A stretch of 64,000 nt of DNA. Origin: Methanococcus maripaludis C5. GTDB lineage: Archaea; AGJL01; Methanococci; Methanococcales; Methanococcaceae. How positions within the stretch are numbered: position 1 is the stretch's first letter; each line of letters starts with the position of its first letter. The DNA lies in NCBI RefSeq assembly GCF_000016125.1, contig NC_009135.1, forward strand, positions 1,302,001 to 1,366,000. The letters run 5' to 3'. Positions 1 through 64,000 of this stretch are shown piece after piece. Under the pieces are notes generated by a model, which was not told the DNA's origin, did not search any database, and saw nothing but the letters and a program-made list of their open reading frames with translations. A program made the translations under genes and the position numbers.

Positions 1-37
1 GCGAGAATACTTTACTAAATAATTAACTGGTGAAATA

Positions 38-724
38 ATGGTCGATAAAATATATGGAATTGGTGTTGGTCCAGGAGATACAGATTTACTAACATTAAAA
101 GCAGTCAAAATACTTCAAAATGTGGATACAGTATTTGTCCCAATTTCAAAGGAAGGAAAAGCTTCTGTTGCATACGAGATAATAAAAGATATTCTTCCTG
201 AAAACAAAAAAGTGGTCGAATTGCTTTTTCCAATGAGTAAAGATATTGAATTTTTACAAAAACACTGGAATAATGCTGCAAAACAGGTAATGGAAGAAAA
301 CGGAACCGTTGCAGTTGTAACTATCGGGGATGCAACCCTTTACAGCACATTTTCTTATGTCTGGCATATTTTTAAAGAAAATGGAATTGATGTAGAAATT
401 ATAAACGGAATTTCTTCACCATTTGCCGGTGCAGGTGTTTTAAATATTCCTTTGGTAGAAGGGGATGAAAAATTAGCAATTTTACCTCAAGGAAAAGATT
501 TAGAACGGTATTTAGAAGAATTCGATACGTTAATTGTGATGAAAACCAATGATCTTGAAGAAAAACTGAAAAATTTAAAAGATAAAAAAGATAAATATTT
601 AGTTGGTGTTGTAAACCGAGTAACATCAAATAATCAAAAAACGGCTTTAGGAAAAATTGATGAAATTGATTTTGAACCATTTAAAGATTATTTATCATTG
701 GCAATTATTAAAAAATTAAAATAA
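38..724 (+). CDS. cbiL: Cobalt-factor II (precorrin-2) C20-methyltransferase
   Basis: The 228-residue protein is a SAM-dependent methyltransferase of the tetrapyrrole methylase fold. It would methylate C20 of the corrin precursor in the anaerobic cobalamin pathway, which methanogens need for methyl-transfer corrinoids. The N-terminal glycine-rich motif GIGVGPGDTDLLTLKA (about residues 7-22) and the later VTIGDATLYSTFSYV stretch (about residues 94-108) are the family's SAM-binding signatures, and the length is normal. A GGTGA ribosome binding site lies 5 bases before the ATG. It stands alone here, with ilvD following after about 80 bases. The family is clear. CbiL versus another CbiF/CbiH-type methylase rests on overall similarity, but the N-terminal motif fits CbiL best. 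Confidence 0.88.
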   Translation: MVDKIYGIGVGPGDTDLLTLKAVKILQNVDTVFVPISKEGKASVAYEIIKDILPENKKVVELLFPMSKDIEFLQKHWNNAAKQVMEENGTVAVVTIGDATLYSTFSYVWHIFKENGIDVEIINGISSPFAGAGVLNIPLVEGDEKLAILPQGKDLERYLEEFDTLIVMKTNDLEEKLKNLKDKKDKYLVGVVNRVTSNNQKTALGKIDEIDFEPFKDYLSLAIIKKLK

Positions 725-802
725 GTTTTAATTAATTCATACATCGATACTTTTTTATCCAATTTGTTCAAATATTAGCTTAATCGTTAATGGTGGTAAG
801 AT

Positions 803-2455
803 ATGATAAGTGATAACGTCAAAAAAGGAGTTATAAGATCTCCAAACCGAGCTCTTTTAAAGGCTTGCGGATATTCAGACGAAGACATGGAAAAACCATT
901 TATTGGGGTTGTAAACAGCTTTACAGAAGTTGTTCCTGGCCACATTCACTTAAAAACATTATCAGATGCAGTTAAACATGGTGTTTATGCAAATGGAGGA
1001 ACACCATTTGAATTTAATACAATCGGAATTTGTGACGGTATTGCAATGGGTCATGAGGGTATGAAATATTCATTACCATCAAGAGAAATCATTGCAGATG
1101 CTGTCGAATCAATGGCAAGAGCACACGGATTTGATGGTCTTGTTTTAATTCCTACGTGTGATAAAATTGTTCCGGGAATGATAATGGGTGCTTTAAGATT
1201 AAATATCCCATTTATTGTAGTTACTGGAGGGCCAATGCTTCCAGGAGAATTCCAAGGTAAAAAATGCGAACTTATCAGCCTTTTTGAAGGGGTTGGTGAA
1301 TATCAGGTTGGAAAAATTACTGAAGAAGAATTAAAGAGTATTGAAGAATGTGCATGTCCAGGCGCTGGAAGTTGTGCAGGGCTTTACACTGCAAACAGTA
1401 TGGCTTGTCTTACAGAAGCTTTGGGACTATCTCTTCCAATGTGTGCAACAATACATGCAGTTGATGCTCAAAAGGTTAGAATTGCTAAAAAAACTGGCTC
1501 AAAAATTGTTGACTTGGTAAAAGAAGACGTAAAACCAACAGATATATTAACAAAAGAAGCTTTTGAAAACGCTATTTTAGTTGACCTTGCACTTGGAGGA
1601 TCGACAAACACAACATTACACATTCCTGCAATTGCAAACGAAATTGAAAATAAATTCATAACTCTCGATGATTTTGATAGACTAAGCGATGAAGTTCCAC
1701 ACATTGCATCAATCAAACCCGGTGGAGAACATTATATGATTGATTTACACAATGCTGGAGGCATTCCTGCGGTATTGAAGGTATTAAAAGAAAAAATTAG
1801 AAATACAAAAACCGTTGATGGAAGAAGTACTTTGGAAATTGCAGAATCTGTCAAATACGTAAATTACGACGTTATCAGAAAAGTTGAAGCTCCGGTTCAC
1901 GAAACTGCAGGTTTGAGAGTTTTAAAAGGAAATCTTGCTCCAAACGGTTGTGTTGTAAAAATCGGTGCAGTTGACCCAAAAATGCACAAACATGAAGGGC
2001 CTGCAAAAGTTTATAATTCAGAAGATGAAGCAATTGCTGCAATACTTGGCGGAAAAATTGTAGAAGGTGACGTTGTAGTAATCCGGCATGAAGGACCATC
2101 AGGAGGCCCCGGAATGAGAGAAATGCTTTCCCCAACTTCGGCAATCTGTGGAATGGGTCTTGATGACAGCGTTGCATTGATTACTGATGGGAGATTCAGT
2201 GGTGGAAGTAGAGGCCCTTGTATTGGACACGTTTCTCCAGAAGCAGCTGCAGGCGGATTAATTGCTGCAATTGAAAACGGAGATATAATCAAAATCGACA
2301 TGATTGAAAAAGAAATAAATGTTGATTTGGATGAATCGGTAATTAAAGAAAGACTTTCAAAACTGGAAGAATTTGAGCCTAAAATCAAAAAAGGCTATTT
2401 ATCAAGATATTCAAGACTCGTTTCATCAGCTGATGAAGGAGCAGTTTTGAAATAA
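803..2455 (+). CDS. ilvD: Dihydroxy-acid dehydratase
   Basis: IlvD dehydrates 2,3-dihydroxy-isovalerate and 2,3-dihydroxy-3-methylvalerate to the 2-oxo acids that precede valine and isoleucine. The 550-residue length matches the IlvD/Edd family. Cysteines for the Fe-S cluster are visible in PTCDKIVPG (Cys near 119) and [17 protein letters not shown] (Cys near 185-191). The C-terminal swivel domain shows [15 protein letters not shown] and [15 protein letters not shown]. The ATG follows GGTGGTAAG, a good ribosome binding site. The gene is monocistronic: it converges on the FBP aldolase/phosphatase gene downstream, with an AT-rich gap of about 75 bases. Confidence 0.97.
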
Positions 2456-2529
2456 CTAAAAAATACTTTTTTTAAATTTTAATTTTTGAATTTTAAAAAT
2501 GATTAAAAAAATAGTAATTCATGGAAAAA

Positions 2530-3681
2530 TTATTCCATGTCTCCTCTTTCTCTTATTTCATCGAGTTTGCAGTCGCATTTGTCTTCGATATCGATGAATC
2601 TGTCTTTTAACTGTGCTAAAACTTTTGGAACTGATGTGTATTCCATCATTGATTCAGGCAATCTGTGTGGCATGAATGGACCCATTGATCTCATCATTTC
2701 AGCCATATCGAGTGCTTTTTCTCTTGCTTTATCGAATGATTTGTCTGCGAAGAGGTCGTTTGGTCCAACTAATCTTCCGTGTGATAACTGGAATCCTAAA
2801 GCCATAACTCTTGCAGGTCCGTCAAATCTTGCAGGCATTGCATCTTCTTCACCAACAGGCATGATAGGTCCAAAGTGGCATCCCCTCATCCATCCTGCAA
2901 CGAGGTGTGGGTTTGCAAATCCTTCTAATACTTCCCCTACCGCAGGGAATCCACTTTGAGCTCTTACGATTGCTACAGGATCATCCTTTCCAACGTATTC
3001 TCCTGCAATCATGTTTAATTTTTCTGATGAACATACTGCTGCAATTTCATTGTCTTTTCTTCTGTAAACTCTTTTTACAGCGTATTTTTCAGTGTTTCCA
3101 ATTAATGCAAGTAATGAGTATGTTTCTTCAGGGGTTTCCATGAAAACTTTTTTGTGTTCCATAACATCTAAAACTTCGTATCTGAACCCTGTTGTCATTG
3201 ATGGATCGTATACTAAGCCTGCAGTGCTGAATGGGTCTGAAAACATCCTGTAAAATGGTAAATTGAACGCTGCAGGGTCTGTTTTGTCACAGCAGAATAC
3301 TACAACTGGTTCACTTGGTCTTTCAACAAATTCCATTTCAGCGCATCCTGGGCCGAGTCCTTTAACGTTTCCTGAAAATGAAGTTGAAAGTAAGTCTTGA
3401 CCTGCACCATATAATTTTAACTCTTTTGCAACATCGGTTGCTGCTTCAAGAGCATCCCATGCAAGTTTGTGTACTTCTTCGTTGTCTGTTCCTTTGTCGT
3501 GGGTCATGATCATGTCAATATCATCACCACAGTTTGTAACATAATAATCAGTTAAAATTTCATCGAGTGCATTTTCTAAAACGTATTCTGCAGCATCCAA
3601 TAATTCTTCTGGAGCTAATGTGTGTCCGCAGAGCCCGCCAACGTCTGCCTTAATAACACTTAGAGTTACTTTTTCTTCCAT
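2530..3681 (-). CDS. fbp: Fructose 1,6-bisphosphate aldolase/phosphatase (archaeal class V)
   Basis: This is the bifunctional gluconeogenic enzyme of archaea, which condenses triose phosphates to fructose 1,6-bisphosphate and then hydrolyses it to fructose 6-phosphate. The N-terminus VTLSVIKADVGGLCGHT is the characteristic metal-binding start of the family. Later segments such as GPGCAEMEFVERPSEP, STAGLVYDPSM and the C-terminal SMMEYTSVPKVL are also typical. I place the start at the ATG giving MEEKVTLSV, because AAGGTGG sits 5 bases before it. An in-frame ATG 18 bases upstream has no such site. The product is 383 residues, the usual family length. It is divergent from iorA and convergent with ilvD. 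Confidence 0.95.
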   Translation of the reverse strand: MEEKVTLSVIKADVGGLCGHTLAPEELLDAAEYVLENALDEILTDYYVTNCGDDIDMIMTHDKGTDNEEVHKLAWDALEAATDVAKELKLYGAGQDLLSTSFSGNVKGLGPGCAEMEFVERPSEPVVVFCCDKTDPAAFNLPFYRMFSDPFSTAGLVYDPSMTTGFRYEVLDVMEHKKVFMETPEETYSLLALIGNTEKYAVKRVYRRKDNEIAAVCSSEKLNMIAGEYVGKDDPVAIVRAQSGFPAVGEVLEGFANPHLVAGWMRGCHFGPIMPVGEEDAMPARFDGPARVMALGFQLSHGRLVGPNDLFADKSFDKAREKALDMAEMMRSMGPFMPHRLPESMMEYTSVPKVLAQLKDRFIDIEDKCDCKLDEIRERGDME

Positions 3682-4049
3682 ACTTTCCACCTTCATCATG
3701 TTTCGGATAAATTAAATTAACCTTATTTTTATATTGTCGTTAGAAAATATTTATGTTTTGTCAATATTTCGAAAAACCGTATTTTCAAAAAAATCTAATA
3801 CAGATATTGATTTAAGTTTTATATATTTATCTAAAATTGGAAATGTTTGATAAATATCAAAATAATAATCATGTATTTTAAAATAAACATTTTTTTAACT
3901 TCTTTTTTTAAATAAGTGGCATTTTAGGATATGTTTTGCCTACAAATAACTTGATATCGAAATATTTATATTATATAGGGGTTAAACTTTTAAAGTCGCA
4001 GATTTTAAGGAAAAAATTATCAATTTTAAAAGTAAATAGGGGGAATTTT
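3682..4049. promoter_or_regulatory. Divergent fbp/iorA intergenic region with a palindrome
   Basis: No convincing gene lies in this 368-base AT-rich gap between two divergent genes. It contains TATA-like sequences on both strands, including TTTATATTATATAG around 3964-3977 facing iorA and TTTTATATATTTATC near 3814-3828. A perfect inverted repeat, TTTGATA-AA-TATCAAA, lies at 3846-3861 roughly midway and could bind a dimeric regulator. An open frame runs upstream of iorA from about 3936, but it has no ribosome binding site and is best read as leader. Confidence 0.5.
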
Positions 4050-5888
4050 TTGAATAATAAACATTTTTTAATGGGAAATGAAGCGATTGCATACGGAGCA
4101 GTTGCTGCAGGATTACAGTTTGCTACGGGGTACCCGGGAACTCCTTCAACAGAAGTCATGGAAACCCTGATTAAAAACGCTAAAAAATATAATTTCTATG
4201 CTGAATGGTCTACAAACGAAAAAGTAGCATTAGAAACGGCAATTGGTGCATCATTTTCAGGTGCAAGTTCTATTGTAACTATGAAACAGGTTGGATTGAA
4301 CGTTGCGTCTGACCCACTAATGAGTTTAACTTACCTTGGAGTAAACGGTCCATTGGTACTCCTCGTAACTGACGATCCAGGACCCCATTCATCACAGACT
4401 GAACAAGATACCCGGTCTTTTGGATTATTTTCAAATATTCCCGTACTTGACCCCTCAAACTCACAGGAAGCCTACGAAATGACTCGATATGCTTTTGAAA
4501 TTTCAAAAAAGTATGAAACACCAGTATTTCTTCGAACTACAACGAGAGTTTCACACAGGTGTGATGATGTTGTACTGGATGAATTAAAACCCTCGAACGA
4601 AGATATTGAAGGATTTTCAAAAAGTTCCAGATGGGCAATATTTCCAAAATTGGTTGCAGAAAGACATCCAATTTTAGAAAAATTACAAAAAACACTATCA
4701 GATGAATTTTCAGATTCAAAATTTAATTTTAAGTCAGGAACTGGAAAAATTGGAATAATTACTTCTGGAGCATCCCACCACTACGTAAACGAAGCTATTT
4801 CAAATAATAAAGACTTATTCTCAGTTTTAAAAATTGGAACTCCGTATCCATTCCCTGAAAATAAATTACTAGAATTTATAAACGATGTTGATTTGATAAT
4901 TACAGTTGAAGAACTCGATTCATTCTTAGAAGATCAATTACTCCAATTGCTTGGAAAACATGATATTTCAAAGACAGTTTATGGGAAGAAAAACAATATT
5001 TTCCCTTGCTGTGGAGAATACAGCGTAGATATTGTAAAAACCGGAATTAACAAAGTTTTAGATATTTTAAAAATTCAAAAAATTGAAATTTCTGAAAAAT
5101 TAATCGAAAAAACTGATATAATTCCGCTTCCAGTAAGGCCTCCAAATTTATGTGCTGGATGTATGCACAGAACCGTATTTTACGCATTTAAGGAAGTTTC
5201 AAAAGACTTGAAAAAACAAAATATTCAGATTATATTTTCAGGAGATATCGGGTGCTACACATTAGGAAATGCTCCTCCTTTAGAATTAATCGATACATGT
5301 CTTTGCATGGGGGCAGGTATTAGCCTTGCAGGCGGAATCTCAAGAACTACAAAAAATTCAAAAAATGTTGCATTTATTGGAGATTCCACATTTTTCCATT
5401 CTGGAATTCCTGCTGTGATTAATGCAGTGTATAATAAAGCCGACGTTACAATTGCAGTATTGGATAATAGAACCACTGCAATGACTGGACATCAACCGCA
5501 TCCGGGAACTGGAAAAACTGCGCTTGGAGAATCTACAAAATTAATAGATATCGAAGGAATTTTAAAAAGTTGCGGAATTGAATTTGTAAAAACTGTATCT
5601 ACAGATGATTTTTCCGCGTGTAAAGATAGTTCAAGAGAAGCTATTGAATATAATGGCCCTTCTGCGGTTGTTTTTAGAGGAAACTGTGTTTCACTTGTTA
5701 AATCCACTAAAAAATATGTTATTGATAAAAATAAATGTACGAGCTGTAAAATCTGCGTTGAAAGACTTGGGTGCCCTGCGATAACGTTAAGTGAAAAAAT
5801 TCCCGAGATTATGGAAACCTGTACAGGTTGTGGACTTTGTAAAGCCGTGTGCCCTGCTGATGCAATAAACGAGGTGGATGAAAAATGA
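4050..5888 (+). CDS. iorA: Indolepyruvate:ferredoxin oxidoreductase, alpha subunit
   Basis: IorA/IorB interconverts aryl pyruvates and aryl-acetyl-CoA with ferredoxin. In methanococci this enzyme is known to let aryl acids serve as precursors of aromatic amino acids. The 612-residue protein starts with MGNEAIAYGAVAAG and TGYPGTPSTEVMETL (alpha/PP domain), has the thiamine-diphosphate region FSGDIGCYTLG, and ends with two ferredoxin motifs, CTSCKICVERLGCP and CTGCGLCKAVCP. I chose the TTG start because AGGGGG lies 6 bases upstream; the first internal ATG, 7 codons later, has no comparable site. It overlaps iorB by 4 bases (ATGA), so the two are translationally coupled. Confidence 0.93.
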   Translation: MNNKHFLMGNEAIAYGAVAAGLQFATGYPGTPSTEVMETLIKNAKKYNFYAEWSTNEKVALETAIGASFSGASSIVTMKQVGLNVASDPLMSLTYLGVNGPLVLLVTDDPGPHSSQTEQDTRSFGLFSNIPVLDPSNSQEAYEMTRYAFEISKKYETPVFLRTTTRVSHRCDDVVLDELKPSNEDIEGFSKSSRWAIFPKLVAERHPILEKLQKTLSDEFSDSKFNFKSGTGKIGIITSGASHHYVNEAISNNKDLFSVLKIGTPYPFPENKLLEFINDVDLIITVEELDSFLEDQLLQLLGKHDISKTVYGKKNNIFPCCGEYSVDIVKTGINKVLDILKIQKIEISEKLIEKTDIIPLPVRPPNLCAGCMHRTVFYAFKEVSKDLKKQNIQIIFSGDIGCYTLGNAPPLELIDTCLCMGAGISLAGGISRTTKNSKNVAFIGDSTFFHSGIPAVINAVYNKADVTIAVLDNRTTAMTGHQPHPGTGKTALGESTKLIDIEGILKSCGIEFVKTVSTDDFSACKDSSREAIEYNGPSAVVFRGNCVSLVKSTKKYVIDKNKCTSCKICVERLGCPAITLSEKIPEIMETCTGCGLCKAVCPADAINEVDEK

Positions 5889-6493
5889 ACTTCAACGTAA
5901 TTATTTGTGGAGTTGGGGGACAGGGTGTTGTTTTAGCATCCCGACTGCTTGCAATTACTGCAATGAATTCAGGTTTTCACGTGAACACTGCTGAAACTCT
6001 TGGAATGTCTCAAAGAGAAGGTTCAGTAGTGAGCCATTTGCAGTTTGGTGAAAATATCAAAAGTTCATTAATTCCAGAAGGCAGTACAGATTTAATAATC
6101 GGCCTTGAAGTATCGGAAGTTGCAAGAAACATCCATTTCCTTAAAAAAGATGGTAAGATAATCACAAACTCTAACCTGATTCTTCCAAGTGCAAGGTCTT
6201 CAAACGAAAAATACGACTCGGAAAAAATTATAAATTTTATTAAAGAAAAAGTTAAATCAACAATTTGTATCGATTTTTCAAAAATTGCGAAAGTTGCGGG
6301 AAATCCAAAATCAATGAATGTTTCAGTACTGAGTGCTGCATTTTATACTGGATTTTTGCCTTTAGAATACGAAGACTTTTTAAAAACGATTGAATCAGAA
6401 ATTCCTGAAAAATACCGTGATATTAATTTAAATGCTACCAAATTATCTGCAGAGACTATTTCTAATATGCTGGAGGGCCATAATGAACAGTAA
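5885..6493 (+). CDS. iorB: Indolepyruvate:ferredoxin oxidoreductase, beta subunit
   Basis: This is the second subunit of the aryl pyruvate oxidoreductase. The 202-residue protein belongs to the gamma-type 2-oxoacid oxidoreductase domain, shown by IICGVGGQGVVLASRLLA near the start and by AETLGMSQREGSVVSHL. The start codon overlaps the iorA stop, and its own end overlaps the start of the acyl-CoA ligase gene by 11 bases, so the three genes form one translationally coupled operon. Length and order match IorB of other archaea. Confidence 0.92.
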   Translation: MNFNVIICGVGGQGVVLASRLLAITAMNSGFHVNTAETLGMSQREGSVVSHLQFGENIKSSLIPEGSTDLIIGLEVSEVARNIHFLKKDGKIITNSNLILPSARSSNEKYDSEKIINFIKEKVKSTICIDFSKIAKVAGNPKSMNVSVLSAAFYTGFLPLEYEDFLKTIESEIPEKYRDINLNATKLSAETISNMLEGHNEQ

Positions 6494-7727
6494 CGATTCA
6501 GAAACGTATGAATTAGTTAAAAAACTGCTCAAACACGTTTCAGAGGGTAGTGAATTCTATAAAAACAAATTTTCAGAAGCCAATGTAAATATTGATAAAA
6601 TTAACTCTCTTGAAGATTTTAGAAAAATTCCGTTCACTGAAAAAGAAGAATTAAGGAATGCATACCCATTAGGCCTTCAAGCAGTTCCTGATGAAAAAAT
6701 AGTTAGAATACACTCGTCGTCTGGAACAACAGGAAGCCCAGTAATCATACCATATACTCAGAAAGATGTAGATGTCTGGTCAGAAATGATGATGAGATGC
6801 TACCAGATGGCAGGCGTTACAAATAATGATAGGGTACATATAACTCCAGGATACGGACTATGGACTGCAGGAATTGGATTTCAACTAGGTGCTGAACGGT
6901 TAGGTGCAATGGCAATACCGATGGGGCCAGGAAATACTGAAAAACAGCTTCAGATGATGGTAGATTTGAAATCTACTGTTTTAACATCTACTTCATCTTA
7001 TGCGCTATTATTGGCGGAAGAAATACGAAAAAAAGGAATTCAAGATAAAATCCATCTAAAAATAGGCGTAATCGGTTCTGAAAGATGGAGCGAAAAGATG
7101 AGAAATAGAATCGAAAGCGAACTTGGAATAAAAAGCTTCGATATTTATGGATTAACGGAAATATACGGGCCAGGCATTGCGCTTGACTGCGAATACCATG
7201 AAGGAATGCACTACTGGTCAGACCATTTGTTATTTGAAATCATTGATCCAGTTACTGGCGAAAATTTGTCTGATGGAGAACTTGGCGAACTTGTAATTAC
7301 AACACTTACAAAAGAAGGCGCGCCACTTATAAGATACAGAACTAGAGATTTGACAAGAATAATCCCTGAAAAATGTAAATGTGGATCAGAATATCCACGA
7401 ATAGATAGAATACTTGGAAGAGCAGATGACCGGATTAAAATAAAAGGGGTAAACATTTACCCTGGACAGATTGAAGATTTAATACAAAAAGTAAAGGGCG
7501 TGAGTAGCGAATATCAGATATTACTTAGCAGATTTGAAGGCAGAGACTCAATGTTATTTAGAGTAGAAGTTGAGGGTTCAGAAGAAGAGTTTAATAAAAC
7601 TGAAACTGCAATCATAAAAGCATTTAAAACATATATTGGAATTTCACCCAATGTTGAATGTTTGAAAATTGGAGAACTTCCAAGAAGTGAGAAAAAGAGT
7701 AAAAGAGTGTTTGATAATAGGAACTGA
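6483..7727 (+). CDS. Phenylacetate-CoA ligase-like aryl-acid:CoA ligase (AMP-forming)
   Basis: This adenylate-forming ligase of the PaaK type would activate an aryl acid such as phenylacetate or indoleacetate to its CoA thioester using ATP. Visible motifs are the phosphate-binding loop HSSSGTTGSPVIIPYT (about residues 77-92), YGLTEIYGPG, the adenine/ribose region RYRTRDLTRI and the hinge GRADDRIKIKGVNIYPGQ. The ATG follows GGAGGG by 5 bases inside the 3' end of iorB; the open frame extends further upstream but has no ribosome site. The operon with iorAB gives a complete path from aryl acid to aryl-CoA to aryl pyruvate, which supports an assimilatory role. The exact substrate cannot be read from the sequence. 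The product is 414 residues. Confidence 0.88.
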   Translation: MNSNDSETYELVKKLLKHVSEGSEFYKNKFSEANVNIDKINSLEDFRKIPFTEKEELRNAYPLGLQAVPDEKIVRIHSSSGTTGSPVIIPYTQKDVDVWSEMMMRCYQMAGVTNNDRVHITPGYGLWTAGIGFQLGAERLGAMAIPMGPGNTEKQLQMMVDLKSTVLTSTSSYALLLAEEIRKKGIQDKIHLKIGVIGSERWSEKMRNRIESELGIKSFDIYGLTEIYGPGIALDCEYHEGMHYWSDHLLFEIIDPVTGENLSDGELGELVITTLTKEGAPLIRYRTRDLTRIIPEKCKCGSEYPRIDRILGRADDRIKIKGVNIYPGQIEDLIQKVKGVSSEYQILLSRFEGRDSMLFRVEVEGSEEEFNKTETAIIKAFKTYIGISPNVECLKIGELPRSEKKSKRVFDNRN

Positions 7728-7770
7728 TCCATTTCTTTTTATATAAATTTTAATTTTAAAAATTTATAGA

Positions 7771-7899
7771 TTATAATAAATCAGGGAGCCGATAAACCCC
7801 AAAAGCAAGCAAAAAAACCGCAACCATAAAAACTATCAACCATAAATAGTATGATTCCAATTTAGCGTGTTTTGACATTATTTTTTTTATTAAATCCAT
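7771..7899 (-). CDS. Small single-span membrane protein (hypothetical)
   Basis: I do not recognise this family. The 42-codon frame encodes a short basic, amphipathic start (MDLIKKIMSKHAKLE) and then one clear hydrophobic helix (YYLWLIVFMVAVFLLAFGVY, about residues 17-36). The charge distribution predicts the N-terminus inside the cell. GTGAT lies 4 bases before the ATG, and another in-frame ATG lies 6 bases upstream. The gene fills most of an otherwise empty gap of about 285 bases, convergent with the acyl-CoA ligase gene. It could be a small membrane subunit or a chance frame; the ribosome site and coherent helix favour a gene. Confidence 0.5.
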   Translation of the reverse strand: MDLIKKIMSKHAKLESYYLWLIVFMVAVFLLAFGVYRLPDLL

Positions 7900-8013
7900 A
7901 TTCATCACTGCGATAGGTATTATTTTTGAAGAAACTAGTGTTTATAAATATATAAAGTTTTGCAGACTGGGGGGTACAATTCACAAATACCTAAAATTAA
8001 AAAAGTATTATAT

Positions 8014-8469
8014 TTAAAAGAAAGACATTAATATATTTGCAATTGAGATTTTTATAGAGTTTACAAGCCCTACTCCTTCCATTTTTATATTGCCTGCTTT
8101 TAAAGCAGTCTGCGCAGAACTTACTGGATTATCGGAGTCCAAAATTTCCCTAACTGTATTTTCATCAGTGTAAACATTCATAGTTGCATCATCCAAACTT
8201 CCTTTTTCAAAACTTGTAATTTTACCATCTATAACAATTATTGAAATTAATAAATCTTCTTCACCCATATCCACATTCAAATTTATTCTTTCGTTTGAAG
8301 CAATGTTCGTTGCAAACGGAATATCTTCAAGATTTTCTGCATATTTCATCGCTATTGTTTTCATTTTGGAAAAAAGGTCGGAACTGTCAGAAATTAAAAC
8401 AGTTTCTGCAGATGCAGAGCTCAAAATTAACGCAAAAACCAGTACTAAAGCAGCTTTTATTATTTTCAT
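8014..8469 (-). CDS. Secreted SCP2-like protein (hypothetical)
   Basis: The 151-residue protein starts with a standard signal peptide (MKIIKAALVLVFALILSSASA, cleavage predicted after ASA), so it is exported. The mature part resembles small SCP2-like lipid-binding folds, in particular MNVYTDENTVREIL followed by AGNIKMEGVGLVNSIKISI at the C-terminus. That assignment is by impression only. One base separates it from the upstream methanogenesis-marker-5-like gene, so the two are co-transcribed. The ligand and function are unknown. Confidence 0.6.
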   Translation of the reverse strand: MKIIKAALVLVFALILSSASAETVLISDSSDLFSKMKTIAMKYAENLEDIPFATNIASNERINLNVDMGEEDLLISIIVIDGKITSFEKGSLDDATMNVYTDENTVREILDSDNPVSSAQTALKAGNIKMEGVGLVNSIKISIANILMSFF

Positions 8470-8470
8470 G

Positions 8471-8923
8471 TTAACCCTCGATTTTGTTTTCTAAGCTTTC
8501 CAAAAATAGTGCAATTTTTTTTACGACTATTTTTGCATCTTCATCATTTTCAGGATATTCGACATTTAAAACAGGCATTTCTTTTCTTCGAATAAGGTAT
8601 TTCGTGAGTTCATTTGTCCTTTCACATCCTACACATCCAAATCCAATCGGTGCATGAATCATGACAATTGCAGCTTCTGCTTCATCGATTAATGGACCAA
8701 TTAATGACATTCTACCCCGAACTCCCGACGGAACCTCAATTGCCGCATATTTAAGACCTTTTTTAGGGTCTTCATCAGTGATGTTTAAAGGTGGCGTATC
8801 GATTTCAAGATCCCTTACCCTATCCCCGATTGCATTGTTGATCATTAATGGCTTGTGGCCGAATCTCTCCACCAAATCCGCCAAAATAAGGCTATTTGGG
8901 GGAAATATGAATACTTTTTTCAA
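8471..8923 (-). CDS. Methanogenesis marker protein 5-like
   Basis: The 150-residue cytoplasmic protein looks like the family named methanogenesis marker 5, which is found in methanogens. Visible landmarks are the N-terminus MKKVFIFPPNSLILADLVERFGH and the Cys-rich stretch IGFGCVGCERTNEL near residues 94-107, which could hold a metal or cluster. Other marker proteins of this series have been linked to methyl-coenzyme M reductase maturation, but nothing here proves that for this gene. It lies in a minus-strand run with a DUF2111-type gene 20 bases upstream and the secreted SCP2-like gene 1 base downstream. The family name is recalled, not searched. Confidence 0.6.
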   Translation of the reverse strand: MKKVFIFPPNSLILADLVERFGHKPLMINNAIGDRVRDLEIDTPPLNITDEDPKKGLKYAAIEVPSGVRGRMSLIGPLIDEAEAAIVMIHAPIGFGCVGCERTNELTKYLIRRKEMPVLNVEYPENDEDAKIVVKKIALFLESLENKIEG

Positions 8924-8943
8924 TGTATCACCAAAATTGATAG

Positions 8944-9327
8944 TTATTTCGGAAACGCTTCGTCAGGCAAAAACCTTGCAAACTCTTTTCTACGGGCTAT
9001 CGACTGAATTTCTTCAAATATTCCTGCAGTTAAATCTACAATCCCAATTGCTCCTGTAATTTTTTCATCATCTTTTACTGGAACAACCACCACCGGAACT
9101 CCAGAGTACGGGCCTTGAATTGGAGTTACTTTTAAAATTTCCCCAAATTCTAAAACTTGTTTTAAAACGTAACCTTCGTAATTATCATCAACTAATTTTC
9201 CTTTTTCAATTCTAACTCCTGGTTTATCCTTAGAACGCATTGTTACTGGAGCTTTGTTCACAAGTACGTGTATAGCATAAGCCAGAGGAAATATATCCTT
9301 AGAACTGGTGCACTTCAAATCAAGCAT
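8944..9327 (-). CDS. DUF2111-type methanogen protein
   Basis: The 127-residue protein begins with MLDLKCTSSKDIFPLAYAIHVLVNKAPVTMRSKDKPGVRIEKG. Its C-terminal part, VPVVVVPVKDDEKITGAIGIVDLTAGIFEEI, looks like a small PAS/GAF-like sensor or ligand-binding module. It matches my memory of DUF2111, a methanogen family of unknown function. It has no signal peptide or membrane span. GGTGAGAA precedes the ATG. It is probably first in the operon with the marker-5-like and SCP2-like genes. Confidence 0.6.
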   Translation of the reverse strand: MLDLKCTSSKDIFPLAYAIHVLVNKAPVTMRSKDKPGVRIEKGKLVDDNYEGYVLKQVLEFGEILKVTPIQGPYSGVPVVVVPVKDDEKITGAIGIVDLTAGIFEEIQSIARRKEFARFLPDEAFPK

Positions 9328-9381
9328 ATTCTCACCACCTGTTTAAGAACATATGTTTTTCAAAGTATTAATATTTTCTAA

Positions 9382-9966
9382 TTAATCTTTAAGTTCGTCC
9401 AATCTTTCATAAAATCGAATTAATGATTTTCTCGCGTGTTTTAATTTCAAATTCCCTTCATCAAGTAGTATATCAAGATATTCCCGATTAACGACCATTT
9501 TTCCGTCATAAGCTATTGGTGCATCCATTTTCGCAGTCGTCATGATTTCTACAATATACCTCTTACTAGAAATCGATTTTATCGATGATGCCTTTAAACC
9601 GTTGTGATATGCAAGTTCCAACAGTTTTTTACTGGTATCTGCATTCCTTGATGCGACATGTAAGATTGGAGAATTCAATACAAAGGAGATTTTTTCAAAA
9701 CTTTCAGATTTTTCAGAAATGGCTTGATCAATTTCATCGTAATTTGCATAATGGTGCCATTTTCCAAGCCATTTTGAGTGTATTTTTGGATTTTTACCCT
9801 TTGGAAACTCCATTATTCCGCATCTTCCAATGCAGCTGCTTGTTGTGTAGTAATTGTTAAATTCATTTATTTTATTCACCAAATACATAACTTCAAGGTC
9901 TACAAAGCCATTATCAAGGGCTGCTTGGAGTTTTTTCATTGTAAATTCTTTATCGTCGTCAAACAT
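9382..9966 (-). CDS. taw3: tRNA(Phe) wybutosine-pathway N4-methyltransferase
   Basis: Taw3/TYW3 methylates N4 of the wyosine base at position 37 of tRNA-Phe using SAM. The 194-residue protein shows the family's YYTTSSCIGRCGIMEFP motif (about residues 39-56), KWHHYANYDEI and the later PILHVASRNADTSKKLLELA and SSIKSISSKRYIVEI segments. The length is normal. About 110 bases separate it from the DsrE-like gene, and it sits 55 bases before the DUF2111-type gene, so co-transcription with that gene is possible. Confidence 0.9.
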   Translation of the reverse strand: MFDDDKEFTMKKLQAALDNGFVDLEVMYLVNKINEFNNYYTTSSCIGRCGIMEFPKGKNPKIHSKWLGKWHHYANYDEIDQAISEKSESFEKISFVLNSPILHVASRNADTSKKLLELAYHNGLKASSIKSISSKRYIVEIMTTAKMDAPIAYDGKMVVNREYLDILLDEGNLKLKHARKSLIRFYERLDELKD

Positions 9967-10080
9967 ATTTTCACTCGTTTTTAGAATATGTTAACTTTCA
10001 AAAAATAATATAAAAACTTTAACTAAATTTTAAATTGATTTAAAATAATTAAAAACTAAAAAACATGAAAAATAGTATGA

Positions 10081-10425
10081 TTAAAAGTTTACGGTCTTAT
10101 CTGCTTCTTTTACGAAAGCTATTAAATCGTGCATCGTTGCAGGCGTAATTCCTTCAAGGAGTTCCTCTTCAGAAATTCCTCTTGCTTTACAACATGGGCC
10201 GCATGCTTTTACAACTGCCCCTGCTTCGATTGAATTTTCCAAAAGTTCAGAATAATCTGGAACTCCTGCTGGAGCTTGGTTTCTTTTGCCAACGTAAACC
10301 CCATCTTCGAGTAAGAAGATATTTACATCAATTCCTTCCAAAAGAGCGGTTAATGCAAATCTTAAAGCAGAATATGCTCGTTCTTTTCCATAAGGTGCAT
10401 CCCCGATAATAACGGTAAATTTCAA
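10081..10425 (-). CDS. DsrE-like sulfur/selenium-handling protein
   Basis: The 114-residue protein has the DsrE/TusD fold signature: MKFTVIIGDAPYGKERAYSALRFALTALLEG at the start, and the active-site segment VKACGPCCKARG with cysteines at about 75, 78 and 79. Such proteins accept or relay sulfane sulfur from TusA-type carriers. The gene begins 9 bases after the TusA-like gene, so the pair is an operon. The same two domains are fused in the bacterial selenium-metabolism protein YedF, and this pair looks like a split version. That role is an inference. Confidence 0.82.
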   Translation of the reverse strand: MKFTVIIGDAPYGKERAYSALRFALTALLEGIDVNIFLLEDGVYVGKRNQAPAGVPDYSELLENSIEAGAVVKACGPCCKARGISEEELLEGITPATMHDLIAFVKEADKTVNF

Positions 10426-10434
10426 ACTTTCACC

Positions 10435-10647
10435 TTATTTTTTTATAACAATTTTAAATCCATCTGAACTTTCTTCTGAAGAAAGTATTTCGTGGCCTTT
10501 TTCTTCTACAAATCTTACGATATTTTGAAGAGCTGGTTTGTAGTCTCCAGTAACAGTTAATTCATCCCCTGAATTTAATGAATCTAATGCTTTTTTTGTT
10601 TTTAAAACCGGCATTGGACATACGGTTCCAGTAACGTCAAGTTCCAT
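10435..10647 (-). CDS. TusA/SirA-like sulfur carrier protein
   Basis: The 70-residue protein has the diagnostic N-terminal TVCPMPVLKTKKAL motif, with the persulfide-bearing cysteine at residue 10, and the usual TGDYKPALQNIVRFVEEKGH middle. TusA-like proteins carry sulfane sulfur (or selenium, for some homologues) between enzymes. GGAGG lies 8 bases before the ATG. It is first in a two-gene operon with the DsrE-like gene. Its leader contains three palindromes, one of them an ATTAG...CTAAT box only 18 bases upstream of the start codon. Confidence 0.92.
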   Translation of the reverse strand: MELDVTGTVCPMPVLKTKKALDSLNSGDELTVTGDYKPALQNIVRFVEEKGHEILSSEESSDGFKIVIKK

Positions 10648-10665
10648 AGTATTACCTCCAAAGTT

Positions 10666-10696
10666 ATATTAGAAAAACTAATATGTTTGCAAACAT
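10666..10696. promoter_or_regulatory. Two adjoining palindromes in the tusA-like leader
   Basis: The first is ATATTAG-AAAAA-CTAATAT (10666-10684), a perfect inverted repeat with 7-base arms that fits the T-N11-A pattern of LysR-type regulator boxes. The second is ATGTTTGCAAACAT (10683-10696), a perfect 14-base palindrome that overlaps the end of the first. They lie between the ribosome binding site and the candidate TATA elements upstream, a position where a bound protein would block transcription. A matching box occurs upstream of the HesB-like selenoprotein gene. Confidence 0.6.
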
Positions 10697-10762
10697 GAGT
10701 TTATTTTTTATTGAAGAGCTAAATTGCTACAATTTATATTTTTAAGCAGATTATATAAATAT

Positions 10763-10785
10763 ATTTATTAGAATATCTAATAAAT
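10763..10785. promoter_or_regulatory. ATTAGA-N3-TCTAAT operator-like palindrome upstream of tusA-like gene
   Basis: This is a perfect inverted repeat with 10-base arms, ATTTATTAGA and TCTAATAAAT, around ATA. It lies just upstream of the TATA-like TTTATATAAT (reading towards the TusA-like gene, about 10750-10761), a place where an activator could bind. Its core ATTAGA-N3-TCTAAT is identical in form to the box before the HesB-like selenoprotein gene, and nearly the same as the box at 10666. It lies just past the stop codon of the SWIM gene, so it belongs to the TusA-like promoter. Confidence 0.6.
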
Positions 10786-10803
10786 CCTGAATTATTCTAA
10801 AAA

Positions 10804-11493
10804 TTAATAATCTAAGAGCTCAAAATACTCGTAATCCAAAATATTATCTTTTACCATCCAAAGCTCCCGATATTTCTTAGAAAGTTCTATCAATCTCTTC
10901 AAAATATCTTTATCTGTTTTTCCGCGCTCGAAAAGTTCGTCAACTATTAAAAATAGTATTTCTTCGAGCTTTTTTCGCTCTTGAATATATTTTATTATAT
11001 CGGGAATTATTTCAAGCAATTCTGTATTTTCTGCATTTTTTAGAAATTGATTCCTTAAAAACGAAGTAAATGTAAATAAATTTTTCTTTTCAATTTTTGT
11101 AAGTTCAAGCATGTTTTTTGCAGTATCCAATAATGTTACATCCGTTTTTACAAATTCATCCCATAAATTATGTTTTTTAATAATATCTTCAAAAATTTCT
11201 AAAATCTCATTTTTTTCCATTTTTGAAAGATTGAAAAATAATTCATCCCCATTTACATATTTTCCATTTTTATATGACTCTAAAAGTGCATATGCGTGTT
11301 TACAGTTGAATTGATAAGGACAGGTACATATCCCAGTATTTGTTTTTAAATCAACTTTTGTTATGTAGCTATCACTACCATAAACAGTTCCCTGAAGAGT
11401 ATTTCCACGTTTTATACAGTATTTTACCATATTTTTTAAGAAATACTCTTTTCCCCGTTCTTGAACCCTTTCGTCGTAGATGTCGTTATCCAT
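10804..11493 (-). CDS. SWIM zinc-finger protein (hypothetical)
   Basis: The 229-residue protein has a SWIM motif, CTCPYQFNCKHA (Cys 56, Cys 58, Cys 64, His 66), which coordinates zinc and usually mediates DNA or protein binding. The N-terminal MDNDIYDERVQERGKEYFLKN is the usual lead-in of archaeal SWIM proteins. The rest is charged and helical, with no catalytic domain visible. I start at the ATG preceded by GTGATAAA rather than a TTG 42 bases upstream. The gene is divergent from the 2-oxoacid oxidoreductase operon and shares its promoter gap of about 70 bases. The function is unknown. Confidence 0.75.
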   Translation of the reverse strand: MDNDIYDERVQERGKEYFLKNMVKYCIKRGNTLQGTVYGSDSYITKVDLKTNTGICTCPYQFNCKHAYALLESYKNGKYVNGDELFFNLSKMEKNEILEIFEDIIKKHNLWDEFVKTDVTLLDTAKNMLELTKIEKKNLFTFTSFLRNQFLKNAENTELLEIIPDIIKYIQERKKLEEILFLIVDELFERGKTDKDILKRLIELSKKYRELWMVKDNILDYEYFELLDY

Positions 11494-11565
11494 TTTATCA
11501 CTAAATATAACAATGTTAAATATATCCAAATTCAAATTTATATGTGTATTCAGTGGAGGGGGAAT

Positions 11566-13278
11566 ATGAATCTTGCAAAAGAAGTTTCAATAGTCCTCGG
11601 CGGTGCTGCAGGACAGGGAATACAAACCATTGAAGAATCACTTACAAAAATATTAAAATTATCAGGATACAACGTATTTGCAACAAAAGAGTACATGTCA
11701 AGGGTTAGGGGCGGAATTAACACGACTGAAATTATAATATCCTCTGAAAAAAGGCGTTCTTTTTTAAAAAGAATAGATTTACTTGTAACGTTTAAAAAAG
11801 GCGTTTTAAATCATTTAAAAGATAGAATTTCTTATAAAACTATTATTTTGGGGGAAAAAGAAAATATCGATGAAGAATTTTTGAATAATAAGAATATTAT
11901 CGATATTCCAATTCAAGACATAAGTAAGAAGATTGGAAACGTTTTATTTTCAAATACAGTCGGTTCTGGAATGATACTTGGAATTTTTGATTGCGATTTA
12001 GAGCTTTTTAATAGTTATCTGGAAGTTAAATTTTCCAAAAAAGGAGAAGAAATCGTTAACAAAAATTTGGAAGCTACAAAAGAAGGATACTTACTTGGAA
12101 AAAAAATTTTAAAAGATTTAGATTTAAAAATAGATCTTGAAAAGAATGATAAACTCAAAGATGAAATTGTATTAAGCGGTACTGAAGCTGTTGCACTTGG
12201 GGCTGCAAAAGCAGGCTGTAACTTTGTATCATTTTACCCAATGACTCCATCAACAGGAGTTTCCACATTTCTTGCAAGTCATTCAAAAGACCTTAGAATT
12301 ATTGTTGAACAGGTTGAAGACGAAATCTCTGCAATAAATATGGCTATTGGTGCAAGTTATGCCGGTGCAAGAAGTCTTGTTACGACATCAGGAGGCGGAT
12401 TTTCCCTAATGTGTGAAGCAATTAGCCTTTCAGGAATGACTGAAACTCCAGTTGTGATTTATCTTGCACAAAGGCCCGGACCATCAACAGGACTTCCAAC
12501 GAGAACTGCACAAGGAGATCTGGAGTTAGCCATTTATTCTGGGCATGGTGAATTTCCAAGAATTATATATTCACCCGGAAAAATTGAAGATGCTCATGAA
12601 ATAAGCCAGATCGCATTTAATATGGCCGATAAATACCAAGTTCCAGTTTTTATTTTATCTGATGAATATCTTGCAGATACATTTTACAATCTGTCAAATA
12701 ATGAATTAAAAGATATAATAAAAGAAAATCACGTTTTAAAAACCAGATCTGACTACAAAAGGTACCAATTAACAGAAAATCCAGTTTCAAAACGAGGAAT
12801 TCCAGGATATGGTGAAGGAATTGTACTAATATGTGGTAATGAACATGATGAATTTGGAGATATTACCGAAGATATTGATTTAGTAAATAAAATGACTAGA
12901 AAACGGAATAAAAAACTGAATTTAATTAAAAAAGAATCGATAGAACCCGAATTTATTGGAAATGAAAATTACAAAAACCTGATTGTTTCATGGGGTACCA
13001 CTTACTACCCCATAAAAGATGCACTTGAAGAATTAAACTTAAAAGATACTGCATTTATACATTTCAGTCAGATTTATCCTATTTCAGAATCTGGTGAAAA
13101 ATACTTGAAAAAAGCTGAAAAAGTAGTAAATATTGAATTAAATTATACTGGACAGCTTGGAAGACTTTTAAAGAGGGAATTTGGAATTGAAATGAATGAT
13201 AGCATTTTAAAATACGATGGAAGAGTATTTTCGGTCGAAGAACTTTCTGAAAAAATTAAAAAAGTTTTGAGGGGGTGA
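11566..13278 (+). CDS. 2-oxoacid:ferredoxin oxidoreductase, fused gamma-alpha subunit
   Basis: This is the large subunit of a two-subunit 2-oxoacid oxidoreductase, which decarboxylates a 2-oxoacid to acyl-CoA and reduces ferredoxin, or runs in reverse. The N-terminal gamma domain shows SIVLGGAAGQGIQTIEESL and YMSRVRGGINTTEI. The alpha domain follows with VSFYPMTPSTGVSTFLA and QRPGPSTGLPTRTAQGD. The product is 570 residues. The ATG follows GGAGGGGG at 11555-11562; the frame is open further upstream without a ribosome site. The beta subunit follows immediately. The substrate (2-oxoglutarate or another 2-oxoacid) cannot be fixed from sequence alone. Confidence 0.88.
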   Translation: MNLAKEVSIVLGGAAGQGIQTIEESLTKILKLSGYNVFATKEYMSRVRGGINTTEIIISSEKRRSFLKRIDLLVTFKKGVLNHLKDRISYKTIILGEKENIDEEFLNNKNIIDIPIQDISKKIGNVLFSNTVGSGMILGIFDCDLELFNSYLEVKFSKKGEEIVNKNLEATKEGYLLGKKILKDLDLKIDLEKNDKLKDEIVLSGTEAVALGAAKAGCNFVSFYPMTPSTGVSTFLASHSKDLRIIVEQVEDEISAINMAIGASYAGARSLVTTSGGGFSLMCEAISLSGMTETPVVIYLAQRPGPSTGLPTRTAQGDLELAIYSGHGEFPRIIYSPGKIEDAHEISQIAFNMADKYQVPVFILSDEYLADTFYNLSNNELKDIIKENHVLKTRSDYKRYQLTENPVSKRGIPGYGEGIVLICGNEHDEFGDITEDIDLVNKMTRKRNKKLNLIKKESIEPEFIGNENYKNLIVSWGTTYYPIKDALEELNLKDTAFIHFSQIYPISESGEKYLKKAEKVVNIELNYTGQLGRLLKREFGIEMNDSILKYDGRVFSVEELSEKIKKVLRG

Positions 13279-13283
13279 ATTTC

Positions 13284-14144
13284 ATGGAAAATAATCCTTT
13301 TCAAAGAACTGAAAAAATAGATATTTCATGGTGTCCGGGATGTGGGAACTTTGCAATAAAAGCATCACTTTCAAATGCCCTGTCAAAACTGAATTTAAAA
13401 CCGCAAAATGTTGCGATAATTTCTGGAATTGGGCAAGCTGGAAAAATGCCCCACTACATGTTTGTAAATGGTTTTCATACATTACATGGAAGAGCGATAC
13501 CTGCTGCAACTGCCGTAAAAGCCACAAATCCAGAACTGACAGTAATTGCTGAAGGCGGCGATGGGGATATGTATGCAGAAGGTGGAAACCATCTTATTCA
13601 TGCGATAAGAAGAAATCCAAATATCACAGTTTTAATACATAATAACCAGATATATGGGCTCACTAAAGGACAGGCATCTCCAACAACCCTTGTTTCAACG
13701 AAAACCCCAACTCAGCCGTGGGGGGTATTTGAAGAGCCACTAAATCCAATAGCACTTGCAATATCATTAAATGCATCTTTTGTAGCACGTACTTTTTCTG
13801 GAAACCTTGAAAAAACTGAAGAAATAATAATTAAAGCAATAAATCATAAAGGTTTATCAATAGTGGATATATTCCATCCCTGTCCGTCATTTAACAAAGT
13901 AAATACTCTTCAATGGTATAATGAAAATACCTATTTTTTAGAAGATCATGATGTAACAGATAGGAAAAAAGCCTTTGAAAAAGCACTTCAAACTGAAAAA
14001 TATCCTCTTGGAATATTTTATACATGTGAAAAACCAGTATTTGAAGAAGTTGTTCCACCATACATTTCGGAAAAGACTCCGATATGGAAACGAGAACCAG
14101 ATTTAGAAAAAATTGAAGAAATAATAAATTCAAAAAGAACTTAA
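13284..14144 (+). CDS. 2-oxoacid:ferredoxin oxidoreductase, beta subunit
   Basis: The 286-residue beta subunit binds thiamine diphosphate. The N-terminal ISWCPGCGNFAIKASL carries a Cys pair for the Fe-S cluster, and EGGDGDMYAEGGNHLIHA followed by HNNQIYGLTKGQASPTT is the cofactor-binding region. I take the ATG 5 bases after GAGGGGGTGA; a GTG 9 bases earlier lies within that ribosome site. The gap to the alpha subunit is 5 bases, so they are one operon. Together they form the compact two-subunit enzyme type, without separate gamma and delta genes. Confidence 0.9.
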   Translation: MENNPFQRTEKIDISWCPGCGNFAIKASLSNALSKLNLKPQNVAIISGIGQAGKMPHYMFVNGFHTLHGRAIPAATAVKATNPELTVIAEGGDGDMYAEGGNHLIHAIRRNPNITVLIHNNQIYGLTKGQASPTTLVSTKTPTQPWGVFEEPLNPIALAISLNASFVARTFSGNLEKTEEIIIKAINHKGLSIVDIFHPCPSFNKVNTLQWYNENTYFLEDHDVTDRKKAFEKALQTEKYPLGIFYTCEKPVFEEVVPPYISEKTPIWKREPDLEKIEEIINSKRT

Positions 14145-14192
14145 AAACTAAATTACCACTTCAAATTATTATTAAAAATTTTTGTGAAAATT

Positions 14193-14951
14193 ATGGAAAA
14201 TTTAGAAAAAATAAACGAAATTATCGAAATATTTGGGCATTTTGACGTGGAATTTGCTAAACATATGGAAGAAAAAATAGATACACAATATTTCGTTATT
14301 GAAAACTTAAAAAACTCCATTAATCACGATGAAATGTTTATAAAACTCGTAATTTTAAATTCAATCGTAAGCTACCAGCTCTGCACTACTGGAGAACTCT
14401 GGTGGGAAGAATTTTCAGAATACTGGTCAAAAAATGAAGTTAATAATGAAAATTTAGGAGAAAAATACGTTAATTTCCTTGAAACTTCAAAAGGAAACCG
14501 ACGGCTTTTAAATGTAAAAATAAAACGGATTGAAAAGATTATCCCGTTTCTTGAAAACTTAAATCTTTTGGATTTTAAAAATTATTATTCAAATATGGAA
14601 GAACTGCTTGAAAAACTATCAAAAAACTTAAATTCAAAGAAAAATGCTAAAACCATTGTCTTTGCGATAAAAATGTTTGGTTATGCATCAAGAATTGTAT
14701 TTAACGAGTTTATTCCATATCCGATGGAAATTGAAATCCCAAAAGATTCGAGAATTGAAAAATACACCCTTAAATTTACCGATGAAAATCCGATAAAATT
14801 TTGGAACAGTATTTCTAAAACCACGAAAATTCCGCCATTACATATAGATTCAATAATATGGCCAGTTCTTGGGAGAAAGTTTAATTTTGAATCTTGCAAT
14901 GGAATAATCGGTGAAAAATCAAAATATTTATTCAAATTACTTGAAATTTGA
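14193..14951 (+). CDS. Archaeal 8-oxoguanine DNA glycosylase/AP lyase (AGOG)
   Basis: AGOG enzymes excise 8-oxoguanine from DNA and cleave the abasic site. The 252-residue protein fits: YQLCTTGELWWEEFSEYW near the first quarter, KTIVFAIKMFGYASRI around residues 150-165, which should hold the catalytic lysine, and the C-terminal TKIPPLHIDSIIWPVLG with the conserved aspartate. The start is the ATG 5 bases after GTGA; a GTG 9 bases upstream is the alternative. It follows the oxidoreductase operon by about 50 bases, and rubredoxin follows from what looks like its own promoter. Confidence 0.82.
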   Translation: MENLEKINEIIEIFGHFDVEFAKHMEEKIDTQYFVIENLKNSINHDEMFIKLVILNSIVSYQLCTTGELWWEEFSEYWSKNEVNNENLGEKYVNFLETSKGNRRLLNVKIKRIEKIIPFLENLNLLDFKNYYSNMEELLEKLSKNLNSKKNAKTIVFAIKMFGYASRIVFNEFIPYPMEIEIPKDSRIEKYTLKFTDENPIKFWNSISKTTKIPPLHIDSIIWPVLGRKFNFESCNGIIGEKSKYLFKLLEI

Positions 14952-15017
14952 TGCATTTGTAAAATTATATAAATTAGTGTTTTCAAAATTAAATATATTG
15001 GAAAAGGAGGTAGTTTT

Positions 15018-15155
15018 ATGTCAGTTTGGAAATGCACTATCTGCGGATACGAATATGATGAAGAAAAAGAGGGGAAAAAGTTCTCAGAATTACCTGATAC
15101 TTGGACATGCCCTATGTGCGGTGCCAAAAAATCCGCATTTGTAGAAAAAAAATAA
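15018..15155 (+). CDS. Rubredoxin
   Basis: The 45-residue protein has the two cysteine pairs that bind the single iron of rubredoxin, [11 protein letters not shown] near the start and [14 protein letters not shown] near the end, with [10 protein letters not shown] between. It is a little shorter than the common 52-54 residues, the missing part being the central loop. AGGAGG sits 7 bases before the ATG, and a TATA-like TTATATAAAT lies about 45 bases upstream, giving it its own promoter. Rubredoxin donates electrons to oxidative-stress reductases in anaerobes, which suits its place next to a DNA-oxidation repair gene. Confidence 0.93.
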
Positions 15156-15159
15156 AAAT

Positions 15160-15519
15160 TTAAGCTTTATTACTTTTTTTAATGTATTTTATGTATTTTG
15201 CAGCATCCTTTATTCTTGACTGGAGGTGCGGAACGTCCATAATTTCGAATTTATTGTATTTATCGTGCATGTGAAATCTCAATGAAATCATTGACATTGT
15301 GTGTGCGATATCTTCGTCGTCGAGATTCATTGAAACTACGTCAATCCTGCTTAATAATTCACAGACAAAACCTTTAGTTCTATCCAGATCTTCATCGTCG
15401 AGATTCATTGCATAAATATCGAGCTCATCCATTATCTCGTAAACTGGCTTTTCAGGATTTTCTAAGAGGGATTTGACGATCTTGTTCGAAAGTTCTTTTA
15501 ATTTAATTTCTTTTTTCAT
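15160..15519 (-). CDS. Conserved helical protein with a duplicated MNLDDED motif (hypothetical)
   Basis: I do not recognise the family. The 119-residue protein is charged, helical, and without signal or membrane segments. The heptad MNLDDED occurs twice, about 26 residues apart, each time followed by an Ile- or Thr-rich helix (LDRTKGFVCELLSRID and IAHTMSMISLRFHMHD), which shows an internal duplication of a roughly 26-residue helical unit. GGTG lies 7 bases before the ATG. It is convergent with rubredoxin, with only 4 bases between them. Confidence 0.65.
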   Translation of the reverse strand: MKKEIKLKELSNKIVKSLLENPEKPVYEIMDELDIYAMNLDDEDLDRTKGFVCELLSRIDVVSMNLDDEDIAHTMSMISLRFHMHDKYNKFEIMDVPHLQSRIKDAAKYIKYIKKSNKA

Positions 15520-15720
15520 TTTGTACACCGGAACAGATGGAAAACTTGGGATTTTTACAGATTTTTATTTGCGATATTTTTAAAATACCTTCTCCAATTT
15601 GGGGTAACAGAATATTAATCTTTGCATTTTAAAAACACCCAATTTCAATGATTAACATTATTTAAAAGATACTATATAAACGTTAAAATCCAAATCAAGT
15701 CAAAAATTATAAAAAAAGAA

Positions 15721-16101
15721 TTATTCTTCGTCGTCAAATTCGATTGTCGCATTTACTATGTTAAATTCTTTCCCGCCTTTCAATTTAACATTTCTTGATT
15801 CACATTTCGGGCATGCTACTTCGAGTTCATCTTTTGTATCCAAATTTCCTTCAAATTCACAGTCCATACAGAAAATTTTTGGCTTTACAATTTCTGCTTT
15901 TAATTCTGCACCTTTACATACAGTATCTTCCGAAATGACTTCAAAAACAAACTGTAACTGATCCACACTTAACAAAGTAAGGTCCCCAATTTCCAGATTA
16001 ATGTCGTTTACTTTTATAACCTTTCTACCGAGTTCTTCTTGTTGTTTTACCGCATCAAGTATCGCGTTTAATACTGACGTTGCGTAGGAGAGTTCGTGCA
16101 T
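15721..16101 (-). CDS. hypA: Hydrogenase nickel-insertion protein HypA
   Basis: HypA delivers nickel to [NiFe] hydrogenases together with HypB. The 126-residue protein keeps the essential MHEL N-terminus for nickel binding and two zinc-binding Cys pairs, CMDCEFEG and CPKCESRN. The length matches the family. The start codon overlaps the stop codon of the COG1325 RNA-binding gene by one base. hypD and hypE are also in this window but at distant sites, so the hyp genes are scattered. Confidence 0.95.
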   Translation of the reverse strand: MHELSYATSVLNAILDAVKQQEELGRKVIKVNDINLEIGDLTLLSVDQLQFVFEVISEDTVCKGAELKAEIVKPKIFCMDCEFEGNLDTKDELEVACPKCESRNVKLKGGKEFNIVNATIEFDDEE

Positions 16102-16562
16102 TAGAAAACACCTCGTTTGTCAAGTCTTTCTAATACCATTTCTTTTACTTTTTCTTCTTTTCCGCTTGGAACAAAAATCTTGAAATTTACAACGATTCTT
16201 ACAGTATCGTCCCCATCTGAAAGTTTACACTCTTCAAGATATGCTTTTTGTTTATCAAATCTTAAATAAAGTTTATTTTTCTCGATTCTGTTGTCCAATT
16301 CACTTTTTAATCGGTTTACATTTCTTTCATCACTTTTTATCAAATCAATGATATAATTAAAGACTAATTTTGCCTTTTTTCCAGAAATTTTAACCGTGTG
16401 AATTTCAATAGGATTTCCAAAATTTCCTTCTGTTTCAACAGTTTCGGTTTCCAAATCGTCTTCTTCGATTATTTCAGGTAAAAAGAAAACCATTGCGTCA
16501 AGAACTTTTTCTTCGTCTTCGGTTGCATTTGCAATCGTTGATATTGATATATTATTTACCAT
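16101..16562 (-). CDS. COG1325-type RNA-binding protein (exosome-associated family)
   Basis: The 153-residue protein resembles COG1325/DUF54, often annotated as a predicted exosome subunit with an RNA-binding fold. Segments that led to this are the start ISISTIANATEDEEKVLDAM, the middle VFNYIIDLIKSDERNVNRLKSEL and the end LRFDKQKAYLEECKLSDGDDTVRIVVNFK. It is translationally coupled to hypA. No true exosome genes are visible in this window, so the name should not be taken as proof of exosome function. Confidence 0.75.
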   Translation of the reverse strand: MVNNISISTIANATEDEEKVLDAMVFFLPEIIEEDDLETETVETEGNFGNPIEIHTVKISGKKAKLVFNYIIDLIKSDERNVNRLKSELDNRIEKNKLYLRFDKQKAYLEECKLSDGDDTVRIVVNFKIFVPSGKEEKVKEMVLERLDKRGVF

Positions 16563-16693
16563 AACTATCCCATCTGATTTTAAATTTAAACAAAATATTG
16601 TAAAACAGGTTTAAATAAACTTTGAAATTTTTAAAATAATCGAAAAAAGAAAATAAAAAATTAAGTAAAAGAATTAAAATAAAGGAAATTTAA

Positions 16694-17278
16694 TTATTTC
16701 GTTTTTTTGCCGTTAGCTCTGACACTTGGTCTTGCTTTTTCAGCACCTTTTCCTTTGTACATTAATCCTCTTCCTTTTTTACCAGCTGATGTTAAACCTC
16801 TGGTTACTCTACCTTTGTGGGTTCCTTTGCAGAGCCAGTTGTAGGATTTGTCGTTTTTAATTGATGGTTGGCATGGATCAACTAAGATAACTTCGTACCA
16901 TTTTTGTTTTCCATCTTGTCCTACCCAGTAGGAGTTTAATACTTCCATGTTAGGGTATTTTTTAGCTGCTCTTTCTTCAGCAATTCTTTGAATGGATTTT
17001 GCCATTGTAATTTTGTTGATACCCATTGTTGCAGGTTTTTTGGAGTGTTTTGGTCTTGGTTTTCTTAAACCTCCTCTTCTAACACTAACTCTTACAACAA
17101 CAATTCCTTGTTTTGCTTTGTATCCTAAGTTTCTAGCCCTATCAATTCTTGTAGGTCTTTCAATTCTTATAACTGAAGGTTCTTTTCTCCAGTCTTGCAT
17201 TCTAGCCCATTGTAACTCTTTAACGTATGAGTTAGCAGGTACTTTCCATGCTTCTTTCACGTAGTTGTACATACTCAT
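16694..17278 (-). CDS. rpl15e: Large-subunit ribosomal protein L15e
   Basis: The 194-residue basic protein is archaeal/eukaryotic ribosomal protein L15e, recognisable from [12 protein letters not shown] at the start, [34 protein letters not shown] and the tail [21 protein letters not shown] choose the ATG preceded by GTGATACC. The frame is open for 23 more codons upstream, but that stretch has the composition of a structured leader (see the next entry). The gene is divergent from aIF2-beta. Confidence 0.95.
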
Positions 17279-17375
17279 GGTATCACTTGTTTCGTCGATT
17301 TCTGTTTCTGGGTTCAGCTTAATGCTACATGCCCTACGGGAGTTCACCCGTCACTAAACTACTAGTATTACCTAG
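17279..17375 (-). ncRNA. Structured, GC-rich leader of the L15e gene (candidate)
   Basis: The segment immediately before rpl15e is distinctly richer in G and C than the surrounding intergenic DNA, which in AT-rich methanococci often marks a structured RNA. On the minus strand it contains a clean hairpin, ACGGG-TGAACT-CCCGT, and CTAG direct and inverted repeats further 5'. A TATA-like CGTTTATATACTTG lies upstream at about 17417-17430, so the segment would be transcribed as leader. It could be a ribosomal-protein autoregulatory site or an independent small RNA. I could not match it to a known RNA class. Confidence 0.35.
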
Positions 17376-17416
17376 TCTTAACATCATGTATCTTGACACC
17401 TATATTAATTTAACGG

Positions 17417-17459
17417 CAAGTATATAAACGATGGACTAGAGAACAAGTTTAGAACTTGT
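17417..17459. promoter_or_regulatory. Divergent L15e/aIF2-beta promoter with palindrome
   Basis: A TATATAAA core at about 17421-17428 can serve as a TATA box in either direction. Next to it, on the aIF2-beta side, is a perfect inverted repeat ACAAGTT-TAG-AACTTGT (17443-17459) with 7-base arms. It would fall near the transcription start of the aIF2-beta gene, so a bound protein could affect both translation genes. Confidence 0.45.
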
Positions 17460-17505
17460 ACACTTTTTTACAACTATTAGTTTCTAATTTAAATTTGGTG
17501 AAAAC

Positions 17506-17922
17506 ATGGTCGACTACTTCGATTACAACAGTTTATTGACAAGAGCGCGAGAACAACTTCCAGAAGAAGTATTCAAAGATGTAAGGTTTGAAATCCCATC
17601 TGCAGACAGTTTTGTAGAAGGAAACAGGACCATTATTAAAAACTTCAAAGATATTGCAAAATTCATGGAAAGAGATGCACAAGAATTTGCAAAATACGTA
17701 ATGAAAGAATTAGGTACTGCAGGAGACATTGAAGGAGTCAGATTAATCTTGCAAGGTAAATTCGGATGGAGAATGGTAAACGAAAAAATCCAAAATTACG
17801 TAAACGAATACGTACTCTGTCCAGAATGTGGAAAACCGGACACAAAAATCGTAAAAGAAGGAAGAATACACTTCTTGAAATGTACCGCTTGTGGTGCAAT
17901 GAAACCAGTTAAGACATTATAA
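17506..17922 (+). CDS. Translation initiation factor aIF2, beta subunit
   Basis: The beta subunit of archaeal IF2 helps bring initiator tRNA to the ribosome. The 138-residue protein has the family core (IKNFKDIAKFMERDAQEFAKYVMKELGTAG) and the C-terminal zinc ribbon CPECGKPDTKIVKEGRIHFLKC...CGA, with its four cysteines. GGTGAAAAC precedes the ATG. A T-rich stretch follows the stop codon at 17931-17945, then the NMD3 gene 56 bases downstream. Confidence 0.96.
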   Translation: MVDYFDYNSLLTRAREQLPEEVFKDVRFEIPSADSFVEGNRTIIKNFKDIAKFMERDAQEFAKYVMKELGTAGDIEGVRLILQGKFGWRMVNEKIQNYVNEYVLCPECGKPDTKIVKEGRIHFLKCTACGAMKPVKTL

Positions 17923-17978
17923 GTACTCTTTTTCTTCTTTTTTACTTAATTAACAAATTTTACATTTTTGGTGATATT

Positions 17979-19067
17979 ATGAAAGGATTCTGCTACCGAT
18001 GCGGTCATGAAGGCGAACTTCTTGAAGGCCTCTGTAAAATCTGCTACACCCACATGAATCCACTTATTGAACTCGATAACGAGATACACGTTGAAGTCTG
18101 CCATATGTGCGGATCATATAAACGAAAACTCTGGCAAGACCCTCAAAAAACGGAAACATATGCAATAATGGAAGAAATTGCTTATTTTGGAGTTAAAGAT
18201 AATTTAAAAAAGGCAAATAAAAGTATTGATGTAGAAATAATGCCTCAAGAACCAAAACAGCTTCCGGGTGGAAAAAGATCACGTGTGGAAATTCCTGTTG
18301 TTGTTTTTGCAGAAGGAAGGCTTGTTGGGGAAGATAACGATAGAGATGAAGAAAGACATATTACCGTTTATCTTGATATGGTGCAGTGCCCAAGGTGCTC
18401 GAGATGTATGTCAAACTACTATGAAGGAACATTGCAGGTTAGAGCGATGAACCGGTTCTTAAATGATAAAGAAAGAATAGAGTTGGACGACTTCGTTAGA
18501 GATGAAGCTGGAAAACGACTTAATAAAGATAGGATGGCATTTATTTCAAAATATATCCCTCAAAAAGAAGGATTAGACTATCAGATGGGATCAATGGGTG
18601 CAATAAGAAATATTGCATCAGCTATAAAAGCAAAATACGGCGGAAAATCAATAGAAACTGCAAAACTCGTTGGAGTAGATAAAGATACTGGAAAAGACAT
18701 GTATCGAATCACCGTTGCAGTTAGAATTCCAGAATTTAAAATTGGGGATATTATAGAATATAACGAAAAAATCTACGTTGTTTCTTCATTAAATGAAGCT
18801 AGAGTATATATGGAACCTGTCGAAATTGGAGATAAAATTGCACTTGCTTGGAACGAAATCGATAAATCTGCAAAATTAATTAAAAAAGGAGAAGATTGTG
18901 AAACGGCAACCGTTATTTCAATTACTCCTGACACAATAACTGCAATGGACGATTCAAATTACGAAATATACGAGTACAATAATTCGATTAAAGATTTAAA
19001 AGAAGGGAATAAATTAAGAATATTTAAAAATGAAGAAATTAACCGGATTTTAGAAATTATAGAATGA
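17979..19067 (+). CDS. NMD3-like ribosome-associated protein
   Basis: The 362-residue protein is the archaeal counterpart of eukaryotic NMD3, the adaptor of large ribosomal subunit export. In archaea it probably acts in late subunit maturation. Three cysteine clusters are visible: CYRCGHEGELLEGLCKICY (residues 5-23), CHMCGSYKR, and CPRCSRCMSNYYEGTLQVRA. An OB-like C-terminal half follows. GGTGATATT precedes the ATG. It probably shares an operon or expression domain with aIF2-beta. It converges on homoserine kinase. Confidence 0.9.
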   Translation: MKGFCYRCGHEGELLEGLCKICYTHMNPLIELDNEIHVEVCHMCGSYKRKLWQDPQKTETYAIMEEIAYFGVKDNLKKANKSIDVEIMPQEPKQLPGGKRSRVEIPVVVFAEGRLVGEDNDRDEERHITVYLDMVQCPRCSRCMSNYYEGTLQVRAMNRFLNDKERIELDDFVRDEAGKRLNKDRMAFISKYIPQKEGLDYQMGSMGAIRNIASAIKAKYGGKSIETAKLVGVDKDTGKDMYRITVAVRIPEFKIGDIIEYNEKIYVVSSLNEARVYMEPVEIGDKIALAWNEIDKSAKLIKKGEDCETATVISITPDTITAMDDSNYEIYEYNNSIKDLKEGNKLRIFKNEEINRILEIIE

Positions 19068-19098
19068 ATAAAAAAAATAAAAAATTTTTTAATATAAA

Positions 19099-20022
<924 letters not shown>

Positions 20023-20127
20023 CTAAATATCGTTATTACTTACTAAACAATAAGTAAAAATAGATATAAAAATGCTACTCTGAATTTTAATCTTTCGAAA
20101 TTAACAAAAAAGGAATTATTAGGAATA

Positions 20128-21096
20128 TTAATTAAATAATGCATAGAATTTTCCGTTTCTCGTTCCAAAATAGATTGTTCCGTTTTCATCTATCGTTGGG
20201 GTAGATATTATCCAACTTCCGGTCTCAAAGTTCCATTTTTCGGTTCCATCGGGGTTTATTGCATAGAGATGACCATCATATGAACCAAAATAGATTGTTC
20301 CAGTGTTTCCAATTACTGGGGAAGATTCAATACGTTTTTCTGTTTTAAAACGCCACTTTTCGGTTCCATCGGGGTTTATTGCATACAGGTAACCATCAAG
20401 TGAGGTTACATATATTGTTCCATCTTCTGAAATTGCAGGCCTTGTAACAATCCAGTAACCCGCATAGAAGTTCCATTTTTCGGTTCCGTCAGGGTTTATT
20501 GCATAGACTTTGTCTGAACCAAAATAGATTGTTCCAGTGTTTCCAATAGATATTGCAGAAGTTATCGCGTCTTTTGTTTTAAAACGCCACTTTTCGGTTC
20601 CATCGGGGTTTATTGCATATAAATAATGGTCATTTGAACCAACATATATTGTTCCATCTTCTGAAACTATTGGTGTTGCATATATTGCCTTATTGGTTTT
20701 AAAACGCCACTTTTCGGTTCCGTCAGGGTTTATTGCATACAAGTAACCATCAAGTGAGGTTACATAAAGTATATCTTCAAAAATCGTAAAATCAGAGGCT
20801 ATTGCTTTTTTTGTACCAAATTTCCATTTTTCGGTTCCGTCAGGGTTTATTGCATAGACTTTGTCTGAACCAAAATAGATTGTTCCATCTTTTCCAATAG
20901 ATGGCTTACACTCGATTATTTCATCAGATTTAAAAGACCATTTTATTGAGCCGTCAGGATTTATCGCATAAAGATTTTTATCTCCCGAACCCACATATAT
21001 GGTACCGTTTTTAGCAAGAATTGGACTTGAATCGATACTGTTTCCGATCAAAAACTCCCATTTAATTTTACAATCAATTACGCCCCCACGCAACAT
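20128..21096 (-). CDS. Eight-bladed PQQ-like beta-propeller protein
   Basis: The 322-residue protein consists almost wholly of eight repeats of about 38-40 residues ending in YAINPDGTEKW, each with GTIYFGS or GTIYVTS, the signature of PQQ/BamB-type propeller blades. Eight units could close one complete propeller. There is no signal peptide, membrane span or added domain, so it is predicted to be cytoplasmic, unlike most PQQ-repeat proteins. AGGGGG precedes the ATG. Ligand and function are unknown; propellers of this kind usually mediate protein-protein contacts. Neighbouring blades are nearly identical at the DNA level, which points to recent internal duplication. Confidence 0.85.
   Translation of the reverse strand: MLRGGVIDCKIKWEFLIGNSIDSSPILAKNGTIYVGSGDKNLYAINPDGSIKWSFKSDEIIECKPSIGKDGTIYFGSDKVYAINPDGTEKWKFGTKKAIASDFTIFEDILYVTSLDGYLYAINPDGTEKWRFKTNKAIYATPIVSEDGTIYVGSNDHYLYAINPDGTEKWRFKTKDAITSAISIGNTGTIYFGSDKVYAINPDGTEKWNFYAGYWIVTRPAISEDGTIYVTSLDGYLYAINPDGTEKWRFKTEKRIESSPVIGNTGTIYFGSYDGHLYAINPDGTEKWNFETGSWIISTPTIDENGTIYFGTRNGKFYALFN
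20150..21000 (-). repeat. Internal blade repeats of the propeller gene (about 117 bp, 351-354 bp super-period)
   Basis: Each blade is about 115-120 bases, with a near-invariant segment coding NPDGTEKW. On top of this there is a longer period of three blades. The segment coding GSDKVYAINPDG recurs 351 bases apart (around 20501 and 20852). The segment coding SLDGYLYAINPDG recurs 354 bases apart (around 20391 and 20745). Blades 2-4 and 5-7 therefore look like a duplicated three-blade block. Confidence 0.75.
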
Positions 21097-21254
21097 GATA
21101 TCCCCCTGTATGTCTTTTGCAATTTATTATACATTTGTGCATATAACTTATATATCATTTTTCATTGCCTTTGATTAAATCTAAACTATTTTAAATTAAA
21201 AAACAGAGAAGTATTATTGAGAATAGTTAGTTAAAAACTAAAGAGGGGACAATA

Positions 21255-22181
21255 GTGGTTAAAAAAATAACCGGTGATGATGTATTAATTCCGCTGGAAA
21301 CTCCAGAATCAATGCATAAAGAATATATACAAAATTACCTGAATCTTACAAGAAATACGGGCAATTTGATGCTTTTTGCAGGCGATCAGAAGATCGAACA
21401 TTTGAACGAAGATTTTTACGGAAAAGATATTTCAAAAGATGATGCAGATCCGGAACACCTGTTTAAAATTGCTGAAAATTCAAAAATAGGTGGTTTTGCG
21501 GTTCAGTTTGGATTATTATCCAGATACGGCAGAGATCATAAGGATATAAATTACATTGTAAAATTAAATTCAAAAACGAATCTTGTAGACACGAATCAGA
21601 AAGACCCTTTAAGCCGTGCATTACTGGATATTAACGATATTTTGGAATTTAAGAAAAATTCTGGAATTAATATAGTTGGAGTAGGATACACAATATATCT
21701 TGGAAGTGAATATGAATCAGAGATGCTTTCTGAGGCTTCAAAAATAATTTATGAAGCTCATAAAGGGGGACTTGTTGTAATTCTCTGGATTTACCCGAGG
21801 GGAAAAGCCGTAAAAGATGAAAAAGACTCAGAACTAATTTCTGGAGCTACGGGTGTTGCAGCGTGTCTTGGAGCTGATTTTGTAAAAGTAAATTACCCAA
21901 AATCAGAAAATCCTGCAGAATCATTTAAAGAAGCCGTTATGGCTGCCGGAAGAACTAAAGTAGTCTGTGCAGGCGGATCAAGTACAGATATTGAATCATT
22001 TTTAAAACAGCTCTACGAACAGATTCACATAAGCGGAGCGTCAGGAAATGCCACTGGAAGAAACATCCATCAAAAATCATTATCAGATGCCGTTTCAATG
22101 TGTAATGCGATATATGCAATAACAATTGACGGAAAAACTGTTTCAGAAGCTTTAAATATATACAACGAAAGAAAATCTTAA
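21255..22181 (+). CDS. Class I fructose-bisphosphate aldolase (DeoC/LacD-fold, archaeal type)
   Basis: The 308-residue protein belongs to the archaeal class I aldolase family. It shows LMLFAGDQKIEHLNEDFYG near the start, VVILWIYPRGKAV in the middle, GADFVKVNYP, which should contain the Schiff-base lysine, and CAGGSSTDIESFLKQL plus GASGNATGRNIHQK for phosphate binding. It probably cleaves or forms fructose 1,6-bisphosphate, alongside the bifunctional enzyme at the start of the window. A related role with other sugar phosphates cannot be excluded. The start is a GTG preceded by AGAGGGGA. A small gene follows after 11 bases. Confidence 0.85.
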   Translation: MVKKITGDDVLIPLETPESMHKEYIQNYLNLTRNTGNLMLFAGDQKIEHLNEDFYGKDISKDDADPEHLFKIAENSKIGGFAVQFGLLSRYGRDHKDINYIVKLNSKTNLVDTNQKDPLSRALLDINDILEFKKNSGINIVGVGYTIYLGSEYESEMLSEASKIIYEAHKGGLVVILWIYPRGKAVKDEKDSELISGATGVAACLGADFVKVNYPKSENPAESFKEAVMAAGRTKVVCAGGSSTDIESFLKQLYEQIHISGASGNATGRNIHQKSLSDAVSMCNAIYAITIDGKTVSEALNIYNERKS

Positions 22182-22192
22182 AAGGTGATACC

Positions 22193-22378
22193 ATGGATAT
22201 GGAAATGATACTCGGGCTTATAGATACTCTTGAAAAAAAAGGTGTAGGAATTCAGCTATCTGTTGAAAACCAGAAAACCGTTGAAATTTCGATAAAAAAT
22301 AAAAATGTAGACATAAATATCGTAGACCCATCAAAAATAGGAAAATTGATAAAAGAACTTAATATTAAGACGGATTAA
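22193..22378 (+). CDS. Small conserved protein downstream of aldolase (hypothetical)
   Basis: I do not recognise this 61-residue acidic-basic protein. It has a short N-terminal helix (MDMEMILGLIDTLEKKG) and then a beta-rich part (GIQLSVENQKTVEISIKNKNVDINIVD). AAAGGTGATACC directly before the ATG is a near-perfect ribosome binding site, and the gap to the aldolase gene is 11 bases, so it is translated from the same message. Its stop codon overlaps the stop codon of the convergent AIR-synthase-like gene. Confidence 0.7.
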   Translation: MDMEMILGLIDTLEKKGVGIQLSVENQKTVEISIKNKNVDINIVDPSKIGKLIKELNIKTD

Positions 22379-23718
22379 TCCTTAACCATTTCTTTTAATA
22401 TGAAATCTTTCTTTTCTATTGCCATGTCGCATGTTTTTCTAACTTTTTCTTTCATTTCTTCAAAGTTATCAGGTTTTTGCTCACCAACCACTTTTTTAAC
22501 TGGTGTGTATGCAGCTTCTCTGAATTTTGGAATTAAAAGTTCTTTTTCGCCATTTTCGTCAATTAAATAGCTAACGTCTCCTTCTTTGACAACTCCAATC
22601 TGTTTAGCACCAGTTTTTTCCATTATTCCTCCAGCTTTGTCTTCAGGAGCAATTATCAAAAGGCTGTCAATTGAAACACCCAATGGATCAATATTTAATT
22701 TTTGAAGCATTTCCAAGACTTTCGGGTTTACGAGTTCATTAACTTTTTCCTTGTAGATTTCAAGTGAAACTTTTGCGGTGTTTGTGATCTCGAATGCATC
22801 GCCCCTTAATCCACCATTTGTAACGTCAGTCATTACGTGAATGTGTTTTAAAAGATCGTTTTCAATCAAATTTTTGCATGATTTTAAAAAATCAACATTG
22901 ATCGTTTCTTTTATAACGTCAAACATTCCATAGTAAAGCGCAGTTGTAGAAATTGTTCCACCACCGCTTCCTTCAGTCATTAAAATTACGTCACCAACTT
23001 CTGCTCTTTTCCTTGCAGTTGGTTCCCCTTTTCCAATTATTCCGATTGCACCAACAGCACTGACCATCCTGTCCCCTAAAACCATGTCACCGCCAACTCT
23101 TAAGGTACTTCCAGCAACAAGGGGCACATTTACAGCTTCAGAAACTGCACAGATTCCTGCGGTGTAATCAAATATTTTTGAAACATCTCCATCGTCTGCA
23201 AGGTGAATGTCACTTATAACTGCGACTGCATCTGCACCCATTACGTAAACGTCCCTTAATGCAGCTCTTGCAACGTGAAATCCTGCAATAAATGGAAAAT
23301 CACTTAATCTTGAATGTGTTCCATCAACTGCAACCACAACGTGTTCCGCATTTGCTTTTACAACTCCTGCATCGTCCTGTTCAGTACTGTCGACTTCAGT
23401 TTCTAAATTTGTACTTTCAATAATTCTCGCAATTTCGCGGTGAACAAAAAAATCGCCTTCTCCTCGGCTTCCAACACCCATTTTTCCCATTGTAATTCCG
23501 GATTCTGGGCAGTCAAGTAAATATTTTAAATTTTTATCTTCTGATTCATGGTATTTTTCAGTTGTCTTTACTTCTTCGACTACTGCTTCGACAAATCTTC
23601 TTGCCCATCCCTCATCAGTGTCTTTAACTTCGATTACTTTTTTAAAACCGTCTTCAATGATTTTAGACTCTGAAATTCCCTTTTTCAGACACTTTCTTAC
23701 GTACCTTTCGATATCCAT
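22375..23718 (-). CDS. AIR-synthase-related (PurM-fold) ATP-binding protein
   Basis: The 447-residue protein has a PurM/HypE/SelD-type core from about residue 70 to 400. Typical segments are GVGSRGEGDFFVHREIARI, EHVVVAVDGTHSRLSDFPF, VGGDMVLGDRMVSAVGAIGI, TDVTNGGLRGDAFEI and IDSLLIIAPEDKAG. Before it lies an unrelated N-terminal helical part of about 70 residues. It is not HypE, which is elsewhere in this window and ends in the Cys tail, and it lacks the SelD active-site Cys/Sec loop. Proteins of this fold make ATP-activated phosphate intermediates, but the substrate is unknown. Confidence 0.75.
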   Translation of the reverse strand: MDIERYVRKCLKKGISESKIIEDGFKKVIEVKDTDEGWARRFVEAVVEEVKTTEKYHESEDKNLKYLLDCPESGITMGKMGVGSRGEGDFFVHREIARIIESTNLETEVDSTEQDDAGVVKANAEHVVVAVDGTHSRLSDFPFIAGFHVARAALRDVYVMGADAVAVISDIHLADDGDVSKIFDYTAGICAVSEAVNVPLVAGSTLRVGGDMVLGDRMVSAVGAIGIIGKGEPTARKRAEVGDVILMTEGSGGGTISTTALYYGMFDVIKETINVDFLKSCKNLIENDLLKHIHVMTDVTNGGLRGDAFEITNTAKVSLEIYKEKVNELVNPKVLEMLQKLNIDPLGVSIDSLLIIAPEDKAGGIMEKTGAKQIGVVKEGDVSYLIDENGEKELLIPKFREAAYTPVKKVVGEQKPDNFEEMKEKVRKTCDMAIEKKDFILKEMVKD

Positions 23719-23780
23719 TCTTTCACCGGCATATAAAAAAATAAAATAAATAAAATGTTTGATAATTAAAAAAATAAAAA

Positions 23781-24161
23781 TTAGTTTCCAAGTTTTAAAA
23801 TAGCTTCAGCTAAATCCCCATTAGCTTCTTCTAATGCTTTTTTAGCTTCTTCTTTTGAAACTCCGCACTGGCTTGAAACCATTTCGATGTCTTCTTCAGT
23901 TACTTCGACTTTTACTTCAACGTCTTCAATTTTTTCTTCTGCTTTTGCTACTTTCTTAGCTTTTCCGGTAATCGAATAAGTTTTATTTCCCAGCATGTCC
24001 ATTACCTGAACTTTTGGTTTTTCAAAGACCAAAATTGTGTCTTCTAGTTCGATTGTAACCTTGACAGCTTTTAAATCTTCGGCATCCATTCCGAAATCTT
24101 TCATCATTTTCTGCATTTGTTTCATCATTCTTGGATTAAACTTTCCTCCGCCAGGAAACAT
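23781..24161 (-). CDS. nac: Nascent polypeptide-associated complex protein (aNAC)
   Basis: Archaeal NAC is a homodimer that binds nascent chains at the ribosome exit. The 126-residue product starts MFPGGGKFNPRMMKQMQKMMKD, followed by the NAC domain (VKVTIELEDTILVFEKPKVQVMDMLGNKTYSITGKA) and a C-terminal UBA domain (EDIEMVSSQCGVSKEEAKKALEE). I chose the ATG after GAGGTGTTTATC. The frame is open further upstream without a ribosome site. Confidence 0.93.
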   Translation of the reverse strand: MFPGGGKFNPRMMKQMQKMMKDFGMDAEDLKAVKVTIELEDTILVFEKPKVQVMDMLGNKTYSITGKAKKVAKAEEKIEDVEVKVEVTEEDIEMVSSQCGVSKEEAKKALEEANGDLAEAILKLGN

Positions 24162-24411
24162 GATAAACACCTCATAATTAGTTCGAATATGTTTAGAATA
24201 ACTATAATTTGATAACATGATATAAAAACTTATAATAAATTAAAATCGGATTGTACAACCATTCAAAACCAATAATTCCATAAATCAAAATATTTTAATT
24301 AATTTTTGTTGCTAATCAGGAATTTTTAGACTTTTTTTACAAAGATCCACTCTACTATTTTTATATAGTATTTTGTCATAATTTTGGTATCTTAATCAGA
24401 AGAGGAATACT

Positions 24412-25494
24412 ATGGATGCAAAACTCATGAACATCAATGACAAAGAATTAATTAAGAAATCTATTCAGACAATCCAAAAACTCTCTGAAAAACTGGATGA
24501 TGTAAAAATAATGCACGTTTGTGGATCACACGAACATACAATTTGTAAATACGGAATAAGAGATGTTTTACCGGATAATATTACGGTTGTTCCAGGACCA
24601 GGATGTCCTGTGTGTGTTACAACACAGAAAGAAATTGATGAAGCAATGTACCTTGCTGAACAGGGATACACAATTGCAACCCTTGGAGACATGTATCGAG
24701 TTCCAGGAAGTGAAAAATCCTTAATGCAACTCCAGTCGGAAGGTGCAGACGTAAAAATTGTTTACGGAATTGGGGATGCAGTGAAACTTGCAAAAAAACA
24801 GGATGAAAAAGTAGTATTTGTTGCAATCGGATTTGAAACTACTGCTCCAACAACTGCCGCAGAATTATTAAATAAACCTGAAAATTTCTACATTTTAAAT
24901 TCGCACAGACAAACTCCGCCAGTAATGGGATTTTTACTTGGGGGCGGAACCTCGCTTAACCTAGATGGATTTATATGTCCAGGACACGTTTCAACGATTA
25001 CAGGATTAAAACCATATTACGACCCTTGTAAAACGTACAATGCACCAATGGTTGTTGCAGGCTTTGAACCAATCGATGTAATGGCTTCAATCGTGATGAT
25101 TTTAAAACAGCTCGTAAAAGGCGACGCTAAAGTTGAAAATGAGTACACAAGAGGAGTTAAAGAAGAAGGAAACGTGATTGCACAAAAAATTATGAATAAA
25201 GTTTTTGAACCATCAGACGTTGCATGGAGAGGCTTTCCTGTCATCAAAGATGGCGGTATGAAATTAAGAGAAGAATTCAAAAAATACGATGTTCATGAAA
25301 ATATTGATATTCCGGATATTAAAGAAGTAATAAACAAAGCATGTATTTGCAGTGAAATTTTAAGAGGAGAAAAACTTCCGCATGACTGTAAATTATTTGG
25401 AAAAACCTGCGATCCGATGAATCCAGTTGGAAGCTGCATGGTTTCTGACGAAGGAACTTGCAGAATCTTTTACAAATACAGTAAATTCAGATAA
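24412..25494 (+). CDS. hypD: Hydrogenase maturation protein HypD
   Basis: HypD is the Fe-S scaffold on which the Fe(CN)2CO unit of [NiFe] hydrogenases is built with HypC. The 360-residue protein has the essential VCGSHEHT motif (Cys 37), PGPGCPVCVT (Cys 65 and Cys 68), IGFETTAPTTA, CPGHVSTITG, and the C-terminal cluster ligands CKLFGKTCDPMNPVGSCMVSDEGTC. A TATA-like TTTTTATATAGTA lies about 50 bases upstream. It is monocistronic. Confidence 0.97.
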   Translation: MDAKLMNINDKELIKKSIQTIQKLSEKLDDVKIMHVCGSHEHTICKYGIRDVLPDNITVVPGPGCPVCVTTQKEIDEAMYLAEQGYTIATLGDMYRVPGSEKSLMQLQSEGADVKIVYGIGDAVKLAKKQDEKVVFVAIGFETTAPTTAAELLNKPENFYILNSHRQTPPVMGFLLGGGTSLNLDGFICPGHVSTITGLKPYYDPCKTYNAPMVVAGFEPIDVMASIVMILKQLVKGDAKVENEYTRGVKEEGNVIAQKIMNKVFEPSDVAWRGFPVIKDGGMKLREEFKKYDVHENIDIPDIKEVINKACICSEILRGEKLPHDCKLFGKTCDPMNPVGSCMVSDEGTCRIFYKYSKFR

Positions 25495-25516
25495 ATACAA
25501 TAGTTCTTTTTTATTT

Positions 25517-26254
25517 TTACAGCGCTATTTTTGAAAATATTCCGTATTTTAAAATTAAAAATCCAACCAGAATCGGTTGGTGGATTATATAAATAAAAAG
25601 CGTGTGTTGTCCCATATAACAGACTTTACTAAAAATTTTATTTTTAAAAATTTCAAATGAATACTTTGAAACCCCGTTTTTGTAATATTTTTCTGAAAAA
25701 CCCATTCCAAGTAAATAAATTCCAAACCACGGAAAAATTGGAAAATAATCAAGCGTGTAAAAGTTGGTTGGCATTATTCCAAGGGAGAGTAAATATGGGG
25801 TTTCTAAAACCATTCCTCTAAATAATAATCCAGCACTTAGAAAGATAATGGCAAAAACTAGATTTATTTTTTCAAATCGATAGAATATAATTCCTAAAAG
25901 GCCTGAAATTGCTAAAAAATGAATAATTCCAAAATATATCGTTCCGGATGTTAAAAAACGGCTCGTAATAATTGTTATCAATACTGAAACTGCAAAAAGT
26001 TTTAAAAAACGAATAAAGTAGTGTTTGTAATTTAAATTATTAGATACAACTTTTTTTGAAAAACTGATGTTAAAAGAAACACCTGAAATGAATATAAATA
26101 TGGATGCTACATAAAGAGCGAAAATACTCCAAAATAACAGATTTTCAGAATATCCTAAAAAATATTTTAAATCGGTTACAAAATTCGAAATAACCATCAA
26201 AATTATGGCAATTCCCCTAAAAAAGTCAATTTCCAAATACCTGTTTTTCTGCAT
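25517..26254 (-). CDS. Membrane protein of the DUF1624 (heparan-glucosaminide acetyltransferase-like) family
   Basis: The 245-residue protein is almost entirely hydrophobic, with about seven predicted membrane helices. The N-terminal RYLEIDFFRGIAIILMVISNF is the hallmark of DUF1624/HGSNAT_cat acyltransferase-like proteins, and the C-terminal GQHTLFIYIIHQPIL is the conserved last helix. The family transfers acyl groups to sugars across membranes in some members. No substrate can be named here. It is the last gene of the minus-strand cluster beginning with the RCK-DHH gene, about 40 bases after the CBS-ParB gene. Confidence 0.75.
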   Translation of the reverse strand: MQKNRYLEIDFFRGIAIILMVISNFVTDLKYFLGYSENLLFWSIFALYVASIFIFISGVSFNISFSKKVVSNNLNYKHYFIRFLKLFAVSVLITIITSRFLTSGTIYFGIIHFLAISGLLGIIFYRFEKINLVFAIIFLSAGLLFRGMVLETPYLLSLGIMPTNFYTLDYFPIFPWFGIYLLGMGFSEKYYKNGVSKYSFEIFKNKIFSKVCYMGQHTLFIYIIHQPILVGFLILKYGIFSKIAL

Positions 26255-26293
26255 AATTTTGATATAAATTTTAAAGAATTAATAATTAGTGAT

Positions 26294-27088
26294 TCACATT
26301 TCAAGGATATTTGCCTTGAGTTTGTACGCACTGCTGCAATTCATCTTATCTTCATCGAGTATCTTAATGTCGCTTAAACTTTTTAAACCCTGTTTTTCAG
26401 CAGTTTTTTCAATTCCCATCTTTTTATCAGTATCTATTTCCAAAACATGCGCTTCGAGTTCTTTTATATCTGAAAGACATGCAGCTACCGCCCTGTGGTG
26501 TCCGTCAACTAATATATATTTTTCATTGTTATTTGTTTTTATAACAATTATTGGTTCAGCAAGGCCCCTCTTTAATTCATAAGCCCGCCCATAAAGCTCA
26601 TCCTCATAAACCGTAGCTTGAGTGGGTACCAAATCATCAATTTGAATTGTTTCTCGTTTTGTAGTTACTTCGAATCCCAAATTTATGTAGGAGTTTACAA
26701 TTTTTTTGAGCTTTTTTGGAGTGGTTTTTTCAATTTGTGACCTTATTACATCAGTATTTGTAATGATTCCAAGAATATTATTGTTTTCGTCGACTATGGG
26801 AAGTTTTGAAAATCCTGTTCTGAACATTATCCGTCCAACATCCATTATTTTATTGTTTGGCTTTGTAACGATCATTTCATCCCTTGGAGTCATGAATTCA
26901 CTTACTTTAATCGATTCATCCTTTCCGATAAGATCGTGAACAGAAACTATACCTTTAACTTTTGAATTAACTACAACTGGAAACGTATCGTGGGTAGTTT
27001 CCTTTACAAGCTTTATTATATCTAAAACCGTAGCATCGGGAGTTATAGAGTGAACCTTTTTTGTCATGTACTCTTCTGCATAAACCAT
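26294..27088 (-). CDS. CBS-domain/ParB-like fusion protein
   Basis: The 264-residue protein has two CBS domains (about residues 6-56 and 66-120, with HDTFPVVVNSKVKGIVSVHDL and GFSKLPIVDENNNILGIITNTDVI), which normally sense adenine nucleotides or SAM. After a linker comes a ParB/sulfiredoxin-like domain with the motif ILVDGHHRAVAACL near residues 192-205. The ParB-like motif can bind nucleotide (CTP hydrolysis in ParB, ADP in related kinases). GGTAGGAATC precedes the ATG and the gap to UPF0248 is 5 bases. The function is unknown; a nucleotide-controlled switch is a reasonable inference. Confidence 0.82.
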   Translation of the reverse strand: MVYAEEYMTKKVHSITPDATVLDIIKLVKETTHDTFPVVVNSKVKGIVSVHDLIGKDESIKVSEFMTPRDEMIVTKPNNKIMDVGRIMFRTGFSKLPIVDENNNILGIITNTDVIRSQIEKTTPKKLKKIVNSYINLGFEVTTKRETIQIDDLVPTQATVYEDELYGRAYELKRGLAEPIIVIKTNNNEKYILVDGHHRAVAACLSDIKELEAHVLEIDTDKKMGIEKTAEKQGLKSLSDIKILDEDKMNCSSAYKLKANILEM

Positions 27089-27093
27089 GATTC

Positions 27094-27324
27094 CTACCTT
27101 TTTTTGTAAAGTATTTCTCCATTTTTTAAATTCACAATCTCTAAAATCCTGTGAAAAGGAATGTGTGTTTCGTCAAAAACAAGAAAAGAGTCTTCGATAA
27201 CGATATTTTTCAAGGGGACTGATTTTTCATCGTTTTCTGCACCCCTGTGTAGATATTTTATTAGATAATCCTCAGAATTATAGTCTGGATGCCATAACAA
27301 CTTATTTATAAGTTCTTTTAGCAT
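27094..27324 (-). CDS. UPF0248 (MJ1316/DUF504) family protein
   Basis: The 76-residue protein matches the small archaeal UPF0248/DUF504 family: LKELINKLLWHPDYNSEDYLIKYLHRGAEN at the start and VPLKNIVIEDSFLVFDETHIPFHRILEI later. Related domains in other proteins have been proposed to recognise RNA ends; that is not shown here. It lies between the RCK-DHH gene (11 bases) and the CBS-ParB gene (5 bases), clearly in one operon. Confidence 0.85.
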   Translation of the reverse strand: MLKELINKLLWHPDYNSEDYLIKYLHRGAENDEKSVPLKNIVIEDSFLVFDETHIPFHRILEIVNLKNGEILYKKR

Positions 27325-27335
27325 TTTATCAGAAA

Positions 27336-28796
27336 TTAATCCTGTCCAGCAGGTTCTTCTTCTTCGATACCCATTGTTTCAAATATTTTTGCTTGAATTG
27401 CTTCTTCCACAAGCTTTCTTAAGGACTGTTTATCTGAAACGGATTGGAATATACCAAGTTCTACACTTGCTGCTGCTGAAGCCTGATGGCCGCCGCCGCC
27501 AAATGCTGTTTTCATGATGTTTCCAACATCAATTCTCAAATCTTTTGTTCTTGAACTTATGTGGATTTCATTTTCGGCGATTCCAAAGATACATGTCGTG
27601 TTTATGCCTTCCATTTTAAGCAGAAACTCTGCTGCTCTTGGTAATGCATCCCTATTTTTTAATGTTCCAACATATGAGAGTGCAAGATGTCCTTTAATGA
27701 TTTTTCTATTCATTATAGCTTTTCCGAGGATTTCCATGGTTTCAGTGTCCATGTCAGGATTTTCGATCATCTCTAAAACTTTTGGATCCATTAATCCTTG
27801 TAAATAGCTTGCAGCTTCAAAATCTTTTTTGGAAGTTTTTCTCTTGAAATAATTTGTATCCGAGGTTATTGCATAGTATAATGCAGTTGCCAAGTCCCGG
27901 TTTGGAGCAATTTCAAGCTCGAGTAAATATTTTGTTAAAATAGTAGCTGTTGCACCAATCTCGGGCAATATGTCCATATATTTTGCAACAATATCGCTGT
28001 CGTTGTGGTGATCAATTATTACAGATAATTTTGAATCCTCAACATCGATAGGAAGAGTTTTTGAGCTTGAAGAATCCACAACCGCAATAGAGCAGTATCT
28101 AGATAAGTTTATTTCGTCGATGGGGTTTAACTTTATGCTGAGTAAATTTACCATGGCTTTGTTTTCGTCGTAACCGATTTTTCCGCCGTATGCAATCTCT
28201 GAAGAAACACCCCATTTATCAAAAATAGTTTTTAGTGCCATTGCACTTGCCATTGCATCGGGGTCGGGGTTTCTGTGCATCAGTATCAAAAAAGGAGCCT
28301 TGTGATTTTCCTGTGTTTCATCTTCTTTTTCGGAGTAATGATCGTTAAAAGATTTTTTAGCAGCATTTGCTATTTCCTTTAATTCTGACAATTTTCTTCT
28401 TAATTTTGACTTTTCTATTTCGTTTACGGCGTCTTTTGCAGCACTTTCGAGAGGATAAATTATTTTGTTTATATCTAAGCCATTATAGAGTTCAGGATAC
28501 TTTATAATGCCCCTTACAATGAGGTATGCTTTTGTATTCAATTCTGAAATTATTTCTACAACTTTCCTGTTTACTTCGTAGTCATTTGTAAGAACTAAAA
28601 TAGTATCTGCGTCCTTTACTTTAGCTCTCTCTAAAACATCTAATTCGGAAGCATCACCAATTACATAGTTAAAATCTCCATTTTCAAGAGATTCAAAAAC
28701 AGCTTCATTTTTATCTATCACGGTTACTTTATCAATATTTTTAGCGTTATTTACGACCTTACGCCCTAAAGAACCATAGCCTATGACTAAAATCAT
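27336..28796 (-). CDS. RCK/TrkA-N plus DHH-DHHA1 phosphoesterase
   Basis: The 486-residue protein joins an N-terminal TrkA-N nucleotide-binding domain (MILVIGYGSLGRKVVNN, then VIDKNEAVFESLENGDFNYVIGDA, residues 1-130) to a DHH phosphoesterase (ILMHRNPDPDAMASAMALK near residue 172, VVDSSSS, and IIDHHNDSD) and a DHHA1 domain ending in FGGGGHQASAAASVEL. DHH enzymes with these motifs cleave cyclic dinucleotides or short oligonucleotides using manganese. The RCK domain would couple this to NAD or another nucleotide. It is first in an operon with UPF0248 and the CBS-ParB fusion, a nucleotide-sensing combination. Confidence 0.87.
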   Translation of the reverse strand: MILVIGYGSLGRKVVNNAKNIDKVTVIDKNEAVFESLENGDFNYVIGDASELDVLERAKVKDADTILVLTNDYEVNRKVVEIISELNTKAYLIVRGIIKYPELYNGLDINKIIYPLESAAKDAVNEIEKSKLRRKLSELKEIANAAKKSFNDHYSEKEDETQENHKAPFLILMHRNPDPDAMASAMALKTIFDKWGVSSEIAYGGKIGYDENKAMVNLLSIKLNPIDEINLSRYCSIAVVDSSSSKTLPIDVEDSKLSVIIDHHNDSDIVAKYMDILPEIGATATILTKYLLELEIAPNRDLATALYYAITSDTNYFKRKTSKKDFEAASYLQGLMDPKVLEMIENPDMDTETMEILGKAIMNRKIIKGHLALSYVGTLKNRDALPRAAEFLLKMEGINTTCIFGIAENEIHISSRTKDLRIDVGNIMKTAFGGGGHQASAAASVELGIFQSVSDKQSLRKLVEEAIQAKIFETMGIEEEEPAGQD

Positions 28797-28930
28797 AATA
28801 TGCCTCCGAAAGAGAAAATTATTAAGTTAAGTTAGATTTGAAAATTCCGAATAATAGTCCATAACTACATTTAACGTAATGGGTATATATTGTTGACGTT
28901 TCGTCATTTGTATAAATGCGGTTTAATGGA

Positions 28931-30727
28931 CTACATTCCCCAAAATATATTATTTTCGATCTTCTGCTTCAATTCCATGTATCGTGAAAGGGCTTCTTTT
29001 TCGTCGCCCCTCAATTCATCCTTGAATTCATGGTGTAACTTCCTTGCCTCAGGTTCTGGCACTTCGACATACAGTATATCGTTTTCTTTTGCGTTTCTAC
29101 CGAGAACAATATTTCCATCAATAGAAACTGGAACTTGCATACCAACTTTTGCTTCTTTTATATTTTCCTGCTGGCTGTCCCTCATTTCCTTAACGTATCC
29201 GAGTTTTTTTCCATCTTCAGACATTATGGGGCTTCCAATTTTTAAAGTACCGTATAATACCTCAACACCACATACTGCAGGTTCTTTCTGCCTGAAAATA
29301 CAGTTTGGAAGAATTTTAATCATTGCAGGTTTTGTTAATCTGTTTATTTCATCAGATTTCATTAATTCTTCCATTTCTTTTGTCCATTCTTCGTATTCTT
29401 CAACTAATTTATAGATAATTTTTCCTTCAAGTAATTTAACGTCTGATTTTTCAATTTCAGCTTTTGCGTCTGCGAGTACTTTTGTGTTAAAGGAAATTAT
29501 AAGCCCATTTAAAGGGTTTGATGAAGCGTATGATGAAGCTTCGATAACATCTTTTTTAGAGATGTCGCCAACTTCAGCCTTTTTGATTTTAGCATTTACT
29601 TTTCTAAGTTCATTTGCAAGAGCTTCCAAAGAACCCATCGTATCTGCTTTTATTATGATTCCTTCATCATCAGTTAAAATTGTAAATTCCTCAACTTCCT
29701 GAAGAACTTCTTCTTTTGCAGCATCCACTTGATTTTTTGGAACAATTCTTAAAGGGCTTCCTGCAATAACACTATCTAAATCGGGTGCAGATATTTTAAC
29801 TCCTGTTGCCGCAGAAATCTGTTTTGAAGGTTTAAATTTATCCTTTGGATCCCTCATTTCATCGAGTTCTTTTGGTTTTAAAAGTGCTTTGATTTTTGAT
29901 ACAATAACGCCATCAGGATTTCCAACAACTAAAAAATCACCAGTTTTTGCAATTCCATCGTAAATTATCGCATCGATTGTTTTTCCAAGACCTTTTTCTT
30001 CTTTTAATTCCAAAACTGTACCTTTTGCATAACCTTCAACGTTTAAAGCCAGTTTTTGTTCTAAAAACTTCTGTGCTAACCCAGAAATGATAACAAGTAA
30101 ATCTGGAACTCCTTCACCGGTCATTGCAGATACTGGAACCACATTTATTGTTTTTGTAGTATCTTTAACTCTTGAAAACAGATCTGCATCGAATCCAAGT
30201 TCATTTAAGTGTTTTATAATATTTTCATATAGCCTTATTTCAAACTCAGTCATTGCATTTGGATGCTGGTTTTTTTCGTTGAAATTTAAGATAAATGGGC
30301 CTTCGCTTGAATTCCAGCCTGGAATCCTGTCCACCTTGTTTGCAGCAACTATGAAAGGTGTTTTGCACTGTTTCAAGATATTTATTGCTTCAATAGTTTG
30401 GGGTTTAAATCCTTCATTTATATCCACAACAAGTATCGCAATGTCTGCTAAAGCTCCGCCTCTTTTTCTTAATGAGGTAAATGCTTCGTGTCCTGGCGTA
30501 TCGATAACTAAAATTCCAGGAATGGACAAATCTGCCTTAAATAATCCTAAAAGGTCCTTTGAAACTTTTTTTATAGTGTTTATTGGTATCTCACTTGCAC
30601 CAATATGTTGGGTGATTCCTCCTGCCTCCCTCTGAGTAACCCTTGTTCTCCTAATTTTATCTAAAAGGGAAGTTTTTCCGTGGTCAACGTGACCGAGAAC
30701 ACTCACAATTGGACATCTTAATGCCAT
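28931..30727 (-). CDS. infB: Translation initiation factor aIF5B
   Basis: aIF5B is the GTPase that promotes ribosomal subunit joining. The 598-residue protein has the G1 motif GHVDHGKTSLLDKIR near the N-terminus, the G2 region AGGITQHIGA, G3 DTPGHEAF, G4 NKVDRIPGW, and the later domains II-IV. I start at MALRCPIV, with GGTGAT 5 bases before the ATG; a GTG 9 bases upstream is the alternative. It lies about 160 bases downstream of ndk, a pairing common in archaea. Confidence 0.96.
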   Translation of the reverse strand: MALRCPIVSVLGHVDHGKTSLLDKIRRTRVTQREAGGITQHIGASEIPINTIKKVSKDLLGLFKADLSIPGILVIDTPGHEAFTSLRKRGGALADIAILVVDINEGFKPQTIEAINILKQCKTPFIVAANKVDRIPGWNSSEGPFILNFNEKNQHPNAMTEFEIRLYENIIKHLNELGFDADLFSRVKDTTKTINVVPVSAMTGEGVPDLLVIISGLAQKFLEQKLALNVEGYAKGTVLELKEEKGLGKTIDAIIYDGIAKTGDFLVVGNPDGVIVSKIKALLKPKELDEMRDPKDKFKPSKQISAATGVKISAPDLDSVIAGSPLRIVPKNQVDAAKEEVLQEVEEFTILTDDEGIIIKADTMGSLEALANELRKVNAKIKKAEVGDISKKDVIEASSYASSNPLNGLIISFNTKVLADAKAEIEKSDVKLLEGKIIYKLVEEYEEWTKEMEELMKSDEINRLTKPAMIKILPNCIFRQKEPAVCGVEVLYGTLKIGSPIMSEDGKKLGYVKEMRDSQQENIKEAKVGMQVPVSIDGNIVLGRNAKENDILYVEVPEPEARKLHHEFKDELRGDEKEALSRYMELKQKIENNIFWGM

Positions 30728-30886
30728 AAAAATCACCAGTCAATTTTAATTCATAAAATCTGTGTTTCATCCAAGTACAAATTATAAAGTTGATAAAAAT
30801 CCGAAACAGAAGTTAGTAATCTAAATATTATATAGTTTACGAACAAACCCCAAAATAAAAAATGGCTAAATATTGTTATTTATATA

Positions 30887-31306
30887 TTATTTTCCAAAAA
30901 ATAAGTTTATTTCACGTTCTGCACTTTCTAAACTGTCAGATGCATGAATTATATTTGCTGGAGTGTAAAGTCCAAAATCGCCACGAATGGTTCCAGGTTC
31001 TGCACCACAAGGACATGTGTTTCCAAGCATTTTTCGAACTGTTGAAACTGCCCGCTCCCCGTTGATAACCATTGCAACTATCCTTCCAGAAGTCATAAAA
31101 TTAATCAGTCTTTCGTAAAACTCTTTTCCCTTGTGTTCGCCATAATATTCTTCCGCCATTTCGGGCGTAAGTGTTAACATTCTCATTTCAACAATTTCAA
31201 AGCCCCTATCTTCAAACCTCTGAATTACCCTTCCAACAAGCTTTCGTTCGACAGTATCTGGTTTTAATGCCACAAATGTTTTTTCAACTTCATTTCCACA
31301 TACCAT
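30887..31306 (-). CDS. ndk: Nucleoside diphosphate kinase
   Basis: Ndk exchanges the terminal phosphate between nucleoside triphosphates and diphosphates. The 139-residue protein shows TFVALKPDTVERKLVGRVI, the active site region and NIIHASDSLESAEREI, where the histidine carries the phosphate. The length is normal. The upstream gap contains AGTTAT-ACGC-ATAACT at about 31362-31377, a short inverted repeat of unknown meaning. It is probably co-transcribed with infB. Confidence 0.96.
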   Translation of the reverse strand: MVCGNEVEKTFVALKPDTVERKLVGRVIQRFEDRGFEIVEMRMLTLTPEMAEEYYGEHKGKEFYERLINFMTSGRIVAMVINGERAVSTVRKMLGNTCPCGAEPGTIRGDFGLYTPANIIHASDSLESAEREINLFFGK

Positions 31307-31498
31307 AGTATCCCCTTAAGTTTTAACTTTAAAATATTCCTTAAAATAATATTTTAGATATAATTAGTTATACGCATAACTTTTAAAAATACTTAACACA
31401 AAAAATCAGGAATATTGAAATAAAAGATAAAAACACCATATGTAAAAACATTGATTAATTTCATTGAGATCATAAAAATAAAAACTACCGGTGATTGA

Positions 31499-31975
31499 AT
31501 GATAACAATAATTATGGGCAGTAAAAGTGATGTAAAAATTGCAGAAAAGGCGGTTTCTATTTTAAAAGAGTTTGAAATCGATTATGAAGTACGGGTGGCT
31601 TCAGCACACAGAACTCCAGAATTAGTTGAAGAAATTGTTAAAAATTCAAAATCAAAAGTATTTATCGCAATTGCAGGGCTTGCAGCACATTTACCGGGAG
31701 TTGTTGCAGCAATGACTACAAAACCAGTTATTGCAGTTCCAGTTGAAAGTAAAATGGATGGACTTGATGCACTTTTAAGCGCTGTTCAGATGCCTCCAGG
31801 AATTCCTGCTGCTTGCGTTGGAATTGATAGGGGAGAAAATGCCGCAATTTTAGCTGCTGAAATGCTCTCCATTTCGGATGAAAAAATTGAAAAAAAATTA
31901 GATGAATTTAGGGAAAAACAAAAACAAAAAATATTTTCAGATGATTTAGAAGTTTCCGAACTTTTTAAAAATTAA
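31499..31975 (+). CDS. purE: N5-carboxyaminoimidazole ribonucleotide mutase
   Basis: PurE converts N5-CAIR to CAIR in purine synthesis. The 158-residue protein shows [56 protein letters not shown] and the loop around [20 protein letters not shown], all conserved. GGTGATTGA precedes the ATG. It ends one base before the convergent PIN-ATPase gene. Confidence 0.95.
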
Positions 31976-31976
31976 A

Positions 31977-33869
31977 TTAAAATTCCACGTAAATATCTTT
32001 TCCTTTTTTCATTGCGTTTGCCAAATCCTTTCCGATTGCAGTTTTTTTACTGATATTTACCGTACCGTTTGAACTAACCGTTGCAGAACATACGTACTCA
32101 CCTTCGACGTAAACCTTGATATTTGCACCGATATAGTCTTCGCCAAGTTCAACAATGACGTGTTTTCCAGTTTGAGTCAGTTTTGTACTTTCGTAGTCGT
32201 TTATAAATTCGTAAGTTTCAAAATCTTTTTCGTGTTCTACAGATTCGCTCTTTTCCCTAACACTTATACGTAAACCCGTTATTTCTTCGAGTTTTGAGAT
32301 TTCTTTTCCGCCTTTTCCAATTATTGCAGGAATGAACTTTTCCAAAACTTTTACTTCAACAGTGTTGTTGTTTACGACTTTAATATCAGGTCTTGACTTT
32401 TTTGGAAGATGTTTTTTCAAAACTTCTGAAATTTTTTCTTCTGCATATGCTAAAACTGGACTTTTGGTCTCAGTTGTTTCTTTTATTGGCATTACTACGA
32501 CTTGCTCCCCGTAAGTGTATATTTCGTATTCTGGAGTTTTCGTCAAAAAGTCGACTACTTCAATTACGGGCCTTGCTAAATCTGCTTCTTTCATTCCGTG
32601 TGGAACCTTAACATTAAATTCCACTTCGTAGACCTTTTCAATCTTACCATTTTCAATGAAAATTACAGTATCCACAATTTGTGGAATTATACCGAGTTCT
32701 ACTCTTCCAATAAGCCTTTGAATTGAATCTATTGCTTTTGAAGCATGGACTACTCCAACCATTCCAACTCCGGCCATCCTCATGTCAGCAAATATCTCAA
32801 AATCCCTTGTTTTACGAACTTCATCGTATATCGTGTAATCCGGCCTTACTAAAAGCAAAATATCGCAAGTTTTTTCCATGCTACCTTCAAGTGGTGCATA
32901 CTGAGTAATTTCATTTCCAACTTGTAAATCCCTTGGACTTTCCATTGTTTTTACGATTTTATCCATATTTTTGTATCGTTCAGCAAGTGCTGAAACAAAT
33001 GTAGATTTACCACTTCCGGGAGCCCCTGAAACAAAGATACCTTCTGCAGTGTTTAGCCGTAATTTTAAATCTTCAGAAAGGTTGTAATCTTCCAATGACA
33101 CTTTTGTAATCGGTCTTACGGCAGTAACTTCCAAAGCTTCTGAGAAAGGTGGTCTTGCAATTGAAATTCTCAAATTTCCAAGCTGAATTACCGTTGCTCC
33201 TCTTCTTTCAATTTCGACAAGTCCGTGATTTTGCTCAGTATATTTTAAAATATTATCAATTATTACTTTTATTTCGGACCTATCCATTATTTCATCGGCA
33301 AAAGGAATTAATTTAACTTTTCCAGGTCTTCCTTTTTTAACGTAAGGTAAGCAGTTTTCTTTTAAGTGAACTGAACTTGTAATTTCATCAAAATATTCAA
33401 CTAACTTTAAATCCACCTTTTCTTCATGAACTTTTAAGAAATGTGCATTGATATTCTGGGCAATTGCAAGATTATACTGTATCCTGTCACTTGTAAAAAG
33501 TATTGAATTTGTATCTTTTGCAACTTTTCTAATCATTGCATCTATTTCCCCGGCCTTTGCAAGCGAAACTTCGCCCGTTGAAGGTCTCTCCCCGTAATAT
33601 TCTAGTACCATTTCATTTTCTTTTGCAACTTTAACAAGTTTTTTTAATTCTTCGATCCCAAAATACCCGATTTCTCGCCCTTTATTTGCCTGTGCCTCTA
33701 ATTCTGAAATTACTGCTTCTGGAACTATTATTGTGCATTTTTCAATTGTTCCATCAGATATCAATTCAGTAATTCTTCCGTCAATAACCACGCAGGTATC
33801 TACTGTGATATTACATTCTTTAAACTTCATAATCTCATTTAAATTTTGATTAAACTCTTCGACAGCCAT
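31977..33869 (-). CDS. PIN domain, PilT/VirB11-like ATPase and KH domain protein
   Basis: The 630-residue protein has an N-terminal PIN nuclease-like domain ([15 protein letters not shown] near residues 23-37, then [23 protein letters not shown]). The middle is a secretion-type ATPase ([18 protein letters not shown] near residue 282, then [20 protein letters not shown]). A C-terminal KH RNA-binding domain follows ([21 protein letters not shown]). This order is the archaeal COG1855 family. It has no membrane span, so a role in RNA turnover or translation is more likely than secretion. That is inferred from the PIN and KH domains. Confidence 0.9.
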
Positions 33870-33928
33870 AGTCTCACCATAAAAACGATAAAAATAATTA
33901 AATTTTAAAAAATAATTTAAATTAAGTA

Positions 33929-34321
33929 TTAATCTAATTTATTCCCAACAACAGTAGATTTTCCAGTACTTAAATCAATTTTATTATGGAAACATGACAT
34001 ATAACCTTCATGGCATGCCCATCCAGTCTGTTCGACTGTAAATAGAAGTGCATCTCCATCACAGTCTCTAAAAACATTTATTATTTTTTGAACATTTCCA
34101 CTTTCTTCGCCCTTTCTCCACAGTTTATCCCTGCTTGTGGAGTAGTAATGCATGAATCCAGTTTCAATTGATTTTTCCAAAGATTCTTCGCTCATAAATG
34201 CAGTCATTAAAACTTTTCCAGATTTATCGGTTGAAATTGCGAGCAATAACTTCTTTCCTTCGATATTTCTAAATTTTAAATCCATATTTTTTACAATTTC
34301 TTTTATATCTAAATCCATCAT
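33929..34321 (-). CDS. hisI: Phosphoribosyl-AMP cyclohydrolase
   Basis: HisI opens the adenine ring of phosphoribosyl-AMP in histidine synthesis. The 130-residue protein has SRDKLWRKGEESGNVQKI, the metal-binding DCDGDALLFTVEQ and the zinc cysteines in WACHEGYMSCFHNK. It is a stand-alone cyclohydrolase without a HisE domain, as usual in archaea. Two adjacent ATG codons are possible starts; GGGAAA is directly upstream. The gene lies 19 bases after the RFAP synthase gene on the same strand. Confidence 0.94.
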   Translation of the reverse strand: MMDLDIKEIVKNMDLKFRNIEGKKLLLAISTDKSGKVLMTAFMSEESLEKSIETGFMHYYSTSRDKLWRKGEESGNVQKIINVFRDCDGDALLFTVEQTGWACHEGYMSCFHNKIDLSTGKSTVVGNKLD

Positions 34322-34340
34322 TTTCCCAAATTCATTTTGA

Positions 34341-35318
34341 CTATTTTATTATTTCGTATCCCGAATTATTTGCTTTTGTAGAGATAATTTCGCCGTCAAT
34401 TCCAAATTTATCAAAGATTTCATTCGAAATTTCGGTTATTGTATCTTTATCCCCTAAAGAATAAATTGTTGGTCCAAAACTTGAAATTCCACTGTAAGAA
34501 ACGTCTTGAAGCTTTGATAATAATTGTTTTAAACTTTCTTTTTGAAGTCCAACTTCTGCACGTTTGAATCCCAAATTTTGAAGTTCATTTACTGCCATTC
34601 CAAATGAATTAAAGTCTTTTTCAATAACTGCTGGCATCATTTTCATCAAAACTAGCCTGCATATTTTTTGAACGTCTTCTGATGGAACCGGGCAGAATTT
34701 TCTAAATATATCAACTTCCCTGTCTCCGCAGACCTGCTCTCCTTTTGGAATTGTTAGCACAATATCCCAGTCAAAATCGTGTCTGAATAATACTGGAGAG
34801 GGTTTTACATCCTTTGATGCTGAAGAAGGTCTAAAATCAATTTTATCTTTTCCTTCACCAAAAGTATGGCCCCCATCAACAATAAATCCACCGGTCTCAA
34901 AAGCTGCCACACCAATTCCCGAAGTTCCGCCTCTTCCAGTAATCTTTGCCAGTGTTTCTGCGTTTAAATCTTGACCGTAAACTAAAGAAGTAATCTTTCC
35001 AGTAGAAAGCGAAACCTGTGTTCCACTTCCAAGTCCAGAATGGGATAATATTGCTTCATTTATTTTTAAACTTATTCCATCTTCTCCAATAATATCGAGA
35101 ACATTTCTTGCCGCATTTTTAATCCTTGATTCCAGATTTTCTCGGTCTTTTTCGTCAATTTCAATTTTAGAGTCTAGTTCTATCTCACTACTTTCTTTTC
35201 CTTCGATTTGAAAATTAGGGTAATCCAGAGCAACGCCTACTCCACCATCGACCCTTCCAAGTTCTCCATTTAAATCAATTAATCCCATATGTATTCTGGA
35301 AGGAGAATTCAACTTCAT
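34341..35318 (-). CDS. Beta-ribofuranosylaminobenzene 5'-phosphate synthase
   Basis: RFAP synthase joins 4-hydroxybenzoate (or p-aminobenzoate in older work) to phosphoribosyl pyrophosphate at the start of methanopterin assembly. The 325-residue protein is a GHMP-like fold with SRIHMGLIDLNGELGRVDGGVGVAL, the glycine loop LSHSGLGSGTQVSLS, ITGRGGTSGIGVAAFETGGFIVDGGHTFG and SYSGISSFGPTIYSL. These match the methanogen family closely. GGTGAAGTTTA precedes the ATG. It lies 12 bases from the CBS gene on the same strand. Confidence 0.92.
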   Translation of the reverse strand: MKLNSPSRIHMGLIDLNGELGRVDGGVGVALDYPNFQIEGKESSEIELDSKIEIDEKDRENLESRIKNAARNVLDIIGEDGISLKINEAILSHSGLGSGTQVSLSTGKITSLVYGQDLNAETLAKITGRGGTSGIGVAAFETGGFIVDGGHTFGEGKDKIDFRPSSASKDVKPSPVLFRHDFDWDIVLTIPKGEQVCGDREVDIFRKFCPVPSEDVQKICRLVLMKMMPAVIEKDFNSFGMAVNELQNLGFKRAEVGLQKESLKQLLSKLQDVSYSGISSFGPTIYSLGDKDTITEISNEIFDKFGIDGEIISTKANNSGYEIIK

Positions 35319-35330
35319 TAAACTTCACCT

Positions 35331-35792
35331 TTAAATCATTGCCTCTATCAAGTCGCCCCTTGTTACAATCCCGACCAATTTTTCGCCTTCGACAACAGGT
35401 AACCGCTTTATTTTATTTTTTACCATTGTTTCGGCAGCTTCAGTTATTGGAGTTTCTGACGATACAGTAATTACTTTTTCAGCCATTGCTTCAAAAACTT
35501 CTGATTTCAATGCATTCTCCATATCTCCCCTAAATTCTTCAATTTTTATCGCTGTTTTTAACGGTAATTCAATCAGATCAAAAGGAGATGGAAGTACTAG
35601 ACTAAATCTCTCGTCATGCGAAGTTATAGCCTTAATTATGTCACTCTCAGAGAGAAGTCCAACCAATTTTTCGCCTTCGACAACAGGTGCACCACTTATT
35701 TTATTTTCCCTAAATATTGAAATTGCTTTTTCAATATTGTCGTCTTTGTTAAGTGTTATTGGCCGTTTCATTACATCTCTAACAAAAATCAT
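35331..35792 (-). CDS. Two-CBS-domain protein
   Basis: The 153-residue protein is two CBS domains: residues 1-58 with NKISGAPVVEGEKLVGLLSESDI and residues 95-153 with NKIKRLPVVEGEKLVGIVTRGDL, separated by a longer linker. VVEGEKLVG is identical in both, and the DNA coding it is too. Stand-alone CBS pairs usually bind adenine nucleotides and act as regulators of a partner. GGTGG precedes the ATG. It is first in an operon with RFAP synthase and hisI, and divergent from the TraB gene 75 bases away. Confidence 0.9.
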   Translation of the reverse strand: MIFVRDVMKRPITLNKDDNIEKAISIFRENKISGAPVVEGEKLVGLLSESDIIKAITSHDERFSLVLPSPFDLIELPLKTAIKIEEFRGDMENALKSEVFEAMAEKVITVSSETPITEAAETMVKNKIKRLPVVEGEKLVGIVTRGDLIEAMI

Positions 35793-35867
35793 TCTTCCAC
35801 CAGATTATTTATCAACAAATATATATAATCCATGATTGATATAGCTACTAGATATATTGGTGGTAAA

Positions 35868-37010
35868 ATGTATATAAGGATTAACAATGGCGTTACAGAA
35901 TGTAACATCAGATTGGTAGGAACTGCACACGTATCTGATGATAGTATTACTGAGGTAAAGAACGCTATCGTCGAAACAGATCCGGAATTAGTAGCTATTG
36001 AATTAGATAAAGACCGATTTGTAGCCATGTTTCAAAACAAAAAAAATGACGTGGATTTAAAATCGGTCATAAAACAGGGCAAGGTTGGAATATACATAGT
36101 GCACTCCATCTTAGCAAACTTCCAGAAAAATATCGGGGAACAATTTGGGATAAAACCTGGAAGCGAAATGAAAAAAGCCACCGATCTTGCGATACAATAC
36201 CAAAAACCAATTTCATTAATTGATAGACCGATAAACATTACATTATCTAGAACAGTTAATAAAATGACGTTTAAAGAAAAGTTTGACTTTGTAATTGGTC
36301 TTTTAACTGAACAAAACGTTGAATTGGACGAAAAAGCAATTAATGAAATGGTATCAAATGCTGATGATTTAATTTTACTTTTAAAAGATATTTCTCCTTC
36401 AATTTACGAAACCCTTGTTAATGAAAGAGATAAATATATGGCAAAAAATCTCTTTGAAGCAAGCAAAGGAAAAGAAAATATTGTTGCAGTAGTTGGCGCT
36501 GGGCACGTTCCAGGAATTAAAAATTACCTCAAAAAAATGGAATCTGGAGAAGACATTGACTTAAAATCTTTAATGGATGTAAAAAAAAAGTCAAATATTT
36601 TAGGTAAAGTAATTTCAATTGCAATTCTATTAATAATATCATATGGATTTTGGACTGCATCATCAAATCTCGAAGCATTGAAAGCATTAACCTTAGAATG
36701 GGTCTTGATAAACGGCTGTCTTTCATCACTTGGTGTTTTTGTAGCTCGTGGAAAAATTCCAACAATTATTGCAGCGTTTTTAGCGGCCCCCATCACATCA
36801 TTAATCCCTGTAATCGGTGCAGGCTATGTTGCAGGCTTAGTTGAGCTTAAATTTAGGGATGTTTCTTTCAATGATATTGGAGCAATGCTGAATACTGAAA
36901 GTTTTAAAGAATTAATGGAAAATCAAGCTATGAGGGTTCTTTTAGTTGCTGCACTTGCAAATCTTGGGAGCGTTATTGGAACTTTCTATTTTATACCGAG
37001 ATTTTTATAA
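35868..37010 (+). CDS. TraB/PrgY family membrane protein
   Basis: The 380-residue protein has the TraB domain with the two key GX2H motifs, IRLVGTAHVSDDSI near residues 12-25 and VVGAGHVPGIKNYL near residue 222. These motifs resemble those of metal-dependent Tiki proteases. The C-terminal third has four to five hydrophobic helices (SNILGKVISIAILLIISYG onward), so it is membrane-anchored by its C-terminus. GGTGG precedes the chosen ATG by 4 bases. The substrate in archaea is unknown. Confidence 0.88.
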   Translation: MYIRINNGVTECNIRLVGTAHVSDDSITEVKNAIVETDPELVAIELDKDRFVAMFQNKKNDVDLKSVIKQGKVGIYIVHSILANFQKNIGEQFGIKPGSEMKKATDLAIQYQKPISLIDRPINITLSRTVNKMTFKEKFDFVIGLLTEQNVELDEKAINEMVSNADDLILLLKDISPSIYETLVNERDKYMAKNLFEASKGKENIVAVVGAGHVPGIKNYLKKMESGEDIDLKSLMDVKKKSNILGKVISIAILLIISYGFWTASSNLEALKALTLEWVLINGCLSSLGVFVARGKIPTIIAAFLAAPITSLIPVIGAGYVAGLVELKFRDVSFNDIGAMLNTESFKELMENQAMRVLLVAALANLGSVIGTFYFIPRFL

Positions 37011-37058
37011 ATATAACTTTTTTTGCAGTTGCATTAAAAAAAATTAAAAATTAATTTT

Positions 37059-39476
37059 TTATATTGTTGTTTCTTCTGCTGGTTCTTCAGTTGTTTCTTC
37101 TGCTGGTTCTTCAGTTGTTTCTTCTGCTGGTTCTTCAGTTGTTTCTTCTGCTGGTTCTTCAGTTGTTTCTTCTGCTGGTTCTTCAGTTGTTTCTTCTGCT
37201 GGTTCTTCAGTTGTTTCTTCTGCTGGTTCTTCAGTTGTTTCTTCTGCTGGTTCTTCAGTTGTTTCTTCTGCTGGTTCTTCAGTTGTTTCTTCTGCTGGTT
37301 CTTCAGTTGTTTCTTCTGCTGGTTCTTCAGTTGTTGACTTATTTTCAGAATCTGACACTTCGATTATGGTTTCTTCTTGACTTTCTGTTGTGGCTGGTTT
37401 TGTATATGAATAATCAGGGTATTCTATTTCAAACTCCACAACCTCGTTTGAATTAATATTTTCTTCGATATCTTCTGCATATATTCGTATATTGTGTGTT
37501 CCGTAGCTGATATCATCTATTGTTCCAGTATAATATCCCGAATTTTTTGTTAGAGTAAAACTAATTGTTCCATCGAGCATTACCATTACAGAATCAATTT
37601 CAGAATCGTCATCCGTAACTTGAACTTTTATAAATATGCTCGAATCTTCTTCAAAAGAATCTGCATTTTCAGGTTCTATTATTTCAACGTCTGGAGGAGT
37701 AATATCTCCTTCATTTATCTCAAATGTAACTTTTTGATTATAATTTGAGTTTCCAGCAATATCTGTTGCAAATATCCACAAAGTGTGAACCCCCCACTCC
37801 AGATCATCCAAAATATTTATGTAATAACCACTGCTTTCGATTAAATCAATATTGTAGCCATCGAGTCTTGCATAAACCGAATATAGTTCTGATTCATCCG
37901 TAACTTGAACTTTTATTGATACTTCAGAGCCTTCAGCATAGGATTTTGCAGTTGGTGAAATAATTTTAACATTTGGGGGGGTTGAATCAGGTGCGGATAT
38001 TGAAAATACTCTTGATACCAAAGAATTCGTATTTCCCAGATTATCTTCTGCATATATCCGTACCGTGTGCTTCCCGTAGTCCAAATTATTCAAAGATTTA
38101 GTGTAAGTCGTTCCAGTTTTTATTGGTATTTCTTTATAGTTATCATCTATTTCAAACACGACTGAGTGAATTCCAGAAGTATCATTTACAGATACGTTTA
38201 TTACAACTGTTTCATTTTTATTGAAGAATGTATTTTCTTTTGGAGAAATAAAGCTTACAATTGGAGGGGTTGAATCAGGTGCTAACGGAATATAATCTAT
38301 ATTTTCAAAATTAAGTTCATAATATGATTCAGAAAGTATATCTCCGTTAGAATCTTGATTTACTGCTTTTTGACTAAATCCTGTGCCTTCTGGAGCGTAC
38401 CATACATTTCCTGCAGTAAATTCGCCACCCAAAATATTACTTCTATTCATTGTTGGAACATTCCAATAATTTTCACCAGAATCTTTAAAACGCACATTTA
38501 TTGAATTATTGAACAAATTATCGTAGATCGTGTTATATTCTGTACCAAATTCAATTGAAATTCCTGATTCTAAATTATTTAAAAAGTTATTTTTAAAAAG
38601 TACGTTCAAATCCGAATTCCAAAATGTAACTCCCTTGGAGTTTTTAGAAATTTTATTTTCTGATATTGTATTTTCAAAAGTTTTCCAGGAATAAATTCCA
38701 GAATCCTCGTTTTCAAATATACTATTACTTTCAATCTTGTTAAATTCAGCTTCTCTTGCCAAAATACCATTATTTTCATTTTGATATATTTCATTAAATA
38801 TTACAGAATTATTTTGTGAATCCCATATGAAAATACCGTTATCTTCATTTTCAAAAACGTTATTTCCTGAAATAAGATTGTTTTTTGAATTTAATAGCTC
38901 AATTCCATTGTAAATGTTATTATTCACGGTGTTTTTGGTTACATTATTAAATTCAGACCCGTCTAAAAATATTCCTGAAGTAACAATTCCGATGACTCCG
39001 TTTTCATATACTAAATTTTCAGAAACATCGTTATTTTTTGAATTTAACACATAAATTCCATCATATGTATTTCCAAATACTTCGTTATTTGAAATTTTAC
39101 AGTTCTCTGCAGTTTCAAGAACGATTCCGTAATCAAAATTTGAAATTACCCCGTTTTTTAAAAGTACGTTATTTCCAGAAACCGTAATTCCCCATCCTTC
39201 ATAATTTCCAGAAATCGAATTTCCTTTTAAATCAAGTACAATATCGCTTCTATTAATTATAATACCATCAGATACATTTAAATCAGTGGTTAGTTCAACT
39301 GTTCCATTTTCTGGCACGTTATCTACTGCATCTCCAATAGAATTATTTGATTCTACAAATAAACCGCTTTGATACCAATAATGAGTAGTATTTACATAAA
39401 TCGTGGTATCTTCCGCAGATATTCCTGAAATGGCCCCCAAAATTACCATTAAAAGAAATATTTTAAAAATTTTCAT
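37059..39476 (-). CDS. Large exported surface protein: beta-helix, Ig-like domains, acidic repeat tail
   Basis: The 805-residue protein starts with a signal peptide (MKIFKIFLLMVILGAISGISAE). Residues of about 60-330 form a NosD/PbH1-type right-handed beta-helix with many NNVSENLVYENGVIGI-like units. Three Ig-like domains of about 95 residues follow, each beginning PDSTPP or GDITPP and containing YSVYARLDG or similar. The tail is TTEEPAEE repeated 11 times, ending TTI. I see no C-terminal membrane anchor or sorting motif. GAGGGGG precedes the chosen ATG. It probably sits in or on the S-layer; adhesion or glycan binding is an inference. Monocistronic. Confidence 0.85.
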   Translation of the reverse strand: MKIFKIFLLMVILGAISGISAEDTTIYVNTTHYWYQSGLFVESNNSIGDAVDNVPENGTVELTTDLNVSDGIIINRSDIVLDLKGNSISGNYEGWGITVSGNNVLLKNGVISNFDYGIVLETAENCKISNNEVFGNTYDGIYVLNSKNNDVSENLVYENGVIGIVTSGIFLDGSEFNNVTKNTVNNNIYNGIELLNSKNNLISGNNVFENEDNGIFIWDSQNNSVIFNEIYQNENNGILAREAEFNKIESNSIFENEDSGIYSWKTFENTISENKISKNSKGVTFWNSDLNVLFKNNFLNNLESGISIEFGTEYNTIYDNLFNNSINVRFKDSGENYWNVPTMNRSNILGGEFTAGNVWYAPEGTGFSQKAVNQDSNGDILSESYYELNFENIDYIPLAPDSTPPIVSFISPKENTFFNKNETVVINVSVNDTSGIHSVVFEIDDNYKEIPIKTGTTYTKSLNNLDYGKHTVRIYAEDNLGNTNSLVSRVFSISAPDSTPPNVKIISPTAKSYAEGSEVSIKVQVTDESELYSVYARLDGYNIDLIESSGYYINILDDLEWGVHTLWIFATDIAGNSNYNQKVTFEINEGDITPPDVEIIEPENADSFEEDSSIFIKVQVTDDDSEIDSVMVMLDGTISFTLTKNSGYYTGTIDDISYGTHNIRIYAEDIEENINSNEVVEFEIEYPDYSYTKPATTESQEETIIEVSDSENKSTTEEPAEETTEEPAEETTEEPAEETTEEPAEETTEEPAEETTEEPAEETTEEPAEETTEEPAEETTEEPAEETTEEPAEETTEEPAEETTI
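37066..37335 (-). repeat. Eleven perfect 24-bp tandem repeats coding TTEEPAEE
   Basis: The segment GGTTCTTCAGTTGTTTCTTC recurs exactly every 24 bases from 37081 to 37321, eleven times without a mismatch. Each unit encodes the octapeptide TTEEPAEE on the minus strand. Perfect identity over about 265 bases indicates recent expansion or active homogenisation, and the copy number should vary between strains. The array does not alter the frame because the unit is a multiple of three. Confidence 0.97.
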
Positions 39477-39713
39477 TCGAACCCCCTCTTCGAATCGTAT
39501 ATTGAAAACCCCCAAATTCGATATAACTATTACAATTATAATTTTCTAAAACGCTATTATTATAGCTTATTGTTAAAATAAAGGATTAATTTACCCCGTA
39601 AAATAAATTAAACCAAAAATATAGAATTAATCGTGCGATAAAAGAATAATTGTTTAGAGGTTTGAAAAAACCGAATTGTAAAATATAAAAAAGTAAATAA
39701 TTATTCAAAAAAT

Positions 39714-40718
39714 TTAACAAACTCTAGGTATTGGGTCGCCCATTGGTGTGTCAACAATTCTTTTTCCAACAATTGTTTCCATTAGTACCCCTTTGTGTTC
39801 AGAAGTCACATTTCCAATGATTTTGGCGTTTTTCCCAAGAGGATGTGCCTTTAAAATTTCAAGTATTTTTTCTGAATCTTCTGCTTTAACAGACATTACA
39901 ACTTTTCCTTCATTTGCAACCGTTAAAGGATCGATTCCAAGTGCCTCACCAATAGCCTGAACTTCATCGCTTATCGGGATCTTATCTTCATGGATCAATA
40001 TCCCTAAATTACTTTTTTCCGCCATTTCGTTTAATGAATCTGCAAGACCGCCTCTTGTAGGGTCTTTCATTGCATTAATTTCAAATCCTGCATTTAAAAC
40101 GCTTTGAACGATTCCATTTACCGGAGCCACGTCTGACTTTAAATCAGATTCAAATTCAAATCCTTCCCTTGTAAGAAGTATGGTAAGACCATGTTCCCCG
40201 ATATTTCCAGTAACGATTATTACATCGCCTTCTTTCATTCCACAATCTCTTACAGCTTTACCAGAATCAACAAGACCTATTCCTGCAGATGAAATGATTA
40301 TATCATCAACATTTGAAACTTTTGTGTCGCCAGTAATTATTGCAACCCCTGCTTCTTTACAAGCTTCATTTATGGATTTCATTATTTTATCCAACTTCTC
40401 AATATCAAAGCCTTCTGGAAGTACAATTGAAAGGGAAAGTGCAACGGGTTTTGCACCCATTACTGAAAGGTCGTTTACAGTCCCACATACTGAAATCCTA
40501 CCGATATCTCCGCCTGGGAAAAATATTGGATGTACCGTGTGCCCATCAACAGTAAAAACTATCTCCTTATCCTCAAGAGGTATTGTTGATGCGTCATCTA
40601 ATGATTCAAGACCTATTCCGCCTTCGATCTTGGTATTTTCTAAGTTACCAAGTATTGTTTCCTTAATTAACTTTTGCATTACGGTTCCGCCAGCACCGTG
40701 CATCCGTGTAATATTCAT
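39714..40718 (-). CDS. hypE: Hydrogenase maturation protein HypE
   Basis: HypE dehydrates carbamoyl groups on its C-terminal cysteine to make the cyanide ligands of [NiFe] hydrogenases. The 334-residue protein begins with the typical ITRMHGAGGTVMQKLI, has GLESLDDASTIPL and KDPTRGGLADSLNEMAEKS, and ends in GDPIPRVC, whose terminal cysteine is the active residue. This ending separates it from SelD, which shares the fold. GGAGTTGATCGC precedes the ATG. It is divergent from comA. Confidence 0.96.
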   Translation of the reverse strand: MNITRMHGAGGTVMQKLIKETILGNLENTKIEGGIGLESLDDASTIPLEDKEIVFTVDGHTVHPIFFPGGDIGRISVCGTVNDLSVMGAKPVALSLSIVLPEGFDIEKLDKIMKSINEACKEAGVAIITGDTKVSNVDDIIISSAGIGLVDSGKAVRDCGMKEGDVIIVTGNIGEHGLTILLTREGFEFESDLKSDVAPVNGIVQSVLNAGFEINAMKDPTRGGLADSLNEMAEKSNLGILIHEDKIPISDEVQAIGEALGIDPLTVANEGKVVMSVKAEDSEKILEILKAHPLGKNAKIIGNVTSEHKGVLMETIVGKRIVDTPMGDPIPRVC

Positions 40719-40797
40719 GCGATCAACTCCAAATTTAAACTACACATAATAGGTCATGTTATTTTTTATTGGTTGCGATATGGTTTTAATGCTGAAT

Positions 40798-40813
40798 ATT
40801 TCTTATAAGAAAT
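40798..40813. promoter_or_regulatory. Distal palindrome in the hypE-comA divergent region
   Basis: ATTTCTTATAAGAAAT is a perfect 16-base palindrome about 80 bases upstream of the hypE start and 117 bases upstream of the comA start. A nearly identical copy lies at 40902-40917. Such pairs often bind one regulator cooperatively. Confidence 0.5.
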
Positions 40814-40901
40814 GAAATTCCTGTTACAAATAACAAAATATATAATTGATAATTCACATAATATTTTAAAATGATATTATAATAAAAATTTTACCAATTC
40901 T

Positions 40902-40917
40902 ATTTCTTATAAGATAT
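40902..40917. promoter_or_regulatory. Proximal palindrome in front of comA
   Basis: ATTTCTTATAAGATAT repeats the distal palindrome with one change in its last bases. It ends 12 bases before the comA start codon, so it would overlap the transcription start or leader. A protein bound here should repress comA. The two sites are 104 bases apart, about ten helical turns. Confidence 0.5.
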
Positions 40918-40929
40918 GGTCGTGTAATT

Positions 40930-41685
40930 ATGAACGCATTTTCTTTTTTAAAATTGGAGAAAGGTACTGAAAATACCATGGTAATCGATAAAGGATTATC
41001 CCCAGACTTTATTAACGATTATCTAAAAGTATGTGGAAAATATATCACTTTTGCAAAATTTGGATGGGGCACAAGCGCTGTTCAACCCAGAAATGTCGTT
41101 AAGGAAAAAATTGAAAATTACAAAAAATATGGCGTTAAACCTTATCCTGGAGGAACGCTCTTTGAAGTTTGTTTTTCGAAAAATGTTTTTGATGAATACT
41201 TAAAAGAATGTAAAAACCTCGGATTTGAATGTGTTGAAATATCGGACGGTTCAATGGAGTTAAAACCTGAAGATAAGGACTACGCAATAAAACAGGCAAA
41301 AAAATCAGGTTTCATTGTTCTTTCAGAAGTTGGAAAGAAAAATATCGTTTTAGATGGCGAACTTGAAATCTATGAAAGAATAGAACTCGTAAAAAAAGAC
41401 CTTGAATCAGGTGCAGACTTTGTAATAATTGAAGGCAGAGAAAGCGGAAAATCAATCGGGCTTTTTGATGAAAAAGGGAATGTAAAAAAGGAAGAACTGG
41501 AAATACTTGCTGAAAACTTAGATATGTCTAAAATAATGCTTGAGGCACCTCAAAAAAATCAGCAGGTTGAATTTATATTACGTTTCGGGAATGAGGTAAA
41601 TCTTGGAAATATTTCATTTGAAGAAGTAATTTCACTAGAAACTCTGAGAAGAGGATTAAGAGGGGACACTTTCGGAAAAATTTAA
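40930..41685 (+). CDS. comA: Phosphosulfolactate synthase
   Basis: ComA adds sulfite to phosphoenolpyruvate to give (2R)-phospho-3-sulfolactate, the first step of coenzyme M synthesis. The 251-residue protein shows MVIDKGLSPDFINDYLKVCG, ITFAKFGWGTSAVQPRNVVK, KPYPGGTLFEVCFSKNVFDEYL, CVEISDGSMEL and FVIIEGRESGKSIGLFDEKG, all characteristic. It has two palindromes upstream and is followed after 18 bases by the ABC ATPase gene, so it may be the first gene of that operon. The ribosome site is weak (GTCGTG), unusual for this genome. Confidence 0.95.
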   Translation: MNAFSFLKLEKGTENTMVIDKGLSPDFINDYLKVCGKYITFAKFGWGTSAVQPRNVVKEKIENYKKYGVKPYPGGTLFEVCFSKNVFDEYLKECKNLGFECVEISDGSMELKPEDKDYAIKQAKKSGFIVLSEVGKKNIVLDGELEIYERIELVKKDLESGADFVIIEGRESGKSIGLFDEKGNVKKEELEILAENLDMSKIMLEAPQKNQQVEFILRFGNEVNLGNISFEEVISLETLRRGLRGDTFGKI

Positions 41686-41703
41686 GTTAAAAAGGTGTAA
41701 CTC

Positions 41704-42495
41704 ATGAATATTGAAGAAATTAAAATTATTGGTGGATTCAACAAGTGCGGAGAATCTGAAAAAGTAAACGAATTAGTTGTAAAACGAGGAGAAATTTTCG
41801 GAGTAGTTGGACCAACAGGAAGTGGAAAATCTAACTTAATAAGCGATATTGAACAGCTTGCTCAAGGAGATACCCCCTCTTCACGAAAAATACTCGTAAA
41901 CGGAAACGTTCCAGATATTGAAATGAGAAGAGATCCAAGAAAAAGAAGAATTGCCCAGCTTTCGCAAAACATGAACTTTTTAGCAGACATGAGTGTTGAA
42001 GAGTTTTTAATTATGCATGCAAAAAGCAGAGGCATGGATTCTGAAGGCGTTGTCGATAAAGTAGTCGATTTGGCAAACCAACTTACTGGGGAACCGATTA
42101 AAAAAGACTATAACTTAACAATACTCAGTGGTGGACAGTCAAGAAGCTTGATGGTTGCAGATGTTGCAGTTATCAGCGATTCACCGATTGTTTTAATTGA
42201 TGAAATCGAAAATGCAGGAATTAAAAAGCACGAAGCACTTGAACTTCTTGCAGGATGCGGAAAAATTGTCATGGTAATTACGCACGACCCGGTTCTCGCA
42301 TTAATGACTACACGGCGGGTTGTTATGAAAAATGGTGGAATGACCGAAATTATTGAAACCACCCCTGAAGAGAAAGAAGTATCTCATAGATTGAGTGAAA
42401 TTGACAGCTGGATGCTTTCAATGAGAGAAAAAGTAAGGCATGGCGAAAAATTAAACTTAAAAGACATAGAAACTCCGGCAGTTTCGGGTAATTAA
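41704..42495 (+). CDS. Soluble ABC-type ATPase of a methanogen three-gene module
   Basis: The 263-residue protein is a single ABC ATPase: Walker [18 protein letters not shown] near residue 34, signature [16 protein letters not shown] near residue 142, Walker [13 protein letters not shown], and switch histidine MVITHDP. It has no membrane segments, and no permease gene is nearby, so it is not a standard transporter. The start AAAGGTGTAACTC-ATG gives a good ribosome site. The next two genes, a HypB-like GTPase and an Fe-S protein, follow at 19 and 1 bases. I infer a role in cofactor or metal-centre assembly or activation. The family is unnamed to me. Confidence 0.8.
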
Positions 42496-42514
42496 CTAAA
42501 CTGGATGTGAAATA

Positions 42515-43219
42515 TTGAAAATGATAATTGTTGCAGGAACTCCGGGTGCAGGAAAAACTTCCGTGATGACCCACACAATAAAACAGCTTGTAAGCAAAGG
42601 AAACAGACCGGCAGTCGTTAAAATTGACTGTTTGTATACTGATGATGACACCAGATACGGAAAACTTGGAATTCCGACACTCGTTGGTTTAAGCAAAGAT
42701 ATGTGTCCAGACCACTTTGCAATTTATAATTTAGAAGAAATGGCAGAATGGGCTGAAAAAGAAGGCGTTGATACATTGATTATCGAAACTGCAGGTCTCT
42801 GCCACAGGTGTGCGCCATACACCGAAAACAGCCTTGGAATTTGTGTAATTGATGCTACATCTGGTCCAAACACCCCTCGAAAAGTTGGACCTTTTTTAAC
42901 GAGTGCCGATGTTGTTGCAATAACCAAAGGCGACATCATTTCACAGGCTGAAAGGGAAGTTTTCAGAGAAAGAGTTCTTGAAATGAACCCAAAATGTACC
43001 ATATACGATGTAAACGGGCTTAGCGGACAGGGTTGTGCAGAAATTTCTGAAGAAATAATGGAAGCAAAAGATATCGTAGACCTTGAAAATGAAGAATTAA
43101 GACATAACGCTCCACTTTGTGTCTGTACTTTGTGTGTTGGAGAAACAAAAGTTGCTAAAAAGCACCATAGGGGTGTTTTAAGAAGAATCGATGGGTTTAC
43201 CAAATATATTGGTGAATAA
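42515..43219 (+). CDS. HypB/UreG-like metallochaperone GTPase
   Basis: The 234-residue protein belongs to the SIMIBI GTPase class. The P-loop is [16 protein letters not shown] near residue 4, the metal-binding-like segment [14 protein letters not shown] follows Walker B, and AITKGDII gives base specificity. It has cysteine-rich motifs absent from ordinary GTPases: [11 protein letters not shown] near residue 90 and a C-terminal [20 protein letters not shown] with Cys and His that could bind nickel or zinc. The start is a TTG spaced 4 bases from GTGA; an ATG two codons later is the alternative. It is embedded between the ABC ATPase and the Fe-S gene. Confidence 0.8.
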
Positions 43220-43220
43220 C

Positions 43221-43880
43221 ATGGAAAACATAAAAGAAATTATAAAACTGCTTCCAGGATATAACTGCAAAGCATGTGGGTTTAAAAGATGTGATCTCTT
43301 CGCAGAAAAAATCCTTGAAGGAGAAACCCCTGAAAACTGCCCATCATTATTCAAAGAAGAATTTAAAGGAAACATTGAAAAAATAAAAGAGCTTGTATCA
43401 GTTTTAGAACCTCTTGAAATTAAAAAAACATGTGCGCCTAAACCCGGACTTATTGGACTTTTGGATGGATATGAAGCTGACTTTTTACTTGACCCGCTTC
43501 CAAAAGAGCATTCTTGCAGGGAAACACTCATAATTCTTTCAAAAAATCCGATAAAAAAGGGCGATCATATTAAATACAGACCGTTAGGATGCCCAATTCC
43601 CCATTTTGCTGAAATAATCGATGATAGCCACGGCATGTATGTTGTACATTTAGAAGGACCATGCAACCGGTTTAATTCAGAAAAAATAGAATATATTGAA
43701 GTTGGAATTGCACTCGTTGCTGCATTTGAAGGAGTTTACAGAGGTAAAACTCCCGAAGTTGGAAAAACAGTTAAATTTATTCCAACTCACTGCATGATGC
43801 AGAAAGTCCACAGCGGCGTTGTCGTTGAAGTTGAAGGAAACAGGGTTTTAATTGAAGGAATTGATTTAAAAGTATGGTAA
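43221..43880 (+). CDS. Fe-S cluster protein of the ABC-GTPase module
   Basis: The 219-residue protein starts with a four-cysteine Fe-S motif of the RnfB/CdhD type (LPGYNCKACGFKRCDLFAEKI...ENCPSLF, cysteines near 16, 19, 24 and 41). The rest contains CGPKPG-like CAPKPGLIGLL, KYRPLGCPIPHFAEII, HLEGPCNRF and PTHCMMQKVHSG, with further conserved-looking cysteines and histidines. It begins one base after the GTPase stop codon, with GGTGA upstream. It could be the client or scaffold of the ABC ATPase and GTPase. It converges with larC, 8 bases apart. Confidence 0.78.
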   Translation: MENIKEIIKLLPGYNCKACGFKRCDLFAEKILEGETPENCPSLFKEEFKGNIEKIKELVSVLEPLEIKKTCAPKPGLIGLLDGYEADFLLDPLPKEHSCRETLIILSKNPIKKGDHIKYRPLGCPIPHFAEIIDDSHGMYVVHLEGPCNRFNSEKIEYIEVGIALVAAFEGVYRGKTPEVGKTVKFIPTHCMMQKVHSGVVVEVEGNRVLIEGIDLKVW

Positions 43881-43888
43881 TATAATAT

Positions 43889-45106
43889 TTAAAAACCATA
43901 AATTTCTTTTATTTTGGAATTTGCATGCCTTAAAACATCTTTTAACGGAATATTTAAATTTTCCGCAATTTTTTTCAAATCTTCAAATTCGGGTTTTATA
44001 TTTACGATTTTCCCATTTAAATCAGAGATTTTCACGTCAAATTCAAAATCAGTTTCATTTATATTGATTTTTACTTTTTCAAGTCTTCGTTTAGCCCTGA
44101 TTTTATCATAATGGTTAATCCTAACTCCAAGAGTTCCGGTTTCTTCGATTAAAATTTTTGCATATTTTTCATGGGTGTAATATGGGCATATCACAGAAAT
44201 CATACTCGATGGCCGATTTTTTTTACCAAATACTGGAGTTATAAATACATCGGGTGCTCCTTCGTTTAAAAGCCGCTCAACAGCGTATGCTAAAACTTCT
44301 GATGAAATATCATCAATATTCGTCTCTAAAATTACTGTTTTTTCAATTATTTTTTCATCGGTTTTTCCTTCAACTAGCCTTAAAACATTTGGAATATTTT
44401 CCATTCGTTTAGTTCCGGCACCGTATGCGGTTTTTAAAAGAATTATTTCTGGGTATGAGTCTGTAAATTCATCTGTAACGTTTGAAAGAATTGCAGCCCC
44501 AGTTGGAGTTAACAATTCAAAGTCAGAATCTACTTTTGAACATTTTAATTCGTGTTTACATAAAATTTCAAGTGTTGCAGGTGCAGGACTTGAAATAATT
44601 CCGTGATCCATAGATATTCTTCCATTTCCAAGTGCAGGTGGGGTTGAATAAATTTTTCCGTTTAAAAATCCATTTTTTTCTAAAATTAATACTGGTAAAA
44701 CTATGTCAAAAACCGTATCTAATGAAGATATCTCGTGTAAATGAAAATGATGCCCGTGAAGCTTTTCTTCTGCTTCAATTAAATCATTTATAATATTTTC
44801 ACAAATTTTAACTCCTTTTTCGGACATTTTTAAATTTTTAGAAGTATTTACAATAATTTCTTTTAATTTATCTGGATTTTTTATCTTTTCTTCGTCAATT
44901 CCAATTTTTAACCGTTTTGCAGAAATTCCGTTTACTTTTTCGTCCATTACGGATATTTTAAATGAGTTACAACTGTCTAATTTTTCTAATTCCAAAATCA
45001 CTTCATCCATTAAATCGTAGGAATTTGTAAGTGCGAGTAATGATGAAACAAACATGTCTCCAGACATTCCTGCAATTTTTGGGTCAATTACTAAAACTTT
45101 TGTCAT
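43889..45106 (-). CDS. larC: Nickel-insertion protein LarC (DUF111)
   Basis: LarC family proteins insert nickel into the pincer cofactor of lactate racemase-like enzymes by CTP-dependent cyclometallation. The 405-residue protein shows LVIDPKIAGMSGDMFVSSLLAL, the His-rich KLHGHHFHLHEISSLDTVFDIV near residue 117, TPTGAAILSNV and the C-terminal TNIDDISSEVLAYAVERLL. The stretch is a single unbroken gene rather than the LarC1/LarC2 frameshift form known in lactobacilli. No larB or larE is visible nearby. The nickel client in a methanogen is open. Confidence 0.9.
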   Translation of the reverse strand: MTKVLVIDPKIAGMSGDMFVSSLLALTNSYDLMDEVILELEKLDSCNSFKISVMDEKVNGISAKRLKIGIDEEKIKNPDKLKEIIVNTSKNLKMSEKGVKICENIINDLIEAEEKLHGHHFHLHEISSLDTVFDIVLPVLILEKNGFLNGKIYSTPPALGNGRISMDHGIISSPAPATLEILCKHELKCSKVDSDFELLTPTGAAILSNVTDEFTDSYPEIILLKTAYGAGTKRMENIPNVLRLVEGKTDEKIIEKTVILETNIDDISSEVLAYAVERLLNEGAPDVFITPVFGKKNRPSSMISVICPYYTHEKYAKILIEETGTLGVRINHYDKIRAKRRLEKVKININETDFEFDVKISDLNGKIVNIKPEFEDLKKIAENLNIPLKDVLRHANSKIKEIYGF

Positions 45107-45276
45107 ATTATCACGAGATAAACTGTTAAAAATAATTATATTTCTTAAAATTTAAATATTTTTAAAGCATCTGACTTTTTAAAAAAATAAATATCTTTTT
45201 TTGTAAAAGTTGAATGCAATAATTAAAAAAGTATCTTTGAATAAGGTAGTATTGATAATTATTTTGAAATTCCAAA

Positions 45277-45313
45277 TTTCGATAAATTAATATATTTGTA
45301 AAATATATCGAAA
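45277..45313. promoter_or_regulatory. Nested inverted repeats between larC and truA
   Basis: The divergent larC/truA gap contains TTTCGATA at 45277-45284 and its complement TATCGAAA at 45306-45313. Inside is ATATATTT-GTA-AAATATAT (45290-45308), also a perfect inverted repeat. The inner repeat could serve as a symmetrical TATA element. Nothing else of note appears in this gap of about 245 bases. Confidence 0.35.
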
Positions 45314-45352
45314 AGGACCTTCCGAGAAATTCTGAAATATAATTGTGATAAA

Positions 45353-46141
45353 ATGTACATATTTAAGATTGCATACGATGGAAAATTAAGCTTTCAAACA
45401 CAGCCCCATGGAGAAACCGTCTGTGACAAAATTTCAAATGCACTTTTGGACTGCGGATATTTAGATAACAAGGATAAAGTTCCGCTTTACCACGGCGGAA
45501 GAACTGATCGAGGAGTAGCTGCACTTGGAAATTACGTGGTTTATGAAATGGACAAAAAACCCGTACTTCCAAGAGTTCAGTCTAAACTTAAATGGGACGG
45601 AATATGGGTTTTGGGATGTAAGGAGATTGAAATTTTTCCAGAAATTGAACATAGGCACTACCAGTACACATTACCAAACAAAAACCATGATGTCGAATTA
45701 ATGAAAAAGGCATCTGAAAAACTAATCGGAACACATTATTTCCAGAATTTATCAAAAAGGGATAAAACAAAGGTAAAAGATCCAGTTCGGACACTTTACG
45801 ACATTAAAATATCCTCAAATGACTACTTTATTACCATTGATATTTTTGGAGAGAGTTTTCTCTGGAACATGGTTCGAAGAATTATTAGGCTCCTTTCAGA
45901 TATTGGAAAACACAAAATCGAGGATCCTGAAAAATTTATCGAATTAATCCTATCGGAAGAATACAAAAAAGGTTACCCCCCATCTCCTGCCGAAGGTTTA
46001 ATACTGGTCGACGTCAAAACTAATATTGACATTGATTTGGATAGTTATGTTATTAGAAACTTAAAAAATAGCTGGGAAAAATCCCTGAACAACAGTTTGA
46101 TGAGACTTGGACTCTGTAAAACCGTTTTATCGAAAACCTGA
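45353..46141 (+). CDS. truA: tRNA pseudouridine synthase TruA-like
   Basis: TruA makes pseudouridine at positions 38-40 of tRNA anticodon arms. The 262-residue protein has the catalytic HGGRTDRGVAALGN with Asp 52, HYQYTLP, and FLWNMVRRIIRLLSDIGKHK, the conserved late motif. Length is normal for archaeal TruA. It is first in an operon with an unknown gene (13-base gap) and then marC. Confidence 0.93.
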   Translation: MYIFKIAYDGKLSFQTQPHGETVCDKISNALLDCGYLDNKDKVPLYHGGRTDRGVAALGNYVVYEMDKKPVLPRVQSKLKWDGIWVLGCKEIEIFPEIEHRHYQYTLPNKNHDVELMKKASEKLIGTHYFQNLSKRDKTKVKDPVRTLYDIKISSNDYFITIDIFGESFLWNMVRRIIRLLSDIGKHKIEDPEKFIELILSEEYKKGYPPSPAEGLILVDVKTNIDIDLDSYVIRNLKNSWEKSLNNSLMRLGLCKTVLSKT

Positions 46142-46154
46142 AAAGAGTGATATT

Positions 46155-46871
46155 GTGAAGTACATCTCCTCAATAAGTGTCGACATATCCTCAAATGATG
46201 TCGAAGCAAGCGAAGTTGTTAATGAGAAAGTAGAGAGAGAACTCCAGTTGGAAATGTCAAAAATTGGAGTAAAATCCACAATTACAAACGTCACTGGAGA
46301 CGACATTGTAATTTCATCCTTTGTTTCTGAAGATAAAATTGAAGAAGTTAATAACATCGTGTTTAAATTACTTCACAAACACGCTGAAGGTTTTGAAGAC
46401 CTAAATGGGGTTTCAAAAGATCCTGAAACTGCCGGTGAAGGTGTTTCGTACGCACTTTCTAAAACAACGTCAGAATATGGGGATTCATTGATTATCGGGT
46501 TTGATACTTACTGCGGTGAGGATTTCGTAAATGAAGCAGCTATTTTTGTTGAAGAAATCGGAAAAAAATTTGGGCACGATTCATCTTCGAGTGTTTCAGA
46601 TTCACCTAAAAAAATTCCAGGAATTGGATATTCTGGAGTTTCTACCGATGATCCGGTTGTAGTAATTACCCTTGAAAATGTAAGAGATTTGAAAAAAATT
46701 GCAGGCATGATTTATGGCGGCCTTTTGGGATTTGAAAACGTTTACTTTGTTAAAAGAGGATCTCCAACAAACATTATGCCCCCGGGAGTAATTTATACAA
46801 TGACTGCCTTTTTAAATGGAAATGCTATCGATCTATACAACGGAATAAAAAGAAAAAATAACCTGCTATAA
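46155..46871 (+). CDS. Conserved archaeal protein downstream of truA (hypothetical)
   Basis: I do not recognise this 238-residue protein. It starts at a GTG preceded by GAGTGATATT. The first 80 residues form an alternating helix-strand unit (YISSISVDISSNDVEASEVVNEKVEREL). The C-terminal part is glycine-rich and hydrophobic (IPGIGYSGVSTDDPVVVITLENVRDLKKIAGMIYGGLLGFENVYFVKRGSP). There is no signal peptide. It is probably translated from the truA message. The pattern suggests a two-domain cytoplasmic protein, perhaps binding a phosphate or nucleotide. Confidence 0.7.
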   Translation: MKYISSISVDISSNDVEASEVVNEKVERELQLEMSKIGVKSTITNVTGDDIVISSFVSEDKIEEVNNIVFKLLHKHAEGFEDLNGVSKDPETAGEGVSYALSKTTSEYGDSLIIGFDTYCGEDFVNEAAIFVEEIGKKFGHDSSSSVSDSPKKIPGIGYSGVSTDDPVVVITLENVRDLKKIAGMIYGGLLGFENVYFVKRGSPTNIMPPGVIYTMTAFLNGNAIDLYNGIKRKNNLL

Positions 46872-46890
46872 ATGAAAAAAAGTTGAAAAT

Positions 46891-47532
46891 ATGGACGTAC
46901 AATTTGCAATACTGGCATTTACATCATTATTTTCCATATTAAACCCATTTGGAGTAATTCCAACGTATTTAGTTCTTACTAGCCAGTACTCCAAAGTTGA
47001 AAAAATCAAGATAATACGAAAATCCATGCTTGCAGCGTTTATAATCCTTATGATGTTTGCACTGCTTGGAAATCAGATTATCGGGTTTTTTGGAATTTCA
47101 ATTCCTGCAATCAAGATTACGGGTGGAGTTTTACTCTTTTTGATTGCACTCGACATGATTCAGGGAAACACGTCTAAGGTAGAAAAAAGCCCTAAACTTG
47201 AATCCCATTTAAAAAGCCATGCTGAAGAAATTGAAGAAATGGATGAAATCGCAATAGTTCCGTTAACTGTTCCTTTACTAACTGGTCCAGGTTCTATCAG
47301 CGCAGTTATTGCCATGATGGCACAGACGAGTGATTTTGATGGAAAAATTTCGGTGATAATTGCAATATCACTTTGTATAATCATATCTTACTTTGTGCTC
47401 AAGTTTTCAAAAGATCTGGAAAAAATGCTCGGTAAAATAGGATTTAAGGTACTTACAAAAATGATGGGTCTTGTACTTACCGCAATATCTATCCAAATGG
47501 CCCTTGATGGAATATTAATGGTCTTTGGATAA
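46891..47532 (+). CDS. MarC-family membrane protein
   Basis: The 213-residue protein has six hydrophobic helices and the MarC/UPF0056 signature: LFSILNPFGVIPTYLVLTSQY near the start, ITGGVLLFLIALDMIQG, and VPLTVPLLTGPGSISAVIAMM after a charged loop. The transport substrate of the family is not established. It lies 19 bases after the unknown gene, probably in the truA operon. Confidence 0.88.
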   Translation: MDVQFAILAFTSLFSILNPFGVIPTYLVLTSQYSKVEKIKIIRKSMLAAFIILMMFALLGNQIIGFFGISIPAIKITGGVLLFLIALDMIQGNTSKVEKSPKLESHLKSHAEEIEEMDEIAIVPLTVPLLTGPGSISAVIAMMAQTSDFDGKISVIIAISLCIIISYFVLKFSKDLEKMLGKIGFKVLTKMMGLVLTAISIQMALDGILMVFG

Positions 47533-47608
47533 CTTCAAAATTATAATTTTTATTTCCTACTTTTTTTTAAATAATAGTATTATATTCTAAAAAAATAAAA
47601 AGCCCGTT

Positions 47609-48235
47609 TTAATGAATTCCTAGTAGTGGACCAGAAATATTCCAAAATCCAAATAATATAATTATTATCCCGCTAATTAATGGCAGTTTGTTTATCTGTT
47701 CGTTTTTGACGTATTTTTCTAAAAAATCTTTGCTTTTAACAAATAGTATCGAAAATAACGCAATACTCGCTGCAAGGCCTATGCTAAATACTAATACATA
47801 ATAAAACCCATCAAATATCGCATTGTTGGATATGCTAAATAACAATACTGCAAGAGCTGCAGGACATGGAACCAAACCTGCAGACAATCCAATAGCTATT
47901 GAACTTTTATTCGTGTCAATACTGTGTTCATGAGGGAAATAATAGCTTTTAACAATCCATGCTCCAACCAATAAAAGAATAACTCCACCAAGAACTTCCA
48001 TTACTGTAGTTACATATCCAATGTTAAAATATTCCACCATATAGATTGAAAACAATCCTAGGAGAAATATGATAACTACGTGAGAAAACAGGATTGTAAA
48101 ACCAAGGGTAAGTGATTCTTTAAGATTTGCATCTGTTCCAATCACATAAGCTGCCATTATAGATTTTCCGTGACCCGGTTCAAGTGCGTGCATGGCACCA
48201 AGTAAAAAAGCTGAAAAACATATAATAAACTCCAT
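47609..48235 (-). CDS. NicO/RcnA-like nickel-cobalt transporter
   Basis: The 208-residue protein has six predicted membrane helices and the NicO-type motif GAMHALEPGHGKSIMAAYVIG at residues 13-33, whose His and Asp/Glu residues bind the metal. A second motif, AGLVPCPAALAVLLF, lies after the His-containing loop YFPHEHSIDTN. It is likely to move nickel or cobalt; direction (uptake or efflux) is not evident. The chosen ATG follows GTGATTGTT. The long upstream gap holds an inverted repeat (48272-48284 and 48349-48361). Nickel demand in methanogens is high, so metal-responsive control is plausible. Confidence 0.82.
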   Translation of the reverse strand: MEFIICFSAFLLGAMHALEPGHGKSIMAAYVIGTDANLKESLTLGFTILFSHVVIIFLLGLFSIYMVEYFNIGYVTTVMEVLGGVILLLVGAWIVKSYYFPHEHSIDTNKSSIAIGLSAGLVPCPAALAVLLFSISNNAIFDGFYYVLVFSIGLAASIALFSILFVKSKDFLEKYVKNEQINKLPLISGIIIILFGFWNISGPLLGIH

Positions 48236-48271
48236 AACAATCACTTTTGATAACTTTTTCCTTAAAATTTG

Positions 48272-48361
48272 AGTAATACTAAATTTCAAATAACAAAATC
48301 TGTCGATTCTTAATATTACAATTTTATAGATATTTACAATAATTTAATATTTAGTATTACT
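48272..48361. promoter_or_regulatory. Long-spaced inverted repeat upstream of the NicO-like gene
   Basis: AGTAATACTAAAT (48272-48284) and its exact complement ATTTAGTATTACT (48349-48361) flank the probable promoter of the nicO-like gene, 77 bases apart. A related half-site, AGTACTAAATAAT, lies at 48411-48423. The arrangement suits looping by a dimeric or tetrameric metal regulator. The remaining intergenic DNA up to 48504 is AT-rich with no gene. Confidence 0.4.
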
Positions 48362-48504
48362 TTATTTTTTATCAATATAAATACATGATTACTATGAAGT
48401 TTTCATAAATAGTACTAAATAATTAGTTAGATAGTGAAATATCATTAAATAATATTTTAAAAAAGTTTTTTAATATTAAAATATAACAAAATTTATTTTT
48501 AAAA

Positions 48505-48948
48505 TTATTTAACCAGTATTCTCATTCCAATAAGCAGTAAAGCTATTCCAAATATTTTAAGAAGAGTTATTGGTGATTTTTGGATCCCAAATATTCCAAA
48601 ATGATCAATTAATGCACCACTTATCAATTGAACTCCAACAAAAATTGAAAATGCAGAAAGCGCTCCAAGTTCCGGCACTACAATTAATGAAAGCAGAACA
48701 ATAATTACACCCATAATTCCTCCGAGAAGATAAACCGGATTTATTGCAGGTACTTTTGAAAGCTGTTTAATCGAAGAAGGATCACTAATTAAAATTATTA
48801 ACCCAATTAAAAAGAGTCCAATTAAGAAATTTACAAATACTGCATTTTTAGAACCGATATTTTGTCCCAATTTTGAATTTACTATCGGTTGAAGTGATGC
48901 TACAAATCCAACAACAATTGCAAAAATTAACGCCCAAGTCTTATCCAT
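48505..48948 (-). CDS. YdcZ/DUF606-type membrane transporter
   Basis: The 147-residue protein has five hydrophobic helices and the small DMT-type YdcZ (DUF606) pattern: LQPIVNSKLGQNIGSKNAVFVNFLIGL near the start, VYLLGGIMGVIIVLLSLIVVPELGA and the end ISGALIDHFGIFGIQKSPITLLKIFGI. The substrate is unknown. AGGGAAATTT precedes the ATG. It follows the mechanosensitive channel gene by 33 bases on the same strand. Confidence 0.85.
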   Translation of the reverse strand: MDKTWALIFAIVVGFVASLQPIVNSKLGQNIGSKNAVFVNFLIGLFLIGLIILISDPSSIKQLSKVPAINPVYLLGGIMGVIIVLLSLIVVPELGALSAFSIFVGVQLISGALIDHFGIFGIQKSPITLLKIFGIALLLIGMRILVK

Positions 48949-48981
48949 AAATTTCCCTTTAAAAATAATAAAAATAGATCA

Positions 48982-50037
48982 TTATTCTTTTTTGTAGTAT
49001 ACAGTCTGCGTAGGGAATGCAAATTCGATATTCTCTTTTTCAAATTCTTCTTTGATTTTTATATTTACTTCATCCTTTGTATTTAAGAAGAAATCAAACC
49101 CGAAATCCCTTACAAAGTATTCCACCCTTAAATCAAGTGAAAAACTTCCAAATTCAACGAATGAAACCCTTATAGGATCTACAACTCCGTGATGATCATT
49201 TAAAACGTTTTCTATTATTTCTTTTGCACGTTTTACTTTGTCAACAGGTGTATCATAAGTTAAACCAATTGTTGCTTTTACCTGTCTTTTTCTCCGTTCT
49301 GAGAAGTTTTCAATTTCAGTTTGGACGATGTTTGCATTTGGAACAGTGATTATGGTATCTCCAAATGAACGAACCCGCGTACTCCGGATTCCAACTTCTT
49401 CTACAATACCCTCCTTTCCGCCCCAGTTTATCCAGTCGCCCAGTTTAAAAGGCCTGTCAACAATTATAATAAATCCAGCAATTAAATTTTCGATTGTATC
49501 TTTTGCAGCAAGCGCAACTGCCAAACCACCGATACCAAGTCCTGCAAGAAGTGCTGAAATGTTATAACCAACATTTGATAAAATAAGCAGCAAACCTGCA
49601 ATAAAAATCAAAAATTTGACCAGTTTTCTCATTAAAGGAACAAGCTGGTCGTCGAGTTTATTTTCTGACTTTTCAACAATTGGAACCACATAATTTACAA
49701 TTATATCATCCACAATTTTAAGTAAAAATAAAACTCCTGCAAAAGTTAGTGCTACCGTTAAGGATTCATTGAGCCACAAAGCTAGATGATCAGGTAAAAC
49801 TAAATTTTTTAAGCCATACTTAAAAAATAAAACAAAAACAACAATTATTAACGGAATTTCTACTGCATCAAGTACTACATCATCTAATTTAGTCTTTGTT
49901 TTTCCTGCAAGAACTCGTACATACTTATTTAAAAATATGTACATTACTTTTCCAAAAAATATTCCAAAAAATATGAATATTAAAAATATCATGTATGAAT
50001 ACAATGTATTTCCAAAATATAATTGATCTAACGCCAT
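48982..50037 (-). CDS. MscS-type mechanosensitive channel
   Basis: The protein of about 351 residues has four membrane helices in its first half. Then comes the pore-lining helix NISALLAGLGIGGLAVALAAKDTIENLIAG with its Gly/Ala pattern, and the cytoplasmic beta domain IVDRPFKLGDWINWGGKEGIVEEVGIRSTRVRSFGDTIITVPN. It opens under osmotic downshift. I take the ATG preceded by GTGA; an upstream in-frame ATG overlaps the tyrS stop codon. It is probably co-transcribed with tyrS. Confidence 0.9.
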   Translation of the reverse strand: MALDQLYFGNTLYSYMIFLIFIFFGIFFGKVMYIFLNKYVRVLAGKTKTKLDDVVLDAVEIPLIIVVFVLFFKYGLKNLVLPDHLALWLNESLTVALTFAGVLFLLKIVDDIIVNYVVPIVEKSENKLDDQLVPLMRKLVKFLIFIAGLLLILSNVGYNISALLAGLGIGGLAVALAAKDTIENLIAGFIIIVDRPFKLGDWINWGGKEGIVEEVGIRSTRVRSFGDTIITVPNANIVQTEIENFSERRKRQVKATIGLTYDTPVDKVKRAKEIIENVLNDHHGVVDPIRVSFVEFGSFSLDLRVEYFVRDFGFDFFLNTKDEVNIKIKEEFEKENIEFAFPTQTVYYKKE

Positions 50038-50054
50038 AATTTCACTATTTATCA

Positions 50055-50984
50055 TTATTCATTCATTTTTTCACGAATCGGTCTTAAAATTTCAATTAAT
50101 TGATCTGAAACGAGGTTTTTAACATCCATTGGGTGAAGTCCTTCAACAAATGCATTTTCTAAAGCTTCGTAAGATTCTAAAACTAAATCTCCACCGAATT
50201 TTTCCGGCCTTTTCACAGTTGCAGGGTATTCGATATAGTATTTAGCAATTTCCAAAACCGGGTTTCCCGAAACTTCTTTCATAGGGCAAAATGCGTTTTT
50301 CATTTTTTTCTTAATTGTAGCTTCATCGTCATCTACTGCAATGAAGTTTCCTTTTGAGGAAGACATCTTGCCTTCGCCATCAAGTCCAGTTAAAACAGGG
50401 TTGTGTATGCATACTGGAGCTTTGTATCCCATGCTAGGCAAAATTTCCCTTGAAAGCATGTGAATTTTTCTCTGCTCCATTCCACCAACTGCAACGTCCG
50501 CATTTAAGTGTTTTATATCGTTTACCTGCATTAATGGATATACCACACTTGCGACTTTCGGATTTTCGTCTTCTCTGGCAATTACTTCCATGCTCCTTCT
50601 TGCCCTGTTTAATGTGGTTGAAAGTGCGAGTTTGTAAACGTCTATTGTATACTCGTCTTTTAACTGGAACTCGCTTCCATAAACATAATCTGCAACAAGA
50701 CCCATTGCTTCGAATACTTTCCTGTTTTCTTCGCCGAGAGCCCTTACTTCTTCCATCGTTCCTTTTTGGTTTAAGTATGCGTGTAAATCTGCCAATAATA
50801 TTAATATTTTAAATCCTGCCTTTTGAAGATCGATCATCTTTCTTATCTGCAAGTAATGGCCCATGTGAATTCTACCACTTGGTTCAAAACCGATGTATGC
50901 AATTTTTTCTTCTTTCTTTAAAAGTTCAGCTAGTTCTTCGCTTGATACAATTTCTGAAGTGTTTTTTAATATAGATTCTAACAT
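50055..50984 (-). CDS. tyrS: Tyrosyl-tRNA synthetase
   Basis: The 309-residue class I synthetase charges tRNA-Tyr. It has [19 protein letters not shown] (HIGH-type motif HMGH near residue 40), the tyrosine-binding region [32 protein letters not shown] and [12 protein letters not shown] (KMSKS). It is the compact archaeal form without a C-terminal S4 domain. GGCGAAAAC precedes the ATG. The upstream gap of about 210 bases holds a 13-base tandem duplication. Confidence 0.95.
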
Positions 50985-51130
50985 GTTTTCGCCTGATTTT
51001 TACAAATATCAACAATAAAAACGTTTATTCGTGATTTAGAGTAATATTCTGATTCTGTTATAAAAGTAATTGTTGTATCTATACTAATGTCTAATCTTAC
51101 CGATTTATACTTTTCTGATTTTTTTCTTAT

Positions 51131-51156
51131 ACTTGCGTGTAAAACTTGCGTGTAAA
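51131..51156. repeat. Tandem 13-bp duplication upstream of tyrS
   Basis: ACTTGCGTGTAAA occurs twice in direct succession (51131-51143 and 51144-51156), about 147 bases before the tyrS start. It may be a chance slippage duplication or a double regulator site. Nothing else of note is visible between 50985 and 51196. Confidence 0.6.
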
Positions 51157-51196
51157 AAAACAGATTCAAATAGACTAAAATAAAAAAAGTAGTAAT

Positions 51197-51394
51197 TTAT
51201 TTTTTAGATTTCTTTTCCTTTTCTTCTCGTTTTTTTATTTTGTTATAAACCGTATTTTCCAAATCCCGGTATTTTTCGTGTGCTTTGAAAAGTCTTTCCA
51301 GATTAAAGCTGTTTTTAATCCGATTTCTCATATTTTTCCTAAATTTCCAGTGGTCAAGCGTTTCATTTACGCTCGAATATGAAACATGTACCAT
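51197..51394 (-). CDS. Small basic charged protein (hypothetical)
   Basis: The 65-residue protein is very basic, with a helical middle (WKFRKNMRNRIKNSFNLERLFKAHEKYRDLENTVYNKIKK) and a lysine/glutamate tail. I do not recognise the family. It has an unusually strong ribosome site, GGGGGGAGATT before the ATG, which supports a real gene. Composition fits a nucleic-acid- or ribosome-binding protein, but this is inference. It precedes tyrS on the same strand by about 210 bases. Confidence 0.7.
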   Translation of the reverse strand: MVHVSYSSVNETLDHWKFRKNMRNRIKNSFNLERLFKAHEKYRDLENTVYNKIKKREEKEKKSKK

Positions 51395-51634
51395 AATCTC
51401 CCCCCTTTTGTAATTACAATTCTCTTCAAAAACAGTTAAATAAATTTTCAGAGTTTTGCTGGCACCAAATATATAAATCGATTTTCGAACGCAGAACCAT
51501 TAAAGCTTTAAAAATAGATATTATTGATTATAGTTTATAATTATACGTTTAATTAAAAGAAGGACTTCATTAATCTGATAAATTTTAAATAGAACAGAAA
51601 TAAATTATATATTGTAATAAAAGGGGTGGTATAT

Positions 51635-51700
51635 ATGCCAGACACTAAGAAACAGCAAGAACAAAAGAAACAACAACCGCAACAAAAACAGCATAGATAA
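51635..51700 (+). CDS. 21-residue Gln/Lys-rich peptide (candidate small gene)
   Basis: A frame of 21 codons starts 5 bases after GGGGTGG and encodes MPDTKKQQEQKKQQ followed by PQQKQHR. Eight of its residues are glutamine and six are Lys or Arg. It has its own TATA-like AAATTATATATTG about 25-30 bases upstream and a run of T residues after the stop codon (51721-51731). This looks like a complete short transcription unit. I know no such peptide family. It could also be a translated leader for the RNA structure that follows. Confidence 0.5.
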   Translation: MPDTKKQQEQKKQQPQQKQHR

Positions 51701-51733
51701 TCTATTTAATATCGCCTTACTTTCTTTTTTTAA

Positions 51734-51821
51734 TTGCAGAATCCTATTTGAAGAATAGAGGTATCCTGCAAATATTTGAGGTTTTATTAACCTAGAATAA
51801 TCAGATAGAAGTTTTGCAGGA
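51734..51821 (+). ncRNA. Structured RNA segment with alternative hairpins (candidate)
   Basis: TTGCAG (51734-51739) pairs with CTGCAA (51766-51771), enclosing CCTATT and AATAG-A-GG, to make one hairpin. The same CTGCAA also lies in TCCTGCAAA (51764-51772), which pairs perfectly with TTTGCAGGA (51813-51821) and encloses an inner hairpin AGGTT-TTATT-AACCT. The two structures cannot form together. It follows the 21-residue peptide gene and is about 215 bases before the DUF2067 gene. It could be a leader switch or independent small RNA. The rest of the gap (51822-52036) contains CCCATATGGG and TATA-like sequences but no gene. Confidence 0.35.
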
Positions 51822-52036
51822 CTATTCCCCATATGGGCAATAATATATATAACATTTTTGATATGGTTTTTGTAAATATGCAAAAGTTAAAAAAACTACT
51901 TTTATTTTGCCAACAGTTTTATATTTTTGAGGCGTAAAGTATAACTACATAGTTTTATATATGACACGGATTAACTTTTTTGAAGTTTTGTATCTATTTT
52001 TTGAAGAGACTATTTCGGACCCCTCTGGTGAGAATT

Positions 52037-52654
52037 ATGAAAAGAATAATATCAATTAAAGGAACTGAAGAAGAAATCATCGAAATCTGCGAAAGGATAT
52101 CTAAATTAGGCATTGATTATTCATTTGATGCAAAAGCAAATTATTCAGAGAATAATGCATACAACAGTGCAAGAATAAAGATATTTGGCGATGAAAAGTA
52201 CAAACTTGTAGAAGATCATAAAAATATACTCAATATTATCGATACAGTTCACAATAAATACAATAAAGATGCTAAAGGATTATTTGAATACAAACTAAAC
52301 GATTTAAAATACCCAGTAAACAAAGACCTTGTTTTGGATACACTCACTGCATTAAAAATTAATTTTAAATATTTAAAAGATGAAAACGTAATCAAGTGTG
52401 AACATAAAATAGAAGAGATTAATAGTATCTTAAAAGACATTCTTGATATTTACTCTGAACTCAACTTTTATAATATTGGATCAAAACCTGTTAAAAACGT
52501 AATAACTCTTGCGGCGTACATAACAGGGCGAGATATCGATGAATTAATCGAAGAAGGACTTGAAAAAGAACTATTTAGAGAAGAAGACGAGAAAATTGTT
52601 CTTAATAAGGATATATATTTAACAAGAAAAGAACTTTTGAGTGTGAAAAAATGA
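52037..52654 (+). CDS. DUF2067 family archaeal protein
   Basis: The 205-residue protein fits DUF2067, an archaeal family of unknown function. It begins [26 protein letters not shown], has a ferredoxin-like fold pattern and a C-terminal helical part [38 protein letters not shown] precedes the chosen ATG. It overlaps rpoL by 4 bases (ATGA). That coupling to an RNA polymerase subunit suggests a role in transcription or RNA metabolism. Confidence 0.8.
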
Positions 52655-52941
52655 ACTACGTTAACATTGTTGAAAAAAGCAAAAACTTTATCGAATTAGA
52701 ATTGGTAAATGACGACCACTCCTTGAGCAACTTGATAAAAGAAGTATTGTTATCCAAAAAAGGTGTCATTCTCGCATCATACGGTGTAGAACACCCTGTT
52801 TTAGATCCAGATACTGGAAGATACATTTCAAACCCAACAATCATGTTAAAAACTGATGAAAAAACGGATGCAGAAAAAGTTTTAAAAGAAGCTTTAAAAG
52901 ACATCGTCGATCTCTGCAACAAAACACTTAAAGAATTATAA
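52651..52941 (+). CDS. rpoL: DNA-directed RNA polymerase subunit L
   Basis: RpoL is the archaeal homologue of eukaryotic Rpb11 and half of the alpha-like assembly platform. The 96-residue protein shows [21 protein letters not shown] and [20 protein letters not shown]. The start codon overlaps the DUF2067 stop codon. The L1 operon follows after 175 bases from its own promoter. Confidence 0.94.
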
Positions 52942-53029
52942 GTAATAATTTAATACGCATAAATTCTTTTTTAACTAAATACAGGCGTTTTTAACCCGAC
53001 TTTTAAAAAAGTGACTTCTTTTATCTCAG

Positions 53030-53116
53030 AAACTTATATATAATAGTAAGTGATAGTATGTCTGCCCCATGTTTAGATCGCATTGGTGCGGTTAAATAAT
53101 TACAGGAGGCATCAAC
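53030..53116 (+). promoter_or_regulatory. Promoter and leader of the L1-L10-L12 operon
   Basis: A TATA box, TTATATATAA, lies at about 53034-53043, followed by a leader of about 50-60 bases with the hairpin CGCA-TTGG-TGCG and a strong ribosome site AGGAGG at 53103-53108. The layout resembles the L1 operon described in Methanococcus vannielii. Confidence 0.6.
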
Positions 53117-53758
53117 ATGGACAGTGAAAAAATACTGAACGCAGTGAAGGAGGCTCGAACTCTTGCTAAGCCGCGAAACTTCACGCAATCCGTAGATCTC
53201 ATCGTCAACTTAAAAGAGTTGGATCTTTCAAGACCTGAAAACAGATTGAAAGAACAAATCGTTTTACCAAGTGGAAGAGGTAAAGACGTAGCGATTGCGG
53301 TTATTGCGAAAGGTGACTTGGCTGCGCAAGCAGAAGAAATGGGCCTCACTGTAATAAGACAGGAAGAATTAGAAGAATTAGGTAAAAACAAAAAAACAGC
53401 TAAAAAAATTGCTAACGCACATGGCTTCTTTATCGCTCAGGCTGATATGATGCCATTGGTAGGTAAATCATTAGGTCCTGTTCTAGGTCCTAGAGGTAAA
53501 ATGCCACAACCAGTGCCAGGTAATGCAAATTTAGCTCCATTAGTTGCTAGATTCCAAAAAACGGTTTCAATCAACACAAGGGATAAAGCATTATTCCAAG
53601 TGTACATTGGCCACGAATCTATGAGCGATGATGAGCTTGCTGCAAATGCTGAAGCAATTTTAAACGTAGTGTCCCGAAAATACGAAAAAGGACTCTACCA
53701 CGTTAAAAGTGCATTTACAAAACTTACAATGGGCGCAGCTGCTCCTATTGAGAAATAG
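53117..53758 (+). CDS. rpl1: Large-subunit ribosomal protein L1
   Basis: The 213-residue protein binds 23S rRNA at the L1 stalk. It has [22 protein letters not shown] and the invariant [19 protein letters not shown] in the middle. AGGAGG precedes the ATG. In Methanococcus vannielii L1 is known to repress translation of its own operon by binding a hairpin about 30 bases inside its coding region; a matching hairpin is present here (next entry). L10 follows after 13 bases. Confidence 0.97.
53144..53184 (+). promoter_or_regulatory. L1 autoregulatory mRNA hairpin
   Basis: Starting 27 bases after the A of the L1 start codon, GTGAAG (53144-53149) pairs with CTTCAC (53179-53184), and inside it GGCT (53152-53155) pairs with AGCC (53169-53172). 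The position and asymmetric internal loop match the known L1-binding site on the Methanococcus vannielii L1 mRNA, which mimics the 23S rRNA site. By this precedent, excess L1 shuts down translation of L1, L10 and L12. Confidence 0.72.
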
Positions 53759-53771
53759 AGGGGTTGAAAAT

Positions 53772-54779
53772 ATGATCGACGCTAAATCAGAACATAAGAT
53801 TGCCCCTTGGAAAATTGAAGAAGTTAATGCATTAAAAGAATTACTTAAAAGTTCAAGCATTATTGCATTAATTGACATGATGGAAGTTCCTGCGGTACAA
53901 CTCCAAGAAATCAGGGACAAAATCAGAGACCAAATGACATTAAAAATGTCAAGAAACACACTCATGAAAAGGGCAATTGAAGAAGTTGCTGAAGAAACCG
54001 GAAATCCTGAATTTGCTAAGTTAGTAGATTACATGGACAAAGGTGCTGCAATCATTGCTACCGAAATGAACCCATTCAAATTATATAAAACACTTGATGA
54101 AAGCAAAAGCCCTGCACCTGTTAAAGGAGGCGCAGTTGCTCCATGCGATATCGAAATTAAAGCTGGTTCAACAGGAATGCCACCAGGACCTTTCTTAAGT
54201 GAATTGAAAGCAGTTGGATTACCCGCTGCTATTGATAAGGGTAAAATCGGAATCAAAGAAGACACCGTCGTTGTAAAAGAAGGCGAAGTTGTTTCACAAA
54301 AACTTTCAGTTGTACTCTCTGCATTAGGTATTAAACCAGTTACAGTTGGTTTAAACGTACTCGGAGTTTACGAAGATGGTATTATATACACTGAAAGCGA
54401 TTTGAAAATCGATGAAGAAGAATTCATCGGAAAAATCCAAAAAGCTTACACAAGTGCATTCAACTTGTCAGTTAACGCTGTTATCCCAACAAGCGCGACA
54501 GTTGAAACAATCGTTCAAAAAGCATTCAACGATGCAAAAGCTGTATCAGTTGAAAGTGCATTCGTAACAGACAAAACCGCTGATGCAATCCTTGGAAAAG
54601 CTTACGCTCAAATGATTGCTGTTGCAGGCCTTGCTGGCGATGACGCTTTAGACGAAGACTTAAAAGGAAAAATTTCATCAGGCGCAGCTGCACCAGTTGA
54701 AGAAGCTCCTGTTGAGGAACAGAAAGAAGAGAAAAAAGAAGAAGCTGCACCATCTGCAGGTCTTGGAATGCTCTTCTAA
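53772..54779 (+). CDS. rpl10: Large-subunit ribosomal protein L10 (P0)
   Basis: The 335-residue stalk protein starts at the ATG 7 bases after GAGGGGTTG. It contains the rRNA-binding domain ([44 protein letters not shown]), the insert [27 protein letters not shown] and an acidic hinge. Its last residues AGLGMLF are shared in form with L12, as in all archaea. It is coupled to L1. Confidence 0.96.
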
Positions 54780-54863
54780 AATAATTTATAATACAATACA
54801 AAAAAATATATATACAAACGGATAATTTCAAAAAAAGGTTCATGCATCTTGGAGGTGTACTTT

Positions 54864-55163
54864 ATGGAATACATATACGCAGCATTATTATTAAATTCAG
54901 CAGGTAAAGAAATCACAGAAGACGCTGTTAAAGCTATTTTAGTAGCTGGTGGCGTTGAAGCAAACGAAGCTAGAGTTAAAGCTTTGGTTGCTGCTTTAGA
55001 AGGTGTTGACATTGCAGAAGCTATCGAAAAAGCTGCAATCGCACCAGTAGCCGCTGCTGCTCCTGCAGCTACTGCAGCTGCACCAGTTGAAGAAAAGAAA
55101 GAAGAGAAAAAAGAAGACACAGGAGCAGCTGCTGCAGCTGGTCTCGGTGCTTTATTCGGATAA
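54864..55163 (+). CDS. rpl12: Large-subunit ribosomal protein L12 (P1)
   Basis: The 99-residue stalk protein has the dimerising N-terminus [26 protein letters not shown], an Ala/Pro/Glu-rich hinge and the C-terminal GLGALFG that binds translation factors. GGAGGTG lies before the ATG. It is third in the L1 operon; a TATA-like ATATATATAC in the 84-base gap could add extra transcription. A T-rich segment after the stop (about 55170-55195) may terminate the transcript. Confidence 0.96.
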
Positions 55164-55231
55164 TTACTTTTCCGAATACTCTCTTTTTATTTTAGGCATA
55201 TTAATTGGTAGATTTAAATATATAATTTAAC

Positions 55232-55247
55232 ATATAAACGTTTATAT
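55232..55247. promoter_or_regulatory. Symmetrical TATA palindrome before the TBP gene
   Basis: ATATAAACGTTTATAT is a perfect 16-base palindrome made of two divergent TATA-like elements. It is surrounded by further TATA-like runs (TTTAAATATATAATT at about 55213-55227, ACTATATAAATAG at about 55248-55260). It lies 46 bases before the TBP start codon, the expected promoter position. The cluster would let TBP bind in either direction upstream of its own gene. Confidence 0.5.
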
Positions 55248-55293
55248 ACTATATAAATAGAAATTTATACCAGATATATAAACTGGTGAAAAT

Positions 55294-55839
55294 GTGGAAC
55301 CTGAAATCAAAATCGTAAACGTAGTTGTATCGACACAGATCGGAACAGATATTGACTTAGAATATGCCGCAGATATATTAGATAACGCAGAATATGAACC
55401 AGAACAGTTTCCCGGACTGGTTTGCAGATTAAGCGACCCAAAAGTTGCACTTTTGATATTTAGAAGTGGTAAATTAAATTGTACCGGTGCAAAATGCAAA
55501 GAAGATGCAGTAATTGCAATAAACAAAATAACTAAAGAATTGAAAGAAGCAGGAATGGATCTCATCGACAATCCTGAAGTAAACGTACAAAACATGGTTG
55601 CTACAACCGAACTTGGAATGGAACCTAATTTAGATGATATATCCACCTTAGAATGCACAGAATATGAACCAGAACAGTTTCCAGGATTAGTTTACAGATT
55701 AAGCGACCCAAAAGTTGTTGTATTAATATTCGGTAGTGGAAAAGTTGTAATTACTGGATTAAAAGTAATCGAAGATGCATACAGAGCATATGAGAAAATA
55801 TCTAAAACATTGAAAGAACTCGAAGAAGAATTATACTAA
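55294..55839 (+). CDS. tbp: TATA-binding protein
   Basis: Archaeal TBP recognises promoters for RNA polymerase. The 181-residue protein has two repeats of the TBP fold: EYEPEQFPGLVCRLSDPKV followed by FRSGKLNCTGAK, and EYEPEQFPGLVYRLSDPKV followed by FGSGKVVITGLK. The short acidic tail KTLKELEEELY is normal in archaea. The start is a GTG preceded by CTGGTGAAAAT. hisH follows after 12 bases. Confidence 0.97.
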   Translation: MEPEIKIVNVVVSTQIGTDIDLEYAADILDNAEYEPEQFPGLVCRLSDPKVALLIFRSGKLNCTGAKCKEDAVIAINKITKELKEAGMDLIDNPEVNVQNMVATTELGMEPNLDDISTLECTEYEPEQFPGLVYRLSDPKVVVLIFGSGKVVITGLKVIEDAYRAYEKISKTLKELEEELY

Positions 55840-55851
55840 AACGGGATAATC

Positions 55852-56463
55852 GTGATTGCAATAATTGATTATAATGCAGGCAACTTGAGGAGTATCGAAA
55901 AGGCACTTGAACTCTACACGAAAGACATCGTTGTTACAAGTGACCCCGAAATTCTCTTAAGTGCTGACAAGTTAGTCCTCCCAGGTGTTGGAAATTTTGG
56001 AGATTCAATGAAAAATATTTCCCAAAAAACCGGAGACTGTTCCCTAAATGAAATAATTAATAAATGTGTTCAAAACGTTCCGTTTTTAGGAATTTGTTTA
56101 GGAATGCAGTTACTTCTTGAAAAAAGTGAAGAATGTCCCAAAATTCCTGGTCTCGGAGTAATATCTGGAGACGTAATAAAATTTAGGCATTCTGAAAAAA
56201 TCCCCCACATGGGCTGGAATACAGTAAATCAAGTTCAAGATATTCCCCTTTTTGAAGGAATAGCGAATAATGAATATTTTTACTTTGTACATTCGTATCA
56301 CGTAAATCCTTCAGAAAAAAACGTGATTTCAGGGACTACTGATTACGGTTACGAATTCCCGTGTGTTTTAAATAAAAAAAACGTTTATGCTACCCAGTTC
56401 CATCCTGAAAAAAGTGGTAAAAACGGTTTAAAAATGATTGAAAACTTTGTTGAATTAATTTAA
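55852..56463 (+). CDS. hisH: Imidazole glycerol phosphate synthase, glutamine amidotransferase subunit
   Basis: HisH releases ammonia from glutamine for HisF in histidine synthesis. The 203-residue protein shows IAIIDYNAGNLRSIEKAL, the nucleophile in PFLGICLGMQLL (Cys near residue 81), IPHMGWNTVN, and the His/Glu pair in ATQFHPEKSG near residue 182. The start is a GTG. It follows the TBP gene closely and may share its transcript. Confidence 0.95.
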   Translation: MIAIIDYNAGNLRSIEKALELYTKDIVVTSDPEILLSADKLVLPGVGNFGDSMKNISQKTGDCSLNEIINKCVQNVPFLGICLGMQLLLEKSEECPKIPGLGVISGDVIKFRHSEKIPHMGWNTVNQVQDIPLFEGIANNEYFYFVHSYHVNPSEKNVISGTTDYGYEFPCVLNKKNVYATQFHPEKSGKNGLKMIENFVELI

Positions 56464-56490
56464 TTATTTAAAAATAAAAAAACTTAAAAA

Positions 56491-57390
56491 TTAAATAACT
56501 TCTTGAATTACTTCTTTTAATTTCTGTTTTGCTTTTTTCTTAAGATATATGTTTCCCAAAACCCCTGCAAGAAGCGGGAGTGGCGTTCCAATATACATTA
56601 AACCACCAAATGCCGCGAGACCTTTTTTAAATTTCGAGCAGTTGTAATTTACAATGTTATCTTCTTTTCTGACCATTGATCTTAAAAGCGCTTTTTCTGA
56701 AGCGTAAATTACATTGTAACTCCACAAAATTATATCTGAAAGTGGAGTTGGCGTTCCTTCGTAAGTTGTTTTTCTGTGTTTTATTGCATTAAATAAATCA
56801 TCTGCACAGTTTCCTTCAAATTTGGTGTTTCCATTTCCAATCATTCTTGCTAAATGCGCATCACTATTTCCTAAAAATGCAAAAGGAGACTTGTGATAGT
56901 TTTTCAGAACCTTATCAAGTGCAATGTTGTTTACAATTCCATCTCTGTGGTATGCATTGTAAACTTCAACTCCATCAAAATCAAGTTCGAATACCTTATC
57001 GCCGATTGCTTCACAGATTGGGCTGTAAGGGTGAGGGCATACTGCAAGTCCGCCCTGTTCATGGATTCTTTCGATAGTTTCTTCACCAGACAGTCTTTTT
57101 GGGATATCGTCATTTAAGAATAATCCTAAAATTTCACCATCTTTTGACATTATTTCGCTTCCAACTACAACTTCGATTCCAAACTCTTTTTCGTATTTTT
57201 TCGTTTCAAGAGCGCCTTTAATCGTGTTATGATCAGTTACAGCAATTATATCCATGCCATTTGCTTTTGCACATTTCATTACTTTTAACGGCTCTTCAAC
57301 CGAATCTGGAAATTTTAATCCCATATACTTCATCATTCCAGAGTATTTGGTGTGAATATGCATATCTGCATTAAATACGTTATTTTCCAT
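56491..57390 (-). CDS. PHP-domain phosphoesterase with C-terminal membrane segment
   Basis: The 299-residue protein is a PHP-type metal-dependent phosphoesterase, with FNADMHIHTKYSGMMKYMG near the start, IIAVTDHNTIKGAL, LAVCPHPYSP and FAFLGNSDAHLARMIGNG. These supply the metal-binding His/Asp residues. The last 45 residues include a hydrophobic stretch (GLAAFGGLMYIGTPLPLLAGVLGNIYL), so it may be membrane-attached by its C-terminus. I start at the ATG after GAGGGAACTC. The substrate is unknown. It lies 23 bases after the NAD(P)HX repair gene. Confidence 0.87.
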   Translation of the reverse strand: MENNVFNADMHIHTKYSGMMKYMGLKFPDSVEEPLKVMKCAKANGMDIIAVTDHNTIKGALETKKYEKEFGIEVVVGSEIMSKDGEILGLFLNDDIPKRLSGEETIERIHEQGGLAVCPHPYSPICEAIGDKVFELDFDGVEVYNAYHRDGIVNNIALDKVLKNYHKSPFAFLGNSDAHLARMIGNGNTKFEGNCADDLFNAIKHRKTTYEGTPTPLSDIILWSYNVIYASEKALLRSMVRKEDNIVNYNCSKFKKGLAAFGGLMYIGTPLPLLAGVLGNIYLKKKAKQKLKEVIQEVI

Positions 57391-57413
57391 GAGTTCCCTC
57401 AATAAGTTAGTTA

Positions 57414-58925
57414 TTATAGAAGTTCTTTTAGTGCTTTTGGCAATATTTTGATAATATCTGTTGAATTGTAATAATATCCATATTCTTTTTCCAATAAATC
57501 TCCACAATATCCGTTTATATACGTTCCACAGCATGTTGAAGGAAATGCGTCATTACAGGAATAAATTGCACCAATAATTCCGCATAATATGTCTCCAGTT
57601 CCGCCAGAGGTCATTCCCGGATTTCCAGTAACGTTCATTTTAATATTATTAGAATTAAACACGATGTCAGGACTGCCTTTTAGAACCGCGGTTGATTTGA
57701 ATTTTGAACTTTCGATATAATTTTCGAGATATTCAAATTCTTTTTTGTGTGGGGTAAATATAAAATTATTTTTGAATTCAAAATTTTCATAGTCTATTAA
57801 CTTTATTGCATCAGCATCAATAACTACTTTTCCATTTGTTTCATTAATGTAGGAATTTACAAACTCTTTTGTATCATTATTTATTGAAATTCCGCTTCCT
57901 AAAACTGTGCAATCATACGTTTCAGACAATTTTAAAAGTTCACCTACATGATTTTGACCAATATAATTTCCATTTAATTCATACGGCATTAATTCAGGAT
58001 AATTTCGAACTGTATTCATAACTTTTGAAACTGAAGCAACTGTAACAAGGTCTGCAAATTTAGAAGCTACAAGGGCCGAAAAAACGGGGGCACCATGATA
58101 TTCTTTCGATCCACCAATTATCAGCACTTTTCCATTCTGTCCTTTGTGGGAATTTTGCTTTCTTTTGTTTAAAAGGTAAAAATCCCCTTTTCCAACCATA
58201 TTTTCAATATATTTTGGAATTCCAATACTTTTGACAACAAAATTTTTATTTTTGTTCTCAGTCTTTTTTTTGTGGAGTATAACTTCCAGATCGGATTTTA
58301 AATTTCCAGTTTGGACATCTACACTGATTATTTTCAAATTTTCATAGTATTTGCCCTTTAAAGCATTCAAATAATCAACCGTTATTGAATAGGGATTTTT
58401 TAAATTTCCAGTAACTCCTGTTCCGAGCATTGCATCAATTATCAGTATTTTTTCATTTTTTAGTTCAGTTTCAATCGTTTTTAGTAACTCCATTACCTTT
58501 TCATTTTCTAAAATATTTATGTAATCCAAATTACCAAAACGTTCCATATTCTTTATGATATTAAAGTTTTTTTGAGTTTCAGAAGTTCTTAGTTTTCCTT
58601 CATTTCCAATTAATACGACAAATGTAGCAAAATTATTCGCAAGGTGTCGTGCAATAACGAAACCATCTCCACCATTATTTCCCGTACCGCATAATACATA
58701 CGCTTTTGAGAAATCAACGTTTAAATTAACAATTTCTTCAAAAACAGCCCTTCCAGCATTTTCCATCAATGTTTCTTTTGAGATTCCGTACTGTTCTGAA
58801 TTTTCGTCAATCACCTTTATTTCAAAAGAAGATATGCCCTTTTTATCATTAATCTTGAGTTTTGCTCTTAGCTGTTCAAATTTTAAAATATTTCCTCTTT
58901 CCTGAACGCATTTGATCTCTTCCAT
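57414..58925 (-). CDS. nnr: Bifunctional NAD(P)H-hydrate epimerase/dehydratase
   Basis: This enzyme repairs damaged NAD(P)H hydrates. The N-terminal epimerase half has TLMENAGRAVFEEI and VLCGTGNNGGDGFVIARHL. The C-terminal ADP- or ATP-dependent dehydratase half has KVLIIGGSKEYHGAPVFSALVA and the ribokinase-like GNPGMTSGGTGDILCGIIGAI. Its N-terminus is about 30 residues longer than usual, and the ATG has only a weak ribosome site (GCGGGT), so the true start may lie further in. The product is about 503 residues. It is divergent from the acetyl-CoA synthetase gene. Confidence 0.88.
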   Translation of the reverse strand: MEEIKCVQERGNILKFEQLRAKLKINDKKGISSFEIKVIDENSEQYGISKETLMENAGRAVFEEIVNLNVDFSKAYVLCGTGNNGGDGFVIARHLANNFATFVVLIGNEGKLRTSETQKNFNIIKNMERFGNLDYINILENEKVMELLKTIETELKNEKILIIDAMLGTGVTGNLKNPYSITVDYLNALKGKYYENLKIISVDVQTGNLKSDLEVILHKKKTENKNKNFVVKSIGIPKYIENMVGKGDFYLLNKRKQNSHKGQNGKVLIIGGSKEYHGAPVFSALVASKFADLVTVASVSKVMNTVRNYPELMPYELNGNYIGQNHVGELLKLSETYDCTVLGSGISINNDTKEFVNSYINETNGKVVIDADAIKLIDYENFEFKNNFIFTPHKKEFEYLENYIESSKFKSTAVLKGSPDIVFNSNNIKMNVTGNPGMTSGGTGDILCGIIGAIYSCNDAFPSTCCGTYINGYCGDLLEKEYGYYYNSTDIIKILPKALKELL

Positions 58926-59067
58926 ACCCGCCAACACCCGAAAAATGAATTTATTATTAACTTCAAATCCGAAAGATTCATATATTAAATTAAACTGTAA
59001 TTACCTATTGTTAATTATTATTAATTATAATTATATTTATCAAAATATAACAAACCGAGGGATATAT

Positions 59068-61176
59068 GTGAACACTCTTGAAGGAATATTCAACCCAAAA
59101 TCAGTTGCAGTAATTGGTGCATCGGAAATTGAAGGAAAAGTTGGACAGTCCGTAATGAAAAACCTGCTGAATTTCAAACAGCACGGTGGAAAAGTATACC
59201 CTATTAACAAAAAATACAATGAGGTATACGGGATTAAATGCTACGGTTCTGTTTTAGACCTTCCTGAAGCCCCAGACCTTGTAATTATATCAATTCCTGC
59301 AGAATATGCAGTAGATGCTATGGAAGAATGTGGAAAAAAAGGAGTAAAATCCGCAATAATTATTACTGCAGGATTTGCAGAAACCAACAACCACGTGTTA
59401 GAAGACAAGTTAAAGGCAATTATTGACCAGTATGGGATTAGAACAATCGGTCCAAACTGCCTTGGTGTGATAAATCTTCATAACCATTTAAACGCATCAT
59501 TCAGTAAAGAATTTTCAAACATGGGCAATATTGCATTTATTTCACAAAGTGGGGCAATTATGACTGCACTGCTCGATATTGCAAATTATTATAACCTAGG
59601 ATTTTCAAAAATCGTTAGTATGGGTAACAAAATCGACGTTCAAGAATATGAACTATTAAATTACCTTGAAAATGATCCCCACACAAAAGTTGTAGCGCTT
59701 TATATTGAAGGGTTAAAGGACGAAAAATTCATAAGTGCTGCTAAAAAAATTTCAAGGAAAAAACCAGTAATTGTTTTAAAAAGTGGAAAGTCCGAAGAAG
59801 GTGCAAAAGCTGCTTCTTCACACACAGGTAGCCTTGCAGGAAACAATGCGGTATATGATGCTGCATTCAAAAAAAGCCGTGTATTTAACGTAGAAAGCTT
59901 TGAAGACCTCGTAAATTTATTAAAAATATTTTCGGTACAACCTCCAATGAGATCCAAAAAACTTGCAGTTATTACAAATGCAGGAGGATTTGGTGTTTTG
60001 GCGGCAGATTCTGTTGAAAATTTCGGACTGGAACTTGCAGAATTTTCAGGAACAACTGTTTCTGAATTGAAAAAATATTTGCCCGATACATCAGGTATTT
60101 CAAATCCACTGGATTTAATAGGAGATGCAGATGTTGATAGATATAAACATGCATTTGAATTGGTTGAAAATGACCCAAACGTAGATGGATTACTCGCAAT
60201 ATTGACTCCACAAGGAATGACTGATGCACTCGGTGTTGCAAGAGAACTTGTAAAACTTAAAAACTACATGATCTGTAAAAAAGATAAAATTCCGATCGTT
60301 GCATCTTTTGTTGGAGGAACTTCCGTATTGGAAGCAAGAAGCTACTTACAAGAAAAGGGAATTCCATCATTTATCTGCCCGGAACTTGCAGTTAAGGCAT
60401 TGGCTTGTTTATACAGACAAAGCCACCTCATGGACAAATACGACAGTCCCGAATACTTAAATGAAATCAGAACCGAAATAGCAGATGCTAAAGCTAACAA
60501 CCAAGAAAAAATTGATGAATTGCTCGCAAATGCAAATGAAAGCAACTCAAAAGAATTTTTAAAATTGAATGGATTTGCAATCCCTGAAAAATTTGTTGCC
60601 ACATCCAAAGAAGAAGCTAAAGAATACGCTGAAAATTTAGGAAAAGTTGTAATGAAAGTTGTTTCAGCGGATATTTTGCACAAATCAGATGCAGGTTGTG
60701 TTATAATTGATCCAAGTGATGCATCCGAAGCATTTGAAACGATAATAAAAAATGGGGAAAAATATCTGTTTGATAGAAAAATCGATGGAAAAATCGATGG
60801 TGTCTTGATCGAACAGTTCGTCACCGGAAAAGAAATTATCATTGGTGCTAAAAGAGACCCCGTATTTGGACCTGTTGTTATGACCGGACTTGGTGGAATA
60901 TTCGTAGAAGTTTTAAAAGATGTTTCTTTTGGAATTACACCAATAACGAAAGAATACGCTGGAGAAATACTCCAATCCCTGAAATCATATAAAATCTTAG
61001 AGGGAGTTAGGGGCGAAAAAAGAAGCGATATCGAATTTTTAAAAGAATTAATCGTTAGAGTCGGAGTTTTAATGGAAACCTACGAAGAAATAAGTGAAAT
61101 TGATATCAATCCTGCATTCATAAAAGAAGAAGGGCAGGGCGGATTCGTTGGAGATGCATTAATCATTACAAAATAA
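59068..61176 (+). CDS. ADP-forming acetyl-CoA synthetase, fused alpha-beta
   Basis: This enzyme interconverts acyl-CoA, ADP and phosphate with acid, CoA and ATP. The 702-residue protein joins the CoA-binding alpha part (IFNPKSVAVIGASEIEGKVG, TIGPNCLGVINLHNHLN), the phosphohistidine segment SSHTGSLAGNNAVYD, and an ATP-grasp beta part (VVMKVVSADILHKSDAGCVI, FGPVVMTGLGGIFVEVLKDV). The start is a GTG after CGAGGGATATAT; an open stretch of 52 codons upstream has no ribosome site. It may use acetyl-CoA or aryl-acetyl-CoA. Confidence 0.92.
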   Translation: MNTLEGIFNPKSVAVIGASEIEGKVGQSVMKNLLNFKQHGGKVYPINKKYNEVYGIKCYGSVLDLPEAPDLVIISIPAEYAVDAMEECGKKGVKSAIIITAGFAETNNHVLEDKLKAIIDQYGIRTIGPNCLGVINLHNHLNASFSKEFSNMGNIAFISQSGAIMTALLDIANYYNLGFSKIVSMGNKIDVQEYELLNYLENDPHTKVVALYIEGLKDEKFISAAKKISRKKPVIVLKSGKSEEGAKAASSHTGSLAGNNAVYDAAFKKSRVFNVESFEDLVNLLKIFSVQPPMRSKKLAVITNAGGFGVLAADSVENFGLELAEFSGTTVSELKKYLPDTSGISNPLDLIGDADVDRYKHAFELVENDPNVDGLLAILTPQGMTDALGVARELVKLKNYMICKKDKIPIVASFVGGTSVLEARSYLQEKGIPSFICPELAVKALACLYRQSHLMDKYDSPEYLNEIRTEIADAKANNQEKIDELLANANESNSKEFLKLNGFAIPEKFVATSKEEAKEYAENLGKVVMKVVSADILHKSDAGCVIIDPSDASEAFETIIKNGEKYLFDRKIDGKIDGVLIEQFVTGKEIIIGAKRDPVFGPVVMTGLGGIFVEVLKDVSFGITPITKEYAGEILQSLKSYKILEGVRGEKRSDIEFLKELIVRVGVLMETYEEISEIDINPAFIKEEGQGGFVGDALIITK

Positions 61177-61197
61177 TATAACAAAAAAATAGGATAT

Positions 61198-61236
61198 GCT
61201 GTTTTTAATCCCTTTTAGGGTTCTTAAATTAACAGC
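61198..61236 (-). promoter_or_regulatory. Archaeal SECIS element of the HesB-like selenoprotein
   Basis: Read on the minus strand, the hairpin has lower stem GCTGTT/AACAGC, a 2-base AA bulge, stem TTTAA/TTAAA, an asymmetric internal loop GAA opposite A, a CCC/GGG upper stem and apical loop TAAAA. This is the known archaeal SECIS consensus (GAA/A loop below three G-C pairs). It lies at the 3' end of the message and its lower stem overlaps the last codons and the stop codon. It tells the ribosome to read the in-frame TGA at 61421-61423 as selenocysteine. Confidence 0.93.
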
Positions 61237-61525
61237 AGCCACCTGCTCCTTTTACTGCCAGATATTTTCCGCTGAAAACGGACTTTTTTACGATAATATA
61301 TACTTCATTTAATACCTGTCTAGCCATTTTATCGATAAAGATTCTAAAATCTTCGTCGTAAATTTTTTCATCCGTTTCGACGATTTTACTTGCGATGTCA
61401 ATCCCGAATTTAGGGCCACCTCAACCAAAACCTTCGAAAAATACGATCAAGTCTTTTGAACCCGTATCGTTTATTTTTTCGTTTATAAACTCCCTTGCTT
61501 CTTCGGAAATTGTTACAGGGATCAT
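61229..61525 (-). CDS. HesB-like selenoprotein (TGA-encoded selenocysteine at residue 35)
   Basis: The gene reads through an in-frame TGA at 61421-61423, giving 98 residues. The sequence around it is FFEGFGUGGPKFGIDIA, with U replacing a cysteine expected in HesB/IscA-like proteins. It starts MIPVTISEEAREFINEK and ends AVKGAGGCC, adding a terminal Cys pair. A-type HesB proteins carry or insert Fe-S clusters; HesB-like selenoproteins are known in methanococci. GGTGAGAAA precedes the ATG. The SECIS hairpin at its stop codon supports readthrough. A T-N11-A palindrome lies 22-46 bases upstream of the start. Automated annotation would split it or call it broken. Confidence 0.93.
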
Positions 61526-61546
61526 TTTCTCACCTATCTGTACATG

Positions 61547-61571
61547 AATATATTAGATTTTCTAATATATT
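61547..61571. promoter_or_regulatory. ATTAGA-N3-TCTAAT palindrome upstream of the selenoprotein gene
   Basis: AATATATTAGA and its complement TCTAATATATT form a perfect inverted repeat with 11-base arms around TTT. The core TTAGA-N3-TCTAA fits the T-N11-A form of LysR-type regulator boxes. It sits near the probable transcription start of the selenoprotein gene. The same core occurs twice before the TusA-like gene at 10.7 kb. Confidence 0.65.
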
Positions 61572-61697
61572 AACATATAGCGGAAGTGAGTTTCAGACAT
61601 AAAAAGATAGCTATATATAAAAATTCAGCGAAAAGTAGTTATTATAACCGTTAATTTTCAATTCATACTTATTAATTTAAATTTTGGAGGCAATTAT

Positions 61698-62477
61698 ATG
61701 CAACAAATGGTTCCGGCATCAGGATACGATAGGGCAATAACCATATTCAGCCCAGAAGGAAGACTTTACCAGGTTGAATATGCTAGAGAAGCAGTGAGAC
61801 GAGGAACCACTGCAGTTGGCATTAAGTGTAAAGATGGAGTAGTTCTCGCAGTTGATAGAAGAATTACAAGCAAATTAATCGATGTTTCTTCTATTGAAAA
61901 AATATTCCAGATTGACGACCATATTGTAGCTGCCACATCAGGTTTAGTTGCTGATGCAAGAGTTTTAATCGATAGAGCAAGACTCGAAGCACAGATGAAC
62001 AGGATTTCCTACGGTGAAGCAATCACCGTTGAAGCACTTGCAAAAAAAATCTGTGACATTAAACAGGCATACACCCAACACGGCGGCGCAAGACCATTTG
62101 GTTTAGCACTTTTAATTACCGGAATCGACAGACATAGTGCAAGATTGTTTGAAACTGACCCAAGCGGTGCTTTAATAGAATACAAAGCAACAGCAATCGG
62201 TTCAGGAAGGCCTATTGCAATGGAAGTTCTCGAATCAAAATATAGCGAAGATATGACTGTTAACGAAGGAATGGAATTAGCACTTTACGCTTTAAGCAAA
62301 ACTACTGAAGAATTAAAGCCTGAAAACATTGATATGGCAATTGTAAAGGATTCTGGAAAATTAGTTGAAAAAATAAGTGTTGATGAAATCGAAAAAATCG
62401 TAAAAGCAGTTTACAAAAAAGTTGAAGCTGAAGAAGCAGAAGCTGAAAAAAATAAAGGCGAAGAAGATATTGAATAA
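61698..62477 (+). CDS. psmA: Proteasome alpha subunit
   Basis: The 259-residue protein forms the outer rings of the 20S proteasome. It has the gating N-terminus MVPASGYDRAITIFSPEGRLYQVEYAREAV, GTTAVGIKCKDGVVLAVDRR and GARPFGLALLITGID, with an acidic tail. GGAGG precedes the ATG, and a TATA-like TATATATAAAAA lies about 80 bases upstream. It begins the run of genes equivalent to the archaeal exosome superoperon. Confidence 0.97.
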   Translation: MQQMVPASGYDRAITIFSPEGRLYQVEYAREAVRRGTTAVGIKCKDGVVLAVDRRITSKLIDVSSIEKIFQIDDHIVAATSGLVADARVLIDRARLEAQMNRISYGEAITVEALAKKICDIKQAYTQHGGARPFGLALLITGIDRHSARLFETDPSGALIEYKATAIGSGRPIAMEVLESKYSEDMTVNEGMELALYALSKTTEELKPENIDMAIVKDSGKLVEKISVDEIEKIVKAVYKKVEAEEAEAEKNKGEEDIE

Positions 62478-62575
62478 GCTAAATTAAGATAAATTCAAAA
62501 TAATACCTAAAAAAACCCCTCATTATTGTTTTATTTATTGCAGGGAAAGGTATATAAATAAAAGAAGGGATAGAT

Positions 62576-63280
62576 ATGGTGTCATTGGACGATGCTGTTA
62601 TAGCAAGGCTTCAATCACATGGGGAAAAATTCGAAATACTCGTGGATCCATACTTGGCAGCTAAATTTAAAGAAGGACAGCCAATAGGCATCTCAGAAGT
62701 CTTGGGCGCTGAAGCGGTTTATAAAGATTCTGGAAAAGGGGAAAAAGTTCCAGAAGATTTACTTTTGAAGATTTTTGAAACCTTGAATCCTTTGGAAATC
62801 GCAGAACAGATTCTAAAAAAAGGAACTGTTCAGTTAACGGCTAACCAGCGAAAAGAAATACAAGAACAAAAGCGAAAACAGATCGTGTCAATAATTTCAA
62901 AAAACACGATAAACCCTCAAACTGATACTCCTCATCCGCCAAAAAGGATTGAAAACGCTATGGAAGAAGCTAGACTCAGTGTTGATATTTATAAAAGCGC
63001 TGAAGAACAAATTCCTAAAATTATTAAGGAATTGAGGAAACTTTTACCCATTAAGTTTGAAAAAAGAGATGTTGCAGTTAAAATTCCCGGAGAATTTGCT
63101 GGAAACACATACCATACACTTCATGACTACGGCGCGACCAAGCAGGAAGAGTGGATGGGCGATGGTTCGCTTGTTCTTGTAATCGAAATTCCAAGCGGTA
63201 TTGAAAGCGAATTTTACATGCATTTGAACAAACTTACAAAAGGAACTGTTCAAACTAAAGTACTTAAAAGATATGATTAA
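62576..63280 (+). CDS. SBDS-family ribosome maturation protein
   Basis: The 234-residue protein is the archaeal homologue of Shwachman-Bodian-Diamond syndrome protein, which helps release aIF6 from the large subunit. It shows VIARLQSHGEKFEILVDPYLAAKFKEG, the helical domain GTVQLTANQRKEIQEQKRKQIVSIISKNTINP and HPPKRIENAMEEARLSVD. In most archaea the exosome genes follow; here L37Ae follows after 29 bases. Confidence 0.95.
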   Translation: MVSLDDAVIARLQSHGEKFEILVDPYLAAKFKEGQPIGISEVLGAEAVYKDSGKGEKVPEDLLLKIFETLNPLEIAEQILKKGTVQLTANQRKEIQEQKRKQIVSIISKNTINPQTDTPHPPKRIENAMEEARLSVDIYKSAEEQIPKIIKELRKLLPIKFEKRDVAVKIPGEFAGNTYHTLHDYGATKQEEWMGDGSLVLVIEIPSGIESEFYMHLNKLTKGTVQTKVLKRYD

Positions 63281-63309
63281 TCAATTTACGGATAGAAACA
63301 GGTGAAATA

Positions 63310-63600
63310 ATGGTAGAATTTAGCCACACTAAAAAAATTGGTTCAGCAGGAAGATTTGGATCAAGATACGGTAGAAAAATCAGAGTAAGATTAAGAGACG
63401 TTGAAATTAAACAGAAAAAAGAATACAAATGTCCTGTTTGTGCATTCCCTAAATTAAAAAGAGCAGGAACCTCAATCTGGGTATGTGAAAAATGCGGTGC
63501 AAAAATCGCTGGTGGAGCATACACCCCTGAAACTGGTGCTGGTAAAGTTGTTACAAAAGCAATCAGAAGAGTTATCGAAAGTAAAAGTAGAGAAATCTAA
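63310..63600 (+). CDS. rpl37Ae: Large-subunit ribosomal protein L37Ae
   Basis: The 96-residue protein has the C4 zinc ribbon of L37Ae: CPVCAFPKLKRAGTSIWVCEKCGAKIAGG (cysteines near 41, 44, 59 and 62). The N-terminus EFSHTKKIGSAGRFGSRYGRKIR is typical. GGTGAAATA precedes the ATG. It lies in the order SBDS, L37Ae, rpoP, Brix. Confidence 0.96.
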   Translation: MVEFSHTKKIGSAGRFGSRYGRKIRVRLRDVEIKQKKEYKCPVCAFPKLKRAGTSIWVCEKCGAKIAGGAYTPETGAGKVVTKAIRRVIESKSREI

Positions 63601-63654
63601 TTTAATTATTTTTAAACCATTTATTTTTCATTTTAAGCTTTTTTAGGTGATATT

Positions 63655-63795
63655 ATGGCAGAGTACAGATGTTCCAACTGCGGAAAAATTGTAACTCTTG
63701 ATGAAATAGGATTAAAAGCTAAATGTCCTCACTGCAGTAACAGAGTTTTGATAAAATTAAGGCCTAAAATAGTTAAAAAAGTTCAGGCAAGATAA
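63655..63795 (+). CDS. rpoP: DNA-directed RNA polymerase subunit P
   Basis: RpoP is the 46-residue homologue of Rpb12. It has four zinc-binding cysteines in YRCSNCGKIVTLDE and KCPHCSNRVLIK. AGGTGATATT precedes the ATG. Its stop codon overlaps the start of the Brix gene by one base (TAATG). Confidence 0.94.
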   Translation: MAEYRCSNCGKIVTLDEIGLKAKCPHCSNRVLIKLRPKIVKKVQAR

Positions 63796-64000
63796 TGATA
63801 ATTACCACTTCCAGAAAACCTTCTCAAAGAACCAGAAGCCTTGTAAACGATTTAGCGAGGGTTTTTAATTTTGAAATATTGAACAGGGGGAAAATTCCTC
63901 TCTCTGAGCTAATTGAAAATAAGGACGATATGATAATTGTAGAAGAACTAAAAGGTAACCCTGGAAGGCTCAAAATATTTAATTTTGAAAATAATAAAAT
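63795..64000 (+). CDS. Brix-domain ribosome biogenesis protein (partial, runs off window end)
   Basis: The visible 68 codons start MIITTSRKPSQRTRSLVNDLARVF and continue GKIPLSELIENKDDMIIVEELKGNPGRLKIF, which matches the start of archaeal Brix-domain (Imp4/Rpf-like) proteins that bind rRNA during ribosome assembly. The gene overlaps rpoP by one base and continues beyond the window. Confidence 0.85.
   Translation, partial: MIITTSRKPSQRTRSLVNDLARVFNFEILNRGKIPLSELIENKDDMIIVEELKGNPGRLKIFNFENNK

Follow-up and report, generated by a model that had tools for sequence, protein, structure and literature searches.

The locus considered here raises the question of whether a reading frame interrupted by UGA and followed by a 3′ hairpin is a real selenoprotein gene, what its product does, and what is to be made of a stop codon that lies inside the hairpin. 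It belongs to a 64,000-nucleotide stretch of the Methanococcus maripaludis C5 genome (the window). The frame occupies 61229..61525 on the minus strand, with an ATG start codon at 61525..61523, a ribosome-binding site, read from the sequence as AGGTGA and neighbours, just upstream of it at 61530..61535, and a UAA termination codon at 61231..61229. When the frame was re-read, its 98 codons proved to be intact, as the first-pass annotation had claimed, with the UGA of codon 35 (61423..61421, context FFEGFG-U-GGPKF) as the sole internal stop; the protein sequence is MIPVTISEEAREFINEKINDTGSKDLIVFFEGFG-U-GGPKF...KGAGGCC. It is confirmed that the UGA-interrupted frame and the 3′ hairpin form a real selenoprotein gene. 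The explanation as a whole, a methanococcal HesB-like selenoprotein of 98 residues with the IscA/SufA/ErpA fold, together with its inferred function and a stop–hairpin overlap due to a short 3′ region, is held with high confidence.

An orthologue is present in 33 of 36 Methanococcales genomes; each copy contains a single in-frame TGA, no Cys form occurs, and codon-level reading places the TGA at the same position in all 33. An alignment of 19 proteins has 22 invariant columns, which lie on both sides of residue 35. Conservation past the TGA in related species, which had been proposed as a check, is strong: after the UGA, there are 12 synonymous and 0 nonsynonymous changes relative to the nearest relative, and dS is 0.49 and dN 0.02 relative to the next. 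These substitution patterns point to strong purifying selection on the region downstream of the UGA. In addition, the two components by which archaeal Sec decoding is recognized are both found in the genome, namely SepSecS (578 bits) and tRNA-Sec (60.8 bits, which exceeds the gathering score), and SepSecS is found in 36 of 36 genomes of the order. In three of these genomes (G011, G017 and G018), SepSecS is present and the HesB-like gene was not found; for G011, which is 99% complete, a real loss of the gene is likely. A contig search with the single protein as query returned no matches, and one with the alignment returned only three Methanothermococcus MAGs; in plasmids, the search for Cys homologues yielded a single weak match, from Bacillus.

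The 3′ hairpin, an archaeal SECIS element, occupies 61197..61237 on the minus strand (5′-UGCUGUUAAUUUAAGAACCCUAAAAGGGAUUAAAAACAGCA-3′, 61237..61197), and its core, GAACCCUAAAAGGGA, lies at 61223..61209. It folds with the GAA/A loop and CCC/GGG stem originally described: UGCUGUU pairs with AACAGCA and, past an AA bulge, UUUAA pairs with UUAAA, followed by the GAA_A internal loop and a CCC(U)/(A)GGG apical stem. The loop is thereby flanked by an apical GC stem and by a lower stem with the required minimum of 3 bp, which is the arrangement that defines a methanogenic archaeal SECIS. Reporter mutagenesis carried out in vivo in M. maripaludis has been reported to identify GAA_A as the functional core of this SECIS type (PMC11881835). 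The element resembles the SECIS of fruA, sps and fwuB (PMC9622424, PMC11881835) in its lower stem, kink-turn-like GAA_A loop, GC apical stem, short A+U-rich terminal loop and 3′ location; unlike them, it abuts the gene, with the stop and the last codons included in its lower stem. In one relative (L004, genome G003), GAA_A is replaced by AAA_A, which matches the AAA/A variant reported for fwuB to work at lower efficiency (PMC11881835).

Thermodynamics by itself gives this hairpin unimpressive support, as its folding energy has a z of −1.65 against shuffles and 13 of 200 shuffles fold equally well; an Rfam search (gathering threshold and E ≤ 10) returned no family matching it. The hairpin is taken to be beyond chance because it is conserved, as seen from covariation and from the sole genome-wide match of a covariance model. 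Across the relatives, two-sided changes occur at 10 of 14 pairs, and the covariation score is 0.455 compared with 0.191 for shuffled alignments; none of 500 shuffles reaches this value, which also exceeds all slid registers. The covariance model (R1), which is specific to the SECIS of the hesB-like gene, was built from 16 relatives with the window's clade left out. In the 1.79 Mb genome, it finds a single site at E ≤ 1, the hesB SECIS (31.5 bits, E 0.002), and within the window, this site is matched at E 8e-5, so that the covariance check suggested for the region came out in favor of the element. Pattern searches of the genome for other SECIS elements gave a match rate close to that of reversed controls, and the filtered matches did not locate the other selenoprotein genes.

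Three genomes of a second family, which we infer to be "Methanocaldococcus-type", retain the UGA frame and lack a recognizable SECIS (G028, G029 and G035). In G028 (L073/L120), the SECIS apex at the 3′ end of hesB is deleted and a plain lower-stem hairpin, GCTAACT-GGAA-AGTTAGC, remains, while the SECIS is intact in its closest relative, L075. Between the frames of G035 (L074) and G029 (L076), each a CDS at 1501-1785 with the UGA kept, the codons after the UGA show 7 synonymous changes and no nonsynonymous one, so that this part is still under purifying selection. No SECIS is present in their 3′ flanks, which are homologous, and none was found by strict scans of the sense strand over about 5 kb on each side of the gene. 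In both genomes, a relaxed scan revealed a GAA-GGA...UCC-A motif that lies inside the gene and surrounds the UGA, with a weak lower stem of three pairs. This motif arises because the Pro38 codon is CCA, as it is in L074, L076, L117 and L119; the codon is CCT (CCU) in 29 of 33 orthologues, and the neighboring glycine codons vary freely. Recoding of the UGA in this sub-lineage (G035 and G029, perhaps also G028) by a non-canonical element, for which the internal GAA_A motif is one candidate, is considered unlikely. The motif itself is likely a coincidence, since its lower stem is weak and a similar one occurs in L119 together with a normal SECIS. Assembly loss or recent decay are possible alternatives for the SECIS-less relatives.

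The assignment of the protein as HesB-like is supported by several lines of evidence alongside the UGA in 33 of 33 orthologues, the covarying SECIS and the Sec machinery. NCBIfam TIGR01911 (HesB_rel_seleno) is matched at E 3.8e-16 over positions 1-90 of 92, with a score of 59.5 bits that lies under the curated cut-off of 66.35, and this family is matched by all 19 relatives; Pfam Fe-S_biosyn (PF01521) is matched at 31.3 bits, above its cut-off of 26.3. The AlphaFold2 model (pLDDT 89.3) has its best structure matches, each with a probability of 1.00, in IscA (1x0g), HI1723 (2apn) and E. coli SufA (2d2a). Selenocysteine had been placed where HesB proteins have a cysteine, and the profile alignment agrees, matching U35 to the conserved Cys within GGGCSG of the ErpA protein HI1723. 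Sequence and predicted structure support membership of the IscA/SufA/ErpA (HesB) family, with Sec in place of the first conserved Cys. The protein resembles the A-type Fe-S carriers of this family (PF01521) in its predicted fold and in the position of that residue; it is unlike them in having Sec for Cys and in the reduction of the C-terminal Cys-x-Cys to a single conserved terminal Cys. The last residue is Cys in all orthologues read but one, which has Tyr, and a second, adjacent C-terminal Cys occurs only in the window's genus. Three Cys ligands as in IscA (loop Cys plus C-terminal Cys-x-Cys) were not recovered, as only Sec35 and one conserved C-terminal Cys are present. Since the PF01521 scan of the genome misses the hesB-like gene itself, the evidence for the absence of another IscA protein from this genome comes from the scan of the whole order, where 12 of 12 matches are TGA-bearing.

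Alternatively, the UGA could be a normal stop codon or the result of decay, so that the locus would encode a 34-residue peptide or be a pseudogene next to a terminator or chance structure, and the folding energy, just modestly better than that of shuffles, is compatible with this. The presence of TGA at the same codon in every orthologue, the strong purifying selection past it and a covarying SECIS with an experimentally defined core (PMC11881835) stand against it and leave it a negligible probability; in substance, the comparative sequence evidence refutes it. A different question concerns the UAA inside the SECIS. It had been claimed that the lower stem pairs across the last two codons and the stop; in the minimum-energy fold, every base of the last two codons, UGC UGU, is paired, while in the stop (61229..61231), the U pairs and both A's form a bulge, so the claim stands for the codons and only for the U of the stop. 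The overlap had further been called unusual, which does not hold. Within the window's family (n = 19), the stop lies wholly in a contiguous helix in five members (L005, L006, L011, L012 and L014) and overlaps it partially in five more, the window included (L004 and L016 by a single base, L001-L003 via a bulge), while in the remaining nine, the helix starts beyond the stop and the distance to the core reaches 22 nt (L010). In the second family, the lower stem contains the entire stop in each of the 11 SECIS-bearing sequences read, mostly as GCTAAC.../...GTTAGC. Stop codons overlapping the SECIS motif, in this case UGA, are also on record for Lokiarchaeia (PMC11227280). The overlap is common, tolerated and variable among lineages. 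It might be supposed that termination is coupled to Sec insertion, in that a ribosome at the UAA would melt the lower stem and lower Sec insertion by the next ribosome, and the sequences with the stop wholly or partly in the stem accord with this. Such coupling is nonetheless very improbable, given the nine orthologues whose helix begins after the stop and the way in which overlap tracks how near the element lies to the stop; the lack of conservation of the overlap was the reason for dismissing termination-coupled regulation. Most simply, the overlap is a consequence of the very short 3′ region, since the hesB stop lies just 52 nt from that of a convergent acyl-CoA-synthetase-like gene (58912..61176).

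As for the function of the protein, the SECIS, whose core begins 197 nt downstream of the UGA, would recruit Sec-tRNA with archaeal SelB, and UGA35 would thereby be decoded as Sec. Sec35, which corresponds to the first conserved Cys of IscA, and Cys98 at the C-terminus may then ligate a cofactor in an A-type carrier of iron–sulfur clusters or another metal. An Fe-S carrier role is the most likely function suggested by family and predicted fold, with confidence a little above even. Counting against this role, disruption of the hesB-like gene in M. maripaludis has been reported not to impair nitrogen fixation (PMC11097638). That same mutant is also compatible with a selenoprotein acting in thiol/selenol redox chemistry or selenium handling, either through a Sec35–Cys98 selenenylsulfide or by binding selenium or sulfur. 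The single conserved C-terminal Cys in place of Cys-x-Cys fits such a role as well, and a recent review expects a redox role for most uncharacterized selenoproteins (PMC13188914). The predicted fold and family matches, however, point to Fe-S carriers, and the Sec occupies an IscA ligand position, so that a redox or selenium-handling role is regarded as a serious though less probable possibility.

The protein family and its selenium content are already published, and the window itself holds nothing new. HesB-like selenoproteins had been said to be reported in methanococci, and this is accurate: the M. maripaludis protein was tabulated (PMC2933860) and identified by mutagenesis and 75Se labelling, with its function described as unclear (PMC11097638), and bacterial Sec forms of HesB-like proteins are also known (PMC1794560). 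MMJJ_08070 of M. maripaludis strain JJ, for which the labelling and the mutant were reported (PMC11097638, PMC2933860), belongs to the same family and the same kind of organism and carries Sec by UGA; it is regarded as an orthologue on the grounds of family, size and lineage rather than by direct alignment. The presence of selenium in the protein is reported for M. maripaludis (PMC11097638) and predicted in the window's genome. For annotation, the value of the locus lies in recovering a gene that is cut in two at the UGA by standard gene calling. With the SECIS-less relatives, the boundaries of what counts as an archaeal SECIS could be put to the test. Within the order, every orthologue found has Sec at the U35 site and none has a Cys form, in contrast to most methanogenesis selenoproteins of M. 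maripaludis, for which Cys isoforms are reported.
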